Assembly: GCF_031157375.1 (NCBI RefSeq)
Contig: NZ_JAVIFV010000003.1
Location: forward strand, 818,001 to 882,000
Source: Sphingosinicella sp. LHD-64
Lineage (GTDB): Bacteria > Pseudomonadota > Alphaproteobacteria > Sphingomonadales > Sphingomonadaceae
Direction of reading: 5' to 3'
Length of the DNA: 64,000 nucleotides
Position numbers and translations under genes: made by a program. Shown here in pieces: positions 1 through 64,000 of this stretch. The stretch's first letter is position 1; each line of letters opens with the position of its first letter. Under the pieces are notes generated by a model, which worked only from the letters and a program-made list of their open reading frames with translations, was not told the DNA's origin and ran no database searches.

Positions 1-164
1 CGGCGGTCGGCGGCTATCCCGAGGTCGAGCCGACCCGCGCCCCCTTCGTCGAGGCAGACTGGAACCTCGACACGATGGAGCCGCGCTCCGGCCGCTATCC
101 CGGTCAGCGCGACGACTTCATCCAGCAGCCGACCACCCGCCGCGACACCGAGATGCGCCGATGA
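1..164 (+). CDS. C-terminal end of an unidentified protein (partial)
   Basis: An open frame enters from the left edge and gives 53 residues, ending RRDTEMRR followed by TGA. The stop overlaps the start of the next gene (ATGA), so the two are probably co-transcribed and translationally coupled. The visible tail is hydrophilic, rich in Pro, Arg and Asp, with no motif I recognise. It may be the end of a secreted enzyme that works with the ThuA-like protein, but that is only inferred from position. Confidence 0.5.
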   Translation, partial: AVGGYPEVEPTRAPFVEADWNLDTMEPRSGRYPGQRDDFIQQPTTRRDTEMRR

Positions 165-1264
165 CCCGGTTGCTCGTCTGGTTTCTCCTGCTGGTCACCT
201 GCGCGGCGTCGGCGCCGGCACAGGAACCGATCCGCGCGCTGCTGTTCAGCCATTCGACCGGCTGGCGGCACGATTCGATCGAACCCGGTATCGCGGCGAT
301 CCGCGCCATGGCGGCGCGGGAGGGCATCGCCCTCACCGCGAGCGAGGACCCGGCCGTATTCGCTGGCGAAGGACTCGCCGGTTACGACGCACTGATCCTG
401 CTCAACACGACGACCGATGGCCGCCGGCCCGAGACCGAATGGTTCACCGGAGCGCGCCGCGATGCGCTCCAGGCCTTCGTCCGGCGCGGCGGCGGCGTGG
501 TCGCGATCCACGGCGCGGCCGATTCGCACCATCACTGGCCCTGGTACCGCCGGATGATCGGCGGCCGTTTCCAGCGCCACCCACCCGGCACGCCCGAAGC
601 AGCGTTGACCCGGCGCGATGCGGCGCATCCGGCCGCGACCGCCTTTCCGCCCGAATTCCGGCGCACCGACGAATGGTATTATTTCGACGATCTCGATCCG
701 ACGATCCGGCCGCTCGTCACCTTCGATCCCGGCTCGATCGGCGAGGCCGACGCCAATCCCAATCCCGTCGCCTGGGCGCACGAGTTCGAGGGCGGCCGGG
801 TCTTCTACACCGCAATGGGCCACACCGCCGGCAGCTATGCCGAACCCGCCTTCCTGGCGCACCTGCTCGGCGGCCTGCGCTGGGCGGCCGACGCCGCACC
901 CGAGGCGCGACCGATGGTGGTGGTCGACGAGGCTGAGCGCGTACGCGAGGAGTCGCCGCCGCACGGACGGATCGGGATGAGCACTGCCCACCGGATCAGC
1001 GACGGCATTCCCGGACGCACGATGGAGTTCCGCAAGCGCACCCTCCACGTCGGCGCAGCGATCGGGGCGCATGTCATCGACCATGACGAGGTCTATTATG
1101 TCGTCGCCGGCGCGGGCGAGGTGCTCTCGGACGGGCGGACCGCACGCCTCCGCCCGGGCATGGCCGCCTATCTCTACCGCGGCGCCAATGTCGGCATTCG
1201 CCAGCTCGGTACCGAGCCGTTGACTTTGATCATCTCCTATCCGCTGAATGCGCCGGCAGACTAG
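161..1264 (+). CDS. Secreted ThuA-like domain protein fused to a C-terminal cupin
   Basis: 367 residues. An N-terminal signal peptide (hydrophobic LLVWFLLLVTCAASA, cleavage probably near APA-QE) predicts export. Residues about 25-245 look like the ThuA / trehalose-utilisation fold, a glutamine-amidotransferase-like domain, with ALLFSHSTGWRHDSI near the start, GGGVVAIHGAADS in the middle and GRVFYTAMGHT near the end. Residues about 265-367 form a single cupin barrel (AHVIDHDEVYYVVAGAGEV, then LRPGMAAYL). ThuA relatives occur in sugar and polysaccharide catabolism, but the reaction is rarely known, so no substrate is proposed. The ATG overlaps the upstream stop. Confidence 0.75.
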   Translation: MTRLLVWFLLLVTCAASAPAQEPIRALLFSHSTGWRHDSIEPGIAAIRAMAAREGIALTASEDPAVFAGEGLAGYDALILLNTTTDGRRPETEWFTGARRDALQAFVRRGGGVVAIHGAADSHHHWPWYRRMIGGRFQRHPPGTPEAALTRRDAAHPAATAFPPEFRRTDEWYYFDDLDPTIRPLVTFDPGSIGEADANPNPVAWAHEFEGGRVFYTAMGHTAGSYAEPAFLAHLLGGLRWAADAAPEARPMVVVDEAERVREESPPHGRIGMSTAHRISDGIPGRTMEFRKRTLHVGAAIGAHVIDHDEVYYVVAGAGEVLSDGRTARLRPGMAAYLYRGANVGIRQLGTEPLTLIISYPLNAPAD

Positions 1265-1293
1265 ACCAGCCGGAGCGGGGCACAGATGGAGCA

Positions 1294-2079
1294 ATGACCG
1301 GACCCCAAACGCGCTGGCCTGCGCTCACCCTGCACTCCACCCTCCTCGCCACCCTCGCCTTCAACCTGGTCTTCTTCCTCCAGGAGCTGTTCCTCGTCTG
1401 GCCCAAGGCGCTGACGCCGGGCCTCAGGCCGACCCTGTTCCACAACAATCATGACTGGGCGGGAAGCAACCCACTCGCCGAGCTGCTGCAAGGGACGGGC
1501 GCGTCGGCGATCCTCGCGACCGGTCTCGCCCTGCTACTCCTGCTCCGCCGGCACGGCGGCGGATCGGCGGCGCTCAGGCTGCTGCTCATCTGGATCGCGT
1601 TCAGCGGCCTCTATCAGTCGCTGCCGCAGGTCGTGCTCGGCGCGTTCGTGCCGATGAACGACGTCGGCCGGGCGATGACCTATCTGGGCATGAGCGAGAC
1701 CGCAAAGCTCTTTGCTGCCGCGGCTGCGGTAATCGCGATGATCCTGATCGGCCGTGCGCTGGTGCCGCTCTATCTCGGCTTTGCTCCCGAGGCGAAACCG
1801 GGATCGGGCGCCTTCCGCCTGGCGACCCTGCCGGCGCTCGTCGCGATCCTGCTGATCCTCCCCTTCCGCGTGCCCGGCGATCCCCTCCAGGTTGCGCTGG
1901 TTCCGGTGATCATGAACGTCACCGGTGCGATCTTCGTCCAGCTCGGCGCGATCGGGCGGCCGCGGCCGGGACCCGCACCCGGCGGACCGCTCCTGCCCGT
2001 CATCTGGCCGGTCGGCGCGTTGCTCGCCGTGCTCGCCGTCTTCCAGATCGTGCTGCGACCCGGCGTCGACTTCTTCTGA
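1294..2079 (+). CDS. Polytopic membrane protein of unknown function
   Basis: 261 residues, mostly hydrophobic, with about seven likely membrane segments (around residues 15-37, 68-85, 95-113, 140-160, 177-192, 200-220 and 235-252). There are no charged motifs, cysteines or binding-site signatures that suggest a mechanism. It follows the ThuA-cupin gene by 29 bases on the same strand and ends 57 bases before maeB, so it could belong to either unit. I do not recognise the family. Confidence 0.6.
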   Translation: MTGPQTRWPALTLHSTLLATLAFNLVFFLQELFLVWPKALTPGLRPTLFHNNHDWAGSNPLAELLQGTGASAILATGLALLLLLRRHGGGSAALRLLLIWIAFSGLYQSLPQVVLGAFVPMNDVGRAMTYLGMSETAKLFAAAAAVIAMILIGRALVPLYLGFAPEAKPGSGAFRLATLPALVAILLILPFRVPGDPLQVALVPVIMNVTGAIFVQLGAIGRPRPGPAPGGPLLPVIWPVGALLAVLAVFQIVLRPGVDFF

Positions 2080-2136
2080 CGCCTTGCGGTTGCCCTGAAA
2101 CCCCGCCTACAGCGTGAGGGAGACAGGGAGCGCGGG

Positions 2137-4401
2137 ATGAGCGAGGGCAGCAACGTCAAATTTTCCGAAGCCGAGGCGCTGGAGTTCCACGCCAGCGGCC
2201 GGCCGGGCAAGATCGAGATCATCGCCTCCAAGCCGATGGCGACGCAGCGCGACCTCAGCCTCGCCTACTCGCCCGGCGTCGCCGTGCCGGTGCGCGCCAT
2301 CGCCGAGGACCCGAGCAAGGCCTACGACTATACCGCCAAGGGCAATCTCGTCGCGGTCATCTCCAACGGCACCGCGATCCTCGGCCTCGGCAATCTCGGC
2401 GCGCTCGCCTCCAAGCCAGTGATGGAGGGCAAGGCGGTCCTGTTCAAACGCTTCGCCGACGTCGACTCGATCGACCTCGAACTGAAGACCGAGGACGTCG
2501 ATCGCTTCATCGACGCGGTCGAGCTGCTCGAGCCGAGCTTCGGCGGCATCAACCTCGAGGACATCAAGGCGCCGGAATGCTTCATCATCGAGCAGACCCT
2601 GCGCGAGCGGATGAATATCCCGGTCATGCACGACGACCAGCACGGCACCGCGATCATCAGCGCTGCCGGCCTGATCAACGCCTGCTACCTGACCGGGCGC
2701 GAACTCAAGGACGTGAAGGTGGTGGTGAACGGCGCCGGCGCCGCCGCGATCGCCTGCACCGCCCTCGTCAAGGCGATGGGCGTGCGCAACGACCATGTCA
2801 CCATGTGCGACCGGACCGGCGTCATCTACGAGGGCCGCACCGAGGGCATGGACCAGTGGAAGTCGGCGCACGCGGTCAAGACCGGCGCGCGTACGCTGGC
2901 CGAGGCGATGAAGGGCGCCGACGTGTTTCTCGGCCTCTCCGCCGCCGGCGCGCTGAAGCCCGAGATGGTGAAGGACATGGCGCCCCAGCCGATCATCTTC
3001 GCCATGGCCAATCCCGACCCGGAGATCACCCCGCCCGAGGCCAAGGCGGTCCGCCCCGACGCAATCGTCGCGACCGGCCGGTCGGACTATCCCAACCAGG
3101 TCAACAACGTGCTCGGCTTCCCCTTCATCTTCCGCGGCGCGCTCGACGTGCGCGCGACCGCGATCAACGAGGAGATGAAGATCGCCGCCGCCCAGGCGCT
3201 CGCCGATCTCGCGCGCGAGGCGGTGCCGGAGGAGGTCGCGGCCGCCTATGGCAAGGTGCACAGCTTCGGCGCCGACTATATCATCCCGGCGCCGTTCGAC
3301 CCGCGGCTGATGGAGGTCGTGCCGGCCGCCGTCGCGCAGGCGGCGATCGACACCGGCGTCGCCCAGCGGCCGATCGCCGACATGGCCGAGTATCGCACGA
3401 AGCTGCGCGCCCGGCTCAATCCGACCACCTCGGTGCTCAGCCTCGCCTATGAATCGGCGCGCGCCAATCCGCGCCGCGTCCTTTTCGCCGAGGGCGAGGA
3501 GGATGTCGTGCTGCGCGCCGCGATCGCCTTCCGCGACGGCGGCTACGGCATCCCGATACTGGTCGGCCGCGACGACGTCCATGATCGCCTCCGCGCGCTC
3601 GGCGTCGAGGACCCGGAGAGCTTCCCGGTGTTCAACAGCCGCCACTATCCGCGCGTGCCCGAGCTCGCCGATTACCTCTACCAGCGCCTCCAGCGGCGCG
3701 GCTATCTCCAGCGCGAGGTCGAGCGGGTGGTCAATCAGGACCGCAACATCTTCGCCGCCCTGCTGCTCGCCGCCGGCGAAGCCGACGTGATGATCACCGG
3801 CGTCACCCGCACCTACGCGCAGAGCTTGCGCCAGATCCGCCGCGTGCTCGATCCGCTGCCGGGCGTGACTCCGTTCGGCATCCACGTCATGGTCGGCCAG
3901 GCGCATACCGTGTTCATCGCCGACACCACCGTCACCGAACGGCCGGCGCCGGAGCAACTGGCCGAGATCGCGATCCGGACCGCCGAGGTCGCACGCCGCA
4001 TGGGCCACGAGCCCCGCGTCGCCTTCCTCTCCTATTCGATCTTCGGCAATCCGGAGGGCAGCTTCCTCGACCGTATCCGCGATGCCGTGAAGCTCCTCGA
4101 CAAGCGCGACGACATCGACTTCGAATATGAGGGCGAGATGCCGCCCGACGTCGCGCTCAACCCGGCGATGCACAAGGTCTATCCGTTCAGCCGCCTGACC
4201 GGCCCCGCCAATGTGCTGATCATGCCGGGCCTCCAGACCGCGAACATCTCGGCCAAGCTACTGAAGGAGCTGGGGGGCGATGCGGTGATCGGGCCGATGC
4301 TGGTCGGCATGCAGCACCAGGTCCAGATCGCGCCGATGACGGCGACCGCCTCGGACCTCGTGACGCTGGCCGTGCTCGCGGCCGGACGGGTGGCCCAGTA
4401 G
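2137..4401 (+). CDS. maeB: NADP-dependent malic enzyme with C-terminal phosphotransacetylase-like domain
   Basis: 754 residues, the usual size of MaeB-type malic enzymes. Residues about 10-430 are the malic enzyme, which converts malate and NADP+ to pyruvate, CO2 and NADPH. The catalytic region AYSPGVAVP, the metal site around HDDQHGTA and the Rossmann segment [12 protein letters not shown] are visible. Residues about 435-754 are a phosphate-acetyltransferase-like domain that in this family is regulatory rather than catalytic, as far as known. The ATG follows a GGGAG-rich leader. It links the TCA cycle to pyruvate and NADPH supply in the cytoplasm. Confidence 0.95.
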
Positions 4402-4404
4402 GGC

Positions 4405-6102
4405 TCAGCTACCGGCTGCTTCGGCCCTGACTTCGGCGACGAGGTCCTTGCGGCTCAGCTTGCCGATCATCGTCTTGGGCAGGCTTTCGCGCACGACCAC
4501 CGCGTCGACGCGCTCGTGGTGACCGAGCTGCGGGTTGAGCCAGGCCATCAGGGCCGCCCCGTCCGCCTCGGCATCCTCGTTGAGCGTCACATAGGCCCGC
4601 GGCTGCTCGCCGCGATAGGCGTCGGGCATGCCGATCACCAAGGCCTCCTTAACCGCAGGATGGCGATAGAGGAGCTTCTCGATCTGGCTCGGGAAGACCT
4701 TGAAGCCCGAAACCGCGATCATATCCTTGAGGCGATCGACGATGCGGATGAAGCCGTCGGCGTCGATCGCGCCAACGTCGCCGGTCCGCAGCCAGCGCCG
4801 CCCTTGGGAATCGGTTACGAACACCTCCTCGTCGGCATCCGGGCGGTTCCAATAGCCCTTCATGATCTGCGGCCCGAACGCGACGATCTCTCCCGGCTCG
4901 CCCTCCGGGGGATCGCGTGTGGGGTCCGACTTGTCGACCAGGCGGACCTGGGTTCCGGGAATGGGCTGGCCGATCGTGCCGGCCTTGCCCTCCGCCTCAT
5001 AGGGATTCGACGCGATGACGCCGGAGCTTTCCGACAGGCCGTAGCCTTCGATCAGCTTCGCTCCGGTCGCCGCCTCGAACTTCTGCTGGAGCTCGGCCGC
5101 AAGCGGCGCACCGCCCGAGACGCAGACGCGGAGCGAGGAGAAGTCGGTCGCCGCGAGATTGGGATGGTCGAGCAGCGCCTGGTACATGGTCGGCACGCCC
5201 GGCATCGCGGTCGCCTTGGTGCGGGTGATCGCCGCCAGCACCTGGCCGGCGTCGAACCGCGGCAGCATGACGATGCATCCGCCGTTCACGACGGTGCGGT
5301 TGAGCACGCAGGTATTGGCGAAGACGTGAAACAGCGGCAGCACGCCGAGGATCCGGTCGGGCGTCCCGGGATGCGGATCGAGGCCCACGACCTGGCGGGC
5401 ATTCGCGGACAGGTTCGCGTGGGTCAGCATCGCGCCCTTCGGCGTGCCGGTGGTGCCGCCGGTATATTGGATGAGGGCGATATCCGTTTCGGGCCGGATC
5501 GCGGCCGCGGGCGCCGCCCCGTCATTTGCGATCAGCGCGGAAAAGGCCATGATGCGCGGATCGTCCGGCCGCTGGGCCACCTCGCGGCCGCGGAACAGCC
5601 GGTAGAAGAGGGATTTGGCCGCCGGCAGCGCCCCCGCCACCGACCCGACGATCAGCCGCTCGAGCGCACTGCCGTCGAGCACCCTGAGGGCGGTCGGCAG
5701 CAGCGCGGTCGCCGACAGCGTGAACAGCGCCCGCGTCCCCGAATCGGCGACCTGATCGGCCAGCTCCTGGGCCGTGTAGAGCGGCGAGAAGTTCACCACC
5801 GTCGCACCGAGCCTCAGGATGCCGTAATAGGCCGCCAGATAATGGGGAACGTTGGGGAGGAAGAGCCCGATCCGATCGCCCGGGCCGTATCCCAGTGCGC
5901 CAAGGCCAGTGGCGACGCGCTGCGCGCCATTCAGCGTTTCGGCATAGCTGTAGTGGCGGCCGAGGAAGTCGATGAGCGGGGCTTCGCCCGACCGCGCAGC
6001 CGTTTGTTCGAACAGATCGACCATCGATTGCAGCGGAAAGTCCGCATCCCAGGGCGTGGGATGGCGATAGGCGTCGCGCCAGGCTCGGGCCGGACTGCTC
6101 AT
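4405..6102 (-). CDS. Long-chain fatty-acid-CoA ligase (AMP-binding family)
   Basis: About 565 residues from the chosen ATG (MSSPARAWRDAYRHPTPWD). An upstream in-frame extension to 6213 is unlike the family and was not used. The AMP-forming ligase motifs are present: P-loop-like YTGGTTGTPKGAM, GYGLSESSG, and the adenylate / hinge region GDVGAIDADGFIRIVDRLKDMI. The C-terminal lysine motif PKTMIGKLSRKDL is also present. It activates a fatty acid to acyl-CoA through an acyl-adenylate, presumably at the inner membrane for beta-oxidation. It resembles FadD, but the chain-length preference cannot be read. Its stop nearly abuts that of maeB (convergent). Confidence 0.85.
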   Translation of the reverse strand: MSSPARAWRDAYRHPTPWDADFPLQSMVDLFEQTAARSGEAPLIDFLGRHYSYAETLNGAQRVATGLGALGYGPGDRIGLFLPNVPHYLAAYYGILRLGATVVNFSPLYTAQELADQVADSGTRALFTLSATALLPTALRVLDGSALERLIVGSVAGALPAAKSLFYRLFRGREVAQRPDDPRIMAFSALIANDGAAPAAAIRPETDIALIQYTGGTTGTPKGAMLTHANLSANARQVVGLDPHPGTPDRILGVLPLFHVFANTCVLNRTVVNGGCIVMLPRFDAGQVLAAITRTKATAMPGVPTMYQALLDHPNLAATDFSSLRVCVSGGAPLAAELQQKFEAATGAKLIEGYGLSESSGVIASNPYEAEGKAGTIGQPIPGTQVRLVDKSDPTRDPPEGEPGEIVAFGPQIMKGYWNRPDADEEVFVTDSQGRRWLRTGDVGAIDADGFIRIVDRLKDMIAVSGFKVFPSQIEKLLYRHPAVKEALVIGMPDAYRGEQPRAYVTLNEDAEADGAALMAWLNPQLGHHERVDAVVVRESLPKTMIGKLSRKDLVAEVRAEAAGS

Positions 6103-6160
6103 TCCCTTGGCGTAAGCAATCGGCCCGGCGGAATCCAGCCCGCCCGGACTATTGCGGCCC

Positions 6161-6643
6161 TTATTGCGGGTTGTCGGCAGTCTGGCCGCGCTGGCCGCCC
6201 TGCCCGACGGCACCGATATTGCCGAACAGCTCCTCGAACAGGCTGCGATGGCGGCCGAGCGTGGGAGTCTTGTCGGAATCGGGCCGGATCCGCGCGACGA
6301 GCTCCAGGCCCGTCCGGTTCACGCTCTCGACATTCCCGGCCTCGTTAAAGCGCACGTGGAGCACGGTCTGTGCAGTCGGGCGCGGCATGCGGAAGGCGAG
6401 CGCGGCGGTGTCGCGCGACACATAATACCAGTCACGCTGCTGCTGGTCGAACTGGCCGGTGAAGGTCGGCCGGCCGAGCGTGCCCTGGACCGACTCGCGG
6501 TTGTCGACACCGGGCTGGATCGACTCGACCAGCGCCGTATCGACCAGATAGCCCTGATGCTCGCGGAACGGCGAGCAGCCGGCGACCAGAACGCCGCCAA
6601 GGGCGATCGCCAGAAGGGCGCGGGATCCGGGGCGGAAAGGCAT
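6161..6643 (-). CDS. bamE: Outer-membrane assembly lipoprotein BamE (SmpA/OmlA family)
   Basis: About 160 residues from the ATG at 6643, which has an AGGAG Shine-Dalgarno about nine bases upstream. The track-length frame starting 32 codons earlier has no such signal. A lipoprotein signal peptide ends in the lipobox LVAG-C, giving an acylated Cys at about residue 23. The body has the SmpA/OmlA pattern (ESIQPGVDNRESVQGTLGRPTF, then WYYVSRDTAALAF). BamE is an accessory lipoprotein of the BAM complex that inserts beta-barrel proteins, which fits an organism with large TonB-dependent receptors. It is divergent from the bc1 chaperone gene. Confidence 0.85.
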   Translation of the reverse strand: MPFRPGSRALLAIALGGVLVAGCSPFREHQGYLVDTALVESIQPGVDNRESVQGTLGRPTFTGQFDQQQRDWYYVSRDTAALAFRMPRPTAQTVLHVRFNEAGNVESVNRTGLELVARIRPDSDKTPTLGRHRSLFEELFGNIGAVGQGGQRGQTADNPQ

Positions 6644-6767
6644 GTGCGGTGGAACTCCTGATCGTCCGATGCGATGTCCGACGTTGAGGCAGCGGACTTG
6701 ACTAGGCCCACCAATATGAACATCGCCTAACCGGCGCAAGTCGCCCGGCCATCACGGAAAAAACGCC

Positions 6768-7292
6768 TTGTCCCTTCTCGAGCGCATTTTCGGCGAACGC
6801 AAGGAGCGCGCGGCGCTCGATCCGCTCTACCGTGCGATCGTCGCCGCAGGGCGCGATCCCTTCTGGTATGTGGAGGGTCAGGTGCCCGACACACTCGACG
6901 GCCGCTTCGACATGGTCGCGGCGATCACCGCGTTGGTGCTGCTCCGGCTCGAGGCCGATGGCGAGGCCGGCCGACAGCCGGCCGTGCTGCTCACCGAGAT
7001 CTTCGTCGACGACATGGATGGGACGCTGCGGCAGATCGGCATCGGCGACTATGTGGTCAGCAAGCATGTCGGCCGGATGATGGGCGCGCTCGGCGGCCGG
7101 CTGGGCGCCTTCCGTGACGCCGACGAAGGCGGCGGGGGCTATGCGGAGGCCGCGCGTCGCAACATCTTCCATGAGGCGCCGCCGTCCGAGGAGGCGGTCG
7201 CGCTGGTGAGCGGCCGGCTCGAGGGATTTGCAGGCGCACTCAAGGCGATCTCGACCGAAGATCTGGTGGCGGGCCGCCTGCCGGCGCCATGA
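6768..7292 (+). CDS. Ubiquinol-cytochrome c chaperone (CBP3 family)
   Basis: 174 residues beginning at a TTG codon (MSLLERIFGERKERA). The LYRAIVAAGRDPFWY start and the FVDDMDGTLRQIGIGDYVVSKHVGRM core are typical of the CBP3 / ubiquinol-cytochrome c chaperone family, which assists assembly of cytochrome b in the bc1 complex. The protein is soluble. It overlaps the next gene by four bases (ATGA), the usual chaperone-DUF177 pairing in alphaproteobacteria. The TTG start lacks a strong Shine-Dalgarno, so the exact N terminus is uncertain. Confidence 0.85.
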   Translation: MSLLERIFGERKERAALDPLYRAIVAAGRDPFWYVEGQVPDTLDGRFDMVAAITALVLLRLEADGEAGRQPAVLLTEIFVDDMDGTLRQIGIGDYVVSKHVGRMMGALGGRLGAFRDADEGGGGYAEAARRNIFHEAPPSEEAVALVSGRLEGFAGALKAISTEDLVAGRLPAP

Positions 7293-7822
7293 CCGCGCCC
7301 GAGTTCAGCCGCCCGGTGGCGCTCGACACGATCGGCGAGACTCCGCGCACGATGACGATCGCGGCCGATGCCGACGAGCGCGCGGCGCTGGCCAAGCGTT
7401 TCGCGCTGATCGCGATCGATCGGCTCGCCGCAGATGCAGCGCTGGCGCGGCGGGGCGATGTGGTGACGGCCAGGGGCAAGCTGCGCGCGGCGGTGACGCA
7501 AAGCTGCGTCGCCAGTGGCGCGCCGGTTCCCGCCGAGATCGACGAGGCCTTCGAGATCGCCTTCCACCCGCAGCCCGCGGACAGCCCGCCCGACGAGGAG
7601 GTGGAATTGGGCCACGACGACCTTGACGTCGTCTTCTACACTGGCGGGTCGATCGATCTCGGCGAAGCGGTGGCCGAGACGCTGGCGCTCGCCCTCGATC
7701 CCTATCCGCGCGCGCCGGACGCCGAAGCGGCGCTGAAGGCCGCCGGGGTGAAGAGCGAGGAGGAAGCCGGCCCGTTCGGCGCGTTGACGGGGTTGAGGGA
7801 CAAGCTCACCGGCAAAGAGTGA
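7289..7822 (+). CDS. DUF177 / YceD-family protein (23S rRNA accumulation protein)
   Basis: 177 residues. The acidic C-terminal half containing ELGHDDLDVVFYTGGSIDLGEAVAETLALALDPYPRAP is the characteristic YceD/DUF177 segment. E. coli YceD affects 23S rRNA accumulation, and many bacteria carry it before rpmF, which is not the case here. The two Cys residues usual in E. coli YceD are not obvious: a single Cys lies near residue 70, and the DPYPRAP segment lacks one. Coupled to the upstream bc1 chaperone by ATGA overlap. The gene is followed by a palindromic repeat. Confidence 0.85.
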   Translation: MTAPEFSRPVALDTIGETPRTMTIAADADERAALAKRFALIAIDRLAADAALARRGDVVTARGKLRAAVTQSCVASGAPVPAEIDEAFEIAFHPQPADSPPDEEVELGHDDLDVVFYTGGSIDLGEAVAETLALALDPYPRAPDAEAALKAAGVKSEEEAGPFGALTGLRDKLTGKE

Positions 7823-7824
7823 TC

Positions 7825-7895
7825 GTCATTCCAGGGCAAGCTGGAATCTCCCTTCCTTACAGAACCACCGAGATCCCGGCTTTCGCCGGATGACG
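7825..7895. repeat. Palindromic repeat (family B, GTCATTCC type) between convergent genes
   Basis: The element begins CGTCATTCCAG and ends CCGGATGACG, so its outer ends are inverted copies of a GTCATYCxG arm. A local hairpin ATTCCAG/CTGGAAT lies at its left end and TCCCGGC/GCCGGA at its right. It fills nearly all the space between the convergent stops of the DUF177 gene and ssb, where it could act as a bidirectional transcription stop. A half-length relative lies at 26941-26966. Confidence 0.7.
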
Positions 7896-7907
7896 CGCTA
7901 CGGCGCA

Positions 7908-8402
7908 TCAGAACGGGACGTCGTCGTCCAGATCGGAGTCGAATGCCGGCGCGGGCCGGGACTGCTGGCGCGGCGCGGCGCCGAAGTCGCTGCCGCGGTC
8001 GCTGAAGCTGCTCGCGCCGCCGGAATCGTCGCCATAGCCGCCGCCTCCACCGCCGCCGCGGCTGTCGAGCAGGACGAGCTCGCCGCGGAAGCGCTGCAGC
8101 ACCACTTCGGTCGAATATTTGTCTTGGCCCGAATTGTCCTGCCACTTGCGGGTCTGGAGCTGGCCTTCGAGATACACCTTCGAGCCTTTCTTGAGATAGG
8201 ACTTGGCGACCCGGCCGAGATTCTCGTTGAAGATCACGACCCGGTGCCATTCGGTCCGCTCCTGGCGGTTGCCGTCGCGGTCCTTCCAGGTCTCGGACGT
8301 GGCGACGCGCAGGTTCACCACCTCGCCGCCGCTGTTGAGGCTCCTGACCTCGGGATCGTCGCCGAGATTGCCGACCAGTATCACCTTGTTCACGCCCGCC
8401 AT
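7908..8402 (-). CDS. ssb: Single-stranded DNA-binding protein
   Basis: 164 residues from the ATG at 8402, which has AGGAG eight bases upstream. The frame extends further 5' but without family similarity. The N-terminal OB fold ([21 protein letters not shown], then [37 protein letters not shown]) is unmistakable. It is followed by a Gly/Ser-rich linker and the acidic tip DLDDDVPF that recruits replication and repair proteins. It binds ssDNA as a tetramer. It lies 11 bases after feoB on the same strand, so it may receive some iron-regulated read-through in addition to its own expression. Confidence 0.95.
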
Positions 8403-8413
8403 GGGCTCATCTC

Positions 8414-10261
8414 CTAAAGACCGATGGCGGTCGCGATCCAGAAGGTCGCCCCTGCCGCCAGATATGCCAGTGCGAACAGGTAGCCTAGCATGAAGAGCGG
8501 CCACTTCCACCCGTTCGTCTCGCGCCGGACGACGGCAATTGTGGATAAGCATTGCGGCGCGAAGACGAACCACATGAGAAAGGCGAGCGCGGTGGGGAGC
8601 GACCAGCGGGAGGAGAGCTGCTGGCCGAGCGCGGCGGCGCCGGCCTCCTCGTCATCGCCGGCGTCGATCGCGTAAACGGTCTGCAGGGCCGAGACGGCGA
8701 CCTCGCGCGCGGCCATGGCCGGGATCACGGCCAGCGACATTTCGTGATTGAAGCCGATCGGCGCCAGCACGACCTCAAGCCCCGAGGCGATCCGGCCGGC
8801 GACCGAATATTCGCTCTGCTTCACGCCCTCCGGCGCCTGCGGGAACGAGGCGAGCAGCCAGAGCGCGACGGTGACGCCCATGATGATCGTGCCAGCGCGG
8901 CGCAGGAACACATAGGCGCGCTGCCACAGGCCGATGACGAGATCGCGCGGCAGCGGCAGCTGGTAGCGCGGCATCTCGATGGTGAAGCCGGCCTTGCCGC
9001 CCTTCGCGACGCTGCGCCTCAGCACCAGCGCGACCAGCATCGCGCCGAGGATGCCGGTGACGTAGAGGCCGAGGAGGACCAGCCCCTGCAGGCCGACGCC
9101 GCCGCCGACGTCGCGCGCCGGGATGAAGGCGCCGATGATCACCGCATAGACGGGCAGGCGCGCCGAGCAGGTCATCAGCGGCGCGATCAGGATGGTGGTG
9201 AGGCGCTCGCGCGGGTCCTCGACCGAGCGGGTCGCCATGATGCCGGGAATCGCGCAGGCGAAGGAGGAGAGGAGCGGGATGAAGGAGCGGCCGGACAGGC
9301 CGACGCCGGACATCATCCGGTCCATCAGGAATGCGGCGCGGACCATGTAGCCCGACGCCTCCAGGAGCAGAATGAAGAAGAACAGGATCAGGATCTGCGG
9401 CAGGAAGACGACGACCGAGCCGACGCCGGCGATGATGCCCTCGACCAGCAGGTCGCGCAGGAAGCTCTCGGGCAAGGTCGCCACCGCCCGCTCGGCGAGC
9501 CAGGCCTGGGCGCCCTCGATCCAGCCGATCGGGGTCTCCGACCAGGCGAAGACCGCCTGGAACATGATGAAGAGCAGGGCGAACAGGATGATCGGCCCGG
9601 CGACCGGATGCAGCACGATCCGGTCGATTGCGCGGGTGAAGGCGCGCCCCTGCGGCTGCTCGACGGTCGCGGCCGCGGCGATCCGCCGCGCCTCGCGCTG
9701 ATAATGGCGGATGTCGCGATCGACCGACGTGTCGGGTGTTGCGGCCGCGGTGGAGAGATCGGCCAGCACGTCCTTGAGCGCATCGAGGCCACGCTTGCGG
9801 ACCGCGACCGTCGGCACGACCGGCACGCCGAGCTCGCGCGACAGCACGGCCTCGTCGATGGTGAGGCCGTCGCGCGTCGCCATGTCGACCATGTTGAGCG
9901 CGACCACCATCGGCCGGCCGAGCTCGCGCAGCTGCAGGACGAAGCGCAGGTGATTGTCGAGATTGGTCGCATCGACCACGACGATCATCGCATCGGGAAA
10001 GCGCTCGCCCTCCTGGGTGCCGAACAGCACGTCGCGGGTGACCTGCTCGTCGGGACTCGTCGGCTCGAGCCCGTAGGTGCCGGGCAGGTCGACCAGTTCG
10101 ATCGGCCGCCCGTCCGGCAGCGACATCCGGCCGGCATGGCGCTCGACGGTGACGCCCGGATAATTGCCGACCTTCTGGCGGGCGCCGGTCAGCGCGTTGA
10201 ACAAGGCGCTCTTGCCGGCATTGGGATTGCCGACCAGCGCGATCAGCGGGATCGTCGTCAT
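8414..10261 (-). CDS. feoB: Ferrous iron transport protein B
   Basis: 615 residues. The N-terminal GTPase domain shows G1 [15 protein letters not shown]3 DLPGTYG and G4-type NMVD. It is followed by a helical spacer and a membrane domain with two Gate-type repeats, with the [14 protein letters not shown] and CSARLPVY regions conserved. It imports Fe2+ across the inner membrane. At 615 residues it is shorter than the roughly 770 of E. coli FeoB and lacks a long C-terminal tail. Its start overlaps the feoA stop (ATGA), so the two are translated together under the Fur box upstream of feoA. Confidence 0.93.
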
Positions 10262-10515
10262 GCCTGCGCCGCGCTTCCCGGCGTCACGGCGATCGCCCGT
10301 GCCTGCGCGCGCCTGAGCGCGATCTGCATGCGGCCGATCCTGACCGCGATCGGATCGCGGCCGAACGGCGCGCCATGGAGCGCCTCGATCGCCACGCCTT
10401 CGTCGAAACCGAAGTTTCGCAGCTTCTTCGCATCGCTCTCGGACAGCGAGTCCCAGAGGATCTCGGTCACCGTGGCCGGCGTGCGATAGGGAAGCTCGTC
10501 GAGGCTGAGGCGCAT
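10258..10515 (-). CDS. feoA: Ferrous iron transport protein A
   Basis: About 85 residues from MRLSLDELPYRTPATV. This ATG at 10515 has TGAGG five bases upstream, whereas the ATG six codons earlier lies against the Fur box without room for a ribosome site. The SH3-like FeoA fold is recognised by the segments LRNFGFDEGVAIEALH and IAVRIGRMQIALRRAQARAIAV. It is a small cytoplasmic partner of FeoB, required for efficient Fe2+ uptake in the systems where it has been studied. Confidence 0.88.
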   Translation of the reverse strand: MRLSLDELPYRTPATVTEILWDSLSESDAKKLRNFGFDEGVAIEALHGAPFGRDPIAVRIGRMQIALRRAQARAIAVTPGSAAQA

Positions 10516-10534
10516 GGGCGCCTCATGGATCATT

Positions 10535-10553
10535 TGCGACTGATTATCAATAA
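10535..10553 (-). promoter_or_regulatory. Fur box upstream of feoAB
   Basis: On the minus strand the site reads TTATTGATAATCAGTCGCA. It matches the alphaproteobacterial Fur-box pattern (TGATAATCA core followed by a TCGCA half) in an otherwise GC-rich background. It lies 20 to 38 bases before the chosen feoA start, where a bound repressor would block the promoter. Iron-replete repression of feoAB is the expected outcome. A second, similar site lies before the suf regulator at 53207-53225. Confidence 0.75.
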
Positions 10554-10565
10554 GCTGTACGGACC

Positions 10566-11741
10566 CTAGGCGGCGACGTGGCGGCGGCTGGCCGCGAGGC
10601 GCGGCGTGGTCTGCGCGACGACGCAGCGGTTCCGGCCCTGCGCCTTGGCCTTATAGAGCGCACCGTCGGCGGCCTCGATCAGGTCGGCGAAGGCACAGCC
10701 ATGCTCGCGGCTGAGCGCGACGCCGATGCTGACCCCGATGTCCACGCCGCTGCCATCGATCAGATAGGGCAGGGACAGCGCCCGAATCAGGGTTTCGCCA
10801 TAGCTGCGCATGCCGGCCGGGTCGCCGGAACGGGTGACGAGCAGGAACTCGTCGCCGCCGAGGCGCACCACGATGTCGCCGCTTCGCGCGGCAGCGCGCA
10901 AGCGCTCGGCGACCTCGACCAGCAGCCGGTCGCCCGCGCTGTGGCCGAGCGTGTCGTTGACGCCCTTGAAGCCGTCGAGATCGAGGAACAGGAAGGCGAG
11001 ATCCTCCGCATCTCCGGCCACTGCGCGCCGGTCGAATTCCGCGGCGAGGCCGGTGCGGTTGAGCAGGCCGGTCAGCTCGTCGTGGCGGGCGCGCCGGTCC
11101 TTGTCGATCTCGGCCTCCATCCGCTCGATCAGCATCCGGTTCATGCGGAAGGTCGCCGCGGTCATCGCGCCGAGATAGGCGGGGATCTGGAGGAAGGTCA
11201 CCAGCAGCACCGTCTCGCCCGACAGGATGCCGCCAAGGACGCAAGGGCCAAGGCTGAGTGCGATCATCGCCGCGCTGAGCCGCGGCGCGGCATAATTGCG
11301 CAGGCAGATGCCGCCGACCATCGCCGCGGCGGAGAGGCAGGCGAGGGTTGCAATCACCCAGTCGCCGCTCAGCAGGCAGATGAAGCTGCCGAAGCCGACG
11401 CTGAACGCCCACAGGAGGGCGAGCAGGATGTAGAGGTCGCTCGGTCCGCGCCGGCCTTCGCGAATCGCCCTGAGCCCCAGGATGACGACGGGGAGGCGAA
11501 TGATCGCCAGCAACAGCTCCCCGATCGCCCAGCCGATGAACAGCGGCGTCGGATGGCGCATCGCGATCGCGGTGGAGACGAGCACAGTGTTGAAGACGCC
11601 GCCCAGGAAGATCGGGAGCGTGCCGTAGAGTGCGTTGAACAGGGAGATGCGGATTGCGTCGGGAACGTCCTGGCCGGGGTCGATCAGCCAGCGCGTCAAC
11701 GACCAGCGCGGCAATGGATCGCTTGCAACCAGCCCGGACAT
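10566..11741 (-). CDS. Membrane-anchored diguanylate cyclase (GGDEF)
   Basis: 391 residues. The N-terminal half (about residues 25-200) has five or six membrane segments; the C-terminal half is a GGDEF domain. The active-site signature GGDEF is intact (VVRLGGDEFLLVTR), and the allosteric I-site RxxD is present five residues before it (RSGD). The enzyme should therefore make cyclic di-GMP from GTP and be product-inhibited. No EAL domain is attached. The sensory input of the membrane part is unknown. It is a single gene, separated from COQ9 by 67 bases. Confidence 0.9.
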   Translation of the reverse strand: MSGLVASDPLPRWSLTRWLIDPGQDVPDAIRISLFNALYGTLPIFLGGVFNTVLVSTAIAMRHPTPLFIGWAIGELLLAIIRLPVVILGLRAIREGRRGPSDLYILLALLWAFSVGFGSFICLLSGDWVIATLACLSAAAMVGGICLRNYAAPRLSAAMIALSLGPCVLGGILSGETVLLVTFLQIPAYLGAMTAATFRMNRMLIERMEAEIDKDRRARHDELTGLLNRTGLAAEFDRRAVAGDAEDLAFLFLDLDGFKGVNDTLGHSAGDRLLVEVAERLRAAARSGDIVVRLGGDEFLLVTRSGDPAGMRSYGETLIRALSLPYLIDGSGVDIGVSIGVALSREHGCAFADLIEAADGALYKAKAQGRNRCVVAQTTPRLAASRRHVAA

Positions 11742-11808
11742 TCGTTTCCCACCTTCCTGCCGATGCCGTTAAGGCAGGTGGGTTAAGTCTTTCTAAGCGT
11801 CCGCAGAA

Positions 11809-12468
11809 TCAGACGGCAGGGTAGCGCAGGCGGCCGAGGAACCGGCTGAGCGAGGGTCGAAGGTGGCCCTGGCCCTTCCAGCGCGCCTTGAATTTCTCGA
11901 AGCGCATGACGTCGTCGATCCGCCGGTCGAGGAAGGCCCGGGTTTCCGCCAGATCGTCGCTGTCGTCGTCGAGAAACACGAAGGTGGTCGAGCCGTAGAC
12001 GCCGGTCAGGATGGCCCGCTTGGAATAATGGTTGAAGTCGGTCGCGGTGTCGCCGGCAAGGCGCCAGATCCGGTCGGCGCTTCGCCAGGCGAGACGGGCG
12101 GCGCGGGCAACATGCTGCGGCATGGCGAGGATGGCGAGCGCGCGGCGCAGCGCCTCGCGGTGGGGATGCGCGACTGTGAGGCGGAACAGGACCAGTTCGC
12201 GGATACGCGCGCGGATCTTCATCGTTTCGATGCGCTCCGCCGGAAAGGCTTCGAGCATCGCGCGGTCGATCGAATCGAACCAGGCATCGATCATGTCGGT
12301 CTGGCCGCCGGGAAAGCAGAGCGCGGCGCGATCGGCGGGAACGCCGAGCTCCCCGGCTGCCATGGCAAGCGCCTGCGGCGACCAGCTGTCGAACGCGGCG
12401 TGGCGCGGCAACAGCGGCGCCAGCGCCATCCTGAGCTCGTCGAGAGTCATGTCGGCGGGCGGGATCAT
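11809..12468 (-). CDS. COQ9 family protein (ubiquinone biosynthesis)
   Basis: 219 residues, typical for COQ9-like proteins of alphaproteobacteria. Recognised by the WSPQALAMAAGELG and RAALCFPGGQTDMIDAWFDSIDRAM segments and by the aromatic WRSADRIWRLAGDTATDFNHYSKRAILTGVYGSTTFVFLDDDS stretch. The latter forms the lipid-binding region and is the most conserved part of the family. COQ9 binds an isoprenoid lipid and helps the hydroxylase step of ubiquinone synthesis. It starts six bases after the EamA transporter gene, forming a two-gene unit. Confidence 0.9.
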   Translation of the reverse strand: MIPPADMTLDELRMALAPLLPRHAAFDSWSPQALAMAAGELGVPADRAALCFPGGQTDMIDAWFDSIDRAMLEAFPAERIETMKIRARIRELVLFRLTVAHPHREALRRALAILAMPQHVARAARLAWRSADRIWRLAGDTATDFNHYSKRAILTGVYGSTTFVFLDDDSDDLAETRAFLDRRIDDVMRFEKFKARWKGQGHLRPSLSRFLGRLRYPAV

Positions 12469-12474
12469 GCCCGC

Positions 12475-13365
12475 TCAATGGGCTTCGGCGCCGCTGGTTG
12501 CAACCCTCCGGTCCGGCAACCGGATGAGGACCAGTGCCGCACAGACGAGCAATGCGCCGAGTCCGTCGGCGAGCCCGAGGCGTTCGTCATAGACCGCCCA
12601 GCCGAGCGCGGCGGCCGCGACGGGCTGGGTGAGCAGGCCCACGCCAATGACGAGCGGCGGCAAATGGCCCATCGCATAGACGAGCAGGCCTTGCCCGACG
12701 ACCTGGCTGCCGATGGAAAGAGGGATCAGCGGCGTCCAGTCGGTCGGCATCACCTGCTCGCCCATCGCGAGCGCAAAGAGGAGGATCGGCAGCGCACCGG
12801 CCGTGGTGGCGATCGCCAGCACCGGCCAGGGCGCCATCGTCTTGCGGGCGCGATCGACGACGATGAGGTAGAGGGCGTAGAAGAGAGCCGCGAGCAGGCA
12901 GAGTAGATCTCCGACGAAATGACCGGGCGAGAGCTCGTAGCTGCGTCCGAGCAGCAGCGCGGTGCCCGCCATGGCGAGGAGCAGGGCGACCGCCTGCATC
13001 GGCCGCGGCAGGGCGCGCAGCATGAGAAAGCCGTAGAGCGCGAACAGGAAGCTGGCGAAATTGCCGAACAGGGTGGCATTGGCGAGCTTGGTGCGCAGGA
13101 TGCCCTCGTGCCAGGCGGCGAGATCCGCGGCGAAGAACAGGCCGCCGAGCGCGATCGACCCGATCAGTACCCAGCCAGGAAAGGGTTTTCCCCGGCGCTG
13201 GCGGACGGCGAGGAGGGCAAGAAACGGAATCGCCAGCGCCAGCCGCCAGAATCCGGCGGCGACCGGCCCGACGTCGGAGAGGCGCACCATCCACGGGCCC
13301 GCAGTCAGACTGAGATTGGCGCCGATCAGCGCGGCGAACGCATAGCGGGCGTGGCTCTTCTCCAT
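12475..13365 (-). CDS. EamA / DMT-family transporter
   Basis: 296 residues with ten predicted membrane helices arranged as two EamA repeats (RhaT/YdcZ-like fold), beginning YAFAALIGANLSLTAGPWMVRL. Substrate unknown; members export or import amino acids, sugars or other small metabolites. The gene follows the terminator of the riboflavin operon and precedes COQ9 by six bases. A role in flavin export is conceivable from the neighbourhood but nothing in the sequence shows it. Confidence 0.8.
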   Translation of the reverse strand: MEKSHARYAFAALIGANLSLTAGPWMVRLSDVGPVAAGFWRLALAIPFLALLAVRQRRGKPFPGWVLIGSIALGGLFFAADLAAWHEGILRTKLANATLFGNFASFLFALYGFLMLRALPRPMQAVALLLAMAGTALLLGRSYELSPGHFVGDLLCLLAALFYALYLIVVDRARKTMAPWPVLAIATTAGALPILLFALAMGEQVMPTDWTPLIPLSIGSQVVGQGLLVYAMGHLPPLVIGVGLLTQPVAAAALGWAVYDERLGLADGLGALLVCAALVLIRLPDRRVATSGAEAH

Positions 13366-13416
13366 CGCGTTGTCCGCCTATCGGCGACGGCAGCCCGATG
13401 GCAAGGCGGCAGACAG

Positions 13417-13440
13417 ATAAAAGCCGCTCGCGGCTTGATA
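13417..13440 (-). terminator. Intrinsic terminator of the riboflavin operon
   Basis: On the minus strand AAGCCG-CGAG-CGGCTT is followed by TTATCT, giving a six-base-pair stem, tetraloop and U-rich tail. It stands between the stop of the last riboflavin-operon gene (GNAT, 13462) and the start of the EamA transporter (13365), so it closes the rib unit. Confidence 0.65.
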
Positions 13441-13461
13441 AGGACAGTTTGTGACCGGCGG

Positions 13462-14001
13462 TCAGGGGCGGATGCGCGCCTTCCATTGGGCCGCGGTCTG
13501 GCCCCAGGCATCGACCGGCAGGTCCTCATAGGGCGGCGGCAGGCGAGTCGGGCCGCGATTGGCCGCGCCGAGGCGCTGGGCGAGGCGGATCGATGCCAGA
13601 TTGTCCGGATCGATGGTGTGGATGATGTCGGTCCAGCCGAGCATGTCGACCGCATAGTCCATCGCGGCGACCGCCGCCTCATAGGCATAGCCCTGGCCGG
13701 CAAATTCGCGCGCCACGCCCCAACCGACCTCGGTCCCCGGCCAGCCCTCCGGCTGCCACGGCCCGACCCGGCCGACCCAGCGTCCGGTGCCGCGCTCGAT
13801 CAGCGCGAACATCGAATATCCCCGCACGCTCCAGGCGCCGGCCATGGTGCACAGGCTCCGCCAGGATTCGGCGCGGCTCTGGACGCCGCCGAGGAAGCGC
13901 ATCATCTCGGCATCCGCCTGGAAGGCGGCCCAGGGCTCGAAATCCTCCCCGTTGAGCGGCCGCAGAACCAGCCGCTCGGTGAAGAGGACCGGCAGGGTCA
14001 T
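13462..14001 (-). CDS. GNAT-family N-acetyltransferase (RimJ/RimL type)
   Basis: 179 residues. The start [32 protein letters not shown], the middle [30 protein letters not shown] and the end [21 protein letters not shown] are typical of the RimJ/RimL branch of GNAT acetyltransferases, which use acetyl-CoA. The substrate, protein N terminus or small molecule, cannot be told. It overlaps ribH by four bases (ATGA) and is the last gene of the riboflavin unit. Whether it has a role in flavin metabolism is unknown. Confidence 0.85.
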
Positions 14002-14420
14002 GCCGCGAAGCGCTCCTTCAGCGCGAGCATCGCGAGCGCCGCTTTGGCCGCCTCGCCACCCTTGTCCTTTTCCGTCGGCCTGGCGCGAGCAAGGGCCTGC
14101 GCCTCGTTCTCGACGGTGAGGATGCCGTTGCCGATCGACAGGCCGTCGAGGCTGAGCGCCATCAGCGCCCGGGCGCTCTCGCCGGCGACGATCTCGAAAT
14201 GATAGGTCTCGCCGCGGATCACCACGCCGAGTGCGACGAAGGCGTCGTAGTGCCCGCTCTCCACCGCCAGCGCGATCGCGCCGGGGATTTCCAGCGCGCC
14301 CGGCACGGTGATGGTGTCATGCACGTGACCTGCCGCCTCGATTGCGGCGCGGGCGCCTTCGAGGAGCAGGTCATTGAGATGGGCGTAGAACCGCGCCTCG
14401 ACGATCAGGATCCGGGCCAT
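13998..14420 (-). CDS. ribH: 6,7-dimethyl-8-ribityllumazine synthase
   Basis: 140 residues. Lumazine synthase is recognised by [16 protein letters not shown], the [15 protein letters not shown] motif, and the [18 protein letters not shown] segment that contains the phosphate-binding region. It condenses 5-amino-6-ribitylamino-uracil with 3,4-dihydroxy-2-butanone-4-phosphate, the latter made by the upstream RibBX. Its ATG shares one base with the ribBX stop (TGATG), ensuring coupled translation. The catalytic His that usually follows the RGET-FE segment is represented by YHFE. Confidence 0.95.
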
Positions 14421-15706
14421 CAGGCGCAGCCCTCGATTCCGCGCTCGCCGACGATGGCGAGGCCGTAGCCGCCGAGCGCGACCGGCGTGTGGTGGCTGTT
14501 GGTCAGCAGGATCATGTCGTGGACTCCGAGCTCGGCGAGGATCTGCGCGCCGACGCCATAGTCGCGCAGCTGCTCGCCGTCACGCCCGTCCGCCTCACCG
14601 GCGCGGACCTTCAGCGCCCGGGCGAGCGCCCCCTGCATCGGCCGGTTGATGACGACGATGACACCCGCACCGTTTTCGGCGATCGCCTTCATCGCGCCTT
14701 CGAGCAGGCCGCCGCGGCCGGTCGCCTCGGCGAAGGTGTCGGCGAAGAGGTCGAGCGCGTGCATCCGGACCAGGGTCGGCTGGTCCGGATCGACATGCCC
14801 CTTGACCAGCGCGATCTGCTCGGTGCCCGCCGCCTTGTTGAGGAAGGTCTTGGCGGTCCACGTCCCGCCCCAGCGGCTTTCGAAACGCGACTCGGCAGTA
14901 AGCTCGACCAGCCGGTCCTTCTTGAGGCGATAGGCGATGAGGTCGCGGATCGTGCCGATCCTGAGGCCGTGCATCGCGGCGAACTCGACGAGGTCGTCCA
15001 TCCGCGCCATCGACCCGTCCTCGCGCATGATCTCGCAGATCACGCCGGAGGGGTTGAGGCCGGCGAGGCGAGCGACATCGACTGCCGCCTCGGTATGGCC
15101 GGCACGGACCAGCACCCCGCCATCGCGGGCGACCAGCGGGAAGACGTGGCCCGGAGTCACGATATGCTCCGGCCCCTTGCCGGCATCGATCGCGACCGCG
15201 ACGGTGCGGGCGCGGTCGGCGGCGGAGATGCCGGTCGTCACCCCATCCCGCGCCTCGATCGAGACGGTGAACGCGGTCTCGTGGCGGGTGCCGTTGGTGC
15301 GGCTCATCAGCGGCAGGCCGAGCTGGTCGACCCGTTCCCGGGTGAGCGACAGGCAGATCAGGCCGCGGCCGTGGCGGGCCATGAAGTTGATCGCGTCCGG
15401 CGTCGCCATCTGGGCGGGGATGACGAGATCGCCCTCATTCTCCCGGTCCTCGTCGTCGACCAGGATGAACATCCGCCCGTTGCGCGCCTCGTCGAGGATC
15501 TGCTCGGCCGAGGCCATTACGTCGCGCCGTCCGCCGGCGAGGAACTTCTCGAGCTTGAGCAGCGTGTCGGCTGTGGGATTCCAGTCGGAATCGCCGAGCT
15601 TGCGCAACGAATTGGGGTGGAGGCCGGCGGCGCGGGCAAGGCCGGCCCGGCTCATCTCCCCGGCGGCAACGATTTCGGACAGGCGGTCGATCAGAAGCGT
15701 GCTCAT
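14420..15706 (-). CDS. ribB: 3,4-dihydroxy-2-butanone-4-phosphate synthase with degenerate RibA domain and N-terminal HTH (RibBX-like)
   Basis: 428 residues in three parts. Residues 1-60 form an XRE-like helix-turn-helix ([21 protein letters not shown]). Residues about 62-265 are an intact RibB domain with [22 protein letters not shown] and [12 protein letters not shown]. Residues about 280-425 resemble GTP cyclohydrolase II, but the zinc cysteines (normally C-x10-C-x-C) are replaced by Leu, Thr and Arg, and the RQEGRNIGL motif is replaced by RPMQGALA. The last domain is therefore probably not a cyclohydrolase, as in described RibBX proteins, and a separate RibA must exist elsewhere. The DNA-binding-like N terminus and the palindrome before the gene suggest self-regulation (inference). 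Confidence 0.88.
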
Positions 15707-15717
15707 GCCGCGCCAGT

Positions 15718-15735
15718 ATCACATCACAATGTGAT
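15718..15735. promoter_or_regulatory. Palindrome before ribBX, candidate operator
   Basis: Perfect inverted repeat ATCACAT-CACA-ATGTGAT, 12 to 30 bases upstream of the ribBX start codon. A further direct copy of ATCACAT lies at 15750-15756, overlapping the ribE stop. The site is AT-rich against the background and is placed where a repressor or activator could act on ribBX transcription, or where it could form an RNA hairpin. No FMN riboswitch pattern is seen here. Confidence 0.45.
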
Positions 15736-15750
15736 CCGCTATTGCAGAAA

Positions 15751-16356
15751 TCACATCTTGCTGTTGCGGACGTCGAGCATGCGGCCGAGATAGCGGGCGA
15801 GGATGTCGATCTCGAGGTTCACCTGGTCCCCTGCCGCGAACAGGGCGGTGTGGGCTGCGGTGTGCGGGATGATGTTGACGCCGAAGCTGGTGCCCTCCGG
15901 CCCGTCCGCGACTTCGTTGACGGTGAGCGAGATGCCGTTGATCGCGATCGAGCCTTTCTCGGAGAGGTAGGGCGCGAGCTTCGCCGGCACCGCGATCGCG
16001 AAGCGGATCGAGCCCTGGTCGGGTGCGCTCGTGGTGACGGTGCCGAGCCCGTCGACATGGCCGGTGACGATATGGCCGCCGAGCTCGTCACCGACCTTCA
16101 GCGCGCGCTCCAGATTCAGCCGCGTGCCCCCGGCCCACATTCCCGGCGCGGTGCGGCTCAGCGTCTCGCCGGAGACATCTACCGCGAACCAGCCCGGCCC
16201 CTTGTCGACCACGGTGAGACAGACGCCCGAGCAGGCGATCGAGGCGCCAAGGTCCACCGTCGCCATATCGTAGCCGTTGGCGACCCGGACGCGCAGGTCG
16301 CCGCGGTCCTCAACGGTCTCGATTGTGCCGACGTCGGTGATGATTCCGGTGAACAT
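15751..16356 (-). CDS. ribE: Riboflavin synthase, alpha subunit
   Basis: 201 residues with the two tandem lumazine-binding repeats of the alpha subunit. The first starts MFTGIITDVGTIETVEDRGDL with SIACSGVCLTVVDKG. The second has GGHIVTGHVDGLGTVTTSAPDQ and GSIAINGISLTVNEV. It dismutates two molecules of dimethyl-ribityllumazine to riboflavin and ribityl-uracil. The gene follows the ribD stop with no gap. The symbol ribE is used in the sense of riboflavin synthase, ribC in some species. Confidence 0.95.
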   Translation of the reverse strand: MFTGIITDVGTIETVEDRGDLRVRVANGYDMATVDLGASIACSGVCLTVVDKGPGWFAVDVSGETLSRTAPGMWAGGTRLNLERALKVGDELGGHIVTGHVDGLGTVTTSAPDQGSIRFAIAVPAKLAPYLSEKGSIAINGISLTVNEVADGPEGTSFGVNIIPHTAAHTALFAAGDQVNLEIDILARYLGRMLDVRNSKM

Positions 16357-17328
16357 TCAGCTCTCTTCCCGGACGCGCTCGTAGACTTCGAGCCGGTCCA
16401 TGCCAAGCGCGCGCGTGTCGGCGAGGCGCCAGCGTCGGTGTGCATCGGCGATAGCATTGAGGCCGATATAGCCGACCGATGACCTGCCCTCGCCAATCAG
16501 GATCGGCGCGCGGTAGATCAACATGCGGTCCACCAGGTCGGCGGCGAGGAAGGCGGTGGCGGTCGCCGAGCCGCCCTCGACGAGCAGGTCGTTGACGTCA
16601 TGAAGGCCGGCGACCTCCTCGGGTGCGCCGATGCGGGCCCAGCCTTCGACCGTCTCGCCGCGGGTCAGCAGCGCGCGCCGGGGCGAGCGGTCCTCGAGGC
16701 CGGGCAGGCGCACGTCGAGCCGCGGCCTGTCCGCCTCGTAGGTGCCGCGGCCCACCAGGATCATGTCGGCGCGGGCGCGCTCGAGATGGACATGGGCGCG
16801 GGCATCCTCGCCGGTGATCCACTTGCTCTCGCCGGAGGGGAGCGCGATCTTGCCGTCGATCGACATCGCGAGCTTCAGCGTCACAAGGGGCCGGCCGCGC
16901 CGGATGCGGCTCAGGAATCCGGCCAGGCTGCGCGCCGCCGCCTCGGCGCCTTCGCCGACGTCGACCGTGATTCCGGCTGCGCGCAGACAGGCGATGCCGG
17001 ACCCGTTGGTGCGTGGATCAGGGTCTTCAAGCGCGACCACCACCCGCGCCGGCCCGGCAGCGACGAGCAGGTCCGCACAGGCCGGTCCGCGCGCGCTCTC
17101 ATGCGCGCAGGGCTCCAGCGTCACATAGACGGTGGCACCCTCCACATTGCCGGCTTCCTCGAGCGCGACGGCTTCCGCGTGCGGCCGCCCGCCCGACTGC
17201 GTTGCACCACGCCCGATCACCGCGCCGTCGCGGACGATCACGCAGCCGACATGGGGATTTGGGGCGGTGGTGCCGCGGGCGCGCTCGCCGAGCGTGATCG
17301 CTTCGGTCATCCGGACGGCGTCGCTCAA
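16357..17328 (-). CDS. ribD: Bifunctional diaminohydroxyphosphoribosylaminopyrimidine deaminase / reductase
   Basis: About 323 residues from a TTG at 17328 that overlaps the previous stop (TTGA). This places the conserved APNPHVGCVIV at the family's usual distance from the start; ATG at 17310 is the alternative. The deaminase half has the zinc ligands in RPHAEAV and PCAHESARGPAC. The reductase half has LKLAMSIDGKIALPSGESKWITG. It performs the second and third steps of riboflavin synthesis. It is about 40 residues shorter than E. coli RibD, the missing part lying mainly in the reductase domain around residues 200-230. Confidence 0.92.
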   Translation of the reverse strand: MSDAVRMTEAITLGERARGTTAPNPHVGCVIVRDGAVIGRGATQSGGRPHAEAVALEEAGNVEGATVYVTLEPCAHESARGPACADLLVAAGPARVVVALEDPDPRTNGSGIACLRAAGITVDVGEGAEAAARSLAGFLSRIRRGRPLVTLKLAMSIDGKIALPSGESKWITGEDARAHVHLERARADMILVGRGTYEADRPRLDVRLPGLEDRSPRRALLTRGETVEGWARIGAPEEVAGLHDVNDLLVEGGSATATAFLAADLVDRMLIYRAPILIGEGRSSVGYIGLNAIADAHRRWRLADTRALGMDRLEVYERVREES

Positions 17329-17651
17329 ATGCCCAGCCTGTTCAGGCCCTCGTCGATCCGCTGGAACTGCTCGCGCCGCTCGCGCTCGAGCGCCTCGCGT
17401 CGCGCCTGGTCCTGGCGCTGCTTGGCCTGGATCTCCGCATCGCTGCGGGCCGCCGGCCAGTCGTTGACGTAGATGACCTGCTCGGGCGGCACGATGTTGG
17501 TCTGCGCGTCGAAATAGAAGGCAAGGATGATCCCGACCGGGATCAGGATGGCGAGCGTGGCCGCGAGCCACTGGTGGCGCGGCCGCGTGCGCCAGAATTC
17601 GCGCATGTCGGCCCACAGGACTTTCGGGGAAGCGGGACGGGGCAGGGGCAT
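17325..17651 (-). CDS. Small single-pass membrane protein of unknown function, first gene of the rib operon
   Basis: 108 residues from the ATG at 17651 (MPLPRPASPKVLWADMREFWRTRPRHQWLAATLAILIPVGIILAFYF). One membrane helix lies at about residues 27-45. It is followed by a periplasmic or cytoplasmic stretch and a charged Arg/Glu/Gln-rich helix (residues 75-105) that could form a coiled coil. The stop overlaps the ribD start. I recognise no family. Its fixed position before ribD makes a real gene likely. Confidence 0.7.
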   Translation of the reverse strand: MPLPRPASPKVLWADMREFWRTRPRHQWLAATLAILIPVGIILAFYFDAQTNIVPPEQVIYVNDWPAARSDAEIQAKQRQDQARREALERERREQFQRIDEGLNRLGI

Positions 17652-17701
17652 CGCGCCAAGATAGTCGCGCGGCGCCCCTGCCGCCAGCCCCGGCCGGCAT
17701 A

Positions 17702-17972
17702 GGGGCCTGTACCCATAACCGGCAATGGTCGTGATCGTCTGGAGAGGTCCGCTGGCAAGGAGCGCAGCGCAGTCGCGTAGCTGACCGCTACGCGCAAGCA
17801 AGCGACGCCGCCAGCAGGCCTCTCCAGACGACCGCGAAGCGGCGGGCGGCTTTTGGCGCAGGGCGGCGTCGCTCGTCGGTCACGATGCGCCCAGCATCGC
17901 TCCCTCCTCACTCCTTGCCCTGCACCAAAATCCACTCCGTCACGACCGTTGCCGGTTATGGGTGCAGGCCCC
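17702..17972. repeat. Nested palindromic element, 271 bp, non-coding
   Basis: The ends (17702-17734 and 17940-17972) are inverted repeats of 33 bases with two mismatches. Inside are two further arms. Arm 1 has 17735-17756 pairing with 17810-17831 (22 bases, two mismatches) and encloses the perfect hairpin CGCGTAGC/GCTACGCG. Arm 2 has 17851-17864 pairing with 17917-17930 (14 bases, one mismatch) and encloses CGATGC/GCATCG. The result is a three-way structure covering almost the entire 330-base gap between tonB and the rib operon. It carries no FMN-riboswitch motif. It may be a MITE-like repeat or a structured RNA. Confidence 0.7.
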
Positions 17973-17981
17973 AAGGGGGAC

Positions 17982-18638
17982 TCAGACGTCGGCCAGCCGG
18001 AAATGCAGGGTCATGACCTTGGTGCTCTCGATCGGACGGCCGTCGACCGTCGCCGGACGGAAGCGCCAGTGACGCAGCGCCTGACGCTCGGCGACCGCCC
18101 AGAAGGCGTCGCTGGTCGCCGACAGGCGTTCGACGGCGCGGACGCGGCCATCGGCGCCGATCGTCACGCGAACCCGCACCGTTCCCTCGCGTTGGGCGCG
18201 CTGCTCGGATGTCGGATAGGGCGGCTGGAACGCGGCCGCGTAGCGCTGGTCGATCTCGGCGTCGCGGCGGACCGGGGTGAGCGGAGGCGGTGGCTGAACC
18301 TGTTCGACGAAGCCGGTGCCAGTGCCGCCGAGCGGCTGGACCGGACCGGTCCCCGACACGATCGCAATCTGGTCCCGCGCCCCGTCGGGAGTCCGGACGA
18401 TCGGATCTATCGTCCGGATCGGGGTTTGGGTTTCCACTTCAGGCCGCGGCGGCGGGGCGGGATCGGGCGTCCGCTCGGGCGGGACATTATAGACATCCAT
18501 CGGAGGGAAGGCCGGCGGGATGATCACCGGCCCCTTGATCAGCAGCACCGCGCCGAGCGCTGCCGCATGCATTGCCACCACCAGAGCGAAGCCGCTGGGG
18601 CTCGCCCGTCTCTGTTCGAAGAAACCTGCCTCTGACAT
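17982..18638 (-). CDS. TonB-family energy transducer
   Basis: 218 residues. One membrane helix at about residues 17-37 (FALVVAMHAAALGAVLLIKG) is followed by a Pro-rich periplasmic spacer (PPERTPDPAPPPRPEVE). A TonB C-terminal domain covers residues about 140-218 (PPYPTSEQRAQREGTVRVRVTIGADGRVRAVERL, then RHWRFRPATVDGRPI). It couples the proton gradient, through ExbB/ExbD, to TonB-dependent receptors. It follows exbD with a 110-base gap that has its own AT-rich promoter region; no exbB is nearby. Confidence 0.88.
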   Translation of the reverse strand: MSEAGFFEQRRASPSGFALVVAMHAAALGAVLLIKGPVIIPPAFPPMDVYNVPPERTPDPAPPPRPEVETQTPIRTIDPIVRTPDGARDQIAIVSGTGPVQPLGGTGTGFVEQVQPPPPLTPVRRDAEIDQRYAAAFQPPYPTSEQRAQREGTVRVRVTIGADGRVRAVERLSATSDAFWAVAERQALRHWRFRPATVDGRPIESTKVMTLHFRLADV

Positions 18639-18678
18639 GGGTTTTCTCCTCTCCTCACCGACCCCAAAAGTCGGCTCA

Positions 18679-18713
18679 GTAACGTTACACCATATCGTTA
18701 CGTTATACTATAC
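18679..18713. promoter_or_regulatory. AT-rich palindromic promoter region of tonB
   Basis: The region contains the perfect palindrome GTAACGTTAC (18679-18688), inside the imperfect 18-mer GTAACGTTACACCATATC. A further GTTACGTTATACTATAC stretch follows. Read on the minus strand, GATATGGTGTAACGTTAC resembles the Zur-box type of palindrome known in alphaproteobacteria (from memory). It lies 40 to 75 bases before the tonB start, and its composition is far from the GC-rich surroundings. Confidence 0.4.
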
Positions 18714-18748
18714 AATCCCATCAAACCGAAACGCGCCAGCTTGCTGCC

Positions 18749-19213
18749 TCAGCGATCGATGGCGGTTGCGTATCTCTCGCTGTCGACAAGGCCAAGCCGG
18801 TCGATGCCGGCGCGGCGGACGTCGGCCAGAATCTGGTCGACCCGCTCGTAGCGCGCCTCGCTGTGCGGGTTGAAGTGGAGCGCGGGACCGGCCGGGTCGG
18901 CGGCCGCCGCTGTGAGGCGCTGGCGCAACTCGTCATCGGTGACGGGCCGACCGTTCCAGATGGCGCGGCCGCCGAGGTCGATGTCGAGACGGTGGACCGG
19001 GCGCGTATCGACAGGGCCGGGGACCGGCGGAGGCAGATCGAGCGGCACCTTGTGGGTGCTCAAGGGGATGGCCATGATGAACATGATCAGCAGCACCAGC
19101 ATCATGTCGATCAGCGGCGTCGTGTTGATCGCGGCGATCGGGCTGTAGTCCTCGCGGGGAGCGTAAAGACGAAGCCTGGGCTTTTCGCGCTTGGACTGGA
19201 GCGTGACGGCCAA
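18749..19213 (-). CDS. exbD: ExbD/TolR-family biopolymer transport protein
   Basis: 154 residues from a TTG with AGGAGG seven bases upstream; no ATG fits as well. The single membrane helix with its essential Asp is seen in INTTPLIDMMLVLLIMFIMAIPLS, followed by the periplasmic ExbD domain (GGRAIWNGRPVTDDELRQRL). ExbD is a stator part of the proton-driven TonB motor and normally needs ExbB. It is transcribed ahead of the tonB gene. The missing ExbB must be encoded elsewhere. Confidence 0.88.
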   Translation of the reverse strand: MAVTLQSKREKPRLRLYAPREDYSPIAAINTTPLIDMMLVLLIMFIMAIPLSTHKVPLDLPPPVPGPVDTRPVHRLDIDLGGRAIWNGRPVTDDELRQRLTAAAADPAGPALHFNPHSEARYERVDQILADVRRAGIDRLGLVDSERYATAIDR

Positions 19214-19232
19214 AAGTCGCCTCCTCGTTCGC

Positions 19233-19253
19233 TGATATGATATTATAACATCA
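19233..19253. promoter_or_regulatory. AT-rich palindromic site before exbD
   Basis: On the minus strand TGATGTTATAATATCATATCA, an imperfect palindrome (TGATGTTATAA / TTATAACATCA type), begins about 40 bases before the exbD TTG start. It shares the GATATG and GTTATA elements with the site before tonB and resembles a Zur-like binding site. It could equally contain the -10 element of the promoter. Confidence 0.4.
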
Positions 19254-19289
19254 CAGAAACGAAGGGAAGGCACATTTTCGGCCGTGTCT

Positions 19290-19880
19290 TCAGCCGAGAA
19301 TGTCGAACACGCGCAGGATCCAGCTCAGATAATAGACGAGATAGATGGCGGGAAAGAGCAGGTGGAAGCGGCGGTTGCGGGTCAGGACCGCCACCAGGCA
19401 CAGGCCGATGCAGACGACGATCTTGATCTCATATTCCAGCCCGAGCTCGCCCAGCCGGGTTCGGCCCTTGATCAGGGTGTCCATCAGGTCGACCGCGAAG
19501 GTCGCCGCGAACAACCCGAAGAACCACCGCCGCCGGGAGAGGAAATAGTCCTCATAGCCTTCGTAGTCGCTCATATCGTCGGGGAAGAGCAGGCTGGCGA
19601 GCAGGTAGAAGAGGAAGGCGTAGAACAGGACGAAGAGGAAAAGCTGGAAGCGGAACGGGGAAATCCGGCTGAGCTCGAACTCCCACCACCAGAAGTGGAT
19701 CGCGGAGATGAGAATGACCGCGACCCAGACCAGGTGCGGGGCATAGAGCCGCTCGCGCCCGGGATGCTGGACCAGCTTGCTGACGCCCGAAAGGACACGG
19801 GTGAGGCTGAGGCCGACGACCAGCCCGATCAGGATCCGGATATGAAAATAGACGTCGTGCGTGATGGCCACGTCGTGCAT
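19290..19880 (-). CDS. Polytopic membrane protein of unknown function
   Basis: 196 residues with about six hydrophobic helices (residues 12-32, 48-66, 76-100, 116-132, 146-166 and 172-192) and an acidic loop PDDMSDYEGYEDYF in the middle. A His-rich start (MHDVAITHDVYFHIRILIG) is notable, but no metal site can be claimed. It lies upstream of exbD on the same strand, 76 bases from its start, and could be part of the same unit. No family recognised. Confidence 0.6.
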   Translation of the reverse strand: MHDVAITHDVYFHIRILIGLVVGLSLTRVLSGVSKLVQHPGRERLYAPHLVWVAVILISAIHFWWWEFELSRISPFRFQLFLFVLFYAFLFYLLASLLFPDDMSDYEGYEDYFLSRRRWFFGLFAATFAVDLMDTLIKGRTRLGELGLEYEIKIVVCIGLCLVAVLTRNRRFHLLFPAIYLVYYLSWILRVFDILG

Positions 19881-19936
19881 CGGCGCCTCCGCTCGCGGCG
19901 CAGCCTAGTGCGGCGCGCGGCCGCGCGCCAGCCGGG

Positions 19937-21226
19937 TCAGCCTCCGACCTGCACCCGCTCGAGCCGCGGCGACAGCAGGTGGACGAGCAGTAAGGCAATG
20001 AAATAGGCGCCCGCCGCCACCGCGAACAACGGCCAGTAGGTGCCCAGCCGCTGCAGGACCTCGCCGGCATAGAAGGACATCAGCATGCCGCCGACCGCAC
20101 CGGCGGTGCCGCCGATGCCCACCACCGATCCCACCGCCGCGCGCGGGAAGAGATCGGCCGGCAGCGCATAGAGATTGGCCGAGAAGGCCTGATGGGCGGC
20201 GGTCGCGAGACCGATGACCAGCACCGCGACCCAGACGCTCAAGATGGATTCGGCGAAGACGACCGGGACCACGGCGCAGGCGCAGATGAACATGGTCAGC
20301 TTGCGCGCGCGGTTCGCCGTCCACCCGGCGTTCATCAGTCGCGAGGAGAGCCAGCCGCCCGCGACGCTGCCGGCGTCGGAGATCAGGTAGATCGCCGCCA
20401 GCGGCAGGCCGAAGGTCAGGAGGTTGAGATCGTAGCGCTCGAACAGATAGCCGGGCAGCCAGAACAGGAAGAACCACCAGATCGGATCGATGAAGAACTT
20501 GCCGAGCGCATAGGCCCAGGTTTCCTTGCGGGTGAAGACGGCGCCATAGCCGAGCGGCACGACCGGATCGGCCGGATCCTGCTCGATCCAGGCGAGTTCG
20601 CTCTGGGTGACCTTCTTGTGGGCGCGGGGATGGCGGTACATCGCCCACCAGGCGATCAGCCAGACGAAGCTGACGACGCCGGTGATGACGAAGGCGGAGC
20701 GCCAGCCCCAGGCGATCACCATCAGCGGCACGATCAGCGGGGTGATGACCGCGCCGATATTGGCGCCGGCGTTGAACACGCCGATCGCGAAGGCGCGTTC
20801 CTTGGCGGGGAACCATTCGGTCACCGCCTTGATGCCGGCGGGGAAATTACCCGATTCGCCGATGCCGAGCGCGAAGCGGGCGATCGCGAACTGGGTGACG
20901 GTGGACGCGGCGCCGTGCGCGATGTGCGCGATCTGCCAGATCACGAAGGCGATGGCGTAGCCGGCGCGGGCGCCCGCCTGATCGACGATCTTGCCGAAGG
21001 CGATGTAGCCGATCGCATAGGCGAACTGGAACCAGATGATGACGCCGGCAAAATCCTTCTCGGTCCAGCCGAGGTCCGCCATCAGGGTCGGCTTCAGCAC
21101 GCCGATCATCTGGCGATCGACATAGTTGATCACCGTGGCGGCGAAGAGCAGGGCGACGATCATCCAGCGATAGGAACCAGCCTTCGCCGCCGCCTGCCGG
21201 ATCGTCGATTGCGCCTCGTCCGTCAT
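19937..21226 (-). CDS. MFS transporter, ExuT-like hexuronate carrier
   Basis: 429 residues from ATG at 21226, with GAGGG five bases upstream. Twelve membrane helices of the anion:cation symporter branch of the MFS are predicted. Family signatures are YRWMIVALLFAATVINYVDRQMIGVLKP at the start and FALGIGESGNFPAGIKAVTEWFPAKERA after helix 4. Relatives include the hexuronate transporter ExuT and glucarate carriers. The gene lies 45 bases after the MhpD-like gene behind a KDG-type operator, so galacturonate, glucuronate or unsaturated uronates are the likely substrates (inference from context). Confidence 0.85.
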   Translation of the reverse strand: MTDEAQSTIRQAAAKAGSYRWMIVALLFAATVINYVDRQMIGVLKPTLMADLGWTEKDFAGVIIWFQFAYAIGYIAFGKIVDQAGARAGYAIAFVIWQIAHIAHGAASTVTQFAIARFALGIGESGNFPAGIKAVTEWFPAKERAFAIGVFNAGANIGAVITPLIVPLMVIAWGWRSAFVITGVVSFVWLIAWWAMYRHPRAHKKVTQSELAWIEQDPADPVVPLGYGAVFTRKETWAYALGKFFIDPIWWFFLFWLPGYLFERYDLNLLTFGLPLAAIYLISDAGSVAGGWLSSRLMNAGWTANRARKLTMFICACAVVPVVFAESILSVWVAVLVIGLATAAHQAFSANLYALPADLFPRAAVGSVVGIGGTAGAVGGMLMSFYAGEVLQRLGTYWPLFAVAAGAYFIALLLVHLLSPRLERVQVGG

Positions 21227-21271
21227 GTCCACCCTCTCTTGCCGGACGTCTTCGCCTCGGCGGTCAAAACC

Positions 21272-22063
21272 CTATTCCGGCGCCGCCGCCTTCAGCCGGC
21301 AAGCCACCGACAGTCCATCGCCGAACCGGGCCTCGACCAGCTGGCCGGGCCGCGCCGCATGGACGCCGGTCACCGCGCCGCTGGAGATCCACTGGCCCGG
21401 AATGGTAGCGATACCACGGCGCGCGAGAAGGTCGAACAAAAAGCGCGCCGCGCCGATCGCACCGTCGGGGAAGGCGGACGCGCGCCCGGTGCCGACGGGC
21501 GTGCCGTCGATCACGGTCTCGATCTCCCAGTCCTGGAAGCCGCTCGACCGCCAGTCCGGAATTTCCGGCCCGATGACCAGGCCGTTGTTGTTGCCGAAGT
21601 CGGAGACGACCGCGATCGGGCCGAGGTCGTTGATCGCGCCCAAAGGCGAGCTCGCGATCTCGATGCCGATATGGACGGCGCCGATCAGGTCGGCCGCCTC
21701 GTCGAGCGTGAAGCCGGTCTTGCCGGGAGGCGGGGCCTTGCCGATCTGGAGCAGGAACTCGGCCTCGCCGGCAACGAAGCCCTCGGCGAAGACCGGCATG
21801 TCCACGGGCAGGCCCGCTTCCACGACCTCTGCGAAGATCGGCCCGGCGAGCCGATCGGTATCGAAGCGCTCGGATAAGGGTGGATGGACGCGGCCGACCT
21901 TCCAGCCGACGATCGGGCGGCCCCAGCGGGCGATCGCCTCGTCCTGGATCGCATAGGCGTCGTCGAGCGTCGCAGGAAACCGGCCGGGATAGGAATCGAG
22001 CCCGATCGCGGCGCGGCGGGCGTCCAGAAACCGTCCGGCGATGCCGCTGCGATCGTTCACCAA
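21272..22063 (-). CDS. Fumarylacetoacetase-fold protein, 2-keto-4-pentenoate hydratase-like
   Basis: 263 residues of the MhpD branch of the FAH superfamily, seen in DAYAIQDEAIARWGRPIVGWKVG, GEAEFLLQIG, AVHIGIEIASSPL and DFGNNNGLVIG. MhpD adds water to 2-hydroxy-penta-2,4-dienoate. In this KDG-linked cluster a different 2-keto acid is more likely, for example a deoxy sugar acid. It is the first gene of a unit with the MFS carrier and has an ACCGGT operator 42 to 55 bases before its start. No other aromatic-degradation gene is nearby. Confidence 0.75.
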   Translation of the reverse strand: MVNDRSGIAGRFLDARRAAIGLDSYPGRFPATLDDAYAIQDEAIARWGRPIVGWKVGRVHPPLSERFDTDRLAGPIFAEVVEAGLPVDMPVFAEGFVAGEAEFLLQIGKAPPPGKTGFTLDEAADLIGAVHIGIEIASSPLGAINDLGPIAVVSDFGNNNGLVIGPEIPDWRSSGFQDWEIETVIDGTPVGTGRASAFPDGAIGAARFLFDLLARRGIATIPGQWISSGAVTGVHAARPGQLVEARFGDGLSVACRLKAAAPE

Positions 22064-22104
22064 AATCCTCCCCGCGCCTCGAGCCCGTTTCCCGGCTTGC
22101 TATA

Positions 22105-22118
22105 GGAAACCGGTGTCA
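22105..22118. promoter_or_regulatory. LacI-type operator A (before MhpD-like / MFS unit)
   Basis: GGAAACCGGTGTCA, the reverse complement of TGACACCGGTTTCC, with the palindromic core ACCGGT. It matches operators B (24284-24297) and C (26018-26031) at 13 or 14 of 14 positions. It is placed 42 to 55 bases before the MhpD-like start. Confidence 0.7.
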
Positions 22119-22151
22119 TAAGCAACGGGAAGAAAGCGCGCGACATGAAAT

Positions 22152-22772
22152 TCAGCGGCTGCGGAGTTGGGCGGCAGCTGCGGCGCGTGCGCGAATCGCT
22201 TCGGGATCAATCGCCTGGCCGCGCGGCACGAGCCAGCTGCCGCCGACGCACGCGACAGCGGGCTCGGCCAGCCACTCGGGCGCGCTCGCCAGGGTGATCC
22301 CGCCCGTCGGGCAGAAGCGTACCTGGCCGAACACCGCGGTCATCGCCTTGAGGACGGGCAGGCCGCCGGCGGCCGTCGCCGGGAAGAATTTGAGGCGGAA
22401 GAAGCCGAGGTCGAGCGCCCGCATGATATCGCCGGTGGTCGCGGTGCCGGGCAGGAAGGGCACGCCCGCATCGGCCGCGGCGCGTCCGAGCCGGTCGGTG
22501 AGGCCGGGACTCACGACGAACTCGGCGCCGGCTTCGAGCGCGGTATCGAGCTGGTCCGGGTCGAGCACGGTACCCGCGCCGACCACCGCGCCGTCGACTT
22601 TCTTCATCTCCCGGATCGCGTCGAGCGCGGCAGGCGTCCTCAAGGTGACTTCCAGCACCGGCAGGCCGCCCGCGACCAGCGCCTCGGCGATGGGGCGGGC
22701 GTCCTCGACGCGGTCGATGACGAGCACGGGGATGACAGGCGCGCGGCCCATGAAGGTATCGATATCGGCCAT
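22152..22772 (-). CDS. eda: KDPG / KHG aldolase
   Basis: 206 residues. Eda-type aldolase is seen in APVIPVLVIDRVEDARPIAEALVAGGLPVLEVTLRTPAALDAI. The Schiff-base lysine region is FFRLKFFPATAAGG, and the phosphate loop is FCPTGGIT. It splits 2-keto-3-deoxy-6-phosphogluconate into pyruvate and glyceraldehyde-3-phosphate, the last step of this KDG route and of the Entner-Doudoroff path. It starts three bases after the altronate dehydratase stop, so both are made together. A second eda for glucose metabolism may exist elsewhere. Confidence 0.93.
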   Translation of the reverse strand: MADIDTFMGRAPVIPVLVIDRVEDARPIAEALVAGGLPVLEVTLRTPAALDAIREMKKVDGAVVGAGTVLDPDQLDTALEAGAEFVVSPGLTDRLGRAAADAGVPFLPGTATTGDIMRALDLGFFRLKFFPATAAGGLPVLKAMTAVFGQVRFCPTGGITLASAPEWLAEPAVACVGGSWLVPRGQAIDPEAIRARAAAAAQLRSR

Positions 22773-22775
22773 GAT

Positions 22776-24281
22776 CTAAAGCGTAACGCCCCGTTTCCAG
22801 ATGGCAATGTCGCGCTCGCCGGCGCGCTCCGCCGCCGTCGGCGTGCCGGAGGCGATGGCGGCGATCCGCGCGGTGAGCGCGTCCGTCGGCGCATCGAAGC
22901 CGTCGACGAGCACCCGGCCGGCATCGAAGTCGATCCAGCCCGGCTTGCGCGCGGCCAGGGCGCTGTTGGTCGCGATCTTGACCGTCGGCACCGGAAAGCC
23001 GAGCGGCGTGCCGCGTCCGGTGGTGAACAGGATGACGGTCGCCCCCGCGGCCGCCAGCGCGGTCGACGACACCGCGTCATTGCCCGGTGCCTCCAGCAGC
23101 GTCAGCCCCTTGCGCCGCACCCGCGCGCCGTAACGGAGCACGTCGGCCACGGGCGCGCGCCCCGCCTTCTGCACCGCGCCGAGCGACTTTTCCTCCAGCG
23201 TCGTGATGCCGCCCGCGATATTTCCGGGCGACGGATTCTCCGAAACCGGCTGCCCATGCTCGAGAAAGTAGCGCTTGAAGTCGTTCACCACGCCCACCAG
23301 CGCGTCGAACACCCCGCGATCGCGGGCGCGCGCCATCAGCAGCCGTTCGGCGCCGAAGATCTCGGGGATCTCGGTCAGGATCGCCGACCCGCCCGCACCG
23401 ATCACCCGGTCGGCGATCCGGCCGACCAGCGGGTTGGCGGTGAGGCCGGAAAAGCCGTCCGAACCGCCGCATTTGAGGCCGACGACCAGCTCGGACAGCG
23501 GCACGCTCTGCCGCTTGTGGATCGCGGCCCGGGCGGTCAGTGCATCGACCGCGGCCAGGCCCGCTTCGACCTCGTCCTCGGCCTCCTGCGCCCTGAGCGT
23601 CCGGACGCGGGACCGCAGCCCTTCGGGAATCTCCGCCATCAGCCGGTCGAGCTGATTGGACTCGCAGCCGAGCCCGACGAGCAGCACGCCGCCGGCATTG
23701 GGATGGCAGGCCAGCGCCGCAAGGATCGCCCGGGTGCCGTCCAGATCCTCGCCGAGCTGCGAGCAGCCGTGCGGATGGGCAAAGGCATGGACGCCATCGA
23801 TCGTCCGCGCATGGCGGGCATGGGTGATCGCCGCGATACGCTCGGCCGTCCGCGCGACGCATCCGACCGTGGGCAGGATCCAGATCTCGTTGCGCGTCCC
23901 GACCCGTCCGTCCGGCCGGCGATAGCCGTCGAAGCCGGTCGCGGCATGCGGCGCTGGCGGCTCGGCTGCGGCCGGCGCATAATGATAGCCCTCGACGCCG
24001 CTCAGCAGCGTTTCGAGATTGTGGCTGTGGACATGGCCGCCCGCCGGAATAGCAGCTGACGCCCGTCCGATCGGCCAGCCATATTTGCGCACCGTCTGGC
24101 CGGACGCGATCGGTGCGAGCGCGAACTTGTGGCCGGCTGGCACCGCCTCCGCGACGGTGACGCCGGCCGCCGCCTCCCCCGCCATTATCGCACGCAACGC
24201 CACCGCGACGTCATCGTCGGGATGGAGCCTGAGCGCCGCCGGGGCGGTCGCGACCTGGTCCTGGAGTTCGGCTTGAGACAT
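22776..24281 (-). CDS. uxaA: Altronate dehydratase
   Basis: About 501 residues from MSQAELQDQV. An N-terminal SAF-like domain (LHPDDDVAVALRAIMAGEAAAGVTVAEAVPAGHKFALAPI) is followed by a UxaA core with GYRRPDGRVGTRNEIWILPTVGC, HPHGCSQLGED and GLKCGGSDGFSG. It dehydrates D-altronate to KDG. No Shine-Dalgarno lies before the ATG because the operator occupies that place; the message may be nearly leaderless. The enzymes that would make altronate (UxaC, UxaB) are not in the window. Confidence 0.9.
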   Translation of the reverse strand: MSQAELQDQVATAPAALRLHPDDDVAVALRAIMAGEAAAGVTVAEAVPAGHKFALAPIASGQTVRKYGWPIGRASAAIPAGGHVHSHNLETLLSGVEGYHYAPAAAEPPAPHAATGFDGYRRPDGRVGTRNEIWILPTVGCVARTAERIAAITHARHARTIDGVHAFAHPHGCSQLGEDLDGTRAILAALACHPNAGGVLLVGLGCESNQLDRLMAEIPEGLRSRVRTLRAQEAEDEVEAGLAAVDALTARAAIHKRQSVPLSELVVGLKCGGSDGFSGLTANPLVGRIADRVIGAGGSAILTEIPEIFGAERLLMARARDRGVFDALVGVVNDFKRYFLEHGQPVSENPSPGNIAGGITTLEEKSLGAVQKAGRAPVADVLRYGARVRRKGLTLLEAPGNDAVSSTALAAAGATVILFTTGRGTPLGFPVPTVKIATNSALAARKPGWIDFDAGRVLVDGFDAPTDALTARIAAIASGTPTAAERAGERDIAIWKRGVTL

Positions 24282-24283
24282 TT

Positions 24284-24297
24284 GGAAACCGGTGTCA
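24284..24297. promoter_or_regulatory. LacI-type operator B (between uxaA and the regulator gene)
   Basis: GGAAACCGGTGTCA, identical over 14 bases to operator A. It ends three bases before the uxaA start codon on the minus strand and about 100 bases before the regulator gene on the plus strand. It could control both directions, including autoregulation. Confidence 0.7.
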
Positions 24298-24393
24298 GAA
24301 TACGCCGATGGAGAAGTTCGGGCAAGCGGCGGCATCACCGCTCTTTATCGGACGGCCGCACGCGGCTAAGCCGCTCGGGTGGGAGCGACACGG

Positions 24394-25446
24394 GTGACCA
24401 GAAGCGCGCAGGCGCCGGCAGCGGGACGGACGGCCAAGCCGACGATCAATGACGTCGCGCGCCTCGCCAACGTCTCCAAGAAGACGGTGAGCCGGGTCAT
24501 CAACCGCTCGCCCTTGCTCAACGCGGAAACCCGCGAGCGGGTCGAGAAGGTGATCCGCGAGCTCGGCTATGTCCCCAATCCGCAGGCGCGGGCGCTGGCG
24601 CTCCGCCGCAACTTCCTGATCGGCCTCATCCACGACAATCCCAACGCCCAGATGGTGCTCAACATGCAGCAGGGCATCCTGGAGGCGTTACACGGCACCG
24701 ATTTCGAGATGGTGGTGCGCCCGGTCGACCGCTCCTCGGCGATGATGCTCGACGACGTCCGGACCTTCCTGGAGCGCCAGCGGCTGTTCGGCGTCGTCCT
24801 GCTGCCGCCGATCAGCGAGAATGACGCGCTCGCCGCGCTCTGCGAGGAGGTCGGCTGCCGCTACGTCCGGATGGGATCGGCCCAATTGGACGATGCCGAT
24901 CATATGGTCGCGTCGAACGACCGCGAGCTGGTCAAGGAGGCGACCGAGTTCCTGATCGGCCAGGGTCACCGGCTGATCGGCCTGATCGAGGGACCGGACG
25001 GCTTCCGCTCGGCGCAAGAGCGGCGGCTGGGCTTCGAGGACGCACTCGCCGCCGCCGGGCTCAGCTTGCCGCGCAGCCATATCGCGCGTGGCAACTATAC
25101 GTTCGAGACCGGCGTCACCGCCGCCAACCGCCTGTTCGACCTCTCGCCCCGCCCGACCGCCATCTTCGCCAGCAATGACGAGATGGCCGCCGGTGTCGTC
25201 TTCGCGGCGCGCGAGCGCGGAATCGCGGTGCCGGAGGAGCTGTCGGTGATCGGCTTCGACGACACGCCGATCGCCGCCCATATCTGGCCGCCGCTCACCA
25301 CCGTGCGCTGGCCGATCGTGTCGATGGCCCGCGCCGCCGCGCGCAAGCTGGTCGGCGACGTTGTCGGCGGCGAGGCGGCCGCGCCGCAGCCCTCGGAATT
25401 GCCGTCGATGCTGGTCAGGCGCGCGTCGGTCGCGCCGCCGCGCTGA
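24394..25446 (+). CDS. LacI-family transcriptional regulator (probable KDG/hexuronate regulator)
   Basis: About 350 residues from the GTG at 24394, with GGGAG eight bases before it; a GTG five codons earlier is possible. The LacI helix-turn-helix TINDVARLANVSKKTVSRVINRS and hinge region NPQARALALRRNFLIGLI are clear. The periplasmic-binding-protein-like effector domain ends near FDDTPIAAHIWPPLTTVRWP. It lies divergent to uxaA and inside the hexuronate cluster, whose three transcription units carry the same ACCGGT operator. It is probably the local repressor, released by KDG or a related uronate metabolite (inference). Confidence 0.88.
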   Translation: MTRSAQAPAAGRTAKPTINDVARLANVSKKTVSRVINRSPLLNAETRERVEKVIRELGYVPNPQARALALRRNFLIGLIHDNPNAQMVLNMQQGILEALHGTDFEMVVRPVDRSSAMMLDDVRTFLERQRLFGVVLLPPISENDALAALCEEVGCRYVRMGSAQLDDADHMVASNDRELVKEATEFLIGQGHRLIGLIEGPDGFRSAQERRLGFEDALAAAGLSLPRSHIARGNYTFETGVTAANRLFDLSPRPTAIFASNDEMAAGVVFAARERGIAVPEELSVIGFDDTPIAAHIWPPLTTVRWPIVSMARAAARKLVGDVVGGEAAAPQPSELPSMLVRRASVAPPR

Positions 25447-25470
25447 TCCGAGTCGCAACCGGAGATTCCG

Positions 25471-25977
25471 ATGCCGCTTTCGCTCTACGACGTCACCATT
25501 CCCGTTTTCATCCGCTCGTTCGGCAATTTGTCGGCGATCCTCGACAAGGGCCGCGCCTTCGCCGATGCCGAGGGCCTGCCGCATGGCGAATTGCTCGAGG
25601 CGCGGCTGATTGCCGACATGCACCCGCTGACCAGCCAGGTGCAGCGTGCCAGCGACAGCTCGAAGTTCGTCGCCGTGCGGGTGGCCCAGGTCGAGGCGCC
25701 GGCGATGGAGGCCGATGAGACGAGTTTCGACGATCTGCAGGCGCGGATCGCCAGGACGGTCGACTTCCTGAAGTCGGTGCCGGCAGGCAGCATGGACGGG
25801 CGCGAAGACGCCGAGGTCGAGCTCCGGACGCCGAACACGCACCTGACCTTCACCGCCAGGGACTATGTGCTGGGCTTCGCGCTGCCCAATTTCTTCTTCC
25901 ACGTCACCACCGCCTACGACATCCTACGTCACAAGGGCGTGCCGCTCGGCAAGATGGATTTCATCGGCCGACCCTGA
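25471..25977 (+). CDS. DUF1993 family protein
   Basis: 168 residues, recognised as DUF1993 by MPLSLYDVTIPVFIRSFGNLSAILDKG, LIADMHPLTSQVQRASDSSK and the C-terminal VLGFALPNFFFHVTTAYDILRHKGVPLGKMDFIG. The fold is a DinB-like helical bundle with possible metal-binding His residues (H51, H144, H153). The function is unknown. It follows the regulator by 24 bases, with GGAG before the ATG. Confidence 0.8.
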   Translation: MPLSLYDVTIPVFIRSFGNLSAILDKGRAFADAEGLPHGELLEARLIADMHPLTSQVQRASDSSKFVAVRVAQVEAPAMEADETSFDDLQARIARTVDFLKSVPAGSMDGREDAEVELRTPNTHLTFTARDYVLGFALPNFFFHVTTAYDILRHKGVPLGKMDFIGRP

Positions 25978-26017
25978 GCGGCCCGGGCAAACGGCCGGCG
26001 TGACTTGCAGAGGATTG

Positions 26018-26031
26018 TGACACCGGTTACC
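26018..26031. promoter_or_regulatory. LacI-type operator C (before kduI)
   Basis: TGACACCGGTTACC on the plus strand, the same 14-base motif as operators A and B in reverse orientation, with one difference. It lies 27 to 40 bases before the kduI start, a position fit for repression of kduI-kduD-kdgK. Confidence 0.7.
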
Positions 26032-26057
26032 AAGATACGCCATTCCCGGAGAGGTCC

Positions 26058-26900
26058 ATGTTCGAACGCACCTACTACGCCACCCATCCCGACATGATGG
26101 AGTGCGTCTCCAACGAGGAGCTACGCGACCGCTACCTGATCGCCGGCCTCTTCCGCGAGGGCGAATGCGTGCTCAACTACACCCATGCCGACCGCTTCGT
26201 GATCGGCGGCGTGGCGGTGGGCGCGGGCGAGGTGAGGCTTCCCGACCAGACCGAGCCGCCCTCGGCCGCTGGCCATCCCTTCCTCGAGCGGCGCGAGCTC
26301 GCGGTCGTCAATGTCGGCGCGGCGGGAGGCACGGTGACGGTCGACGGCGAGACGTTCACGCTTGCCAGCAAGGACTGCCTCTACGTCACCATGGGCGCCA
26401 GGGATGTGCGCTTCTCCGGCCTGGACGCGCGCTTCTATCTCGCCTCCTGCCCGGCCCATCAGGCCTTCCGGACCCGCAAGCTCGGCATCGCCGACGCGAA
26501 TGCGCTCGATCGCGGCAGCCTCGAAGAGTCGAACGAGCGGACGATCTACCAGCTCGTCATCCCGGGCGTGTGTGATTCGGCGCAGCTCGTCATGGGCCTC
26601 ACCGTGCTGAAGCCCGGCAGCGTCTGGAACACGATGCCGCCGCACATCCACGAGCGGCGGAGCGAAATCTATTTCTATTTCGAGCTCGACGACAGCGCGA
26701 AGGACCGCGTCTTCCACTTCATGGGCGAAGGCGAGGCGACTCGCCATATCGTCGTCCAGAACGAGGAGGCGGTGATCTCGCCGCCCTGGTCGATTCACAT
26801 GGGGTCGGGCACCAGGGCCTATGCCTTCATCTGGGCGATGGCCGGCGAGAACCAGGACTATACCGACATGAACGTGCTGGACATCTGCCAGCTGGCCTAG
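26058..26900 (+). CDS. kduI: 5-keto-4-deoxyuronate isomerase
   Basis: 280 residues, the length of E. coli KduI. The zinc site is visible as HIHERRSE (two His and one Glu) plus the later His in [15 protein letters not shown], within a two-cupin fold. It converts 4-deoxy-L-threo-5-hexosulose uronate, released from unsaturated oligogalacturonides or glycosaminoglycans, to 3-deoxy-D-glycero-2,5-hexodiulosonate. A GGAGAGG ribosome site precedes the ATG. It is the first gene of the kdu unit. Confidence 0.95.
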
Positions 26901-26940
26901 CCGTCTCCCTTCTTTTTTGGGGCGCGAGACAAGAAATGGG

Positions 26941-26966
26941 ATTCCAGCTTTCGCTGGAATGACGAA
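26941..26966. repeat. Palindromic repeat, half copy of family B, between kduI and kduD
   Basis: Perfect hairpin ATTCCAGC-TTTC-GCTGGAAT followed by GACGAA. This is the GTCATTCC-type end also seen at 7825-7895. It lies 12 bases before the kduD start codon, so it sits in the mRNA between the two reading frames and could influence kduD expression. Confidence 0.6.
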
Positions 26967-26977
26967 GGTAGACAGAC

Positions 26978-27748
26978 ATGACCAATCCCTTCGACCTCGG
27001 CGGCAAGGTGGCGATCGTCACCGGCGCCAATACCGGCATCGGCCAGGGCATCGCCGTCGCGCTCGCCGGGGCCGGGGCCGACATCGCGCTGGTCGGCCGA
27101 TCGAGCGCGGACGAGACCGCCGAGAAAGTGCGCGCCGCTGGTCGCCGCGCCGTGCTGATCGCCGCCGACCTGTCCACGATCGGGCCCGTCCAGCAGGTCG
27201 TCGACGAGACACTGGGCCAGCTCGGCCGCCTCGACATTCTCGTCAACAATGCCGGCATCATCCGCCGCGCCGACGCGGTCGACTTCACCGAGGAAGATTG
27301 GGACGCGGTCGTCGACACCAACCTCAAGAGCGCTTTCTTCCTGTGCCAGGCGGCGGGGCGGCACATGATCGCAAGCCACGAGCAGACCGAGGACCGCGGC
27401 AAGATCATCAACATCGCCTCGATGCTGAGCTTCCAGGGCGGCATCCGCGTGTCGAGCTACACGGCCTCCAAATCGGGCCTTGCCGGCCTCACCAAGTTGC
27501 TTGCCAACGAATGGGCGGGCAAAGGGGTGAACGTGAACGCCATCGCCCCCGGCTATATCGCCACCAGCAACACCGCCGCCCTCCAGGCGGACGAGGCCCG
27601 CAACCGCCAGATCCTGGAGCGCATCCCGGCCGCTCGCTGGGGACAGCCGTCCGATCTTGGCGGCGCGGCAGTCTTCCTCGCCTCGGCGGCCTCGGACTAT
27701 GTCCAGGGCCACGTCCTCGCCGTCGACGGCGGCTGGCTGGCGCGATGA
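26978..27748 (+). CDS. kduD: 2-dehydro-3-deoxy-D-gluconate 5-dehydrogenase (KduD-like SDR)
   Basis: 256 residues. Short-chain dehydrogenase with the NAD motif TGANTGIGQGIA, NNAG, the catalytic Ser in NIASMLSF and YTASK, and the C-terminal YVQGHVLAVDGGWLAR. Together with KduI it turns unsaturated uronates into KDG. The neighbouring kduI and kdgK support the KduD call rather than another SDR. The start follows a palindromic repeat; the next gene overlaps by four bases (ATGA). Confidence 0.88.
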   Translation: MTNPFDLGGKVAIVTGANTGIGQGIAVALAGAGADIALVGRSSADETAEKVRAAGRRAVLIAADLSTIGPVQQVVDETLGQLGRLDILVNNAGIIRRADAVDFTEEDWDAVVDTNLKSAFFLCQAAGRHMIASHEQTEDRGKIINIASMLSFQGGIRVSSYTASKSGLAGLTKLLANEWAGKGVNVNAIAPGYIATSNTAALQADEARNRQILERIPAARWGQPSDLGGAAVFLASAASDYVQGHVLAVDGGWLAR

Positions 27749-28755
27749 CCGGACGCGTTGTCTGCTTCGGCGAGCTGCTGCTGCGCCTGACCGCGCCGGG
27801 CCGCGAGCTGCTGCTGCAGAGCGGTCGGCTCGACGTCCATGTCGGCGGCGCCGAGGCCAATGTCGCGATCGGCCTCGCCCGGCTTTGGCATGACGCTGCG
27901 ATGGTGAGCCGCGTGCCCGACAGCGCACTGGGCGATGCCGCGGCGGGCCATCTGCGCCGCTATGGCGTCGATGCCCGGCATGTCGCCACCGCAGCGGGAC
28001 GGATGGGCCTCTATTTCCTGTCGCCGGGCGCAGGCCTGCGCGCCTCCGACATTGTATACGATCGCGAGGGCAGCGCGTTCGCGCTCGCCGGCCCCGAGGA
28101 TTTCGACTGGGACGCGCTGTTGGATGGCGCCAGCCTGCTTCACCTGTCGGGCATCACCCCCGCGCTGGGACCCCGATCGGCCGAGACGGCGGCCGCGGCC
28201 GCCGAAGTCGCCAAGGCCAAGGGCATCTCGGTCTCGTTCGACGGCAATTACCGGGCACAACTCTGGAACCGTTGGGACAGCGATCCCAAGACGATCCTGT
28301 CGCGGCTGGTCGGCCAGGCCGACATCCTGTTCGGCAACCACCGCGACATCTCGCTGCTGCTCGGGGCGCAGTTCAGCGGCGATGGCGAGGACCGTCGGCG
28401 CGAGGCATCCGAGGCCGCCTTCGCCGCCTTTCCGAACCTCGCGCTGATCGCCTCGACCGCGCGCCACATCGTCGATGCCGATTCGCACCGCATCTCGGCG
28501 CGCATCGACAGCCCCGAGGGCGCAGTGCAGACCGAGGAGGTGCTGGTCGCCGGGATCATCGACCGGATCGGCGCCGGCGACGCCTTCGCCGCGGGCGTGC
28601 TGCACGGCCGGCTGAGCGGGCTCGATCTCGACGGCACCGTCCATTCCGGCCTCGCGCTCACCTGCCTCAAGCACTCGCTGCCCGGCGACGCCAGCCTGTT
28701 CGGGCCGCGTGACATTGCCGCCTTCCTCGCCGGCGAGCGCGACGTCCGCCGCTGA
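27745..28755 (+). CDS. kdgK: 2-keto-3-deoxygluconate kinase
   Basis: 336 residues of the PfkB carbohydrate-kinase family, starting MTGRVVCFGELLLRL. The sugar-binding segment is GGAEANVAIGLARL, and the ATP / anion-hole signature is DRIGAGDAFAAGVLHG with the catalytic Asp in GAGD. It phosphorylates KDG to KDPG, which the aldolase Eda then cleaves. The start overlaps the kduD stop, giving kduI-kduD-kdgK as one unit. Confidence 0.9.
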   Translation: MTGRVVCFGELLLRLTAPGRELLLQSGRLDVHVGGAEANVAIGLARLWHDAAMVSRVPDSALGDAAAGHLRRYGVDARHVATAAGRMGLYFLSPGAGLRASDIVYDREGSAFALAGPEDFDWDALLDGASLLHLSGITPALGPRSAETAAAAAEVAKAKGISVSFDGNYRAQLWNRWDSDPKTILSRLVGQADILFGNHRDISLLLGAQFSGDGEDRRREASEAAFAAFPNLALIASTARHIVDADSHRISARIDSPEGAVQTEEVLVAGIIDRIGAGDAFAAGVLHGRLSGLDLDGTVHSGLALTCLKHSLPGDASLFGPRDIAAFLAGERDVRR

Positions 28756-28756
28756 G

Positions 28757-30280
28757 ATGATCGGCCGGCGGACCTTCCTCGGAGCGGTCGCCGGTCTCGC
28801 CGCCGCGCCGGTTTTTGCGGCTTCGGACCGCCCCCAAGCTAAGACGAGTCTCGGCCAGGTCCGCGGCTTCACCGAGGGCGGCCTCTCGGTCTTTCGCGGC
28901 ATCCGCTACGGCAGCGCCGAGCGCTTTCAGTCGCCTGTGGCGCCGACACCATCGCGGGACGTCATCGATGCGCGGAGCTATGGCCCGTCCTGCCCGCAGA
29001 CGGGTCTCGGCGACCTGAGCAAGAGTGAGGACTGCCTCTATCTCAATATCTGGACGCCCGAGGCCAATGCCCGGGCACGCCGGCCGGTCATGGTCTATTT
29101 CCACGGCGGCGCCTATTCCTCGGGCACGGCGAACAGCCCGCTCCTGGACGGCCGCCATCTCGCGGCGCATGGCGACGTCGTCGTGGTGACGGTCGGGCAC
29201 CGGCTCAACGCGTTCGGCTATCTCTATCTTGCCCGGCTCGATCCCCGCTTTCCCGACAGCGGCAATGCCGGCCAGCTCGACCTCATCCTCGCCCTCCGCT
29301 GGATCCGCGACAATATCGCGGCGTTCGGCGGCGATCCGGGCAAGGTGATGGTCTTCGGCCAGTCCGGCGGCGGCGCCAAGATCGCCACCCTGATGGGCAC
29401 GCCCGCGGCCGCCGGCCTCTTCCACCGCGCCGCGACGATGAGCGGGCAGCAGGTCACCGCCTCCGGCCCGCTCAACGCGACGCGACGCGCGCGCGCCTAC
29501 ATGGCCCGGCTCCGCGTCGAATCCGTCGATGCGCTGCTGGCCCTGCCCGCCGAACGACTTGTCGAAGGCCTCGAGGCGACCGATCCGATCCTCGGCGGCG
29601 GCGTCTATTTCGGCCCGGTGCTCGACATGAAATGGCTGACCCGCCATCCCTTCTGGCCGGACGCCAATCCGCAGTCGAACGCGATCCCGATGATGCTCGG
29701 CAACACACGGGACGAGACGCGCGGCTTCTACGGGCCCGATCATCCGAAGATCGTCGGGCTCGACTGGACCAATCTCGCGGAGCGAATGGCGCCCGAGCTC
29801 AGGATCGACGCCCATCCCGAATGGGTGGTGGCCGAATATCGCCGCATGTTTCCGGAGCATAGGCCGGAACAGGTCTTCTTCGCCGCTACGACCGCCGGCC
29901 GCAGCTGGCGCGGCCAGGTGATCGAGGCGGAGGAACGGGCACGCGCCGGCGTTCCCGGTTATGTCTACCAGCTCGACTTCGCCTCGCCGGTCGAGCCGTG
30001 GCGCGGCGCGGCGCACATGCTCGATATTCCACTCGTCTTCGGCACGCTCGACGCGCCGGGCGCGATCACCGGTACGGGCGCCGGGTCCCGCGCGGTCAGC
30101 GCCGCGGTGATGGGCGCCTTCCTCGCCTTCGCCCGCACCGGCGATCCCGGCTGGAGGCCCTACACCCTGCCCGAGCGCGCGACCCGCATCTTCGATGCGT
30201 CCCCGCGCACGGAGAACGACCCCCGCCGCTGGCAGCGCGAGCTGTTTGCCCGCTTTCCCTACATCCAGCCTGGGACCTAG
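28757..30280 (+). CDS. Type-B carboxylesterase with Tat-like signal
   Basis: About 507 residues from MIGRRTFLGAVAGLAAAPVFA. The twin arginine in GRRTFLG followed by a hydrophobic stretch looks like a Tat signal, so it is probably exported. The nucleophile elbow GQSGGG (Ser in VMVFGQSGGGAKIATL) is conserved, as are SEDCLYLNIWTP and YFHGGAYSSG of the para-nitrobenzyl-esterase group. The catalytic His is likely in AAHMLDIPLVFG. It follows kdgK by one base. An esterase acting on acylated plant polysaccharide is plausible but unproven. Confidence 0.8.
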   Translation: MIGRRTFLGAVAGLAAAPVFAASDRPQAKTSLGQVRGFTEGGLSVFRGIRYGSAERFQSPVAPTPSRDVIDARSYGPSCPQTGLGDLSKSEDCLYLNIWTPEANARARRPVMVYFHGGAYSSGTANSPLLDGRHLAAHGDVVVVTVGHRLNAFGYLYLARLDPRFPDSGNAGQLDLILALRWIRDNIAAFGGDPGKVMVFGQSGGGAKIATLMGTPAAAGLFHRAATMSGQQVTASGPLNATRRARAYMARLRVESVDALLALPAERLVEGLEATDPILGGGVYFGPVLDMKWLTRHPFWPDANPQSNAIPMMLGNTRDETRGFYGPDHPKIVGLDWTNLAERMAPELRIDAHPEWVVAEYRRMFPEHRPEQVFFAATTAGRSWRGQVIEAEERARAGVPGYVYQLDFASPVEPWRGAAHMLDIPLVFGTLDAPGAITGTGAGSRAVSAAVMGAFLAFARTGDPGWRPYTLPERATRIFDASPRTENDPRRWQRELFARFPYIQPGT

Positions 30281-30339
30281 GCGGTCGACCTTCCGAAAAG
30301 CCGGTTCCGAAACGCCGCGCGACCCTCTATCCATCGGCC

Positions 30340-32945
<2,606 letters not shown>

Positions 32946-32946
<1 letters not shown>

Positions 32947-35696
32947 TGGCCGCCCGCTTCGCCTCGATCCCCGCCCGGCGCGAGATCGTCGACCGGGCCG
33001 CCCTCGCCGAACGGCTGGCGGGGGTCGATCGCGCCGAAGCGACGGCGATCCTCAAGGACGCGCTCGCGCAAGGCCGCGCCGAGATCGCCCGCCGCCTTGC
33101 CGAGAAGCCCTATGCCGGCACCGAGGCCGCCTCGGCCTATGCCTTTCTCACCGACCAGATCCTGCGCCTGGTCTACGACCATGTCACCGGGCACGAGCAT
33201 CCGCGCGCCAACCCGACGACGTCGGAACGGCTGCTGCTGATCGCGGTCGGCGGCTACGGGCGCGGCGAGATGGCGCCCTGCTCGGATGTCGACATCGGCT
33301 TCGTCACGCCCTGGAAGCAGAACCAGTGGACCGAGACGGTCATCGAATCGATCCTCTATCTGCTCTGGGATCTGGGGTTGAAGGTCGGCCAGTCGACACG
33401 CAGCATCGACGAGCAGATCAGCGTCGCCCAGAGCGACCAGACGGCGCGGACGGCCCTGCTCGAGGCACGCTATCTCTGGGGCGACGAGACGCTCTACGAC
33501 GAGGCTTCGGCGCGGTTCTGGAAGAAGGTCGTCGCCGGAACAGCGCGCGCCTTCATCAAGGAGAAGCTCGCCGAGCGCGAGCAGCGCCATCATCGGATGG
33601 GCGACAGCCGTTATCTGGTCGAGCCCAACGTCAAGGAGGGCAAGGGGGGCCTGCGCGACCTCCACACGCTCTTCTGGATCGGCAAATATGTCTACAAGGT
33701 CGGCGCGGTCGCCGAGCTCGTCGATATCGGCCTCCTGACCCAGGCGGAACTGCGCCGCTTCCAGCGCGCCGAGCGCTTCCTCTGGGCGGTGCGCTGCCAC
33801 CTCCATCTGCTCGCCGGGCGGGCCGAGGAGCGGCTCACCTTCGACTATCAGCGCACCATCGCCGAGCGAATGAACTATGCCGACCGGCCGGGCAAATCCT
33901 CGGTCGAGCGCTTCATGCATCATTATTTCCTGCACGCGCGCACCGTGGGCGACCTGACCGGCGTGTTCCTCGCCCATCTCGACGAGAAGTTCGCGACGCG
34001 CGGCAGCCGCTTCCTGCTTCCGATGCTGCGGCGCCGGCCAAGCAAGCTCGAAGGCTTCGCGCTGGAGCGCGGCCGGCTTGCCGTTCCGCGTCCGGACTTC
34101 TTCGCCGAGGACCCGGTGCGGCTCCTCCAGATGTTCGCGCTCGCCGACGCCCACGGCCTCGAAATCCACCCGATGGCGATGCGCGCCGCCGCCAGCCACG
34201 CCAAGCTGATCGACGGGAAGGTCCGCGCCGATCCACGTGCCAATGCCTATTTCCTCGACGTTCTGACCTCTCCGCGCGACCCGGAGACGGTGCTGCGCTG
34301 GATGAACGAGGCGGAGGTGTTCGGCCGCTTCGTGCCCGATTTCGGCCGCGTCGTCGCGCAGATGCAGTTCGACATGTACCACCATTATACGGTGGACGAG
34401 CACACGATCCGCGCGATCGGCCTGCTGGCCCGGATCGAGAAGGGCGACCTCAAGGCCGATCACCCGCTCTCGACCAACCTGTTCCGGCACATTTCCTCGC
34501 GCCGCGTCCTCTATGTCGCGGTGCTGCTCCATGACATCGCCAAGGGCCGCGGCGGCGATCACAGCGTGCTCGGCGAGAAGGTGGCGGAAGCGCTCTGCCC
34601 GCGGCTCGGCCTGACGGCCGCCGAGACCGAGACCGTCGCCTGGCTGGTCCGCTACCACCTGCTCATGTCGGCGACGGCGCAGAAGCGCGACCTCTCCGAT
34701 CCCAAGACGATCCAGGATTTTGCCGACCAGGTGAAGAGCCTGGAGCGGATGCGCCTCCTGCTCATCCTCACCGTCGTCGACATCCGCGCGGTCGGACCAG
34801 GCACCTGGAACGACTGGAAGGCGCAGCTGCTTCGAACCCTGTTCGCCGCCGCCGAGGAGGTGCTGCGGCTCGGCCACAAGGGCCAGGGCCGCTTGCTCAA
34901 GGTCGAAGAGGTGCAGCAGGTGCTCGCCGAGGGAATGGGCTGGGATGCGGCGCAGCGCACCGCCTATGCCGCACGGCTCGCGGACAGCTACTGGCTCGCC
35001 GAGCCGATCGAGGTGATCGAACGCAACGCCCGCTTCGTCGCGGCCGCCGACAAGGCGGGACCCGCCGGGCGCCATCCCTTCGAGGCGGTCGCCCAGCCAG
35101 AGCGCGGCGCGACCCTGGTCAGCGTTTACGCGAAGGACGAGCCGGGCCTGTTCTACCGGATCGCCGGCGCGATCAGCCTGGTCGGCGGCAACATCATCGA
35201 CGCGCGCATCCACACCACCGCCGACGGCATGGCGCTCGACAACATCCTCGTCCAGGACCTGAACCGCGGCCCGATCGCCGATCGCCACCAGCTCAGGCGG
35301 CTGGAGAAAGCGGTGCTGGAGGCGGTGGAGGGGCAGGAGCCCGACACCTCCCGCCTCGCCGCCCGGGCGCTGCCGCTCCGCCGCGCCGAGGCGTTCGCGA
35401 TCCATCCCGCGGTGTTCATCGACAACGAGGCGTCGAGCCGCCACACGGTGGTCGAGGTCAACGCGCGCGACCGTGCCGCCTTGCTGTCGGAGCTCGCCCG
35501 CGCGATCTTCGAGGCGAAGGCGACCATCCACAGCGCCCATATCGCCACCTATGGCGAGCGCGCCGTCGACGTCTTCTATCTCGCCAGGCGGGGCGGCGGG
35601 AAGATCACCGGCCCCGCCAAGCTGAAGGCGCTGGAAACGCGGTTGCTGAAGGCCGCTTCCGAGACGCCGACGCCGGCCAAACGGCGGGCCGCCTGA
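32946..35696 (+). CDS. glnD: Bifunctional uridylyltransferase / uridylyl-removing enzyme GlnD
   Basis: 916 residues. The nucleotidyltransferase part has GGYGRGEMAPCSDVDIGF with the catalytic Gly/Ser and Asp residues. The uridylyl-removing HD domain has HYTVDEHT and LLHDIAKGRGGDHS. Two ACT domains at the C terminus (TLVSVYAKDEPGLFYRIAGAISL and TVVEVNARDRAALLSELARAIF) sense glutamine. It modifies PII proteins according to nitrogen status. It is coupled to mutS by a one-base overlap. Confidence 0.97.
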
Positions 35697-35698
35697 AC

Positions 35699-35731
35699 GA
35701 AAGAAGGGCTCCCGCCATCGGCGAGAGCCCC
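35699..35731 (-). terminator. Intrinsic terminator after the TonB-dependent receptor gene
   Basis: On the minus strand an eleven-base-pair stem (GGGCTCTCGCC with GGCGGGAGCCC, one G-U pair) with a GAT loop is followed by TTCTTTC. It lies 38 bases after the receptor stop and just past the end of the convergent glnD. On the plus strand the tail is C-rich, so it mainly serves the receptor gene. Confidence 0.8.
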
Positions 35732-35768
35732 TCCTCCCCCTTGATCGGACCCGGGTCCGGCGGCGCCT

Positions 35769-38582
<2,814 letters not shown>

Positions 38583-38741
38583 CAACCCCTCCCAAAATAT
38601 GTTCTGGTTTCCGTTAAGGTAAGGGCTAACCCGGATGCGGTCGTGCCGCCAGCGGAAAAACCGCAGTTTCCCGTAGGTTTGGGAGGGCTTATGGCAAATC
38701 GGCAACAGAATGGTTGCAAGATGAAACGGGCAAAAAAGGCC

Positions 38742-38754
38742 TTCCGTTACGGAA
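38742..38754. promoter_or_regulatory. Palindrome TTCCGTTACGGAA in the leader of the TonB-dependent receptor
   Basis: A perfect 13-base palindrome (TTCCGT-T-ACGGAA) lies about 160 bases upstream of the receptor start, in the 265-base intergenic space between infC and the receptor. A partial copy TTTCCGTTA lies at 38608-38616. It is a possible operator; no regulator is known. Confidence 0.3.
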
Positions 38755-38800
38755 AGCTGATCTTCCGCTTCTCTATTTACATCGGGCACAATCGGAGAGT

Positions 38801-38820
38801 CCCGTCACCAGCGTGACGGG
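38801..38820 (-). terminator. Hairpin downstream of infC
   Basis: A perfect eight-base-pair stem with tetraloop (CCCGTCAC-CAGC-GTGACGGG) lies 28 bases after the infC stop. The tail on the minus strand is ACTCTCC, only weakly U-rich, so termination may be inefficient. The remainder of the 38583-38847 gap holds the receptor promoter region. Confidence 0.45.
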
Positions 38821-38847
38821 AACACGTGTTTGATACGATGGAGGAGG

Positions 38848-39390
38848 CTAGCGGGGTGCCAGCACCATCAGCATCTGGCGGCCTTCCATGCGCGGATGCT
38901 GCTCGACCTTGGCGACCTCGCCGGTGTCGCCCTGAACGCGCTGGAGGAGCTGCATGCCGAGCTCGCCATGGGCCAGCTCGCGGCCGCGGAAGCGCAGCGT
39001 CACCTTCACCTTGTCGCCCTCGCCGATGAACTCGAAGATCTTCTTCATCTTCGTCTCATAGTCGTGGTCGTCGATGTTCGGACGCATCTTGATCTCCTTG
39101 ATCTCCTGCGTCTTCTGGGTCTTGCGGGCGAGGTTCGCCTTCTTTTGGGCCTCGTATTTGAATTTGCCGACGTCGAGGAACTTGCACACCGGCGGATCGG
39201 CATTGGGCGAGACTTCGACCAGGTCGAGGCCGACTTCGGCGGCCTGCTCGATCGCCTCGGCGGTCAGCATGACGCCGAGATTCTCGCCATTCTCATCGAT
39301 CACGCGCACCTTGGGCACGTTGATGAATTCGTTGAAGCGGGGGCCGCTGAGCGGCGGGGCGGCCGGGCGCCGCATCTGGGGGGAACGTAT
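38848..39390 (-). CDS. infC: Translation initiation factor IF-3
   Basis: 180 residues if started at the ATA codon 39390, which has AGGAGAG six bases upstream. The first ATG (39375) is too far from this Shine-Dalgarno. The body is a standard IF-3: [28 protein letters not shown], then [22 protein letters not shown], and a C-terminal domain ending in [14 protein letters not shown]. It binds the 30S subunit and discriminates against rare starts, so use of a non-AUG start fits the known autoregulation of infC (AUU in E. coli). Confidence 0.93.
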
Positions 39391-39497
39391 GTGAGTCTCT
39401 CCTGAGGCCAATGGGCGGCCTTACCTAGTGAATCGCGCGGGCGAATGAAAGATACGCGCAGCGCTCCGGGATGATTTTCGTGCCCGCCTGTGGCGGA

Positions 39498-41504
39498 TCA
39501 GCCGCGAAGGTCGGGCGGCAAGGCTTCGGCGGTCAGGCGCCCGATCAAGGCGTCGAGGCCGATCGCCTCCTGCCTGGCATCCGCGCCCAGCGGCCGCAGC
39601 GCCACCGTCCGCTCCTCCGCCTCGCGCTTGCCGACAACCAGCAGGTAGGGGACCTTGGCGAGGCTGTGCTCGCGCACCTTGTAGTTGATCTTCTCGTTGC
39701 GAAGATCCGCCTCGATCCGGATGCCGGCGGCGCGCAGCGTCTCCTCGACCTCGCGCGCATAATCGTCCGCGTCGGAGACGATCGTCGCCACCACCGCCTG
39801 CACCGGCGCCAGCCAGAGCGGGAAACGGCCGGCATGATGCTCGATCAGGATGCCGATGAACCGTTCGAAGCTGCCCAGGATCGCCCGGTGCAGCATGATC
39901 GGCCGGTGCCGCGCCCCGTCCTCGGCGACGTAGGAGGCGTCGAGCCGCTCGGGCAGCACCGTGTCGGTCTGCAGCGTGCCGACCTGCCAGGTCCGCCCGA
40001 TCGCGTCGGTCAGGTGGAATTCGAGCTTCGGCGCATAGAAGGCGCCTTCGCCGGGCAGCTCCGCCCAGCCGAATGCCTCGGTCGCCCGGCCCGTCGCCTC
40101 GACCGCGTCGCGCAGCGACTGTTCCGACCAGTCCCACATCCCGTCCGAGCCGAAACGCTTATCGGGCCGAAGCGCCAGCTTGATCGCGTAATTGGGGAAA
40201 CCCAGGTCCTTGTAGACGACGTCGAGCAGGTCGCAGAACAGCCGTACCTCCTCGACCAGCTGGTCCTCGCGGCAGAAGATATGGGCGTCATCCTGCGTAA
40301 ACTGGCGCACGCGCAGGATGCCGTGCAGCGCGCCGTGTGGCTCGTTGCGGTGGCAGCAGCCAAACTCGGCCATGCGGATCGGCAGGTCGCGGTAGGACTT
40401 GATGCCCTGGCGGAAGATGAGGACGTGCGCGGGGCAGTTCATCGGCTTGATCGCCATCAGGTCGGCCGTGCCCGACAGGACGGGGCCGTCCTCCTCCGTG
40501 CCCGGGATCTCGTCCGGAACGATGAACATGTTCTCGCGATACTTGCCCCAGTGGCCGGACTGCTCCCACTGCCTGGCGTCCATGATCTGGGGCGTCTTCA
40601 CCTCGACATAGCCGGCCGCGTCGAGGCGGCGGCGCATATAGGCCTCCAGCTGCCGCCAGATGATGTAGCCCTTGGGGTGCCAGAAGACGCTGCCATGCGC
40701 TTCGGCCTGGAGGTGGAACAGGTCCATCTCCTGTCCCAGCTTGCGATGGTCGCGCTTGGCCGCCTCCTCGAGCCGGTGGAGGTGCGCCTCGAGCTGCTTC
40801 CTGTTCAGCCAGCCCGTGCCGTAGATGCGCGAGAGCTGCGGATTGTTCTGGTCGCCGCGCCAATAGGCGCCCGACACGCGCGTCAGCTTGAACGCTTGCG
40901 GATCGAGCTTGCCGGTCGACGCGAGATGCGGCCCGCGGCACATGTCCATCCAGCCGTCGCCGGACCAGTAGACCGTCAGCTCCTCGCCGTCGGGCAGCTC
41001 GGCCGCCCACTCCGCCTTGAACGTCTCGCCTTCCTGCCTCCAGCGCGCGATCAGGTCCTCGCGGCGCCACACCTCGCGACGCAGCGGCTGGTCGGCGCGG
41101 ATGATGCGCCGCATCTCCTCCTCGATGACCGGCAGGTCCTCCTCGGTGAACGGGCCGCGCTCCGCGGTCGGGGCAAAGTCGTAGTAGAAGCCGTCCTCGG
41201 TCGCCGGACCGAAGGTGATCTGCGTTCCGGGATAGAGCGCCTGTACCGCCTCGGCGAGGACATGGGCATAATCGTGCCGCGCCAGCTCCAGCGCATCCGC
41301 CTCGTCGCGGGCCGTCACCAGCGCCAGTTCCGCGTCGCCCTCGAACGGCCGGCCGATGTCGCGCAGTTCGCCGTCGACGCGCGCGGCCAGGGCCGCCTTG
41401 GCGAGCCCCGGTCCGATTGCTGCCGCCACATCCGCGGGCGTGCTGCCCGGCGCGACCTCGCGCACCGAGCCGTCGGGAAGGCTGATCTTGAATGCTTTCG
41501 TCAT
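39498..41504 (-). CDS. thrS: Threonyl-tRNA synthetase
   Basis: 668 residues from [12 protein letters not shown]. An N-terminal TGS domain is followed by the editing domain ([34 protein letters not shown]; Cys in MDMCRGPHL) and the class II catalytic core with motif 2 in [32 protein letters not shown] and a motif 3 region with [17 protein letters not shown]. The anticodon-binding domain is at the C terminus. It charges tRNA-Thr. It is upstream of infC on the same strand, the conserved thrS-infC order. Confidence 0.97.
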
Positions 41505-41556
41505 CGCCGGTGCATGTAATGACAGGCCGTGCCTTGGGCCAGACCCTTCCGCCGCG

Positions 41557-42054
41557 CTAGCGAAGATCACCGTCGGGATCGATCAACCGAATTTCGGCGT
41601 CGCCTTTCTCCGTCCAGCGCCAGAGTACAAAATTGACGCCGCCCTGATGCTGTGCCGACGGGACAAGCGCACCCTGCGCGCCCGCTGCGATCAACCTTTC
41701 GGCGAGATCCCAGCTCGGCGGCCGGCGGCGTTCGATGGCGAAGATCGTCTGCCAGTCGCACATCAGCACCTCATTCCCGATCGCGGCGCGCCGAAGGCTG
41801 AGCGAGTCGGTGAGGTCGGCGATCTTCCCAGCCTTCACTTCGTAGGTCGCCAGTGTGCCGGGCCGGACGAACGCACGGTGGAATTCCAGGATCGCGGCCG
41901 AATGGTCGCTAGCGAGATAAAGCGCGCGACTGCCCTTGGCATTCCAGCGCCCGCCCGTCAGACGCGACCCACTGCCGAGCGGCTCGCGCTGCCAGCGCAC
42001 CGACAGCATCCGCCAGAACCGCCCTTCGAGCGCACCGAGTGGATAGAAGCTCAT
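41557..42054 (-). CDS. RES-domain toxin of a type II toxin-antitoxin pair
   Basis: 165 residues. RES family residues are present: Arg in [25 protein letters not shown] (Arg, Tyr), the Glu of [10 protein letters not shown], and the late Ser/Asn in [14 protein letters not shown]. Characterised RES toxins (ParT, MbcT) are NAD+-degrading or ADP-ribosylating enzymes. The start lies 69 bases after the antitoxin stop, on the same strand. All key residues appear intact, so the toxin is probably active and needs its antitoxin. Confidence 0.87.
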
Positions 42055-42123
42055 GCGTCGAAGTTAACCGCTACCGCCGGTGGAATCTTCTGAACGTTAT
42101 TCGCACCAGTGCGCGCGCCAACA

Positions 42124-42477
42124 TCAGGCGTAGACGCCCGCTTCCAGCCCTTCGAGATGCCAGAGGACCGCCTCGGCATGGCCCTCTTCGACGATCTCCT
42201 CCGCGGTCTTGTTGCCGAAGCCGGGGATCGGCTGGTGGCGGAACCAGATGATCGCGCGCCCTTCGTCGCCCGACAGCTCAGCCGCCTTGGCGATGATCCG
42301 GGCGATCTCACCGAGCCGCTCCTGCACGGCGGGCGAGCCCGCCTTGGCGGTCAGTGTGTTGCGGTTGACATGGGCGAGCCGCGACAACTGGGTCAGCGGC
42401 ACGCGCAGCCGCGCCGCCATGCGCTTGGGGGCGATCATGTCGCCGTCGCGAATGTCTTCAAGAAAGGACGCAAGCAT
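42124..42477 (-). CDS. Xre/MbcA/ParS-type antitoxin (DUF2384)
   Basis: 117 residues. An N-terminal Xre-like helix-turn-helix (KRMAARLRVPLTQLSRLAHVNRNTL) is followed by a DUF2384 / toxin-binding end (AIIWFRHQPIPGFGNKTAEEIVEEGHAEAVLWHLEGLEAGVYA). It pairs with the RES toxin downstream. Such antitoxins bind and block the RES toxin and repress their own promoter, and an inverted repeat overlaps its start codon. It is antitoxin-first, as usual. Confidence 0.87.
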   Translation of the reverse strand: MLASFLEDIRDGDMIAPKRMAARLRVPLTQLSRLAHVNRNTLTAKAGSPAVQERLGEIARIIAKAAELSGDEGRAIIWFRHQPIPGFGNKTAEEIVEEGHAEAVLWHLEGLEAGVYA

Positions 42478-42515
42478 GAAATGAGCACCTCATGCCTATA
42501 TTATGCTCGTTTCAT
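42476..42515. promoter_or_regulatory. Inverted-repeat operator of the RES/Xre module
   Basis: ATGAAATGAGCA (42476-42487) and TGCTCGTTTCAT (42504-42515) are inverted copies with one mismatch. They are separated by 16 AT-rich bases containing TATATTAT. The left arm overlaps the antitoxin start codon. A further TGCTCG follows, and a direct-repeat pair CGTGCTA at 42541-42558 continues the TGCT spacing. Likely binding site of the antitoxin-toxin complex. Confidence 0.6.
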
Positions 42516-42568
42516 GCTCGAACTTCCAGGGGTAAGCCCTGCGTGCTATTTCGTGCTAGGCGCGCCGC

Positions 42569-43309
42569 ATGACCGATTTCTCCGCTCAGTCCATCAGCGC
42601 CGCGCTGCGACTCGCGCACCATCATCGACCTGATCACGGGCCGACGATCGTCTTCCTGCCCGGCTACATGTCCGACATGGCAGGGACCAAGGCGCTGGCG
42701 CTCGACGCGTGGGCCGAGGCCGAGGGGCGCGCCATGCTCCGCTTCGACTATAGCGGTTGCGGCGAGAGCCCCGGCGATTTCGAGGCGCAGACGCTGGGTG
42801 GGTGGCGCGACGACGTGCTGGCGATGATCGATGAGATGGTGCGAGGTCCGGTCGTGCTGGTCGGTTCGTCGATGGGCGGCTGGCTGATGCTGCTCGCGGC
42901 ATTGGCGCGGCCGGACCGGGTGAAGGCACTGATCGGCATCGCTGCGGCGCCGGACTTCACCGACTGGGGCTTCACGGTCGAGCAGAAGATGGCGATCCTG
43001 CACGAAGGCCGGCTGATCGAGGAGACGCCCTGTGGCGACCAGCCCTATGTCACGTCCCGGGCCTTCTGGGAGAGCGGCGAGGCGCTCCGCCTCATGCACA
43101 GCCCGCTCGCCATCGACTGTCCGATCCGCCTGCTCCACGGCCAGGCGGACAAGGACGTCCCCTGGACCTGGTCGCCGGAGATCGCTCGGCTGGCGCGTTC
43201 AGCCGACGTGCAGGTGACTCTGATCAAGGACGGCGACCACCGCCTGTCGCGCGAGTCGGACATCGCCCTCCTCATCGCGACGGTGAAGACGCTGCTGGAG
43301 CGCCTGTGA
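42569..43309 (+). CDS. Alpha/beta hydrolase (serine aminopeptidase S33-like)
   Basis: 246 residues. The alpha/beta-hydrolase fold is shown by PTIVFLPGYMSDMAGTKA, DYSGCGESPGDFE, the nucleophile elbow VGSSMGGW (Ser), and the late catalytic region LHGQADKDVPWTWS and DGDHRLSRESD (Asp and His). It resembles the BAAT/S33 'carboxylesterase' group; the substrate is unknown. It overlaps the TPR protein gene by four bases (GTGA). Divergent from the toxin-antitoxin unit. Confidence 0.8.
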   Translation: MTDFSAQSISAALRLAHHHRPDHGPTIVFLPGYMSDMAGTKALALDAWAEAEGRAMLRFDYSGCGESPGDFEAQTLGGWRDDVLAMIDEMVRGPVVLVGSSMGGWLMLLAALARPDRVKALIGIAAAPDFTDWGFTVEQKMAILHEGRLIEETPCGDQPYVTSRAFWESGEALRLMHSPLAIDCPIRLLHGQADKDVPWTWSPEIARLARSADVQVTLIKDGDHRLSRESDIALLIATVKTLLERL

Positions 43310-44196
43310 TCCTTGCCCTTCTTGCCATTGCCGCCGCGCAGGCGCCGGCCATGCCCTCCTCGCCCGATCCGGCGCCGCCGACCACCGACGGCGTCACGCC
43401 GCCGCGCGTGCCCGACGAGATCGTCGCGCGCTTTGCCGCCTGCACCGACCTCGTCCGCTCCGATCCCGAGCGCGCGGTCGAGGTCGCCAGCGCCTGGCGC
43501 GTCGACGGTGGCGGCATCTACGCCCGCCAGTGCCTCGGCCTCGCTTATGTCGCGCTCGAGCGCTGGGCGCCGGCCGCCACCGCCTTCGAGCAGGCGGCTC
43601 GCGACGCCCAGGCGGCCGGCGACGTCCGGCGCGGCGACTTCTGGGTGCAGTCCGGCAATGCCTGGCTCGCCGGCGGGGAGCCGACCCGTGCGGTCCAGGC
43701 CTTCGACGAGGCGCTCGCCGCGCCCGGCCTCAGCAACGCGCTGAAGGGCGAGGTCCATCTCGACCGCGCCCGCGCCCTCGTCGCGCTCAACAATCCCGCC
43801 GGCGCGCGCGACGATCTCAACGAAGGGCTGCGGCTGGTGCCGGAAGATCCTTTCGCCTGGTATCTCTCCGCCGCCCTCGCCCGGCGGCAGGGCGACGCGG
43901 CGCGCGCCCGCACCGACATCGCCCGTGCGCGCGAGCTCGCACCCGACAATCCCGACATCATGCTGCTCGCCGGCACGCTCGCCGGCGAGGGCGGCGACAT
44001 GGCCGAGGCCGAGCGGCTCTATCGCCGTGTCGCCGAGGGGGCGCCCAATACCGACGCCGGCCGCGCCGCGCAGGCGAGCCTCGCGACCGCGCGCGAGACC
44101 GAGACGCCGGCCGCGGCGCCGGCCCAGCCGCCCGCGCCGCAACCCGCTCGGCCAGCGCCCCAGCCCGCGCCGACGCCTCAGTCTCAGTTGAGGTAG
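43306..44196 (+). CDS. Periplasmic TPR-repeat protein
   Basis: 296 residues starting at a GTG that overlaps the hydrolase stop. A short N-terminal hydrophobic stretch (ILALLAIAAAQAPA) suggests secretion. Residues about 45-265 form TPR-like repeats (GIYARQCLGLAYVALERWAPAATAFEQAARDAQ, SGNAWLAGGEPTRAVQAFDEALA, RARTDIARARELAPDNPDIMLLAGTLAGEG). The end is a Pro/Ala-rich tail. It probably serves protein-protein contacts in the envelope. It runs 13 bases into the convergent SIMPL gene. Confidence 0.75.
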   Translation: MILALLAIAAAQAPAMPSSPDPAPPTTDGVTPPRVPDEIVARFAACTDLVRSDPERAVEVASAWRVDGGGIYARQCLGLAYVALERWAPAATAFEQAARDAQAAGDVRRGDFWVQSGNAWLAGGEPTRAVQAFDEALAAPGLSNALKGEVHLDRARALVALNNPAGARDDLNEGLRLVPEDPFAWYLSAALARRQGDAARARTDIARARELAPDNPDIMLLAGTLAGEGGDMAEAERLYRRVAEGAPNTDAGRAAQASLATARETETPAAAPAQPPAPQPARPAPQPAPTPQSQLR

Positions 44197-44918
44197 AATT
44201 CGATCGTGGTGACGACCCTGGCCTTCTGGTCAGGCGAGTCGCTGGCATTGCCGCCGCCTTCCTCGCCGGCGCCAGCGCCGTCGCGCGCGGTGATCGAGAA
44301 ATAGCCCTGGGTGGCGGAGCGGATCGCGCCGACCTCGGCCCCCGAATCCCGCGCGAACCGCTCGGCGCCGGCCCGGGCGTCGCGCACCGACTGGGCGATC
44401 ATGTCGGGCTTCACGTCGTTGAGGCGGGTGAAGCTGTAGACCATGTTCGAGCCTTCCTGCAGCGCGACGCCGCCGCGGATCAGGTCGAACTGGCGGGCAT
44501 AGGTGCGCCGCGCCCGGCCAACGTCGGTGCTGCGAAACTGCAGGCGGCGGTTGATCGTCACGACGTTCGCCGCGCGATTGTTGTCGTAATAGGAGCTCAC
44601 CGATCCGCCGCCGTCGCTCACCGCCTCGGCCGGGAAACCCGCCGCGCGGAAGAAGTTGCGGATCGTCTGCGTGTCCTGCTCGATCTTCGCCTGGACCGGG
44701 CCGAGATCGCTGCCCTGCGCCGAGAAGTTGATCGTCCAGGTGGCAAGATCGGCGGTGACGTCACGTTCGGCAAGGCCGCGCATGGTCACCGCGCGGTCCG
44801 CCGTCCGCGCGCGCTTGAGGCCGTCGCCCAGCAGATAGCCACCGGCAATGATGCCGACAGCGAGGATCAGCACTGCGATCAGGATCGTTGTACGGTTGCC
44901 GTGCACACTGTCGGACAT
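44184..44918 (-). CDS. SIMPL domain (DUF541) membrane-anchored protein
   Basis: 244 residues. One N-terminal membrane helix (TTILIAVLILAVGIIAGGYLLGDGL) precedes a SIMPL/DUF541 domain. Its features are VTMRGLAERDVTADLATWTINFSAQG, the conserved INRRLQFRSTDVGRARRTYARQFDLI, and KPDMIAQSVRDARAGAERFARDSG. Relatives in Brucella form oligomeric channels or affect stress resistance; the precise role is unknown. Divergent from gloA across 107 bases that hold both promoters. Confidence 0.82.
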   Translation of the reverse strand: MSDSVHGNRTTILIAVLILAVGIIAGGYLLGDGLKRARTADRAVTMRGLAERDVTADLATWTINFSAQGSDLGPVQAKIEQDTQTIRNFFRAAGFPAEAVSDGGGSVSSYYDNNRAANVVTINRRLQFRSTDVGRARRTYARQFDLIRGGVALQEGSNMVYSFTRLNDVKPDMIAQSVRDARAGAERFARDSGAEVGAIRSATQGYFSITARDGAGAGEEGGGNASDSPDQKARVVTTIEFYLN

Positions 44919-45025
44919 GATATGCGTCCTCCCCTCCCCGAACGCGCGACTCCATCGCGCAGTGCCTTATATCTCAGCCCACCGATGAACCGTGCATTTA
45001 TAGCGATGAACCGAAGGGTCTCCCG

Positions 45026-45439
45026 ATGAAGTATCTCCACACCATGATCCGCGTCTCCGATCCTGACGCGACCATCCGCTTCTTCAACCTGCTCGGCCTC
45101 GAGGAGACCCGCCGGATGGAGAGCGAGAAGGGGCGGTTCACCCTCATCTATCTCGCCGCGCCTGGCGACGAGGGCGCCGAGGTCGAGCTCACCCACAACT
45201 GGGACCCGGAGGATTATGGCGAGGGCCGCAATTTCGGTCACATCGCGTACCGCGTCGACGACATCTACGACACCTGCCAGCGGCTGGTGGACGCCGGCTA
45301 CACGATCAACCGTCCGCCCCGCGATGGCCACATGGCGTTCGTCCGCACACCCGACAACATCTCGATCGAATTGCTGCAGGACGGCCATCTCGATCCGGCC
45401 GAGCCCTGGGTGTCGATGCCCAATAGGGGGCACTGGTGA
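45026..45439 (+). CDS. gloA: Lactoylglutathione lyase (glyoxalase I)
   Basis: 137 residues, VOC fold. Metal ligands fit GloA: His in KYLHTMIRV, Glu of VELTHNW, His of NFGHIAYRVDDI and Glu of SIELLQ. Substrate contacts NWDPEDYGEGRNFGH are typical. It isomerises the methylglyoxal-glutathione hemithioacetal to lactoylglutathione, which the GloB 1.5 kb downstream hydrolyses. The stop overlaps the start of the cupin gene. Confidence 0.93.
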   Translation: MKYLHTMIRVSDPDATIRFFNLLGLEETRRMESEKGRFTLIYLAAPGDEGAEVELTHNWDPEDYGEGRNFGHIAYRVDDIYDTCQRLVDAGYTINRPPRDGHMAFVRTPDNISIELLQDGHLDPAEPWVSMPNRGHW

Positions 45440-45840
45440 TGCTGGGGTCCCTGCTCGCGACGGCGATCGTGACCGTCCCGATTGAGGACGCGCGTTTTGC
45501 GCCGGTGGATCCTGCCCGTCCGGACGGCGCGCGGATGGCGGTGCTGAGAGGCGATCCGGCAACGGGTCCTTCGGATATGCTGCTGCTGATGCCCCGTGGC
45601 GAAGGAGCGCTTCACGTCCACAGCGCCGACTATCGGCTGGTCATGCTGCGCGGTACGCTGCGGCGCTGGGGAGTTGGCGGGCGCGAGGGCGCGGCCGACC
45701 TCGGGCCGGGCAGCTATTCCTTCCAGCCCGGCGGCGTCGCGCATGGCAGCGAATGCCTGACCGACGAGTGCCTGATGTTCGTCAGCTGGTCCGGCCGGCG
45801 AGACGGCCGCCTCGCCACCGAGGCGGACTCGGCGGAATGA
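45436..45840 (+). CDS. Cupin-domain protein
   Basis: 134 residues, GTG start overlapping the gloA stop (ATG at 45439 is equally possible). A short hydrophobic start (LGSLLATAIVTVP) is followed by a single cupin: GEGALHVHSADYRLVMLRGTL (two His) and GPGSYSFQPGGVAHGSECL (His). A metal site is probable. It contains two Cys residues near the end (ECLTDECL). Function unknown. Position between gloA and the nitronate monooxygenase suggests a detoxification unit. Confidence 0.7.
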   Translation: MMLGSLLATAIVTVPIEDARFAPVDPARPDGARMAVLRGDPATGPSDMLLLMPRGEGALHVHSADYRLVMLRGTLRRWGVGGREGAADLGPGSYSFQPGGVAHGSECLTDECLMFVSWSGRRDGRLATEADSAE

Positions 45841-45852
45841 CCGGCGCCGGCG

Positions 45853-46899
45853 ATGTGGCCTGACGACCGTTTCGCCGGGCTGCTCGGCAGCCGTTTGCCG
45901 ATCATCGCCGCGCCGATGGCCGGCGCCGGCGGCGTCGAGCTCGCCGTCGGCGCCATCGCAGGCGGTGCCGTGGGCTCGCTGCCCTGCGCCCTGCTGACCC
46001 CCGACCAGATGCGCGCGCAGGTCGCGGAAGTCCGTACGCGCACGACCGGCCCGATCAACCTGAACTTCTTCTGCCACGCCATGCCGGAAGCAGTGGACGA
46101 CAGTGCCTGGCGCGCTGTGCTGCGGCCCTTCTACGACGAGTTCGGAGTGAAGCCGGTGACGGGTGGCACCCTGCGCCGGCCATTCGACGCGGCGTCGTGC
46201 GCCGACGTCGAGGAGATTCGGCCCGATCTCGTCAGCTTCCATTTCGGCCTGCCGGACGATGCCCTGCTCGCGCGGGTCCGCGCCACCGGCGCCCGCATCC
46301 TCGGCAACGCGACCACCCTCGCCGAAGCGCGTGTGCTCGCCGCGCGCGGCGTCGACGCGATCATCGCCCAGGGCTGGGAGGCCGGCGGCCATGCCGGTCG
46401 CTTCCTCGGCGCGCCGATCGAGGAGGCGCCGGGGCTGATCGCGCTGGTGCCGCAAGTCTCGGATGCGACCGGCCTGCCGGTCGTTGCAGCCGGCGGCATC
46501 GGCGACGCGCGCGGCATCGCCGCCGCACTGGCGCTCGGCGCGACCGCGGTCCAGGTCGGCACCGCCTATCTCCACTGCCCGGAAAGCCTGATCGGCCCCG
46601 CTCACCGCGCCGGTCTCACCGGCGAATCGGCCGAGCATACCGGCTTCACCAATCTGTTCAGCGGCGGCCTCGCCCGCAGCCTGCCGACCCGGCTCACCGA
46701 CGTGCTCGGCCGCATCCGAACAGAAGCGCCGCCGTTCCCGCTCGCGTCGCCGGCCCTGGCCCCGCTGGCGAAGACGACGGACGGCTTCGCGCCGATGTGG
46801 GCCGGCCAGGCATCCCGGCTTGGTAGGCCGCTGCCGGCGCGCGAGCTGACCGAGACGCTGGGCCGCGAGGCGCTGGCCCTGCTCGGCCGAAAGGCGTAA
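45853..46899 (+). CDS. Nitronate monooxygenase (NPD family flavoenzyme)
   Basis: 348 residues. FMN-dependent 2-nitropropane-dioxygenase family: PIIAAPMAGAGGVELAVGAIAGGAVGSLPCALL at the start, the flavin-binding QGWEAGGHAGRF and VVAAGGIGDARGIAAALALGATAVQVGTAYLHCPES. It oxidises alkyl nitronates, toxic products of nitro compounds, to carbonyl and nitrite. It lies 12 bases after the cupin and 10 before gloB, probably in one unit. Confidence 0.88.
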   Translation: MWPDDRFAGLLGSRLPIIAAPMAGAGGVELAVGAIAGGAVGSLPCALLTPDQMRAQVAEVRTRTTGPINLNFFCHAMPEAVDDSAWRAVLRPFYDEFGVKPVTGGTLRRPFDAASCADVEEIRPDLVSFHFGLPDDALLARVRATGARILGNATTLAEARVLAARGVDAIIAQGWEAGGHAGRFLGAPIEEAPGLIALVPQVSDATGLPVVAAGGIGDARGIAAALALGATAVQVGTAYLHCPESLIGPAHRAGLTGESAEHTGFTNLFSGGLARSLPTRLTDVLGRIRTEAPPFPLASPALAPLAKTTDGFAPMWAGQASRLGRPLPARELTETLGREALALLGRKA

Positions 46900-46909
46900 A
46901 GGAGCGGCC

Positions 46910-47638
46910 GTGCTGGAGATCGCCCGCATCCCCGCGCTCAGCGACAACTACATCTGGCTCGCCCACGATCCGGACTCGGCCGAAACCGCCGTGATCGACC
47001 CCGCCGTGGCCGATCCGGTGCTCGCCGAAGCCGCCAAACGCGGCTGGCAGATCACCCAGATCTGGAACACCCACTGGCATCCCGACCATATCGGCGGCAA
47101 TGCGGCGATCAAGGCGGCGACCGGCTGCACGGTGACCGCGCCGGCGGCCGAGGCCGCGAAGATCCCGACGCTCGACCGGGCCGTGCGGGAGGGCGATGTC
47201 GTCACGCTCGGCGCGATCGAGGCCGAGGTGCTGGAGGTGCCGGCGCATACCGCCGGCCACATCGCCTACCACCTGCCGACCGAAGACGTGATCTTCGTCG
47301 GCGACACCCTGTTCGCGATGGGCTGCGGCCGGCTGTTCGAGGGCACGCCGGCGCAGATGTTCGGCAACATGCAGCGGCTGGCCGCGCTGCCGCCCGACAC
47401 GCTCGTCTACTGCGCCCACGAATATACGCTGGCGAACGGCCGCTTCGCACTCACCGTCGAGCCGGACAATGCCGCGCTGGCCGAGCGGATGGCGCAGGTC
47501 GAGGCGATGCGCGAACGCGGCGAGCCGACCGTCCCCACCACCGTCGCGCTGGAGCGCGCCACCAATCCCTTCATGCGCGCCGCAACTGCGGACGAGCTCG
47601 CCGCGCGGCGTCAGGCAAAGGATGGCTTCAAAAGCTGA
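46910..47638 (+). CDS. gloB: Hydroxyacylglutathione hydrolase (glyoxalase II)
   Basis: 242 residues, GTG start. Metallo-beta-lactamase fold with the binuclear site THWHPDHIGG, the His in EVPAHTAGHIAYHL, the Asp in FVGDTLFAMGCGRLFEG, and the HEYT motif of glyoxalase II (YCAHEYTLANGRFAL). It hydrolyses lactoylglutathione to lactate and glutathione. With gloA upstream it forms a complete methylglyoxal detoxification pathway in one locus. Confidence 0.95.
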   Translation: MLEIARIPALSDNYIWLAHDPDSAETAVIDPAVADPVLAEAAKRGWQITQIWNTHWHPDHIGGNAAIKAATGCTVTAPAAEAAKIPTLDRAVREGDVVTLGAIEAEVLEVPAHTAGHIAYHLPTEDVIFVGDTLFAMGCGRLFEGTPAQMFGNMQRLAALPPDTLVYCAHEYTLANGRFALTVEPDNAALAERMAQVEAMRERGEPTVPTTVALERATNPFMRAATADELAARRQAKDGFKS

Positions 47639-47649
47639 AGGAGGCGAGG

Positions 47650-48042
47650 ATGAAGACGATCGCAACTCTGGGGCTCGCGCTTCTGGCCGTCGGCTCTGCC
47701 GGGGCAGAGGGTGGCCAGTCCTCACCAGAGGTCGACAAGGCAGCCGAAGCCTTGGCGGGACGCACGGCGGGAACACCGGTCAGCTGCGTGAACCTGCGCG
47801 ATCTGCGCGGCAACCGCTCGATCGGCGATGGCGCGATCCTGTTCGAGGGGGCGGGAAACATCGCCTATGTCAACCGGCCCGCCGGCGGCTGTCCCGATCT
47901 CGGCGCGGGCCGGACCTTGGTCACGCGCACCCCTTCGGGCCAGCTGTGTCGCGGCGACATCGCCCGTGTCGTCGATCTGACCAGCGGCGTCGAATATGGC
48001 TCCTGCGGCCTGGGCGATTTCGTGCCCTACAGCCGGCGCTAG
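47650..48042 (+). CDS. Secreted four-cysteine protein, copy 1 (DUF6491-like)
   Basis: 130 residues with a signal peptide (TIATLGLALLAVGSAGA). Four Cys residues are conserved with the neighbouring copy, in VSCVNLRDLRGN, GGCPDL, QLCRGDI and GSCGLGDFVPY. The alignment pattern CVxxRxLRGNxxI...ILFxGxG...YVNR...C...LCxGD...SGVExGxCxLGxFxPY is shared by both. It resembles DUF6491 proteins common in sphingomonads (from memory); function unknown. Two disulfides would suit a periplasmic location. Confidence 0.65.
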   Translation: MKTIATLGLALLAVGSAGAEGGQSSPEVDKAAEALAGRTAGTPVSCVNLRDLRGNRSIGDGAILFEGAGNIAYVNRPAGGCPDLGAGRTLVTRTPSGQLCRGDIARVVDLTSGVEYGSCGLGDFVPYSRR

Positions 48043-48120
48043 TCCGGAACGCTTGCCTCCGGCCGGAATCAGGCGGATAATCGCCTGGGCTCATGCGTTG
48101 AACGGCAACAGGAGGTTGCC

Positions 48121-48519
48121 ATGAAGGCCTTGATTGCCATCGCCGCGGCCGGCCTTGCGGGCACGGTCGCTTTCGCCGCCGGCGTCCACCGCGATGCGGA
48201 TCCGGAGCGCCGTCTCGCCACCGCACTCGAGGGACGCGTGGCCGAGCCGCCGGTCGCCTGTGTGATGTCCCGCCAGCTGCGCGGCAACACACCGATCGAC
48301 GAGAGCACGATCCTGTTCCAGGGCATCGGCGGACGCGTCTACGTCAACCGGACGCGCAATGCCTGCGCGGGCCTGCGCTCCTGGCACGCGCTGCGCAGCC
48401 GCCGGCTCGGGACATCCTTGTGCGAGGGCGACCTGGTCGTGGCGTTCGATCCGACCTCGGGCGTGGAGCGCGGCGGCTGCACGCTCGGCGAGTTCGAACC
48501 CTATCGCCGCGCGAGCTAG
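48121..48519 (+). CDS. Secreted four-cysteine protein, copy 2 (DUF6491-like)
   Basis: 132 residues, signal peptide (LIAIAAAGLAGTVAFA). It is a tandem duplicate of the previous gene, with the four Cys in VACVMSRQLRGN, NACAGL, SLCEGDL and GGCTLGEFEPY, and FQGIGGRVYVNR. The two copies are clearly diverged (well under half identical by eye), so the duplication is not recent. A GGAGG-like site precedes the ATG. Its stop overlaps that of the acyl-CoA synthetase gene (convergent). Confidence 0.65.
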   Translation: MKALIAIAAAGLAGTVAFAAGVHRDADPERRLATALEGRVAEPPVACVMSRQLRGNTPIDESTILFQGIGGRVYVNRTRNACAGLRSWHALRSRRLGTSLCEGDLVVAFDPTSGVERGGCTLGEFEPYRRAS

Positions 48520-50309
48520 CGCTTGTAGAGCGCGTCGAGCCGCGCGCCATACTTCTCCTTGATGACGTGGCGCCGGATCTTGATCGACGGCGTCAGCATC
48601 TGGTTCTCGACCGTGAACGGCTCGTCGGCGAGGATGAAGCGGCGGACCTTCTCGATCACCGAGAGCTCCCGGTTCACCCGCTCGACCGCCTCCGACACCG
48701 CCCGGATGAAGTCCGGATCCTTGGCAAGCACCGCGAAATGGCAGGTCCGCCGCTGCGCCGCGCACCATTCGGCCGACCATTCGGGATCGGGGACGATGAG
48801 GCCGACCAGATAGGGCCGCCGGTCGCCCGCCACCATCGCCTGCAGGATCTCGGGCTGGAGGGTGAGCATGCCCTCCACCTTTTGCGGCGCGACATTGTCG
48901 CCCTTGTCGTTGACGATGAGGTCCTTCTTGCGGTCGGTGATGACGATCCGCCCGGCCTCGTCGAGATGGCCGACGTCGCCGGTGTGGAGCCAGCCGTCCT
49001 TCAGCACGCGCTGGGTCTCGGCGTCGTTGCGCCAATAGCCGTGCATGACCAGCTCGCCCTTGACCAGGATCTCGCCATCCTCGGCGATCCTGACCTCGAC
49101 CCCGTCGAGCGGCGGGCCGACCGTGTCCATCTTGAGCCCGGCCCTGGGCCGGTTGCAGGAGATGACCGGCGCCGCCTCGGTCTGGCCATAACCCTGCAGC
49201 AGGGTCAGCCCCAGCGAATGGAAGAAGATGCCGACCTCGGGATTGAGCGGCGCGCCGCCCGAGACCATCGCCTTGATCCGCCCGCCGAACCGCTTCGCGA
49301 TCTTCGGCTTCAGCGTCCGGCTGAGGAACAGGTTCATCGGCTGGTCGATGAACGGCACCCCGCCGCCATAGCTCTTGGCGCCGATGTCGAGCGCCCGGTC
49401 CATGAGGTAGTTGGTGAACCGCCCCTGCTTCTCGACCTGCTTCAGGATGCGCTGGCGCAGCACCTCGAACAGGCGCGGCACGACGACCATGATCGTCGGC
49501 CGAACCTCCTCGATGTTGGAGGCGAGCTTTTCCAGCCCTTCCGAATAATAGATTTGCGCGCCGAGCCCGATCGGGAACATCTGCCCGCCCGAATGCTCAT
49601 AGGCATGGGAGGCGGGGAGAAAGGAGAGGAACACCTCGTCGTCCCAGCCGAAGTCCTCGGAAATCAGCTTGGCGCAGCCTTCGATGTTGCACAGGATGGC
49701 GCCGTGATGCTGCATCACGCCGCGCGGCGCGCCGCCGGTGCCTGACGTATAGATGATGCAGGCGAGATCCTCGCGCGCGAAGGTGGCCGTCGCCGCACAG
49801 GCTTCGGGATCAGTATGCTCGGCGGCGATCAGCGCCGACCAGTCGTGCATGTGCACATTGCCGGTCTGCCCGAGGCCGGACGACGGCTCCATCATCAGCA
49901 CGTGCTCGCAGCCCGAGCTCCGGATCGCCGCGGGCAGCAGGGTCCGGGCGAGCTTCTGGGTTGAGACGATCACGGCGCGCGCGCCGCTGTCGTCGAGGAT
50001 GTGCTGGTGATCACGCTCGGTGTTGGTCGTGTAGGTCGGCACGGTGACGCAGCCGGCGGCCATGATGGCGAGGTCCGAGATCAGCCATTCCGGCCGGTTC
50101 TCGGCGACCAGCATCACCCGGTCGCCGGGCTTCAACCCGAGGCGTGTCAGCGCTGAGGCCAGGTTGGCCACCTGAAGCGAAGCCTCGCGCCAGCTGATGG
50201 AGCGCCAGGACCCGTTCTTCTTCGCCCAGAGGAAGGGAAGATCGTCCTTGGCCTTCGCGCGCGCGAAGAACATCGCGACCAAATTGGGGAAATGCTCCAG
50301 TTGCCGCAT
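48516..50309 (-). CDS. Long-chain acyl-CoA synthetase (AMP-dependent)
   Basis: 597 residues from ATG at 50309, with GGAGG five bases upstream. The AMP-forming ligase motifs are IIYTSGTGGAPRGVM (P-loop), GYGQTEAAPV and GWLHTGDVGHLDEAGRIVITDRKKDLIV. The C-terminal QMLTPSIKIRRHVIKEKYGARLDALY is typical of the large long-chain / FAA1-like type. It activates fatty acids to acyl-CoA. It is separate from the smaller ligase at 4405-6102, so the organism has at least two. Confidence 0.9.
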   Translation of the reverse strand: MRQLEHFPNLVAMFFARAKAKDDLPFLWAKKNGSWRSISWREASLQVANLASALTRLGLKPGDRVMLVAENRPEWLISDLAIMAAGCVTVPTYTTNTERDHQHILDDSGARAVIVSTQKLARTLLPAAIRSSGCEHVLMMEPSSGLGQTGNVHMHDWSALIAAEHTDPEACAATATFAREDLACIIYTSGTGGAPRGVMQHHGAILCNIEGCAKLISEDFGWDDEVFLSFLPASHAYEHSGGQMFPIGLGAQIYYSEGLEKLASNIEEVRPTIMVVVPRLFEVLRQRILKQVEKQGRFTNYLMDRALDIGAKSYGGGVPFIDQPMNLFLSRTLKPKIAKRFGGRIKAMVSGGAPLNPEVGIFFHSLGLTLLQGYGQTEAAPVISCNRPRAGLKMDTVGPPLDGVEVRIAEDGEILVKGELVMHGYWRNDAETQRVLKDGWLHTGDVGHLDEAGRIVITDRKKDLIVNDKGDNVAPQKVEGMLTLQPEILQAMVAGDRRPYLVGLIVPDPEWSAEWCAAQRRTCHFAVLAKDPDFIRAVSEAVERVNRELSVIEKVRRFILADEPFTVENQMLTPSIKIRRHVIKEKYGARLDALYKR

Positions 50310-50371
50310 CGTACCTCCGCCCCCTCGCACGGTTTGCCCGCGTCGAAGGCGCCAGTCTAGCGACGTGAAAC

Positions 50372-52078
50372 TTACTGCGCCAGCCACGTCCCTTCGCTGC
50401 GCGGATCGGCGGCGCCAACCCAGCGCCCGTTGACGCGCTCGATCGCATTGGCCTTGTAGCCGGGCTCGACCGGCGTGACCTGATGGCCCATCGCGGTGAG
50501 GGCGGGCACCATGGATTCCAGCGCCGTGCCGCGCTCGACCATCACCCGGTCGCCCATGCCGAGGATCTGCGGCATCGCGATCGCGTCCTGCGCGCTCATG
50601 TCCCAATCGAGGACGCCGATGATCGCCTTGGCGACCTGCGAGATGATGGTGAGGCCGCCGGCGGCACCCACCGCGAGGCGTACCTCGCCGTCCGGTGCGT
50701 AGACGATGGTCGGCGACATCGAGGAGAGCGGCCGCTTGCCGCCCTCGACCCGGTTGGCCGCCGGCGCGCCTTCATATTCGGGCGCCGAGTTGAAGTCCGT
50801 GAGCTCGTTGTTGAGGAACATGCCGTTGACGGTGATCCCCGATCCGAAGGCGCTTTCGATCGTGGAGGTATAGGTGGCGACATTGCCGGCGCTGTCGACG
50901 GCGACGAAATGGGTCGTGCCTTCCTCAGGCACGGTCTGGCCGGCGCGCTGGCGTGTCACGCCGGGCGGCGTGCCGGCCTCGGCATGTTCGATCGCGCGAT
51001 CGACCGAGAGGAGCTGCGCGCGGCTGGCGAGATAGGCCTCGTCCATCAACCCCTCGACTGGCACGCGCACGAAATCGGGATCGCCGAGATAGGCGGCGCG
51101 ATCGGCGTAGGCGAGACGCATCGAATCGGCGATGAGGTGCCAGGCTCGCGGGTCGTTGCGGCCCATGGCGCGCAGGTCGAACCGCTCGAGCTGCTTCAGG
51201 ATCGCGAACACCGTGGTCGCGCCGGACGAGGGCGGCCCCATCCCGCAGATGCGATGGCCGCGATAGGTGCCGCAGCGCGAGTCACGCTCACGCGCCTGAT
51301 AGGTGGCGACGTCGTCACGGGTCATGATCGAGGGGTTGCGCTCGGCGCCGCGCACCGCCTGCACCAGCGCCTCGGCGGCAGGCCCGGTGTAGAACGCCTC
51401 GGGTCCGCGCGCCGCGATCTGCTCCAAGAAGGCGGCGAATTCGGTGTTGCGCAGCACAGTACCGACCGGCTTCGGCGTCCCGTCCGGCTGATAGTAGAAG
51501 CCCCGGCTCCATGACGTCAGCCGCGCCGTCGAGCGCGGCGATTCGAGCGCACGGTAGAGTCGCGGGGTGATTGCGAAGCCGTCGCGGGCGATGCGGATCG
51601 CCGGCTGGAACAGCCGCGCCCAGGGCAGCCGGCCATGGTCCTCATGCGCCTTCGCCATCAGACTGATATTGCCCGGCACGCCGACGCTCATCCCGCCGGG
51701 GATGATGTCGCGTCGCTCGCGCGGCTGGCCGGCCGCGTCGAGGAAATAGGCTGGAGTCGCCGCATGCGGGGCGGTCTCGCGGCCGTCATAGCTGGTGAGG
51801 CCTTGGGCTTGCTGGTCGTGATAGACGAGGAAGCCGCCGCCGCCGATCCCCGAGCTTTGCGGCTCGACCACGGTCAGCGCCACCATCATCGCGAAGGCCG
51901 CGTCAGCCGCAGTGCCGCCGGCGCGCAGGACCTCGACGCCCGCTTCCGCGGCGCGCGGATCGGCGGCGGACACCGCGCCCTGATTGGTCGGGGTCGGGGC
52001 CGGTGTCTGCTGGGCCGATGCGGCGCAGGCAGCGATAAGGAGGGCGAGCGGGGCGAGGAGACGGCTGAGCATGATCAC
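50372..52078 (-). CDS. ggt: Gamma-glutamyltransferase
   Basis: 568 residues. A signal peptide (LAPLALLIAACAASAQQ) directs it to the periplasm. The autoprocessing site with the nucleophilic Thr is GTTHFVAVDSAGNVATYTSTIE. GIGGGGFLVYHDQQ and NNELTDFNSAP are conserved. It releases gamma-glutamyl groups from glutathione and conjugates. The proenzyme is cut before this Thr into two subunits. The start overlaps the pyrD stop (GTGA); ATG two codons later is possible. Confidence 0.93.
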   Translation of the reverse strand: MIMLSRLLAPLALLIAACAASAQQTPAPTPTNQGAVSAADPRAAEAGVEVLRAGGTAADAAFAMMVALTVVEPQSSGIGGGGFLVYHDQQAQGLTSYDGRETAPHAATPAYFLDAAGQPRERRDIIPGGMSVGVPGNISLMAKAHEDHGRLPWARLFQPAIRIARDGFAITPRLYRALESPRSTARLTSWSRGFYYQPDGTPKPVGTVLRNTEFAAFLEQIAARGPEAFYTGPAAEALVQAVRGAERNPSIMTRDDVATYQARERDSRCGTYRGHRICGMGPPSSGATTVFAILKQLERFDLRAMGRNDPRAWHLIADSMRLAYADRAAYLGDPDFVRVPVEGLMDEAYLASRAQLLSVDRAIEHAEAGTPPGVTRQRAGQTVPEEGTTHFVAVDSAGNVATYTSTIESAFGSGITVNGMFLNNELTDFNSAPEYEGAPAANRVEGGKRPLSSMSPTIVYAPDGEVRLAVGAAGGLTIISQVAKAIIGVLDWDMSAQDAIAMPQILGMGDRVMVERGTALESMVPALTAMGHQVTPVEPGYKANAIERVNGRWVGAADPRSEGTWLAQ

Positions 52079-53112
52079 GGCTTTTCAGTCCCGATGGCGT
52101 CCGTCAAGCGGGCGAAGCCGTCACTTTCCATGAGGGCCCTCAAGCCGGAGGCTATACGCCGCGCCAGCCCCGGCCCCTCGTAGACCAGCGCGCTGTAGAG
52201 CTGGACGAGGCTCGCCCCGGCGCGGATGCGGGCATAGGCATCCGCCGCCGTCTCGATCCCGCCGGCCGCGATCAGCGGCAGCGCTCCGCCGGTCGCGCGG
52301 CGGAAATCGCGCAGCCGCGCCAGCGCCAGCGCCTTCAGCGGCGCGCCGGAAAGGCCGCCCGTTTCCTCCCGGTGTTTCGACCGCAGCACCGGCCGGCTGA
52401 CGGTGGTGTTCGACACGATCAGCGCGTCGATCTTCCGCGCGATCGCGACCGCGGCGAGATCGTCGATATCCTGGCGTTCGAGGTCTGGCGCGACCTTGAG
52501 GAAGACCGGCGGTCCCACTCCGCGCGCCTCCATCACCGCCGCAAGCAAGGCGTCGAGCGCGCCCTTGTCCTGCAGGGCGCGCAGGCCCGGGGTGTTGGGC
52601 GAGGAGATGTTGACGGTGAGATAGTCGGCCACGCCGAGCATTGCCCGCACCCCGGCGGCATAGTCCGCGATCCGGTCCGGACTGTCCTTGTTGGCGCCGA
52701 TATTGACCCCGACGATCCCGCCATTGCGGTGGCGCCTTGCGAGCCGGGCCAGCGCCGCCGCCTGCCCGCCATTGTTGAAGCCCATCCGGTTGATGACCGC
52801 CCGGTCCTCGGCGAGGCGGAACAGGCGCGGGCGATCGTTCCCCGCCTGCGGCTGCGGGGTCAGCGTGCCGACCTCGACGAAGCCGAAGCCGAAGCCCAGC
52901 ATCTGCCGCCACACCTCGGCATCCTTGTCGAAGCCGGCGGCGAGCCCGACCGGATTGGGAAAGTCCAGCCCCGCGACATTGACCTTCAGCACCGGATCGG
53001 CTTTGGCCGGCCGGCCTGCCGGCGCCAGCTTCAGCGACCGGATCGTCAGGCGATGCGCCGCCTCACCATCGAGCGCGAAGGCCAGCGGCCGGACGAGGGA
53101 ATAGAGCGCCAT
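52075..53112 (-). CDS. pyrD: Dihydroorotate dehydrogenase (quinone), class 2
   Basis: 345 residues. Class 2 is shown by the N-terminal amphipathic membrane-associating helix ([28 protein letters not shown]), and by [45 protein letters not shown] with the catalytic Ser, and the phosphate site [22 protein letters not shown]. It oxidises dihydroorotate to orotate and passes electrons to ubiquinone. It is followed on the same strand by ggt with a four-base overlap. Confidence 0.95.
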
Positions 53113-53187
53113 CGCCGGCGGCTATGGCACCGCGATCCGGGCGGGTCAAAGGCGCTTGATTTCAGATTGCAACGGGACCACATGCCC

Positions 53188-53210
53188 AATCGGAACGAAT
53201 CAGTCCGATT
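53188..53210. promoter_or_regulatory. Inverted repeat before the suf regulator, candidate Rrf2 operator
   Basis: AATCGGA and TCCGATT, a perfect inverted repeat with a nine-base spacer (53195-53203), lie 31 to 53 bases before the regulator start. They are adjacent to a Fur-box-like site. Autoregulation by the Rrf2 protein is the simplest reading; this is inference. Confidence 0.45.
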
Positions 53211-53225
53211 TGAGAATCATTCGCA
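53207..53225 (+). promoter_or_regulatory. Fur-box-like site before the suf operon
   Basis: GATTTGAGAATCATTCGCA carries the TGAGAATCATTCGCA pattern frequent in alphaproteobacterial Fur sites. It ends 15 bases before the regulator's ATG and overlaps the palindrome 53188-53210 by four bases, so Fur and an Rrf2 regulator could compete here. It would link the suf operon to iron limitation. Confidence 0.6.
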
Positions 53226-53240
53226 GGTGCGCCAGATCCT

Positions 53241-53707
53241 ATGAGGCTTACCAGTCTTGCCGATTATGCGGTCGTGATGATGGCCGCCGCCGCCCGCCAC
53301 GATGCGGGCGCGCGCCTCAGCGCCACCGTGCTCGCCGAGGAGACCGGCATCCCGCTCCCGACCGCGCAGAAGCTCACCGGCCGCCTCGCCGCGGCGGGCC
53401 TGCTGGAGACCGCGCGCGGCTCCGGCGGCGGCTTGTGCCTCACCCGCACCGCGGCCGAGATCAGCCTCGCCGACATCATCGAGGCGGTCGAGGGGCCGAT
53501 CCAGATGACCAGCTGCGTCGACGCCGAACGCCACGATTGCGCGCTGGAGCAGGCCTGCCAGGTCCGTCCGCACATGGGCGTCGTCAACGGCGCGGTGCGC
53601 GGCGCGCTGGCGGCGGTGTCTTTGGATCAACTTTCTTGTGCTCCCGCGCAGGCGGGAGCCCAGAAGGACGGCTGGACCCCCGCCTTCGCGGGGGAGCAGG
53701 TGGCGTC

Positions 53708-53711
<4 letters not shown>
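53241..53711 (+). CDS. Rrf2-family regulator of the suf operon, with a repeat-derived C terminus
   Basis: 156 residues. The Rrf2 winged helix ([58 protein letters not shown]) is clear, as are the Fe-S-ligand-type Cys residues ([18 protein letters not shown]). The last 24 or so residues (from about residue 132, [20 protein letters not shown]) are encoded by a palindromic repeat and are not part of the family. The stop overlaps the sufB start (ATGA). Likely an IscR/SufR-like repressor that senses Fe-S cluster status. Confidence 0.88.
53641..53699. repeat. Palindromic repeat (family C) at the end of the suf regulator gene
   Basis: Two hairpins, CTCCCGC-GCAG-GCGGGAG (53641-53658) and CCCCCGC-CTTC-GCGGGGG (about 53677-53694), are joined by a spacer with CCAGAAGG. 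The element is translated in frame as the C terminus of the regulator. It lies immediately before the sufB start. Confidence 0.7.
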
Positions 53712-55180
<1,469 letters not shown>

Positions 55181-55195
55181 CGATCCCCCTCCCCC

Positions 55196-55279
55196 GTCAT
55201 GCTGAACTTGTTTCAGCATCCATGCCTCCACCGCTGGCGCGCGCGACCAGCTGGACCCTGAAACAAGTTCAGGGTGACG
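55196..55279. repeat. Palindromic repeat family A, copy 1 (sufB-GNAT junction)
   Basis: It consists of hairpin TGCTGAACTTGTTTCAGCA near 55200 and hairpin CCCTGAAACAAGTTCAGGG near 55257, bounded by GTCA and TGAC ends and a 40-base middle. It stands between the sufB stop and the GNAT start. Further copies lie at 57069-57152 and 59768-59850. Confidence 0.85.
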
Positions 55280-55340
55280 AATTGCGACTGGAGGCCACGG
55301 CACGAAAGCTGCGGAGGATCAACCTCGCGGGGAGTGGGGG

Positions 55341-55880
55341 ATGAGCCTCACCGTCCGCCCCGCCACGTCAGCCGACGCGCCCGAGCTGGCCGAGCTGCTC
55401 AACGCGATCATCGCGCGCGGCGGCACGACCGCGCTGGAGCGGCCGTTCACGCCCGAGCGGCTCGACGCGACCTATCTGACCGGGCCGGACGTGCTGTCCT
55501 GCGTCGTCGCGGTCGACCGTGCGAGCGGCCGCCTCGAAGGCTTCCAGACCCTGATCCGCGAGGACCATCTTCCGGCGGACTGGGGCGATATCGGCACCTT
55601 CGCGCGCGTCGACGGTATCCAGCGCGGCGTCGGCTCGGCCCTCTTCGCCGCCACCCGCGACCGGGCGCGCGAACTCGGCCTCGCCGCGATGAACGCCGAA
55701 ATCCGCGCCGACAATACGGGCGGCCTGGCCTTCTACGGCAAGATGGGCTTCGAGGACTACAAGACCGACCGCGCCGTCCCGCTCGGCGACGGCACGCCGG
55801 TCGATCGGATCAACAAGCGTTATGTGCTCGATGCCCCGGCACCTTCTGAGGTCAGCCGTGAGAGGAGCGTGGGACAATGA
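55341..55880 (+). CDS. GNAT-family acetyltransferase inserted in the suf operon
   Basis: 179 residues. GNAT features: MSLTVRPATSADAPELAELLNAII at the start, GIQRGVGSALFAATRDRARELG (acetyl-CoA loop R-x-x-G-x-G/A analogue), and MNAEIRADNTGGLAFYGKMGFEDYKTD at the end. It resembles the phosphinothricin / aminoglycoside-type acetyltransferases; the substrate is unknown. Such a gene is not part of typical suf operons. Its stop overlaps the next start (ATGA). Confidence 0.85.
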   Translation: MSLTVRPATSADAPELAELLNAIIARGGTTALERPFTPERLDATYLTGPDVLSCVVAVDRASGRLEGFQTLIREDHLPADWGDIGTFARVDGIQRGVGSALFAATRDRARELGLAAMNAEIRADNTGGLAFYGKMGFEDYKTDRAVPLGDGTPVDRINKRYVLDAPAPSEVSRERSVGQ

Positions 55881-56218
55881 TCTCAGTTTCTCGAGACAGC
55901 GTTGAAGCAGAAGTCCTGGAGAAAGCTCACCGCATTCATGAGCTGCGCAAAGGGCTTTCTCCGGCGGTGAGCCATCTAGTGAAACATGGCCTCTTCGAAG
56001 CAAACTCAGATTTCATCGACTGGGACAAAGGCCTTTGGGACCTACACGATTGGCTGATGCGCGAGCGAGCGCGCCTGATTGATGGAGAATCGCCGGTCGA
56101 GGTCCTTGAAAGAGCGCGAGCAGCAACCGCCCACTTGGACGGTGCATCGGAACGGATCGAACAATTTAAGGCCCGCGGATGGTGGGCGGACGTGAGTTTT
56201 AATGATGCTAAGGATTGA
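55877..56218 (+). CDS. AT-richer orphan protein between GNAT and sufC
   Basis: 113 residues of unknown function (MISVSRDSVEAEVLEKAHRIHELRKGL ... WWADVSFNDAKD), mainly helical and charged, with WDKGLWDLHDWLMRERARLIDG in the middle. Its DNA is clearly less GC-rich than its neighbours and uses codons such as AAA, TTT and CTA that they avoid, so it was probably acquired recently. It overlaps the GNAT stop (ATGA) and runs 17 bases into sufC. No family recognised. Confidence 0.6.
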   Translation: MISVSRDSVEAEVLEKAHRIHELRKGLSPAVSHLVKHGLFEANSDFIDWDKGLWDLHDWLMRERARLIDGESPVEVLERARAATAHLDGASERIEQFKARGWWADVSFNDAKD

Positions 56219-57044
56219 AAACCTCCACGCAGAAGTCGACGGCAAGCCGATCCTGAAGGGGATCAGCCTCGAACTGAACCCGGGCGAGATCCATGCGATC
56301 ATGGGGCCGAACGGGTCGGGCAAGTCGACGCTCAGCTACGTCCTCGCCGGACGACCGGGCTATGAGGTCACCGAGGGGTCTGTCACGCTCACCCTTCCCC
56401 GTCACTGCGAGGGGCGAAGCGACGAAGCAATCCAGGGTGGCTCGGCCTCCGAGACTGGATTGCTTCGCTCCGCTCGCAATGACGAGGAGAGCATCGATCT
56501 CCTCGCCCTCGATCCGCACGAGCGCGCCGCCAGGGGCATGTTCCTCGGCTTCCAGTATCCGGTCGAGATTCCCGGTGTCTCCAACGTCCAGTTCCTGCGC
56601 ACCGCCTTGAACGCGCAGCGCAAGGCGCGCGGCGAGGCGGAGCTGTCGGCGGGCGATTTCCTGCGGATCGCGCGCGAACAGGCCGATGCGCTCGGGCTCG
56701 ACATGGAGATGATGAAGCGCGCCGTGAACGTCGGCTTTTCGGGCGGCGAGAAGAAACGCAACGAGATGGTGCAGATGGGGATCATCGATCCGGAGCTCGC
56801 CATCCTCGACGAGACCGACAGCGGCCTCGACATCGATGCGCTGCGCGTCGTAGGCGAGGGGATCAACCGGATCCTGCGCAAGCCCGACAAGGCGGTGCTG
56901 CTCATCACCCACTATCAGCGCCTGCTCGACCTCGTCCGCCCCGATTTCGTCCACGTCCTCGCCGGCGGCCGCATCGTCCGCTCCGGCGGCGCCGAGCTCG
57001 CGCTGGAACTGGAACGCGAAGGCTATGGAGCGATCGCGGCGTGA
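56202..57044 (+). CDS. sufC: Fe-S assembly ATPase SufC with an in-frame repeat insertion
   Basis: 280 residues against about 248 in E. coli. Walker A GPNGSGKST, ABC signature FSGGEKKRNE, Walker B LAILDETDSGLD and the H-loop LITHYQR are all intact. Between TEGSVTL and DLLALDPHERA, residues 64-97 (RHCEGRSDEAIQ ... GLLRSARNDEE) are extra. They are encoded by an in-frame palindromic repeat at 56400-56484. The insertion follows the ATP site before the Q-loop region FQYPVEIPG. SufC is the ATPase of the SufBCD complex. Two adjacent ATGs are possible starts. Confidence 0.95.
   Translation: MMLRIENLHAEVDGKPILKGISLELNPGEIHAIMGPNGSGKSTLSYVLAGRPGYEVTEGSVTLTLPRHCEGRSDEAIQGGSASETGLLRSARNDEESIDLLALDPHERAARGMFLGFQYPVEIPGVSNVQFLRTALNAQRKARGEAELSAGDFLRIAREQADALGLDMEMMKRAVNVGFSGGEKKRNEMVQMGIIDPELAILDETDSGLDIDALRVVGEGINRILRKPDKAVLLITHYQRLLDLVRPDFVHVLAGGRIVRSGGAELALELEREGYGAIAA
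56400..56484. repeat. Palindromic repeat (family D) inside sufC
   Basis: The arm GTCACTGCGAGGGGCGAAGC... (left, from 56400) and the arm ...GCTCGCAATGACGA (right, to 56484) are inverted copies over roughly 30 bases. Both contain GCAATCCAG / CTGGATTGC ends facing a short loop. This is the widespread GTCATTGCGAG...GCAATCCAG type of repeat, here without stop codons and in frame with sufC, where it adds about 32 residues. Confidence 0.85.
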
Positions 57045-57068
57045 ACGGGCCTGTTCCCTCCTTCTTCC

Positions 57069-57152
57069 GTCACCCTGAACTTGTTTCAGAGTCCAGCTCT
57101 TCGCACGCCATGCCGGTGGAGGGCTGGATGCTGAAACAAGTTCAGCATGACA
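57069..57152. repeat. Palindromic repeat family A, copy 2 (sufC-sufD junction)
   Basis: The order of the two hairpins is reversed compared with copy 1: CCCTGAACTTGTTTCAGAG-like arm first, then ATGCTGAAACAAGTTCAGCAT. It lies between sufC and sufD. The remaining 57153-57327 contains an inverted pair AGCTTCCCT (57221-57229) / AGGGAAGCT (57281-57289) but no convincing gene. Confidence 0.85.
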
Positions 57153-57327
57153 ATGAAGGGGGCAGCCCCGGCATTTTCCTACACACCCCGTTTCGTGCTT
57201 TGCTTTCGGCCATGCGCGCCAGCTTCCCTCGTTCCCAGATTCACCCAGCGGGTCTGATGGAGATCAGGTTTTTTTCCCTAGGGAAGCTGAAACTTATGAA
57301 ACTTACGCGGCTCGGGGGCACAGCCTG

Positions 57328-58425
57328 ATGCTGCTCGAACTCCCGTCGAATCGCACCGAGGCGTGGCGCTGGAGCGACCTGTCGGCGCTGCCGGCGCTCG
57401 CCGAGGCGACGCCGTCGGGCGCGGTTCCGGCTGATCTGCCGTGGATCGAATGCGAGATCGCTGGCCCGCGCCTGCTGTTTGTTGACGGCGTGTTCGTGGC
57501 GGAGAAGAGCGACCCGCGCGAGGTGAAGGTGGCGGCGGCGCGCTACAAGCCTGGCACGCAGCCGCTCGCCGATTTCGCCGGCACGCAAGCGAAGGCGGGC
57601 TATGTGATCTCGCTCGGTGCGGACGGCGCCACCAGCGGGCTCGTCCAGATCGTCCACGTCTCCACCGGCGGTGCGGCGCATCTCTCCAACCGCATCGCAC
57701 TGGAGGCGAACGCGCAGGCCTCGGTGGTCGAGACCCATGTCGGCAGCGGCTGGAGCAATACGACTTCGGTGTTCGAACTGGGCGAGGGCGCCCGGCTGAT
57801 GCGAGTCGTGCGCGTGCTGAAGGACGGCGGCGTCCACACCGATTTCGCCATGACCTCGGTCGGCGAGGCGGCGAGCTACGACAGCATCGCCCTCGTCACC
57901 GGCGCGGACAGCGCGCGGATCGAGAACGACATCGTGATCGCGGGCGAGGGCGCCTATGCCGAGGCCGGCGGCGCGCTGCTGGCACGCGGCAGCCAGAAAC
58001 TGGAGGGCGTCACCGTCCTGCGCCATGGCGTGCCGCTCGGCACCAGCCGGCAGGTCTGGCGCTCGGTCGCCGACGACCGCGCCACCTGTTCGGTCGCCGC
58101 CCGGGTCGAGGTCGCCCGCGACGCGCAGAAGACCGACGGCGAGCAGAGCCTGAAAGGCCTCCTCCTCGATCGCGCCGGCACGATCAACGCCAAGCCCGAG
58201 CTGGAAATCTTCGCCGACGACGTGAAATGTGCCCATGGCGCGACGGTCGGCGAGCTGGACCGGAACGCCCTCTTCTACCTCGAAAGCCGCGGCGTGACGC
58301 CTGACGAGGCGAAGGCCCTCCTCACCCGCGCCTTCGTCGCCGACGCGCTCGACCGGATCGGCGAAGAGGCGGTGCGCACGGTCTGCTATGCGGATGCCGA
58401 GGCCTGGTTTGGGGGCGCCCAATGA
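57328..58425 (+). CDS. sufD: Fe-S cluster assembly protein SufD
   Basis: 365 residues. SufD is recognised from ELPSNRTEAWRWSDLSALPAL at the start and from the beta-helix core and C-terminal LEIFADDVKCAHGATVGELDRNALFYLESRGVTPDEAKALLTRAFVADAL, with the conserved Cys-Ala-His-Gly. It forms a complex with SufB and SufC. The start lies 175 bases after repeat copy 2, so its own promoter or a processed message is possible. Confidence 0.95.
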   Translation: MLLELPSNRTEAWRWSDLSALPALAEATPSGAVPADLPWIECEIAGPRLLFVDGVFVAEKSDPREVKVAAARYKPGTQPLADFAGTQAKAGYVISLGADGATSGLVQIVHVSTGGAAHLSNRIALEANAQASVVETHVGSGWSNTTSVFELGEGARLMRVVRVLKDGGVHTDFAMTSVGEAASYDSIALVTGADSARIENDIVIAGEGAYAEAGGALLARGSQKLEGVTVLRHGVPLGTSRQVWRSVADDRATCSVAARVEVARDAQKTDGEQSLKGLLLDRAGTINAKPELEIFADDVKCAHGATVGELDRNALFYLESRGVTPDEAKALLTRAFVADALDRIGEEAVRTVCYADAEAWFGGAQ

Positions 58426-58440
58426 GCCGCCCGCTCAAAG

Positions 58441-58550
58441 CCCCCTCTCCCCGGTGGGGAGAGGGACGGGGTGAGGGGGTTCTGAGTCCGAGAATCCCCA
58501 CCAGCGCCCGACCCCCTCACCCTGCCCTCTCCCCCAAGGGAGAGGGGGAG
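58441..58550. repeat. Palindromic repeat (family E, CCCTCTCCC type) between sufD and sufS
   Basis: Two strong hairpins, CCCTCTCCCC-ggt-GGGGAGAGGG (58443-58465) and CCCTCTCCC-CCAA-GGGAGAGGG (58525-58546), are joined by an inverted pair GGGGTGAGGGGGT / ACCCCCTCACCC. The element is the common CCCTCTCCC family of proteobacterial intergenic repeats. Its right end GGGGGAGG sits eight bases before the sufS start and appears to serve as the ribosome site. Confidence 0.85.
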
Positions 58551-58558
58551 GTTTGCTG

Positions 58559-59758
58559 ATGGACGCCGTGACCACCCGCCCGCTCGACTGGCTCGCCGAT
58601 TTCCCGGCCATCCCCGAAGGTTGGGCCTATCTCGACAGCGCCGCCACAGCGCAGAAGCCGCAGGCGGTGATCGACGCGATTGCGCGCGGCTATGCCGAGA
58701 CCTATGCGACCGTCCATCGCGGCGTCTACCAACGCTCGGCCGACATGACGGTGGCGTTCGAGGCCTCGCGCCAGCGCGTCGCGCGCTTCCTCAACGCCGC
58801 CGCGCCCGAGGAGATCGTCTTCGTCCGCGGCGCGACCGAGGGGATCAACCTCGTCGCGCAGAGCTGGGGCCGCGCGAACCTGAAACCGGGCGACCGCATC
58901 CTGCTCTCGACGCTGGAGCATCACAGCAACATCGTGTCGTGGCAGATGACCGGCGCCGAGATCGACGTGGTACCGCTCACCCCGGACCAGCGCATCGATC
59001 TCGACGCGATGGCCGCGATGATCCGGCCGGAGCACAAGCTGGTCACTCTCGCCCATGTCTCGAACGTGCTGGGCTCGGTGCTCGACGCGAAGCGCGCCGC
59101 CGAAATCGCGCATTCGGTCGGCGCGAAGCTGCTGCTCGACGGCTGCCAGGCGGTGCCGCGCCTTCCCGTCGACGTCCGCGACATCGGCTGCGACTTCTAC
59201 GTCTTCTCCGGCCACAAGCTCTATGGCCCGACCGGCATCGGCGTGCTCTGGGCGCGCGGCGACATCCTCGACGCCATGCCCCCCTGGCAGGGCGGCGGCG
59301 CGATGATCGACAAGGTGACGTTCGAGAAGACCACCTACGCCCCGCCACCGGCGCGGTTCGAGGCGGGGACGCCGCATGTCGTCGGCGTGATCGGCCTTCA
59401 CGCCGCGATCGACTATGTCGACGGCATCGGCCTCGACGCCATCGCCGCCCACGAGAGCGCATTGGTCCGGGAGACGCGCGGCGCCCTGCACGGGCTCAAT
59501 TCGGTCCGCCTGTTCGGGCCGGAGGATTCGGCCGGCATCGTCAGCTTCGCGGTCGAGGGGGTGCATCCCCACGATGTCGGCACCATATTGGACGAGGGCC
59601 AGGTGGCGATCCGCGCCGGCCACCATTGCGCGCAGCCGCTGATGGCGGCGCTCGGGATGGACGCGACGGCGCGGGCGAGCTTCGGGGTCTATAACGGCCG
59701 GCGCGACATCGATGCGCTGGTGCGTGGAATTGAGAGAGTGACGAGGATTTTTGGGTAG
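58559..59758 (+). CDS. sufS: Cysteine desulfurase SufS
   Basis: About 399 residues from ATG at 58559, with GGGGGAGG supplied by repeat E. PLP enzyme of the SufS/CsdA type: YLDSAATAQKPQAVIDAI, VHRGVYQRSADMT, the PLP-Lys in FYVFSGHKLYGPTGIGVLW, and the active-site Cys in RAGHHCAQPLM. It abstracts sulfur from L-cysteine for Fe-S assembly. No sufE is adjacent in the window. Confidence 0.96.
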   Translation: MDAVTTRPLDWLADFPAIPEGWAYLDSAATAQKPQAVIDAIARGYAETYATVHRGVYQRSADMTVAFEASRQRVARFLNAAAPEEIVFVRGATEGINLVAQSWGRANLKPGDRILLSTLEHHSNIVSWQMTGAEIDVVPLTPDQRIDLDAMAAMIRPEHKLVTLAHVSNVLGSVLDAKRAAEIAHSVGAKLLLDGCQAVPRLPVDVRDIGCDFYVFSGHKLYGPTGIGVLWARGDILDAMPPWQGGGAMIDKVTFEKTTYAPPPARFEAGTPHVVGVIGLHAAIDYVDGIGLDAIAAHESALVRETRGALHGLNSVRLFGPEDSAGIVSFAVEGVHPHDVGTILDEGQVAIRAGHHCAQPLMAALGMDATARASFGVYNGRRDIDALVRGIERVTRIFG

Positions 59759-59767
59759 ACACTAACC

Positions 59768-59850
59768 GTGATGCTGAACTTGTTTCAGCATCCAGTTCTC
59801 CGCCTCCCGGGAGGCGACAAGATGGACCCTGAAACGAGTTCAGGGTGACG
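59768..59850. repeat. Palindromic repeat family A, copy 3 (sufS-sufT junction)
   Basis: ATGCTGAACTTGTTTCAGCAT (59769-59789) and CCCTGAAACGAGTTCAGGG are the hairpin pair, with a 35-base middle. The order is the same as copy 1. It fills nearly all of the 108 bases between the sufS stop and the sufT start. Confidence 0.85.
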
Positions 59851-59866
59851 TTTCTGAAAGCGTAGA

Positions 59867-60331
59867 ATGAACGAGGAACGGAAGATCGAAGCAGAAGAGG
59901 TGGACGGCGTCGCGGCGCCGCCCAAGGCGCGCGTGGCGGATGTCGTGGAGACCTTCGAACGGAAGCGCGACTATCTCGAAGGCTTCCTGTCGCAGAAGCC
60001 GGCGGCGCTGACCGGCACCGAACCCGGTGGGGATCTCTACGAGGCGGTGATCGACGCGCTCAAGGAGATTTACGATCCGGAAATCCCGGTGAACATCTAC
60101 GACCTCGGCCTCATCTACAATGTCGAGATCAGCCCGGATCACCACGCCCGCGTCCTCATGACACTGACCACGCCGCACTGCCCGGTCGCCGAGAGCATGC
60201 CGGGCGAGGTGGAGCTGCGCGTGGGCGCGGTGCCGGGGATCGGCGATGCCGAGGTCGAGCTGGTCTGGGATCCGCCCTGGGATCCGCAGAAGATGAGCGA
60301 CGAAGCGAAGCTGGAGCTGGGAATGCTATGA
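59867..60331 (+). CDS. sufT: SufT / MIP18-family Fe-S assembly protein
   Basis: 154 residues. The DUF59 domain is at about residues 50-150 (AVIDALKEIYDPEIPVNIYDLGLIYNVEI, TLTTPHCPVAESMPGEVELRVGAVPG, VELVWDPPWDPQKMSDEAKLELGML), preceded by a charged tail. SufT proteins act in Fe-S protein maturation. The stop overlaps the sufA start (ATGA). Confidence 0.92.
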   Translation: MNEERKIEAEEVDGVAAPPKARVADVVETFERKRDYLEGFLSQKPAALTGTEPGGDLYEAVIDALKEIYDPEIPVNIYDLGLIYNVEISPDHHARVLMTLTTPHCPVAESMPGEVELRVGAVPGIGDAEVELVWDPPWDPQKMSDEAKLELGML

Positions 60332-60687
60332 GTGCCGAGACGAAAATCCGTGCGCGGCCCGCTGCGGTCATTCTGACGCCCGCCGCCGAGCAGCGCATCG
60401 CCGACCTGATGGCGAAGGCGCCCGAGGGCGCGATCGGCGTCAAGCTCTCGACGCCGCGCCGCGGTTGCTCGGGCCTCGCTTACTCGGTCGACTATGTGAC
60501 CGAAGCAGACCCGTTCGACGAGAAGATCGAGACGGCCGGCGGCACCTTCTACATCGACGGCGCTTCGGTCCTCTACCTGATCGGCTCGACGATGGACTGG
60601 CAGGAGGACGATTTCACCGCCGGTTTCGTCTTCGCCAATCCCAACGCCAAGGGCGCCTGCGGCTGCGGCGAGAGCTTTACCGTCTGA
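60328..60687 (+). CDS. sufA: A-type Fe-S carrier (SufA/IscA/ErpA family)
   Basis: 119 residues. A-type carrier with the three ligand Cys in RRGCSGLAY and GACGCGESF (C-x-C). The core VILTPAAEQRIADLMAK, GVKLSTPRRGCSG and DFTAGFVFANPNAKGACGC is typical. It carries Fe-S clusters from the SufBCD scaffold to target proteins. Last gene of the suf operon. Confidence 0.94.
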   Translation: MSAETKIRARPAAVILTPAAEQRIADLMAKAPEGAIGVKLSTPRRGCSGLAYSVDYVTEADPFDEKIETAGGTFYIDGASVLYLIGSTMDWQEDDFTAGFVFANPNAKGACGCGESFTV

Positions 60688-60725
60688 CCCCTTCCCCTGA
60701 CGCGACCGTCCGCTAAGAAGGCCGG

Positions 60726-61826
60726 ATGCGCATCGGAATCCTGACGGGGGGCGGCGACGTCCCGGGGCTCAACGCCTGCATCCGCTCGGTCGTGCTCTCC
60801 GCCGACGATCTCGGCTGGAAGGTGACCGGATTCCGCCGAGGCTGGGAAGGGGTGATGGGGATCGACCCCGCCGAGCCCGCCAGCATCGGCGAGCACAGCC
60901 TGGCCCTGAACCGCGAGACGGTGCGCGGCATCGACCGGATGGGCGGCACCATCCTCCACACCTCGCGCACCGATCCCCGCACCCGGCCGGAGGGCGACCG
61001 GACCGGTCACGTCCTCGACGTGCTCGAAAAGCTCGGCATCGACGCGATGGTCACCCTGGGCGGCGACGGCACCTTGCGCTTCTCGGCCCATCTCGCGGCG
61101 CAGGGCGTGCCGGTCGTCTCCGTCCCCAAGACGATGGATAATGACGTTTACGGCACGGATTATTGCATCGGCTTCTCCACCGCCGTCAGCCGCTCGGTCG
61201 AATCGATCAACGCACTGAGGACCACCATCGAGAGCCACGAACGGATCGGCGTGATCGAGCTGTTCGGCCGTCGCAGCGGCGAGACGGCTTTGCTCGCCGG
61301 CTTCCTCGCCCAGGTCGATCGCACAGTGATCGCGGAAGTGCCCGCCGATCTCGACGTGCTGCTGCCTTTGCTCGCCGAGGACAAGGCCTCCAACCCCGCC
61401 CATTATGCGATGTGCGTGATCTCCGAGGGCGCCAAGATCGGCGGCGAGGCGTCGGGCGACGGCGACATCGCCAAGCCGGCGGCCGAGCGCAACGACGGCA
61501 GCGTCGGCCAGCGGCTCGGGCGGGAGATCACCCGCCGCCTCGGCAGCGGCGCGGTCGTCCAGGAGCTCGCCTACCTGATGCGCGCCGGCGAACCCGACGC
61601 GATGGACCGGATGGTCGGCTTCGCTTTCGGCGCGCTCGCCGTCCAGCTCCTCAATCGTGGCGAGAAAGGCCGCATGGTGACGCTCACCGACGGCAATTAT
61701 AGCCACGTACCCGCCGACACCCTGCTCCAGGGCAAGAAGTCGGTCGACGTCTCCGCGCTCTACGACAAGGCCAGTTATCGCGCCCGGCTGATGCGCGTCG
61801 AGGGCATGCCGATGTACCTTTACTAG
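60726..61826 (+). CDS. pfkA: 6-phosphofructokinase
   Basis: 366 residues. PFK-A family: MRIGILTGGGDVPGLNACIR, the TLGGDGTLR motif, PKTMDNDVYGTDYCIGFSTAV (catalytic Asp), and the sugar-phosphate region ELFGRRSGETALLAG. At the two positions that tell ATP from PPi users it has Gly in GGDG and Lys in PKT. That combination points to the ATP-using 'mixed' group rather than classical ATP (Gly/Gly) or PPi (Asp/Lys). It lies 39 bases after sufA, with GAAGG upstream. Confidence 0.9.
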   Translation: MRIGILTGGGDVPGLNACIRSVVLSADDLGWKVTGFRRGWEGVMGIDPAEPASIGEHSLALNRETVRGIDRMGGTILHTSRTDPRTRPEGDRTGHVLDVLEKLGIDAMVTLGGDGTLRFSAHLAAQGVPVVSVPKTMDNDVYGTDYCIGFSTAVSRSVESINALRTTIESHERIGVIELFGRRSGETALLAGFLAQVDRTVIAEVPADLDVLLPLLAEDKASNPAHYAMCVISEGAKIGGEASGDGDIAKPAAERNDGSVGQRLGREITRRLGSGAVVQELAYLMRAGEPDAMDRMVGFAFGALAVQLLNRGEKGRMVTLTDGNYSHVPADTLLQGKKSVDVSALYDKASYRARLMRVEGMPMYLY

Positions 61827-61904
61827 GAGCGGTTGCGCCGCCCGAAAGGCTTTGCTAGAGGCCCCGCTTCCTACCGGCGCCGGGACTTCTCGGCGGCATC
61901 ACGT

Positions 61905-61991
61905 GCGGTCGTGGCGGAACTGGTAGACGCGCAGCGTTGAGGTCGCTGTGGCCGAAAGGCCGTGGAAGTTCGAGTCTTCTCGACCGCACCA
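61905..61991 (+). tRNA. tRNA-Leu (anticodon GAG)
   Basis: 87 bases including an encoded CCA. The acceptor stem GCGGTCG pairs with CGACCGC (61981-61987), with A discriminator and CCA at 61989-61991. The anticodon stem CAGCG/CGCTG holds loop TTGAGGT with GAG at 61939-61941. A long variable arm (GTGGCCGAAAGGCCGTG) is diagnostic of a class II tRNA. The T arm contains GTTCGAGTC. It reads CUC and CUU. Confidence 0.95.
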
Positions 61992-62053
61992 TCATTTGGG
62001 TAGTTCGGCCAAAGGCCGAACCGCAACGTCCGGGGGACGTTGCGCCAAATGAT
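61991..62053. repeat. Three-way-junction palindrome just after tRNA-Leu
   Basis: Outer stem ATCATTTGG (61991-61999) / CCAAATGAT (62045-62053) encloses two perfect hairpins. These are GTTCGGCC-AAA-GGCCGAAC (62003-62021) and CGCAACGTCC-GGG-GGACGTTGCG (62022-62044). The first base of the outer stem is the last A of the tRNA's CCA. The geometry (outer stem plus two arms) matches that of the larger element at 17702-17972. It may end the tRNA transcript or be a mobile palindromic repeat. Confidence 0.75.
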
Positions 62054-62113
62054 CAAATAACCCCTCCGGTAATTCCTCCTTTGACGCGGCCGCAACCTAG
62101 TCCATGCAAGGCC

Positions 62114-63436
62114 ATGGACCCCGTCGCTCCGGCCACACCCAGGCGCGCCTTCGGCTTCTGGATCTGCCTGGCACTCGTCATCGGCAACATGATCGGTTCG
62201 GGCTTCTTCCTGATGCCCGCGACTTTGGCGCCGTTCGGCTGGAACGGGGCGTTCGGCTGGCTGGTGACGACCGCCGGCACGCTCTGCCTCGCCATCGTGT
62301 TCGGCAGCCTCGCCCGCACGATGCCACGGGCCGGCGGCGTCTACGCCTATTCGCGGGCCGCCTTCGGGCCGTTCCCCGCCTTCATCGTCGCCTGGAGCTA
62401 CTGGGTATCGATGTGGGTCGGCAACGTGGCGATCGCGACCGGCGTCGTTGCGCCGCTCAGCACCGTCTTCCCCGGAATCGGCGCCCATTCCGCCTGGGTG
62501 ACGCTGGCGCTGGTCTGGTCGCTCGCCCTGATCAACTGCCTCGGCGCCAGGACCGTGGGCCGGATCCAGCTCGTCACCACCATCCTCAAACTGCTGCCCC
62601 TGGCGGCGGTGGTCATCCTCGCCGTCCTGCTGCTCGGCGGTGGCGAGGCGCGGCTCCCGCCGCTGGAAGCGAGCGCACTGACCTTCACCGGCGCCACTGG
62701 GATCGCCGCGGCAGCGACATTGACGCTCTGGTCCTTCCTCGGCTTCGAATCGGCGACCGTGCCGGCCGAACGGGTCGAGGCGCCGGAGCGGGTCATCCCG
62801 CGCGCTACCCTGATCGGCGTTGCGCTAACCGGCGCGATCTACACCTTCGCCTGCTCGGCGGTCGCCTTGCTGATGCCGGCAGATCAAATCGCCCAGTCCG
62901 GCGCGCCGATGGCCGACTTCATAGGCCGCTACTGGGGCGGGCCTGCCGCGACGCTCATCGCCCTGTTCGCTGCGATCGCCGCGTTCGGCGCGCTCAACGG
63001 CTGGATGCTGATGCAGGGCGAGCTGCCCTGGGCGATGGCGAAGGACGGGGTGTTCCCGTCATGGTTCGCGACGCTCTCGCGCTTCGGCACGCCGGTGCGC
63101 GCCCACCTCGCAGCAACCACGCTCGTCACCATCGTGCTGGTGCTCAACAATGCGCGGTCGATGACCGATCTGTTCGGCTTCCTGATCCTGCTCGCGACCA
63201 GCGCCTCGCTCGTCGCCTATCTCGCCGCCTCGCTGGCAGCGATCAAGCTCCGGACCGGCACGACCGCCATGCCGGTCTTCGTGGTCGCGGCGATCTTCTC
63301 GCTCTGGGCGCTCTGGGGGGCGGGTTTCGAGGCGATCGGCTGGGGCGCGGTGCTGCTGGCGAGCGGAATCCCCGTCTACTTCATCGCCCGGACCAGCCGG
63401 CCGGCGGCGGAACCGCTTCCCGCGTCTGCGGAATGA
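62114..63436 (+). CDS. APC-family amino-acid permease
   Basis: 440 residues from ATG at 62114; the longer frame starts inside the tRNA and was not used. About twelve membrane helices. The first helix, WICLALVIGNMIGSGFFLMPATLAPFG, with the GSG motif is typical of the arginine/agmatine-antiporter and YjeH branch. ATLTLWSFLGFESATVPAERVEAPERVIPRAT (helix 6 region) is conserved. It transports an amino acid or amine; which one cannot be told. Its end overlaps the convergent Rieske gene by 56 bases. Confidence 0.85.
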   Translation: MDPVAPATPRRAFGFWICLALVIGNMIGSGFFLMPATLAPFGWNGAFGWLVTTAGTLCLAIVFGSLARTMPRAGGVYAYSRAAFGPFPAFIVAWSYWVSMWVGNVAIATGVVAPLSTVFPGIGAHSAWVTLALVWSLALINCLGARTVGRIQLVTTILKLLPLAAVVILAVLLLGGGEARLPPLEASALTFTGATGIAAAATLTLWSFLGFESATVPAERVEAPERVIPRATLIGVALTGAIYTFACSAVALLMPADQIAQSGAPMADFIGRYWGGPAATLIALFAAIAAFGALNGWMLMQGELPWAMAKDGVFPSWFATLSRFGTPVRAHLAATTLVTIVLVLNNARSMTDLFGFLILLATSASLVAYLAASLAAIKLRTGTTAMPVFVVAAIFSLWALWGAGFEAIGWGAVLLASGIPVYFIARTSRPAAEPLPASAE

Positions 63437-64000
63437 TCCGCCGGAGCTTCTGCGCGAAGCTCCTCAGGCACACCTCGCTCTCGCCCAGCGGCCCCGGCCG
63501 GTAGAGCGACGAGCCCATGCCCTGCTGGACGCGGCGGATCAGCACCGTGTCCTCGGCATTGACCTGCCGGTTGATCCGCCAGTTGAGATAGCGCGCTGCT
63601 TTCATCTCCCGCCGGTCGTCGGGCACCGCATAGCTGATCTCGCGGATCATCGTCTCGGTCGGCGAGACCGGTACGAAGTGCATGAAATCGACCTGGTCCG
63701 GATAGATGTCGAAAGCAACGTTCGGCCAGAGTTTGAAGTAGAGCCAGGTCCGCCCTCCGCCCTCGGGCAGCAGGCGCTGATAGGCGCGTTCAGACAGATT
63801 GGCCGATTCTCGCTCGACCAGCTCGCCCGACATGCGATCGACATGCGGCCCCGCCTCGATCGCATAGCTCGCGCCGAACAGGCGGGTGAGGCCGGGATGG
63901 GCAATGTCGATGTGGAGCCCGTCCGAATAATTGTCGGCGACATTCTTCCAGTTGACGTCGCGCGGCCGCATCGTGATCCGCCCGATCGCCTCAAGATCTT
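63381..64000 (-). CDS. Aromatic-ring-hydroxylating (Rieske) oxygenase, catalytic domain, partial
   Basis: The right edge cuts the gene; about 206 residues of its C-terminal part are in the window. The non-haem iron motif NVADNYSDGLHIDIAHPGL has the two His, and an Asp/Glu partner later. WLYFKLWPNVAFDIYPDQVDFMHFVPVSPTETMIREISYAVPD is typical of the alpha-subunit catalytic domain. The Rieske domain would lie beyond the edge. The family hydroxylates aromatics, betaines or related compounds. The first ATG visible (63971) is internal. Confidence 0.85.
   Translation of the reverse strand, partial: DLEAIGRITMRPRDVNWKNVADNYSDGLHIDIAHPGLTRLFGASYAIEAGPHVDRMSGELVERESANLSERAYQRLLPEGGGRTWLYFKLWPNVAFDIYPDQVDFMHFVPVSPTETMIREISYAVPDDRREMKAARYLNWRINRQVNAEDTVLIRRVQQGMGSSLYRPGPLGESEVCLRSFAQKLRRIIPQTREAVPPPAGWSGR

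Follow-up and report, generated by a model that had tools for sequence, protein, structure and literature searches.

The window – the whole stretch of 64,000 nucleotides from Sphingosinicella sp. LHD-64 that was analysed – carries a sufC gene that keeps its position among the suf genes and contains, in frame, a palindromic element belonging to a repeat family of the same genome (family A). The features on which the analysis centres are these:

56202..57044, plus strand: sufC, encoding the SUF-system ABC ATPase (280 aa, with the in-frame insert; PF00005, 3.6e-16; SufC structures 2zu0, 5awf and 2d3w)
56391..56495, plus strand: segment of 35 codons that replaces the three-residue turn (e.g. D-G-K/E) of insert-free alleles, from the alignment
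56400..56484, no strand assigned: palindromic element of family A, 85 bp, consensus CGTCATTGCGAG...GCAATCCAG, from the sequence and the genome copies
56400..56435, plus strand: left arm, 36 nt, limits set by eye
56436..56454, plus strand: spacer separating the arms, 19 nt
56455..56484, plus strand: right arm, 30 nt, a near reverse complement of the left arm

A reading made from the sequence alone had placed a palindromic repeat, in frame, at 56391..56492 of sufC. This interval agrees to within one codon with the segment that replaces the turn; the palindrome proper is the inner 85 bp, beginning with CGTC at 56400 and ending with GACG at 56484 (limits by eye). The net gain is 32 residues, close to what that reading had estimated, and it falls between Walker A and the Q-loop: the distance from Walker A to QYPVEIPG is 91 aa, compared to 59 in insert-free SufC. 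The palindrome was also correctly read as free of stops in the sufC frame; stops are present in two of the six frames. Over both arms together the sufC copy differs from the consensus of its own genome by three mismatches, its left end (CGTCAC) is unlike that of the consensus, and the difference of 6 nt in arm length recurs in other genomic copies. When the whole element is folded as RNA the 36-nt and 30-nt arms are predicted to pair with one another (56391-56492: -54.6 kcal/mol, z = -4.8), and none of 200 shuffled sequences was equally stable. A search of Rfam returned no family at gathering score between 55100 and 60000.

Three palindromes of another family (GTCATGCTGAACTTGTTTCAGCATCC type) occupy intergenic positions in the suf operon (55185-55279, 57068-57162 and 59764-59853), the first two being inverted copies of one another. 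Between sufB and sufC (55341-56218) lie two ORFs, named by eye: one for a GNAT-like acetyltransferase and an unassigned one of 113 aa, the latter overlapping the start of sufC by 17 nt.

In the AlphaFold model of the window's SufC (mean pLDDT 79) strand 54-66 precedes the insert and strand 95-99 follows it; the insert has a pLDDT of 33-37, and residues 69-92 all fall below 50. The model thus predicts a disordered loop of 32 residues away from the ATPase motifs, in line with the earlier expectation of a tolerated loop, disordered or helical. The expectation that fold and motifs are intact is likewise borne out: Foldseek matched SufC structures from E. coli and from Thermus, with identities of 43-51% (about 50% for E. 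coli SufC), and the ABC_tran (PF00005) match runs across the insert.

That the palindrome is a repeat, and not a product of chance, follows from its occurrence in at least 40 places in its own 3.9-Mb genome (40 of 80 first-look candidates scored). The other copies are 79-87% identical to the query, and a typical copy consists of CGTCATTGCGAGGAGCGAAGCGACGAAGCAATCCAG, a spacer of about 20 nt, and CTGGATTGCTTCGCTTCGCTCGCAATGACG. Thirty-nine of them were read together with flanks of about 1 kb, a frame being counted if it was open, at least 150 aa long and extended at least 16 aa to either side of the palindrome; 23 copies lie in such a frame and 16 do not. The sequence-only reading had suggested a search for the repeat within other reading frames; Pfam, run on all 26 qualifying frames of these 23 copies, found no domain interrupted by the palindrome. 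A domain lies downstream of the palindrome in two of the 26 frames, and the frames of loci L159 and L164 had no Pfam match. From the absence of interrupted domains it appears that family A is placed mostly in intergenic DNA. Palindromes are also situated upstream of, and share an open frame with, an MFS domain at L150, an AMP-binding domain at L176 and a FeoA domain at L202; if the start were falsely placed too early, such palindromes would look coding.

If the insert were unique to this lineage, as an alignment of SufC from relatives had been expected to show or deny, then the site should be empty elsewhere. Relatives with inserts at the same site, mostly of other palindromes, rule this out, and the contrary outcome named by the sequence-only reading – the same residues carried on non-palindromic DNA – was not what the relatives have. 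Among 26 genomes of the genus, 23 contain a SufC match at 1e-80 (those without are G004, G016 and G021; the SufC locus of G016, L141, stops at a contig edge), and the site is filled in nine of the 23. Of the eight filled genomes other than the window's own, just one carries family A, the remaining seven carrying other palindromes; the two family A alleles (L001 and L003) fall in different clades of the SufC tree.

In a wider sample of 397 Sphingomonadaceae genomes, 380 gave a SufC match at 1e-60 (the 17 without a match were left out), and at least 36 of the 380 have a filled SufC: these form a separate high-scoring group in which the matches span the insert. Each of the 36 was read and proved to have its insert in frame at the SufC site, nearly always clearly palindromic. 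The other 344 were called not filled by score and match start (the start for the matches shown); since only part of the matches in this sample is listed, 36 is a lower bound. A sample of the class comprised 240 genomes, with a match at 1e-60 in 133 (107 without one were left out). Judged by match start, none of the 130 matched genomes outside the Sphingomonadaceae spans the insert, and only the window's own genome does; nor is it spanned in any of 16 genomes from other families of the order (eight of them read). Filling of the site is thus restricted to the Sphingomonadaceae within this sample. SufC loci were found by protein match, and frame-broken sufC genes would therefore be under-sampled. 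Two loci, L087 and L089, come from records titled Microvirga and uncultured Stenotrophomonas; their SufC groups inside Sphingomonas and the records are probably misnamed.

Altogether 140 SufC loci (134 distinct proteins) were readable, a sample that is enriched for filled alleles and does not measure frequency. Fifty-two loci are filled, yielding 48 distinct filled alleles, which were sorted by their arms, in part by eye, into about nine families. D is the largest with 16 alleles, followed by H with 8, F with 7, C with 4, B, E and I with 3 each, and A and J with 2 each; some relationship among E, F and H is possible. Mapped on a quick SufC tree from which the insert columns had been removed, the filled or empty state changes at least 23 times (nine changes are forced by starred branches), compared to a mean of 39 when states are shuffled; with palindrome family as the state, the number of changes is 40. 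The lower number relative to the shuffled mean reflects clustering, that is, partial inheritance, and 23 is therefore not a count of insertions.

In the five genomes checked, the copy in SufC stands close to the consensus of the genome in which it resides. Mismatches in the arms number three in the window's genome (G000), none in G041, one in G010, none in G019 and one in G007; the corresponding medians for other copies are 2 (n = 36), 3 (n = 7), 1 (n = 13), 2 (n = 12) and 2 (n = 14). Identity to the window's SufC protein is only 74-84% in the four relatives. Being so near the consensus, these five SufC copies are either young or kept uniform by conversion.

To these were added 48 further copies outside SufC: family F in G041 (7) and G010 (14), and family D in G019 (13) and G007 (14). 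The 48 are those of the listed copies that have loci; not counted among them are the SufC copies (L180, L181, L209 and L218, plus the duplicate L201), the duplicate listings L197 and L199, and the half-elements L203, L206 and L208. Thirty of the 48 lie in a qualifying frame, and 39 frames were run through Pfam. No examined copy in G041, G010 or G007 is inside a Pfam domain; palindromes lie upstream of a domain in FeoA of G010, PNPase of G007 and FlgI of G019. In G019, six of the 13 copies are in frame in conserved proteins, namely in the linker of an E2 acyltransferase, between domains of RNase R, in ValRS, in an Lhr-type helicase, in methylmalonyl-CoA mutase, and in ThiC behind the main domain. 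SufC is accordingly ruled out as the sole affected gene. G019 is a 2.5-Mb relative, and its palindromes in housekeeping genes are at L211, L215, L219, L223, L225 and L227.

Relatives searched with the G019 proteins show, in methylmalonyl-CoA mutase, ValRS (at two sites) and ThiC, a recurrence similar to that of SufC. The mutase linker is filled in six of the 23 genus genomes in which the region was read (in one by a shorter insert), with arms of families D, J and C-rich types. Site 1 of ValRS holds an insert in G019 and G007 as well as in the window's genome, while G010 has a shorter palindromic one there; site 2 is filled in G019, G007, G016, G009 and G004, and many shorter variants are seen in other genomes (locus L271, which has no anchors at site 2, was dropped from the count). 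The relevant region of ThiC is present in 11 genomes and filled in five of them, two carrying family D and three other palindromes. For the Lhr-type helicase, G019 is the one genome of 12 in which the insertion was found. Locus L271 is the ValRS gene on contig C1 of the window's genome; its in-frame palindrome, CCCTCTCCCC...GGGGGAGAGGG, differs from family A and sits at the loop that is filled in G019 and G007.

How the site passes from empty to filled can be approached through the residues that flank the insert. None of the 48 filled alleles looks like a plain insertion into an otherwise unaltered turn: the turn of the empty allele is intact in none of them, the G two residues after the strand-end F/L is present in 0 of 48 filled alleles vs. 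83 of 85 empty ones, and the G two residues before DLL is found in five of the 48. Either a fresh insertion removed a few target bases, or a palindrome was replaced within an older slot; we give the two about equal weight. According to the latter account, the filled allele goes back to one or a few old insertions, whose core was exchanged for later palindromes while the flanking codons were kept, the proposed routes being excision to a scar followed by re-entry, or non-homologous gene conversion. We regard this account, routes included, as a serious possibility that stops short of being probable.

Besides the lack of any filled allele with an intact turn, it draws on related alleles that have common flanks around unlike palindromes: EESI in L001 (family A) and L031 (F), DGW in L003 (A) and L005 (D), EEW in L007 (F) and L008 (D), and GEW in L041 (B) and L071 (D). 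SufC of Sphingopyxis granuli (L045) has just six extra residues, FTPSLQAGAIDLL, likely the scar of a palindrome lost by deletion. Alleles L047 and L115, moreover, are about 95% identical over the region; the former is empty with its turn complete, and the latter is filled, its insert being clearly akin to the one in L043, a more distant allele. Deletion alone would not yield such a turn, and L047 may have regained the empty allele by recombination.

Against an inherited slot stands first a shuffle test of flank sharing, in which the observed sharing was reached by 293 of 5,000 shuffles on the right side, which is suggestive only, and by 2,381 of 5,000 on the left, which is negative. Second, the helicase insertion confined to G019 among the 12 genomes (L320) also lacks two residues of the sister's allele, and it starts with TTCACCCC, as do the mutase insertion (L238) and five of the 48 SufC inserts. 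This common start hints at an element end beyond the palindrome, or at a preferred neighbour sequence, and since the helicase insertion both loses target residues and starts in this way, the target loss and the flank may belong to the insertion event. Shared flanks thus fail to prove a slot of single origin, a proposition that the shuffle test does not support and that the helicase case weakens. More tentatively still, the slot may be heritable in the sense that a resident palindrome is itself the landing or conversion site, at which unrelated families displace one another with the frame kept. If true, one position in each of several conserved proteins would be a cassette site for selfish hairpins.

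Whichever way the turn is altered, we consider it probable that selfish palindromes resembling REP dimers persist in genes only where they are in frame and in tolerant turns, and that a few turns are refilled. On this hypothesis a copy of a resident, non-autonomous palindromic repeat (like a REP dimer or REPIN, of the CGTC type) would have settled in the turn that joins two beta-strands of SufC. Since the frame in which it is read there is hydrophilic and lacks stops, the ribosome should pass through the element, SufC gaining a disordered loop of 32 residues. Purifying selection would clear insertions that break frame or fold, and the survivors would therefore gather in a few indel-tolerant turns; in the Sphingomonadaceae these turns would be refilled over and over by each lineage's own palindrome family, and emptied again by allele exchange and deletion. 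One loop of SufC, in short, seems to be refilled repeatedly by whatever repeat each genome hosts.

The extra loop might instead be adaptive at the level of the protein, serving SufC in docking or regulation, for example. Nonsynonymous change is indeed depleted in three comparisons among three Sphingopyxis-type orthologous inserts (pN/pS 0.09-0.28; P = 0.0003, 0.0008 and 0.008, the comparisons being non-independent), and the amino acids of the insert appear not to be neutral everywhere, which counts against the explanation we prefer. Yet no clear depletion is evident in other pairs of similar inserts (L058/L072, P = 0.51; L137/L140, P = 0.56; L043/L115, P = 0.095), the site is taken up by peptides that are unrelated to one another, and disorder is predicted for the insert; an adaptive loop is thus unlikely. 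Selection on the hairpin itself, as an RNA or DNA element within sufC that tunes expression of the suf operon, is less likely again, to the point of being improbable. While 31 of the 48 inserts fold better than every same-length control window of their own gene, and intergenic palindromes are also present in the window's suf operon, 17 inserts do not beat all controls; those of L036, L120 and L126 fold less well than the control mean and yet are kept, and most of the family genomes sampled have no detectable insert. An artefact of assembly or annotation, or a decaying gene, can be set aside with near certainty, given that dozens of assemblies have an insert at this site, that the frame is kept in every readable locus, and that sufC is still in place among the suf genes.

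The palindromic elements of Rickettsia (RPE-4, RPE-6 and RPE-1) are protein-coding palindromes in conserved genes, and the likeness to them that the sequence-only reading perceived is upheld: here too a palindrome lies in frame in a conserved ORF that it leaves open. The hosts of RPEs are obligate intracellular bacteria, whereas the hosts here are sphingomonads, with many unrelated families at one position.

A closer counterpart is provided by the CGTC-tagged REPs. In the sections of PMC3733652 that describe them, these are recorded from alphaproteobacteria including S. wittichii, and are characterised by a CGTC end tag followed by AT, by tails fitting CCA, and by paired inverted units, each with a stem of 8-9 bp and a loop of 4-5 nt. 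The same sections report some copies within ORFs of several species, where they code for 20-30 residues (among these ORFs are genes for tRNA synthetases in S. alaskensis and E. litoralis), describe no association with a transposase, note different REPs at about one site in recB of two Xanthomonas species, and equate RPE-6 and RPE-4 with CGTC-1 and CGTC-4. The family A consensus (CGTCATTGCGAG...GCAATCCAG) has the outer CGTC tag followed by AT and tails near CCA; the element is repeated (at least 40 places), pairs inverted units, is probably mostly intergenic, and occurs in a genome without a tyrosine transposase gene as judged by PF01797. Alphaproteobacterial hosts and copies in ORFs are further shared traits, and where tested family A fits the published description as given in those sections. 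We infer that family A corresponds to CGTC-1, an assignment set by the description of CGTC REPs and not by RPE sequence. The CGTC REPs of those sections offer one same-site case (Xanthomonas recB), whereas about nine families share one SufC site here, with further genes affected too; and families B, C, D, H and J, unlike CGTC REPs, have no CGTC tag.

In-frame REPs are therefore known, from Rickettsia and from PMC3733652, and the new element is the turnover of many families at one position. Within the open-licence literature we found no report of a single position filled time and again, within one bacterial family, by palindromes of many unrelated families (whether in SufC, the mutase, ValRS or ThiC), and nothing relevant on SufC palindromes in sphingomonads; a paper that did come up uses 'palindromic' for CRISPR alone. 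The site amounts to a replicated natural experiment, in which one loop of an important ATPase has received many repeat-encoded peptides in at least 36 sampled genomes; it opens questions of how selfish palindromes choose and change sites, how protein segments are born from repeats, and how far enzymes tolerate arbitrary loops. It also cautions against taking large insertions in the proteins of sphingomonads for functional domains, since they may be repeats.

A REPIN is built of two inverted units with a spacer, and family A resembles it in this and in its many copies. The difference concerns the transposase: in the REPIN/RAYT system (PMC3116915, PMC2817692) the repeat has a cognate RAYT, whereas the PF01797 (Y1 transposase family) profile has no match in G000 or G019. 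No RAYT of the kind that this model recognises was found as local mobiliser in the window's genome. The same profile has one or more matches in six of 14 genus genomes.
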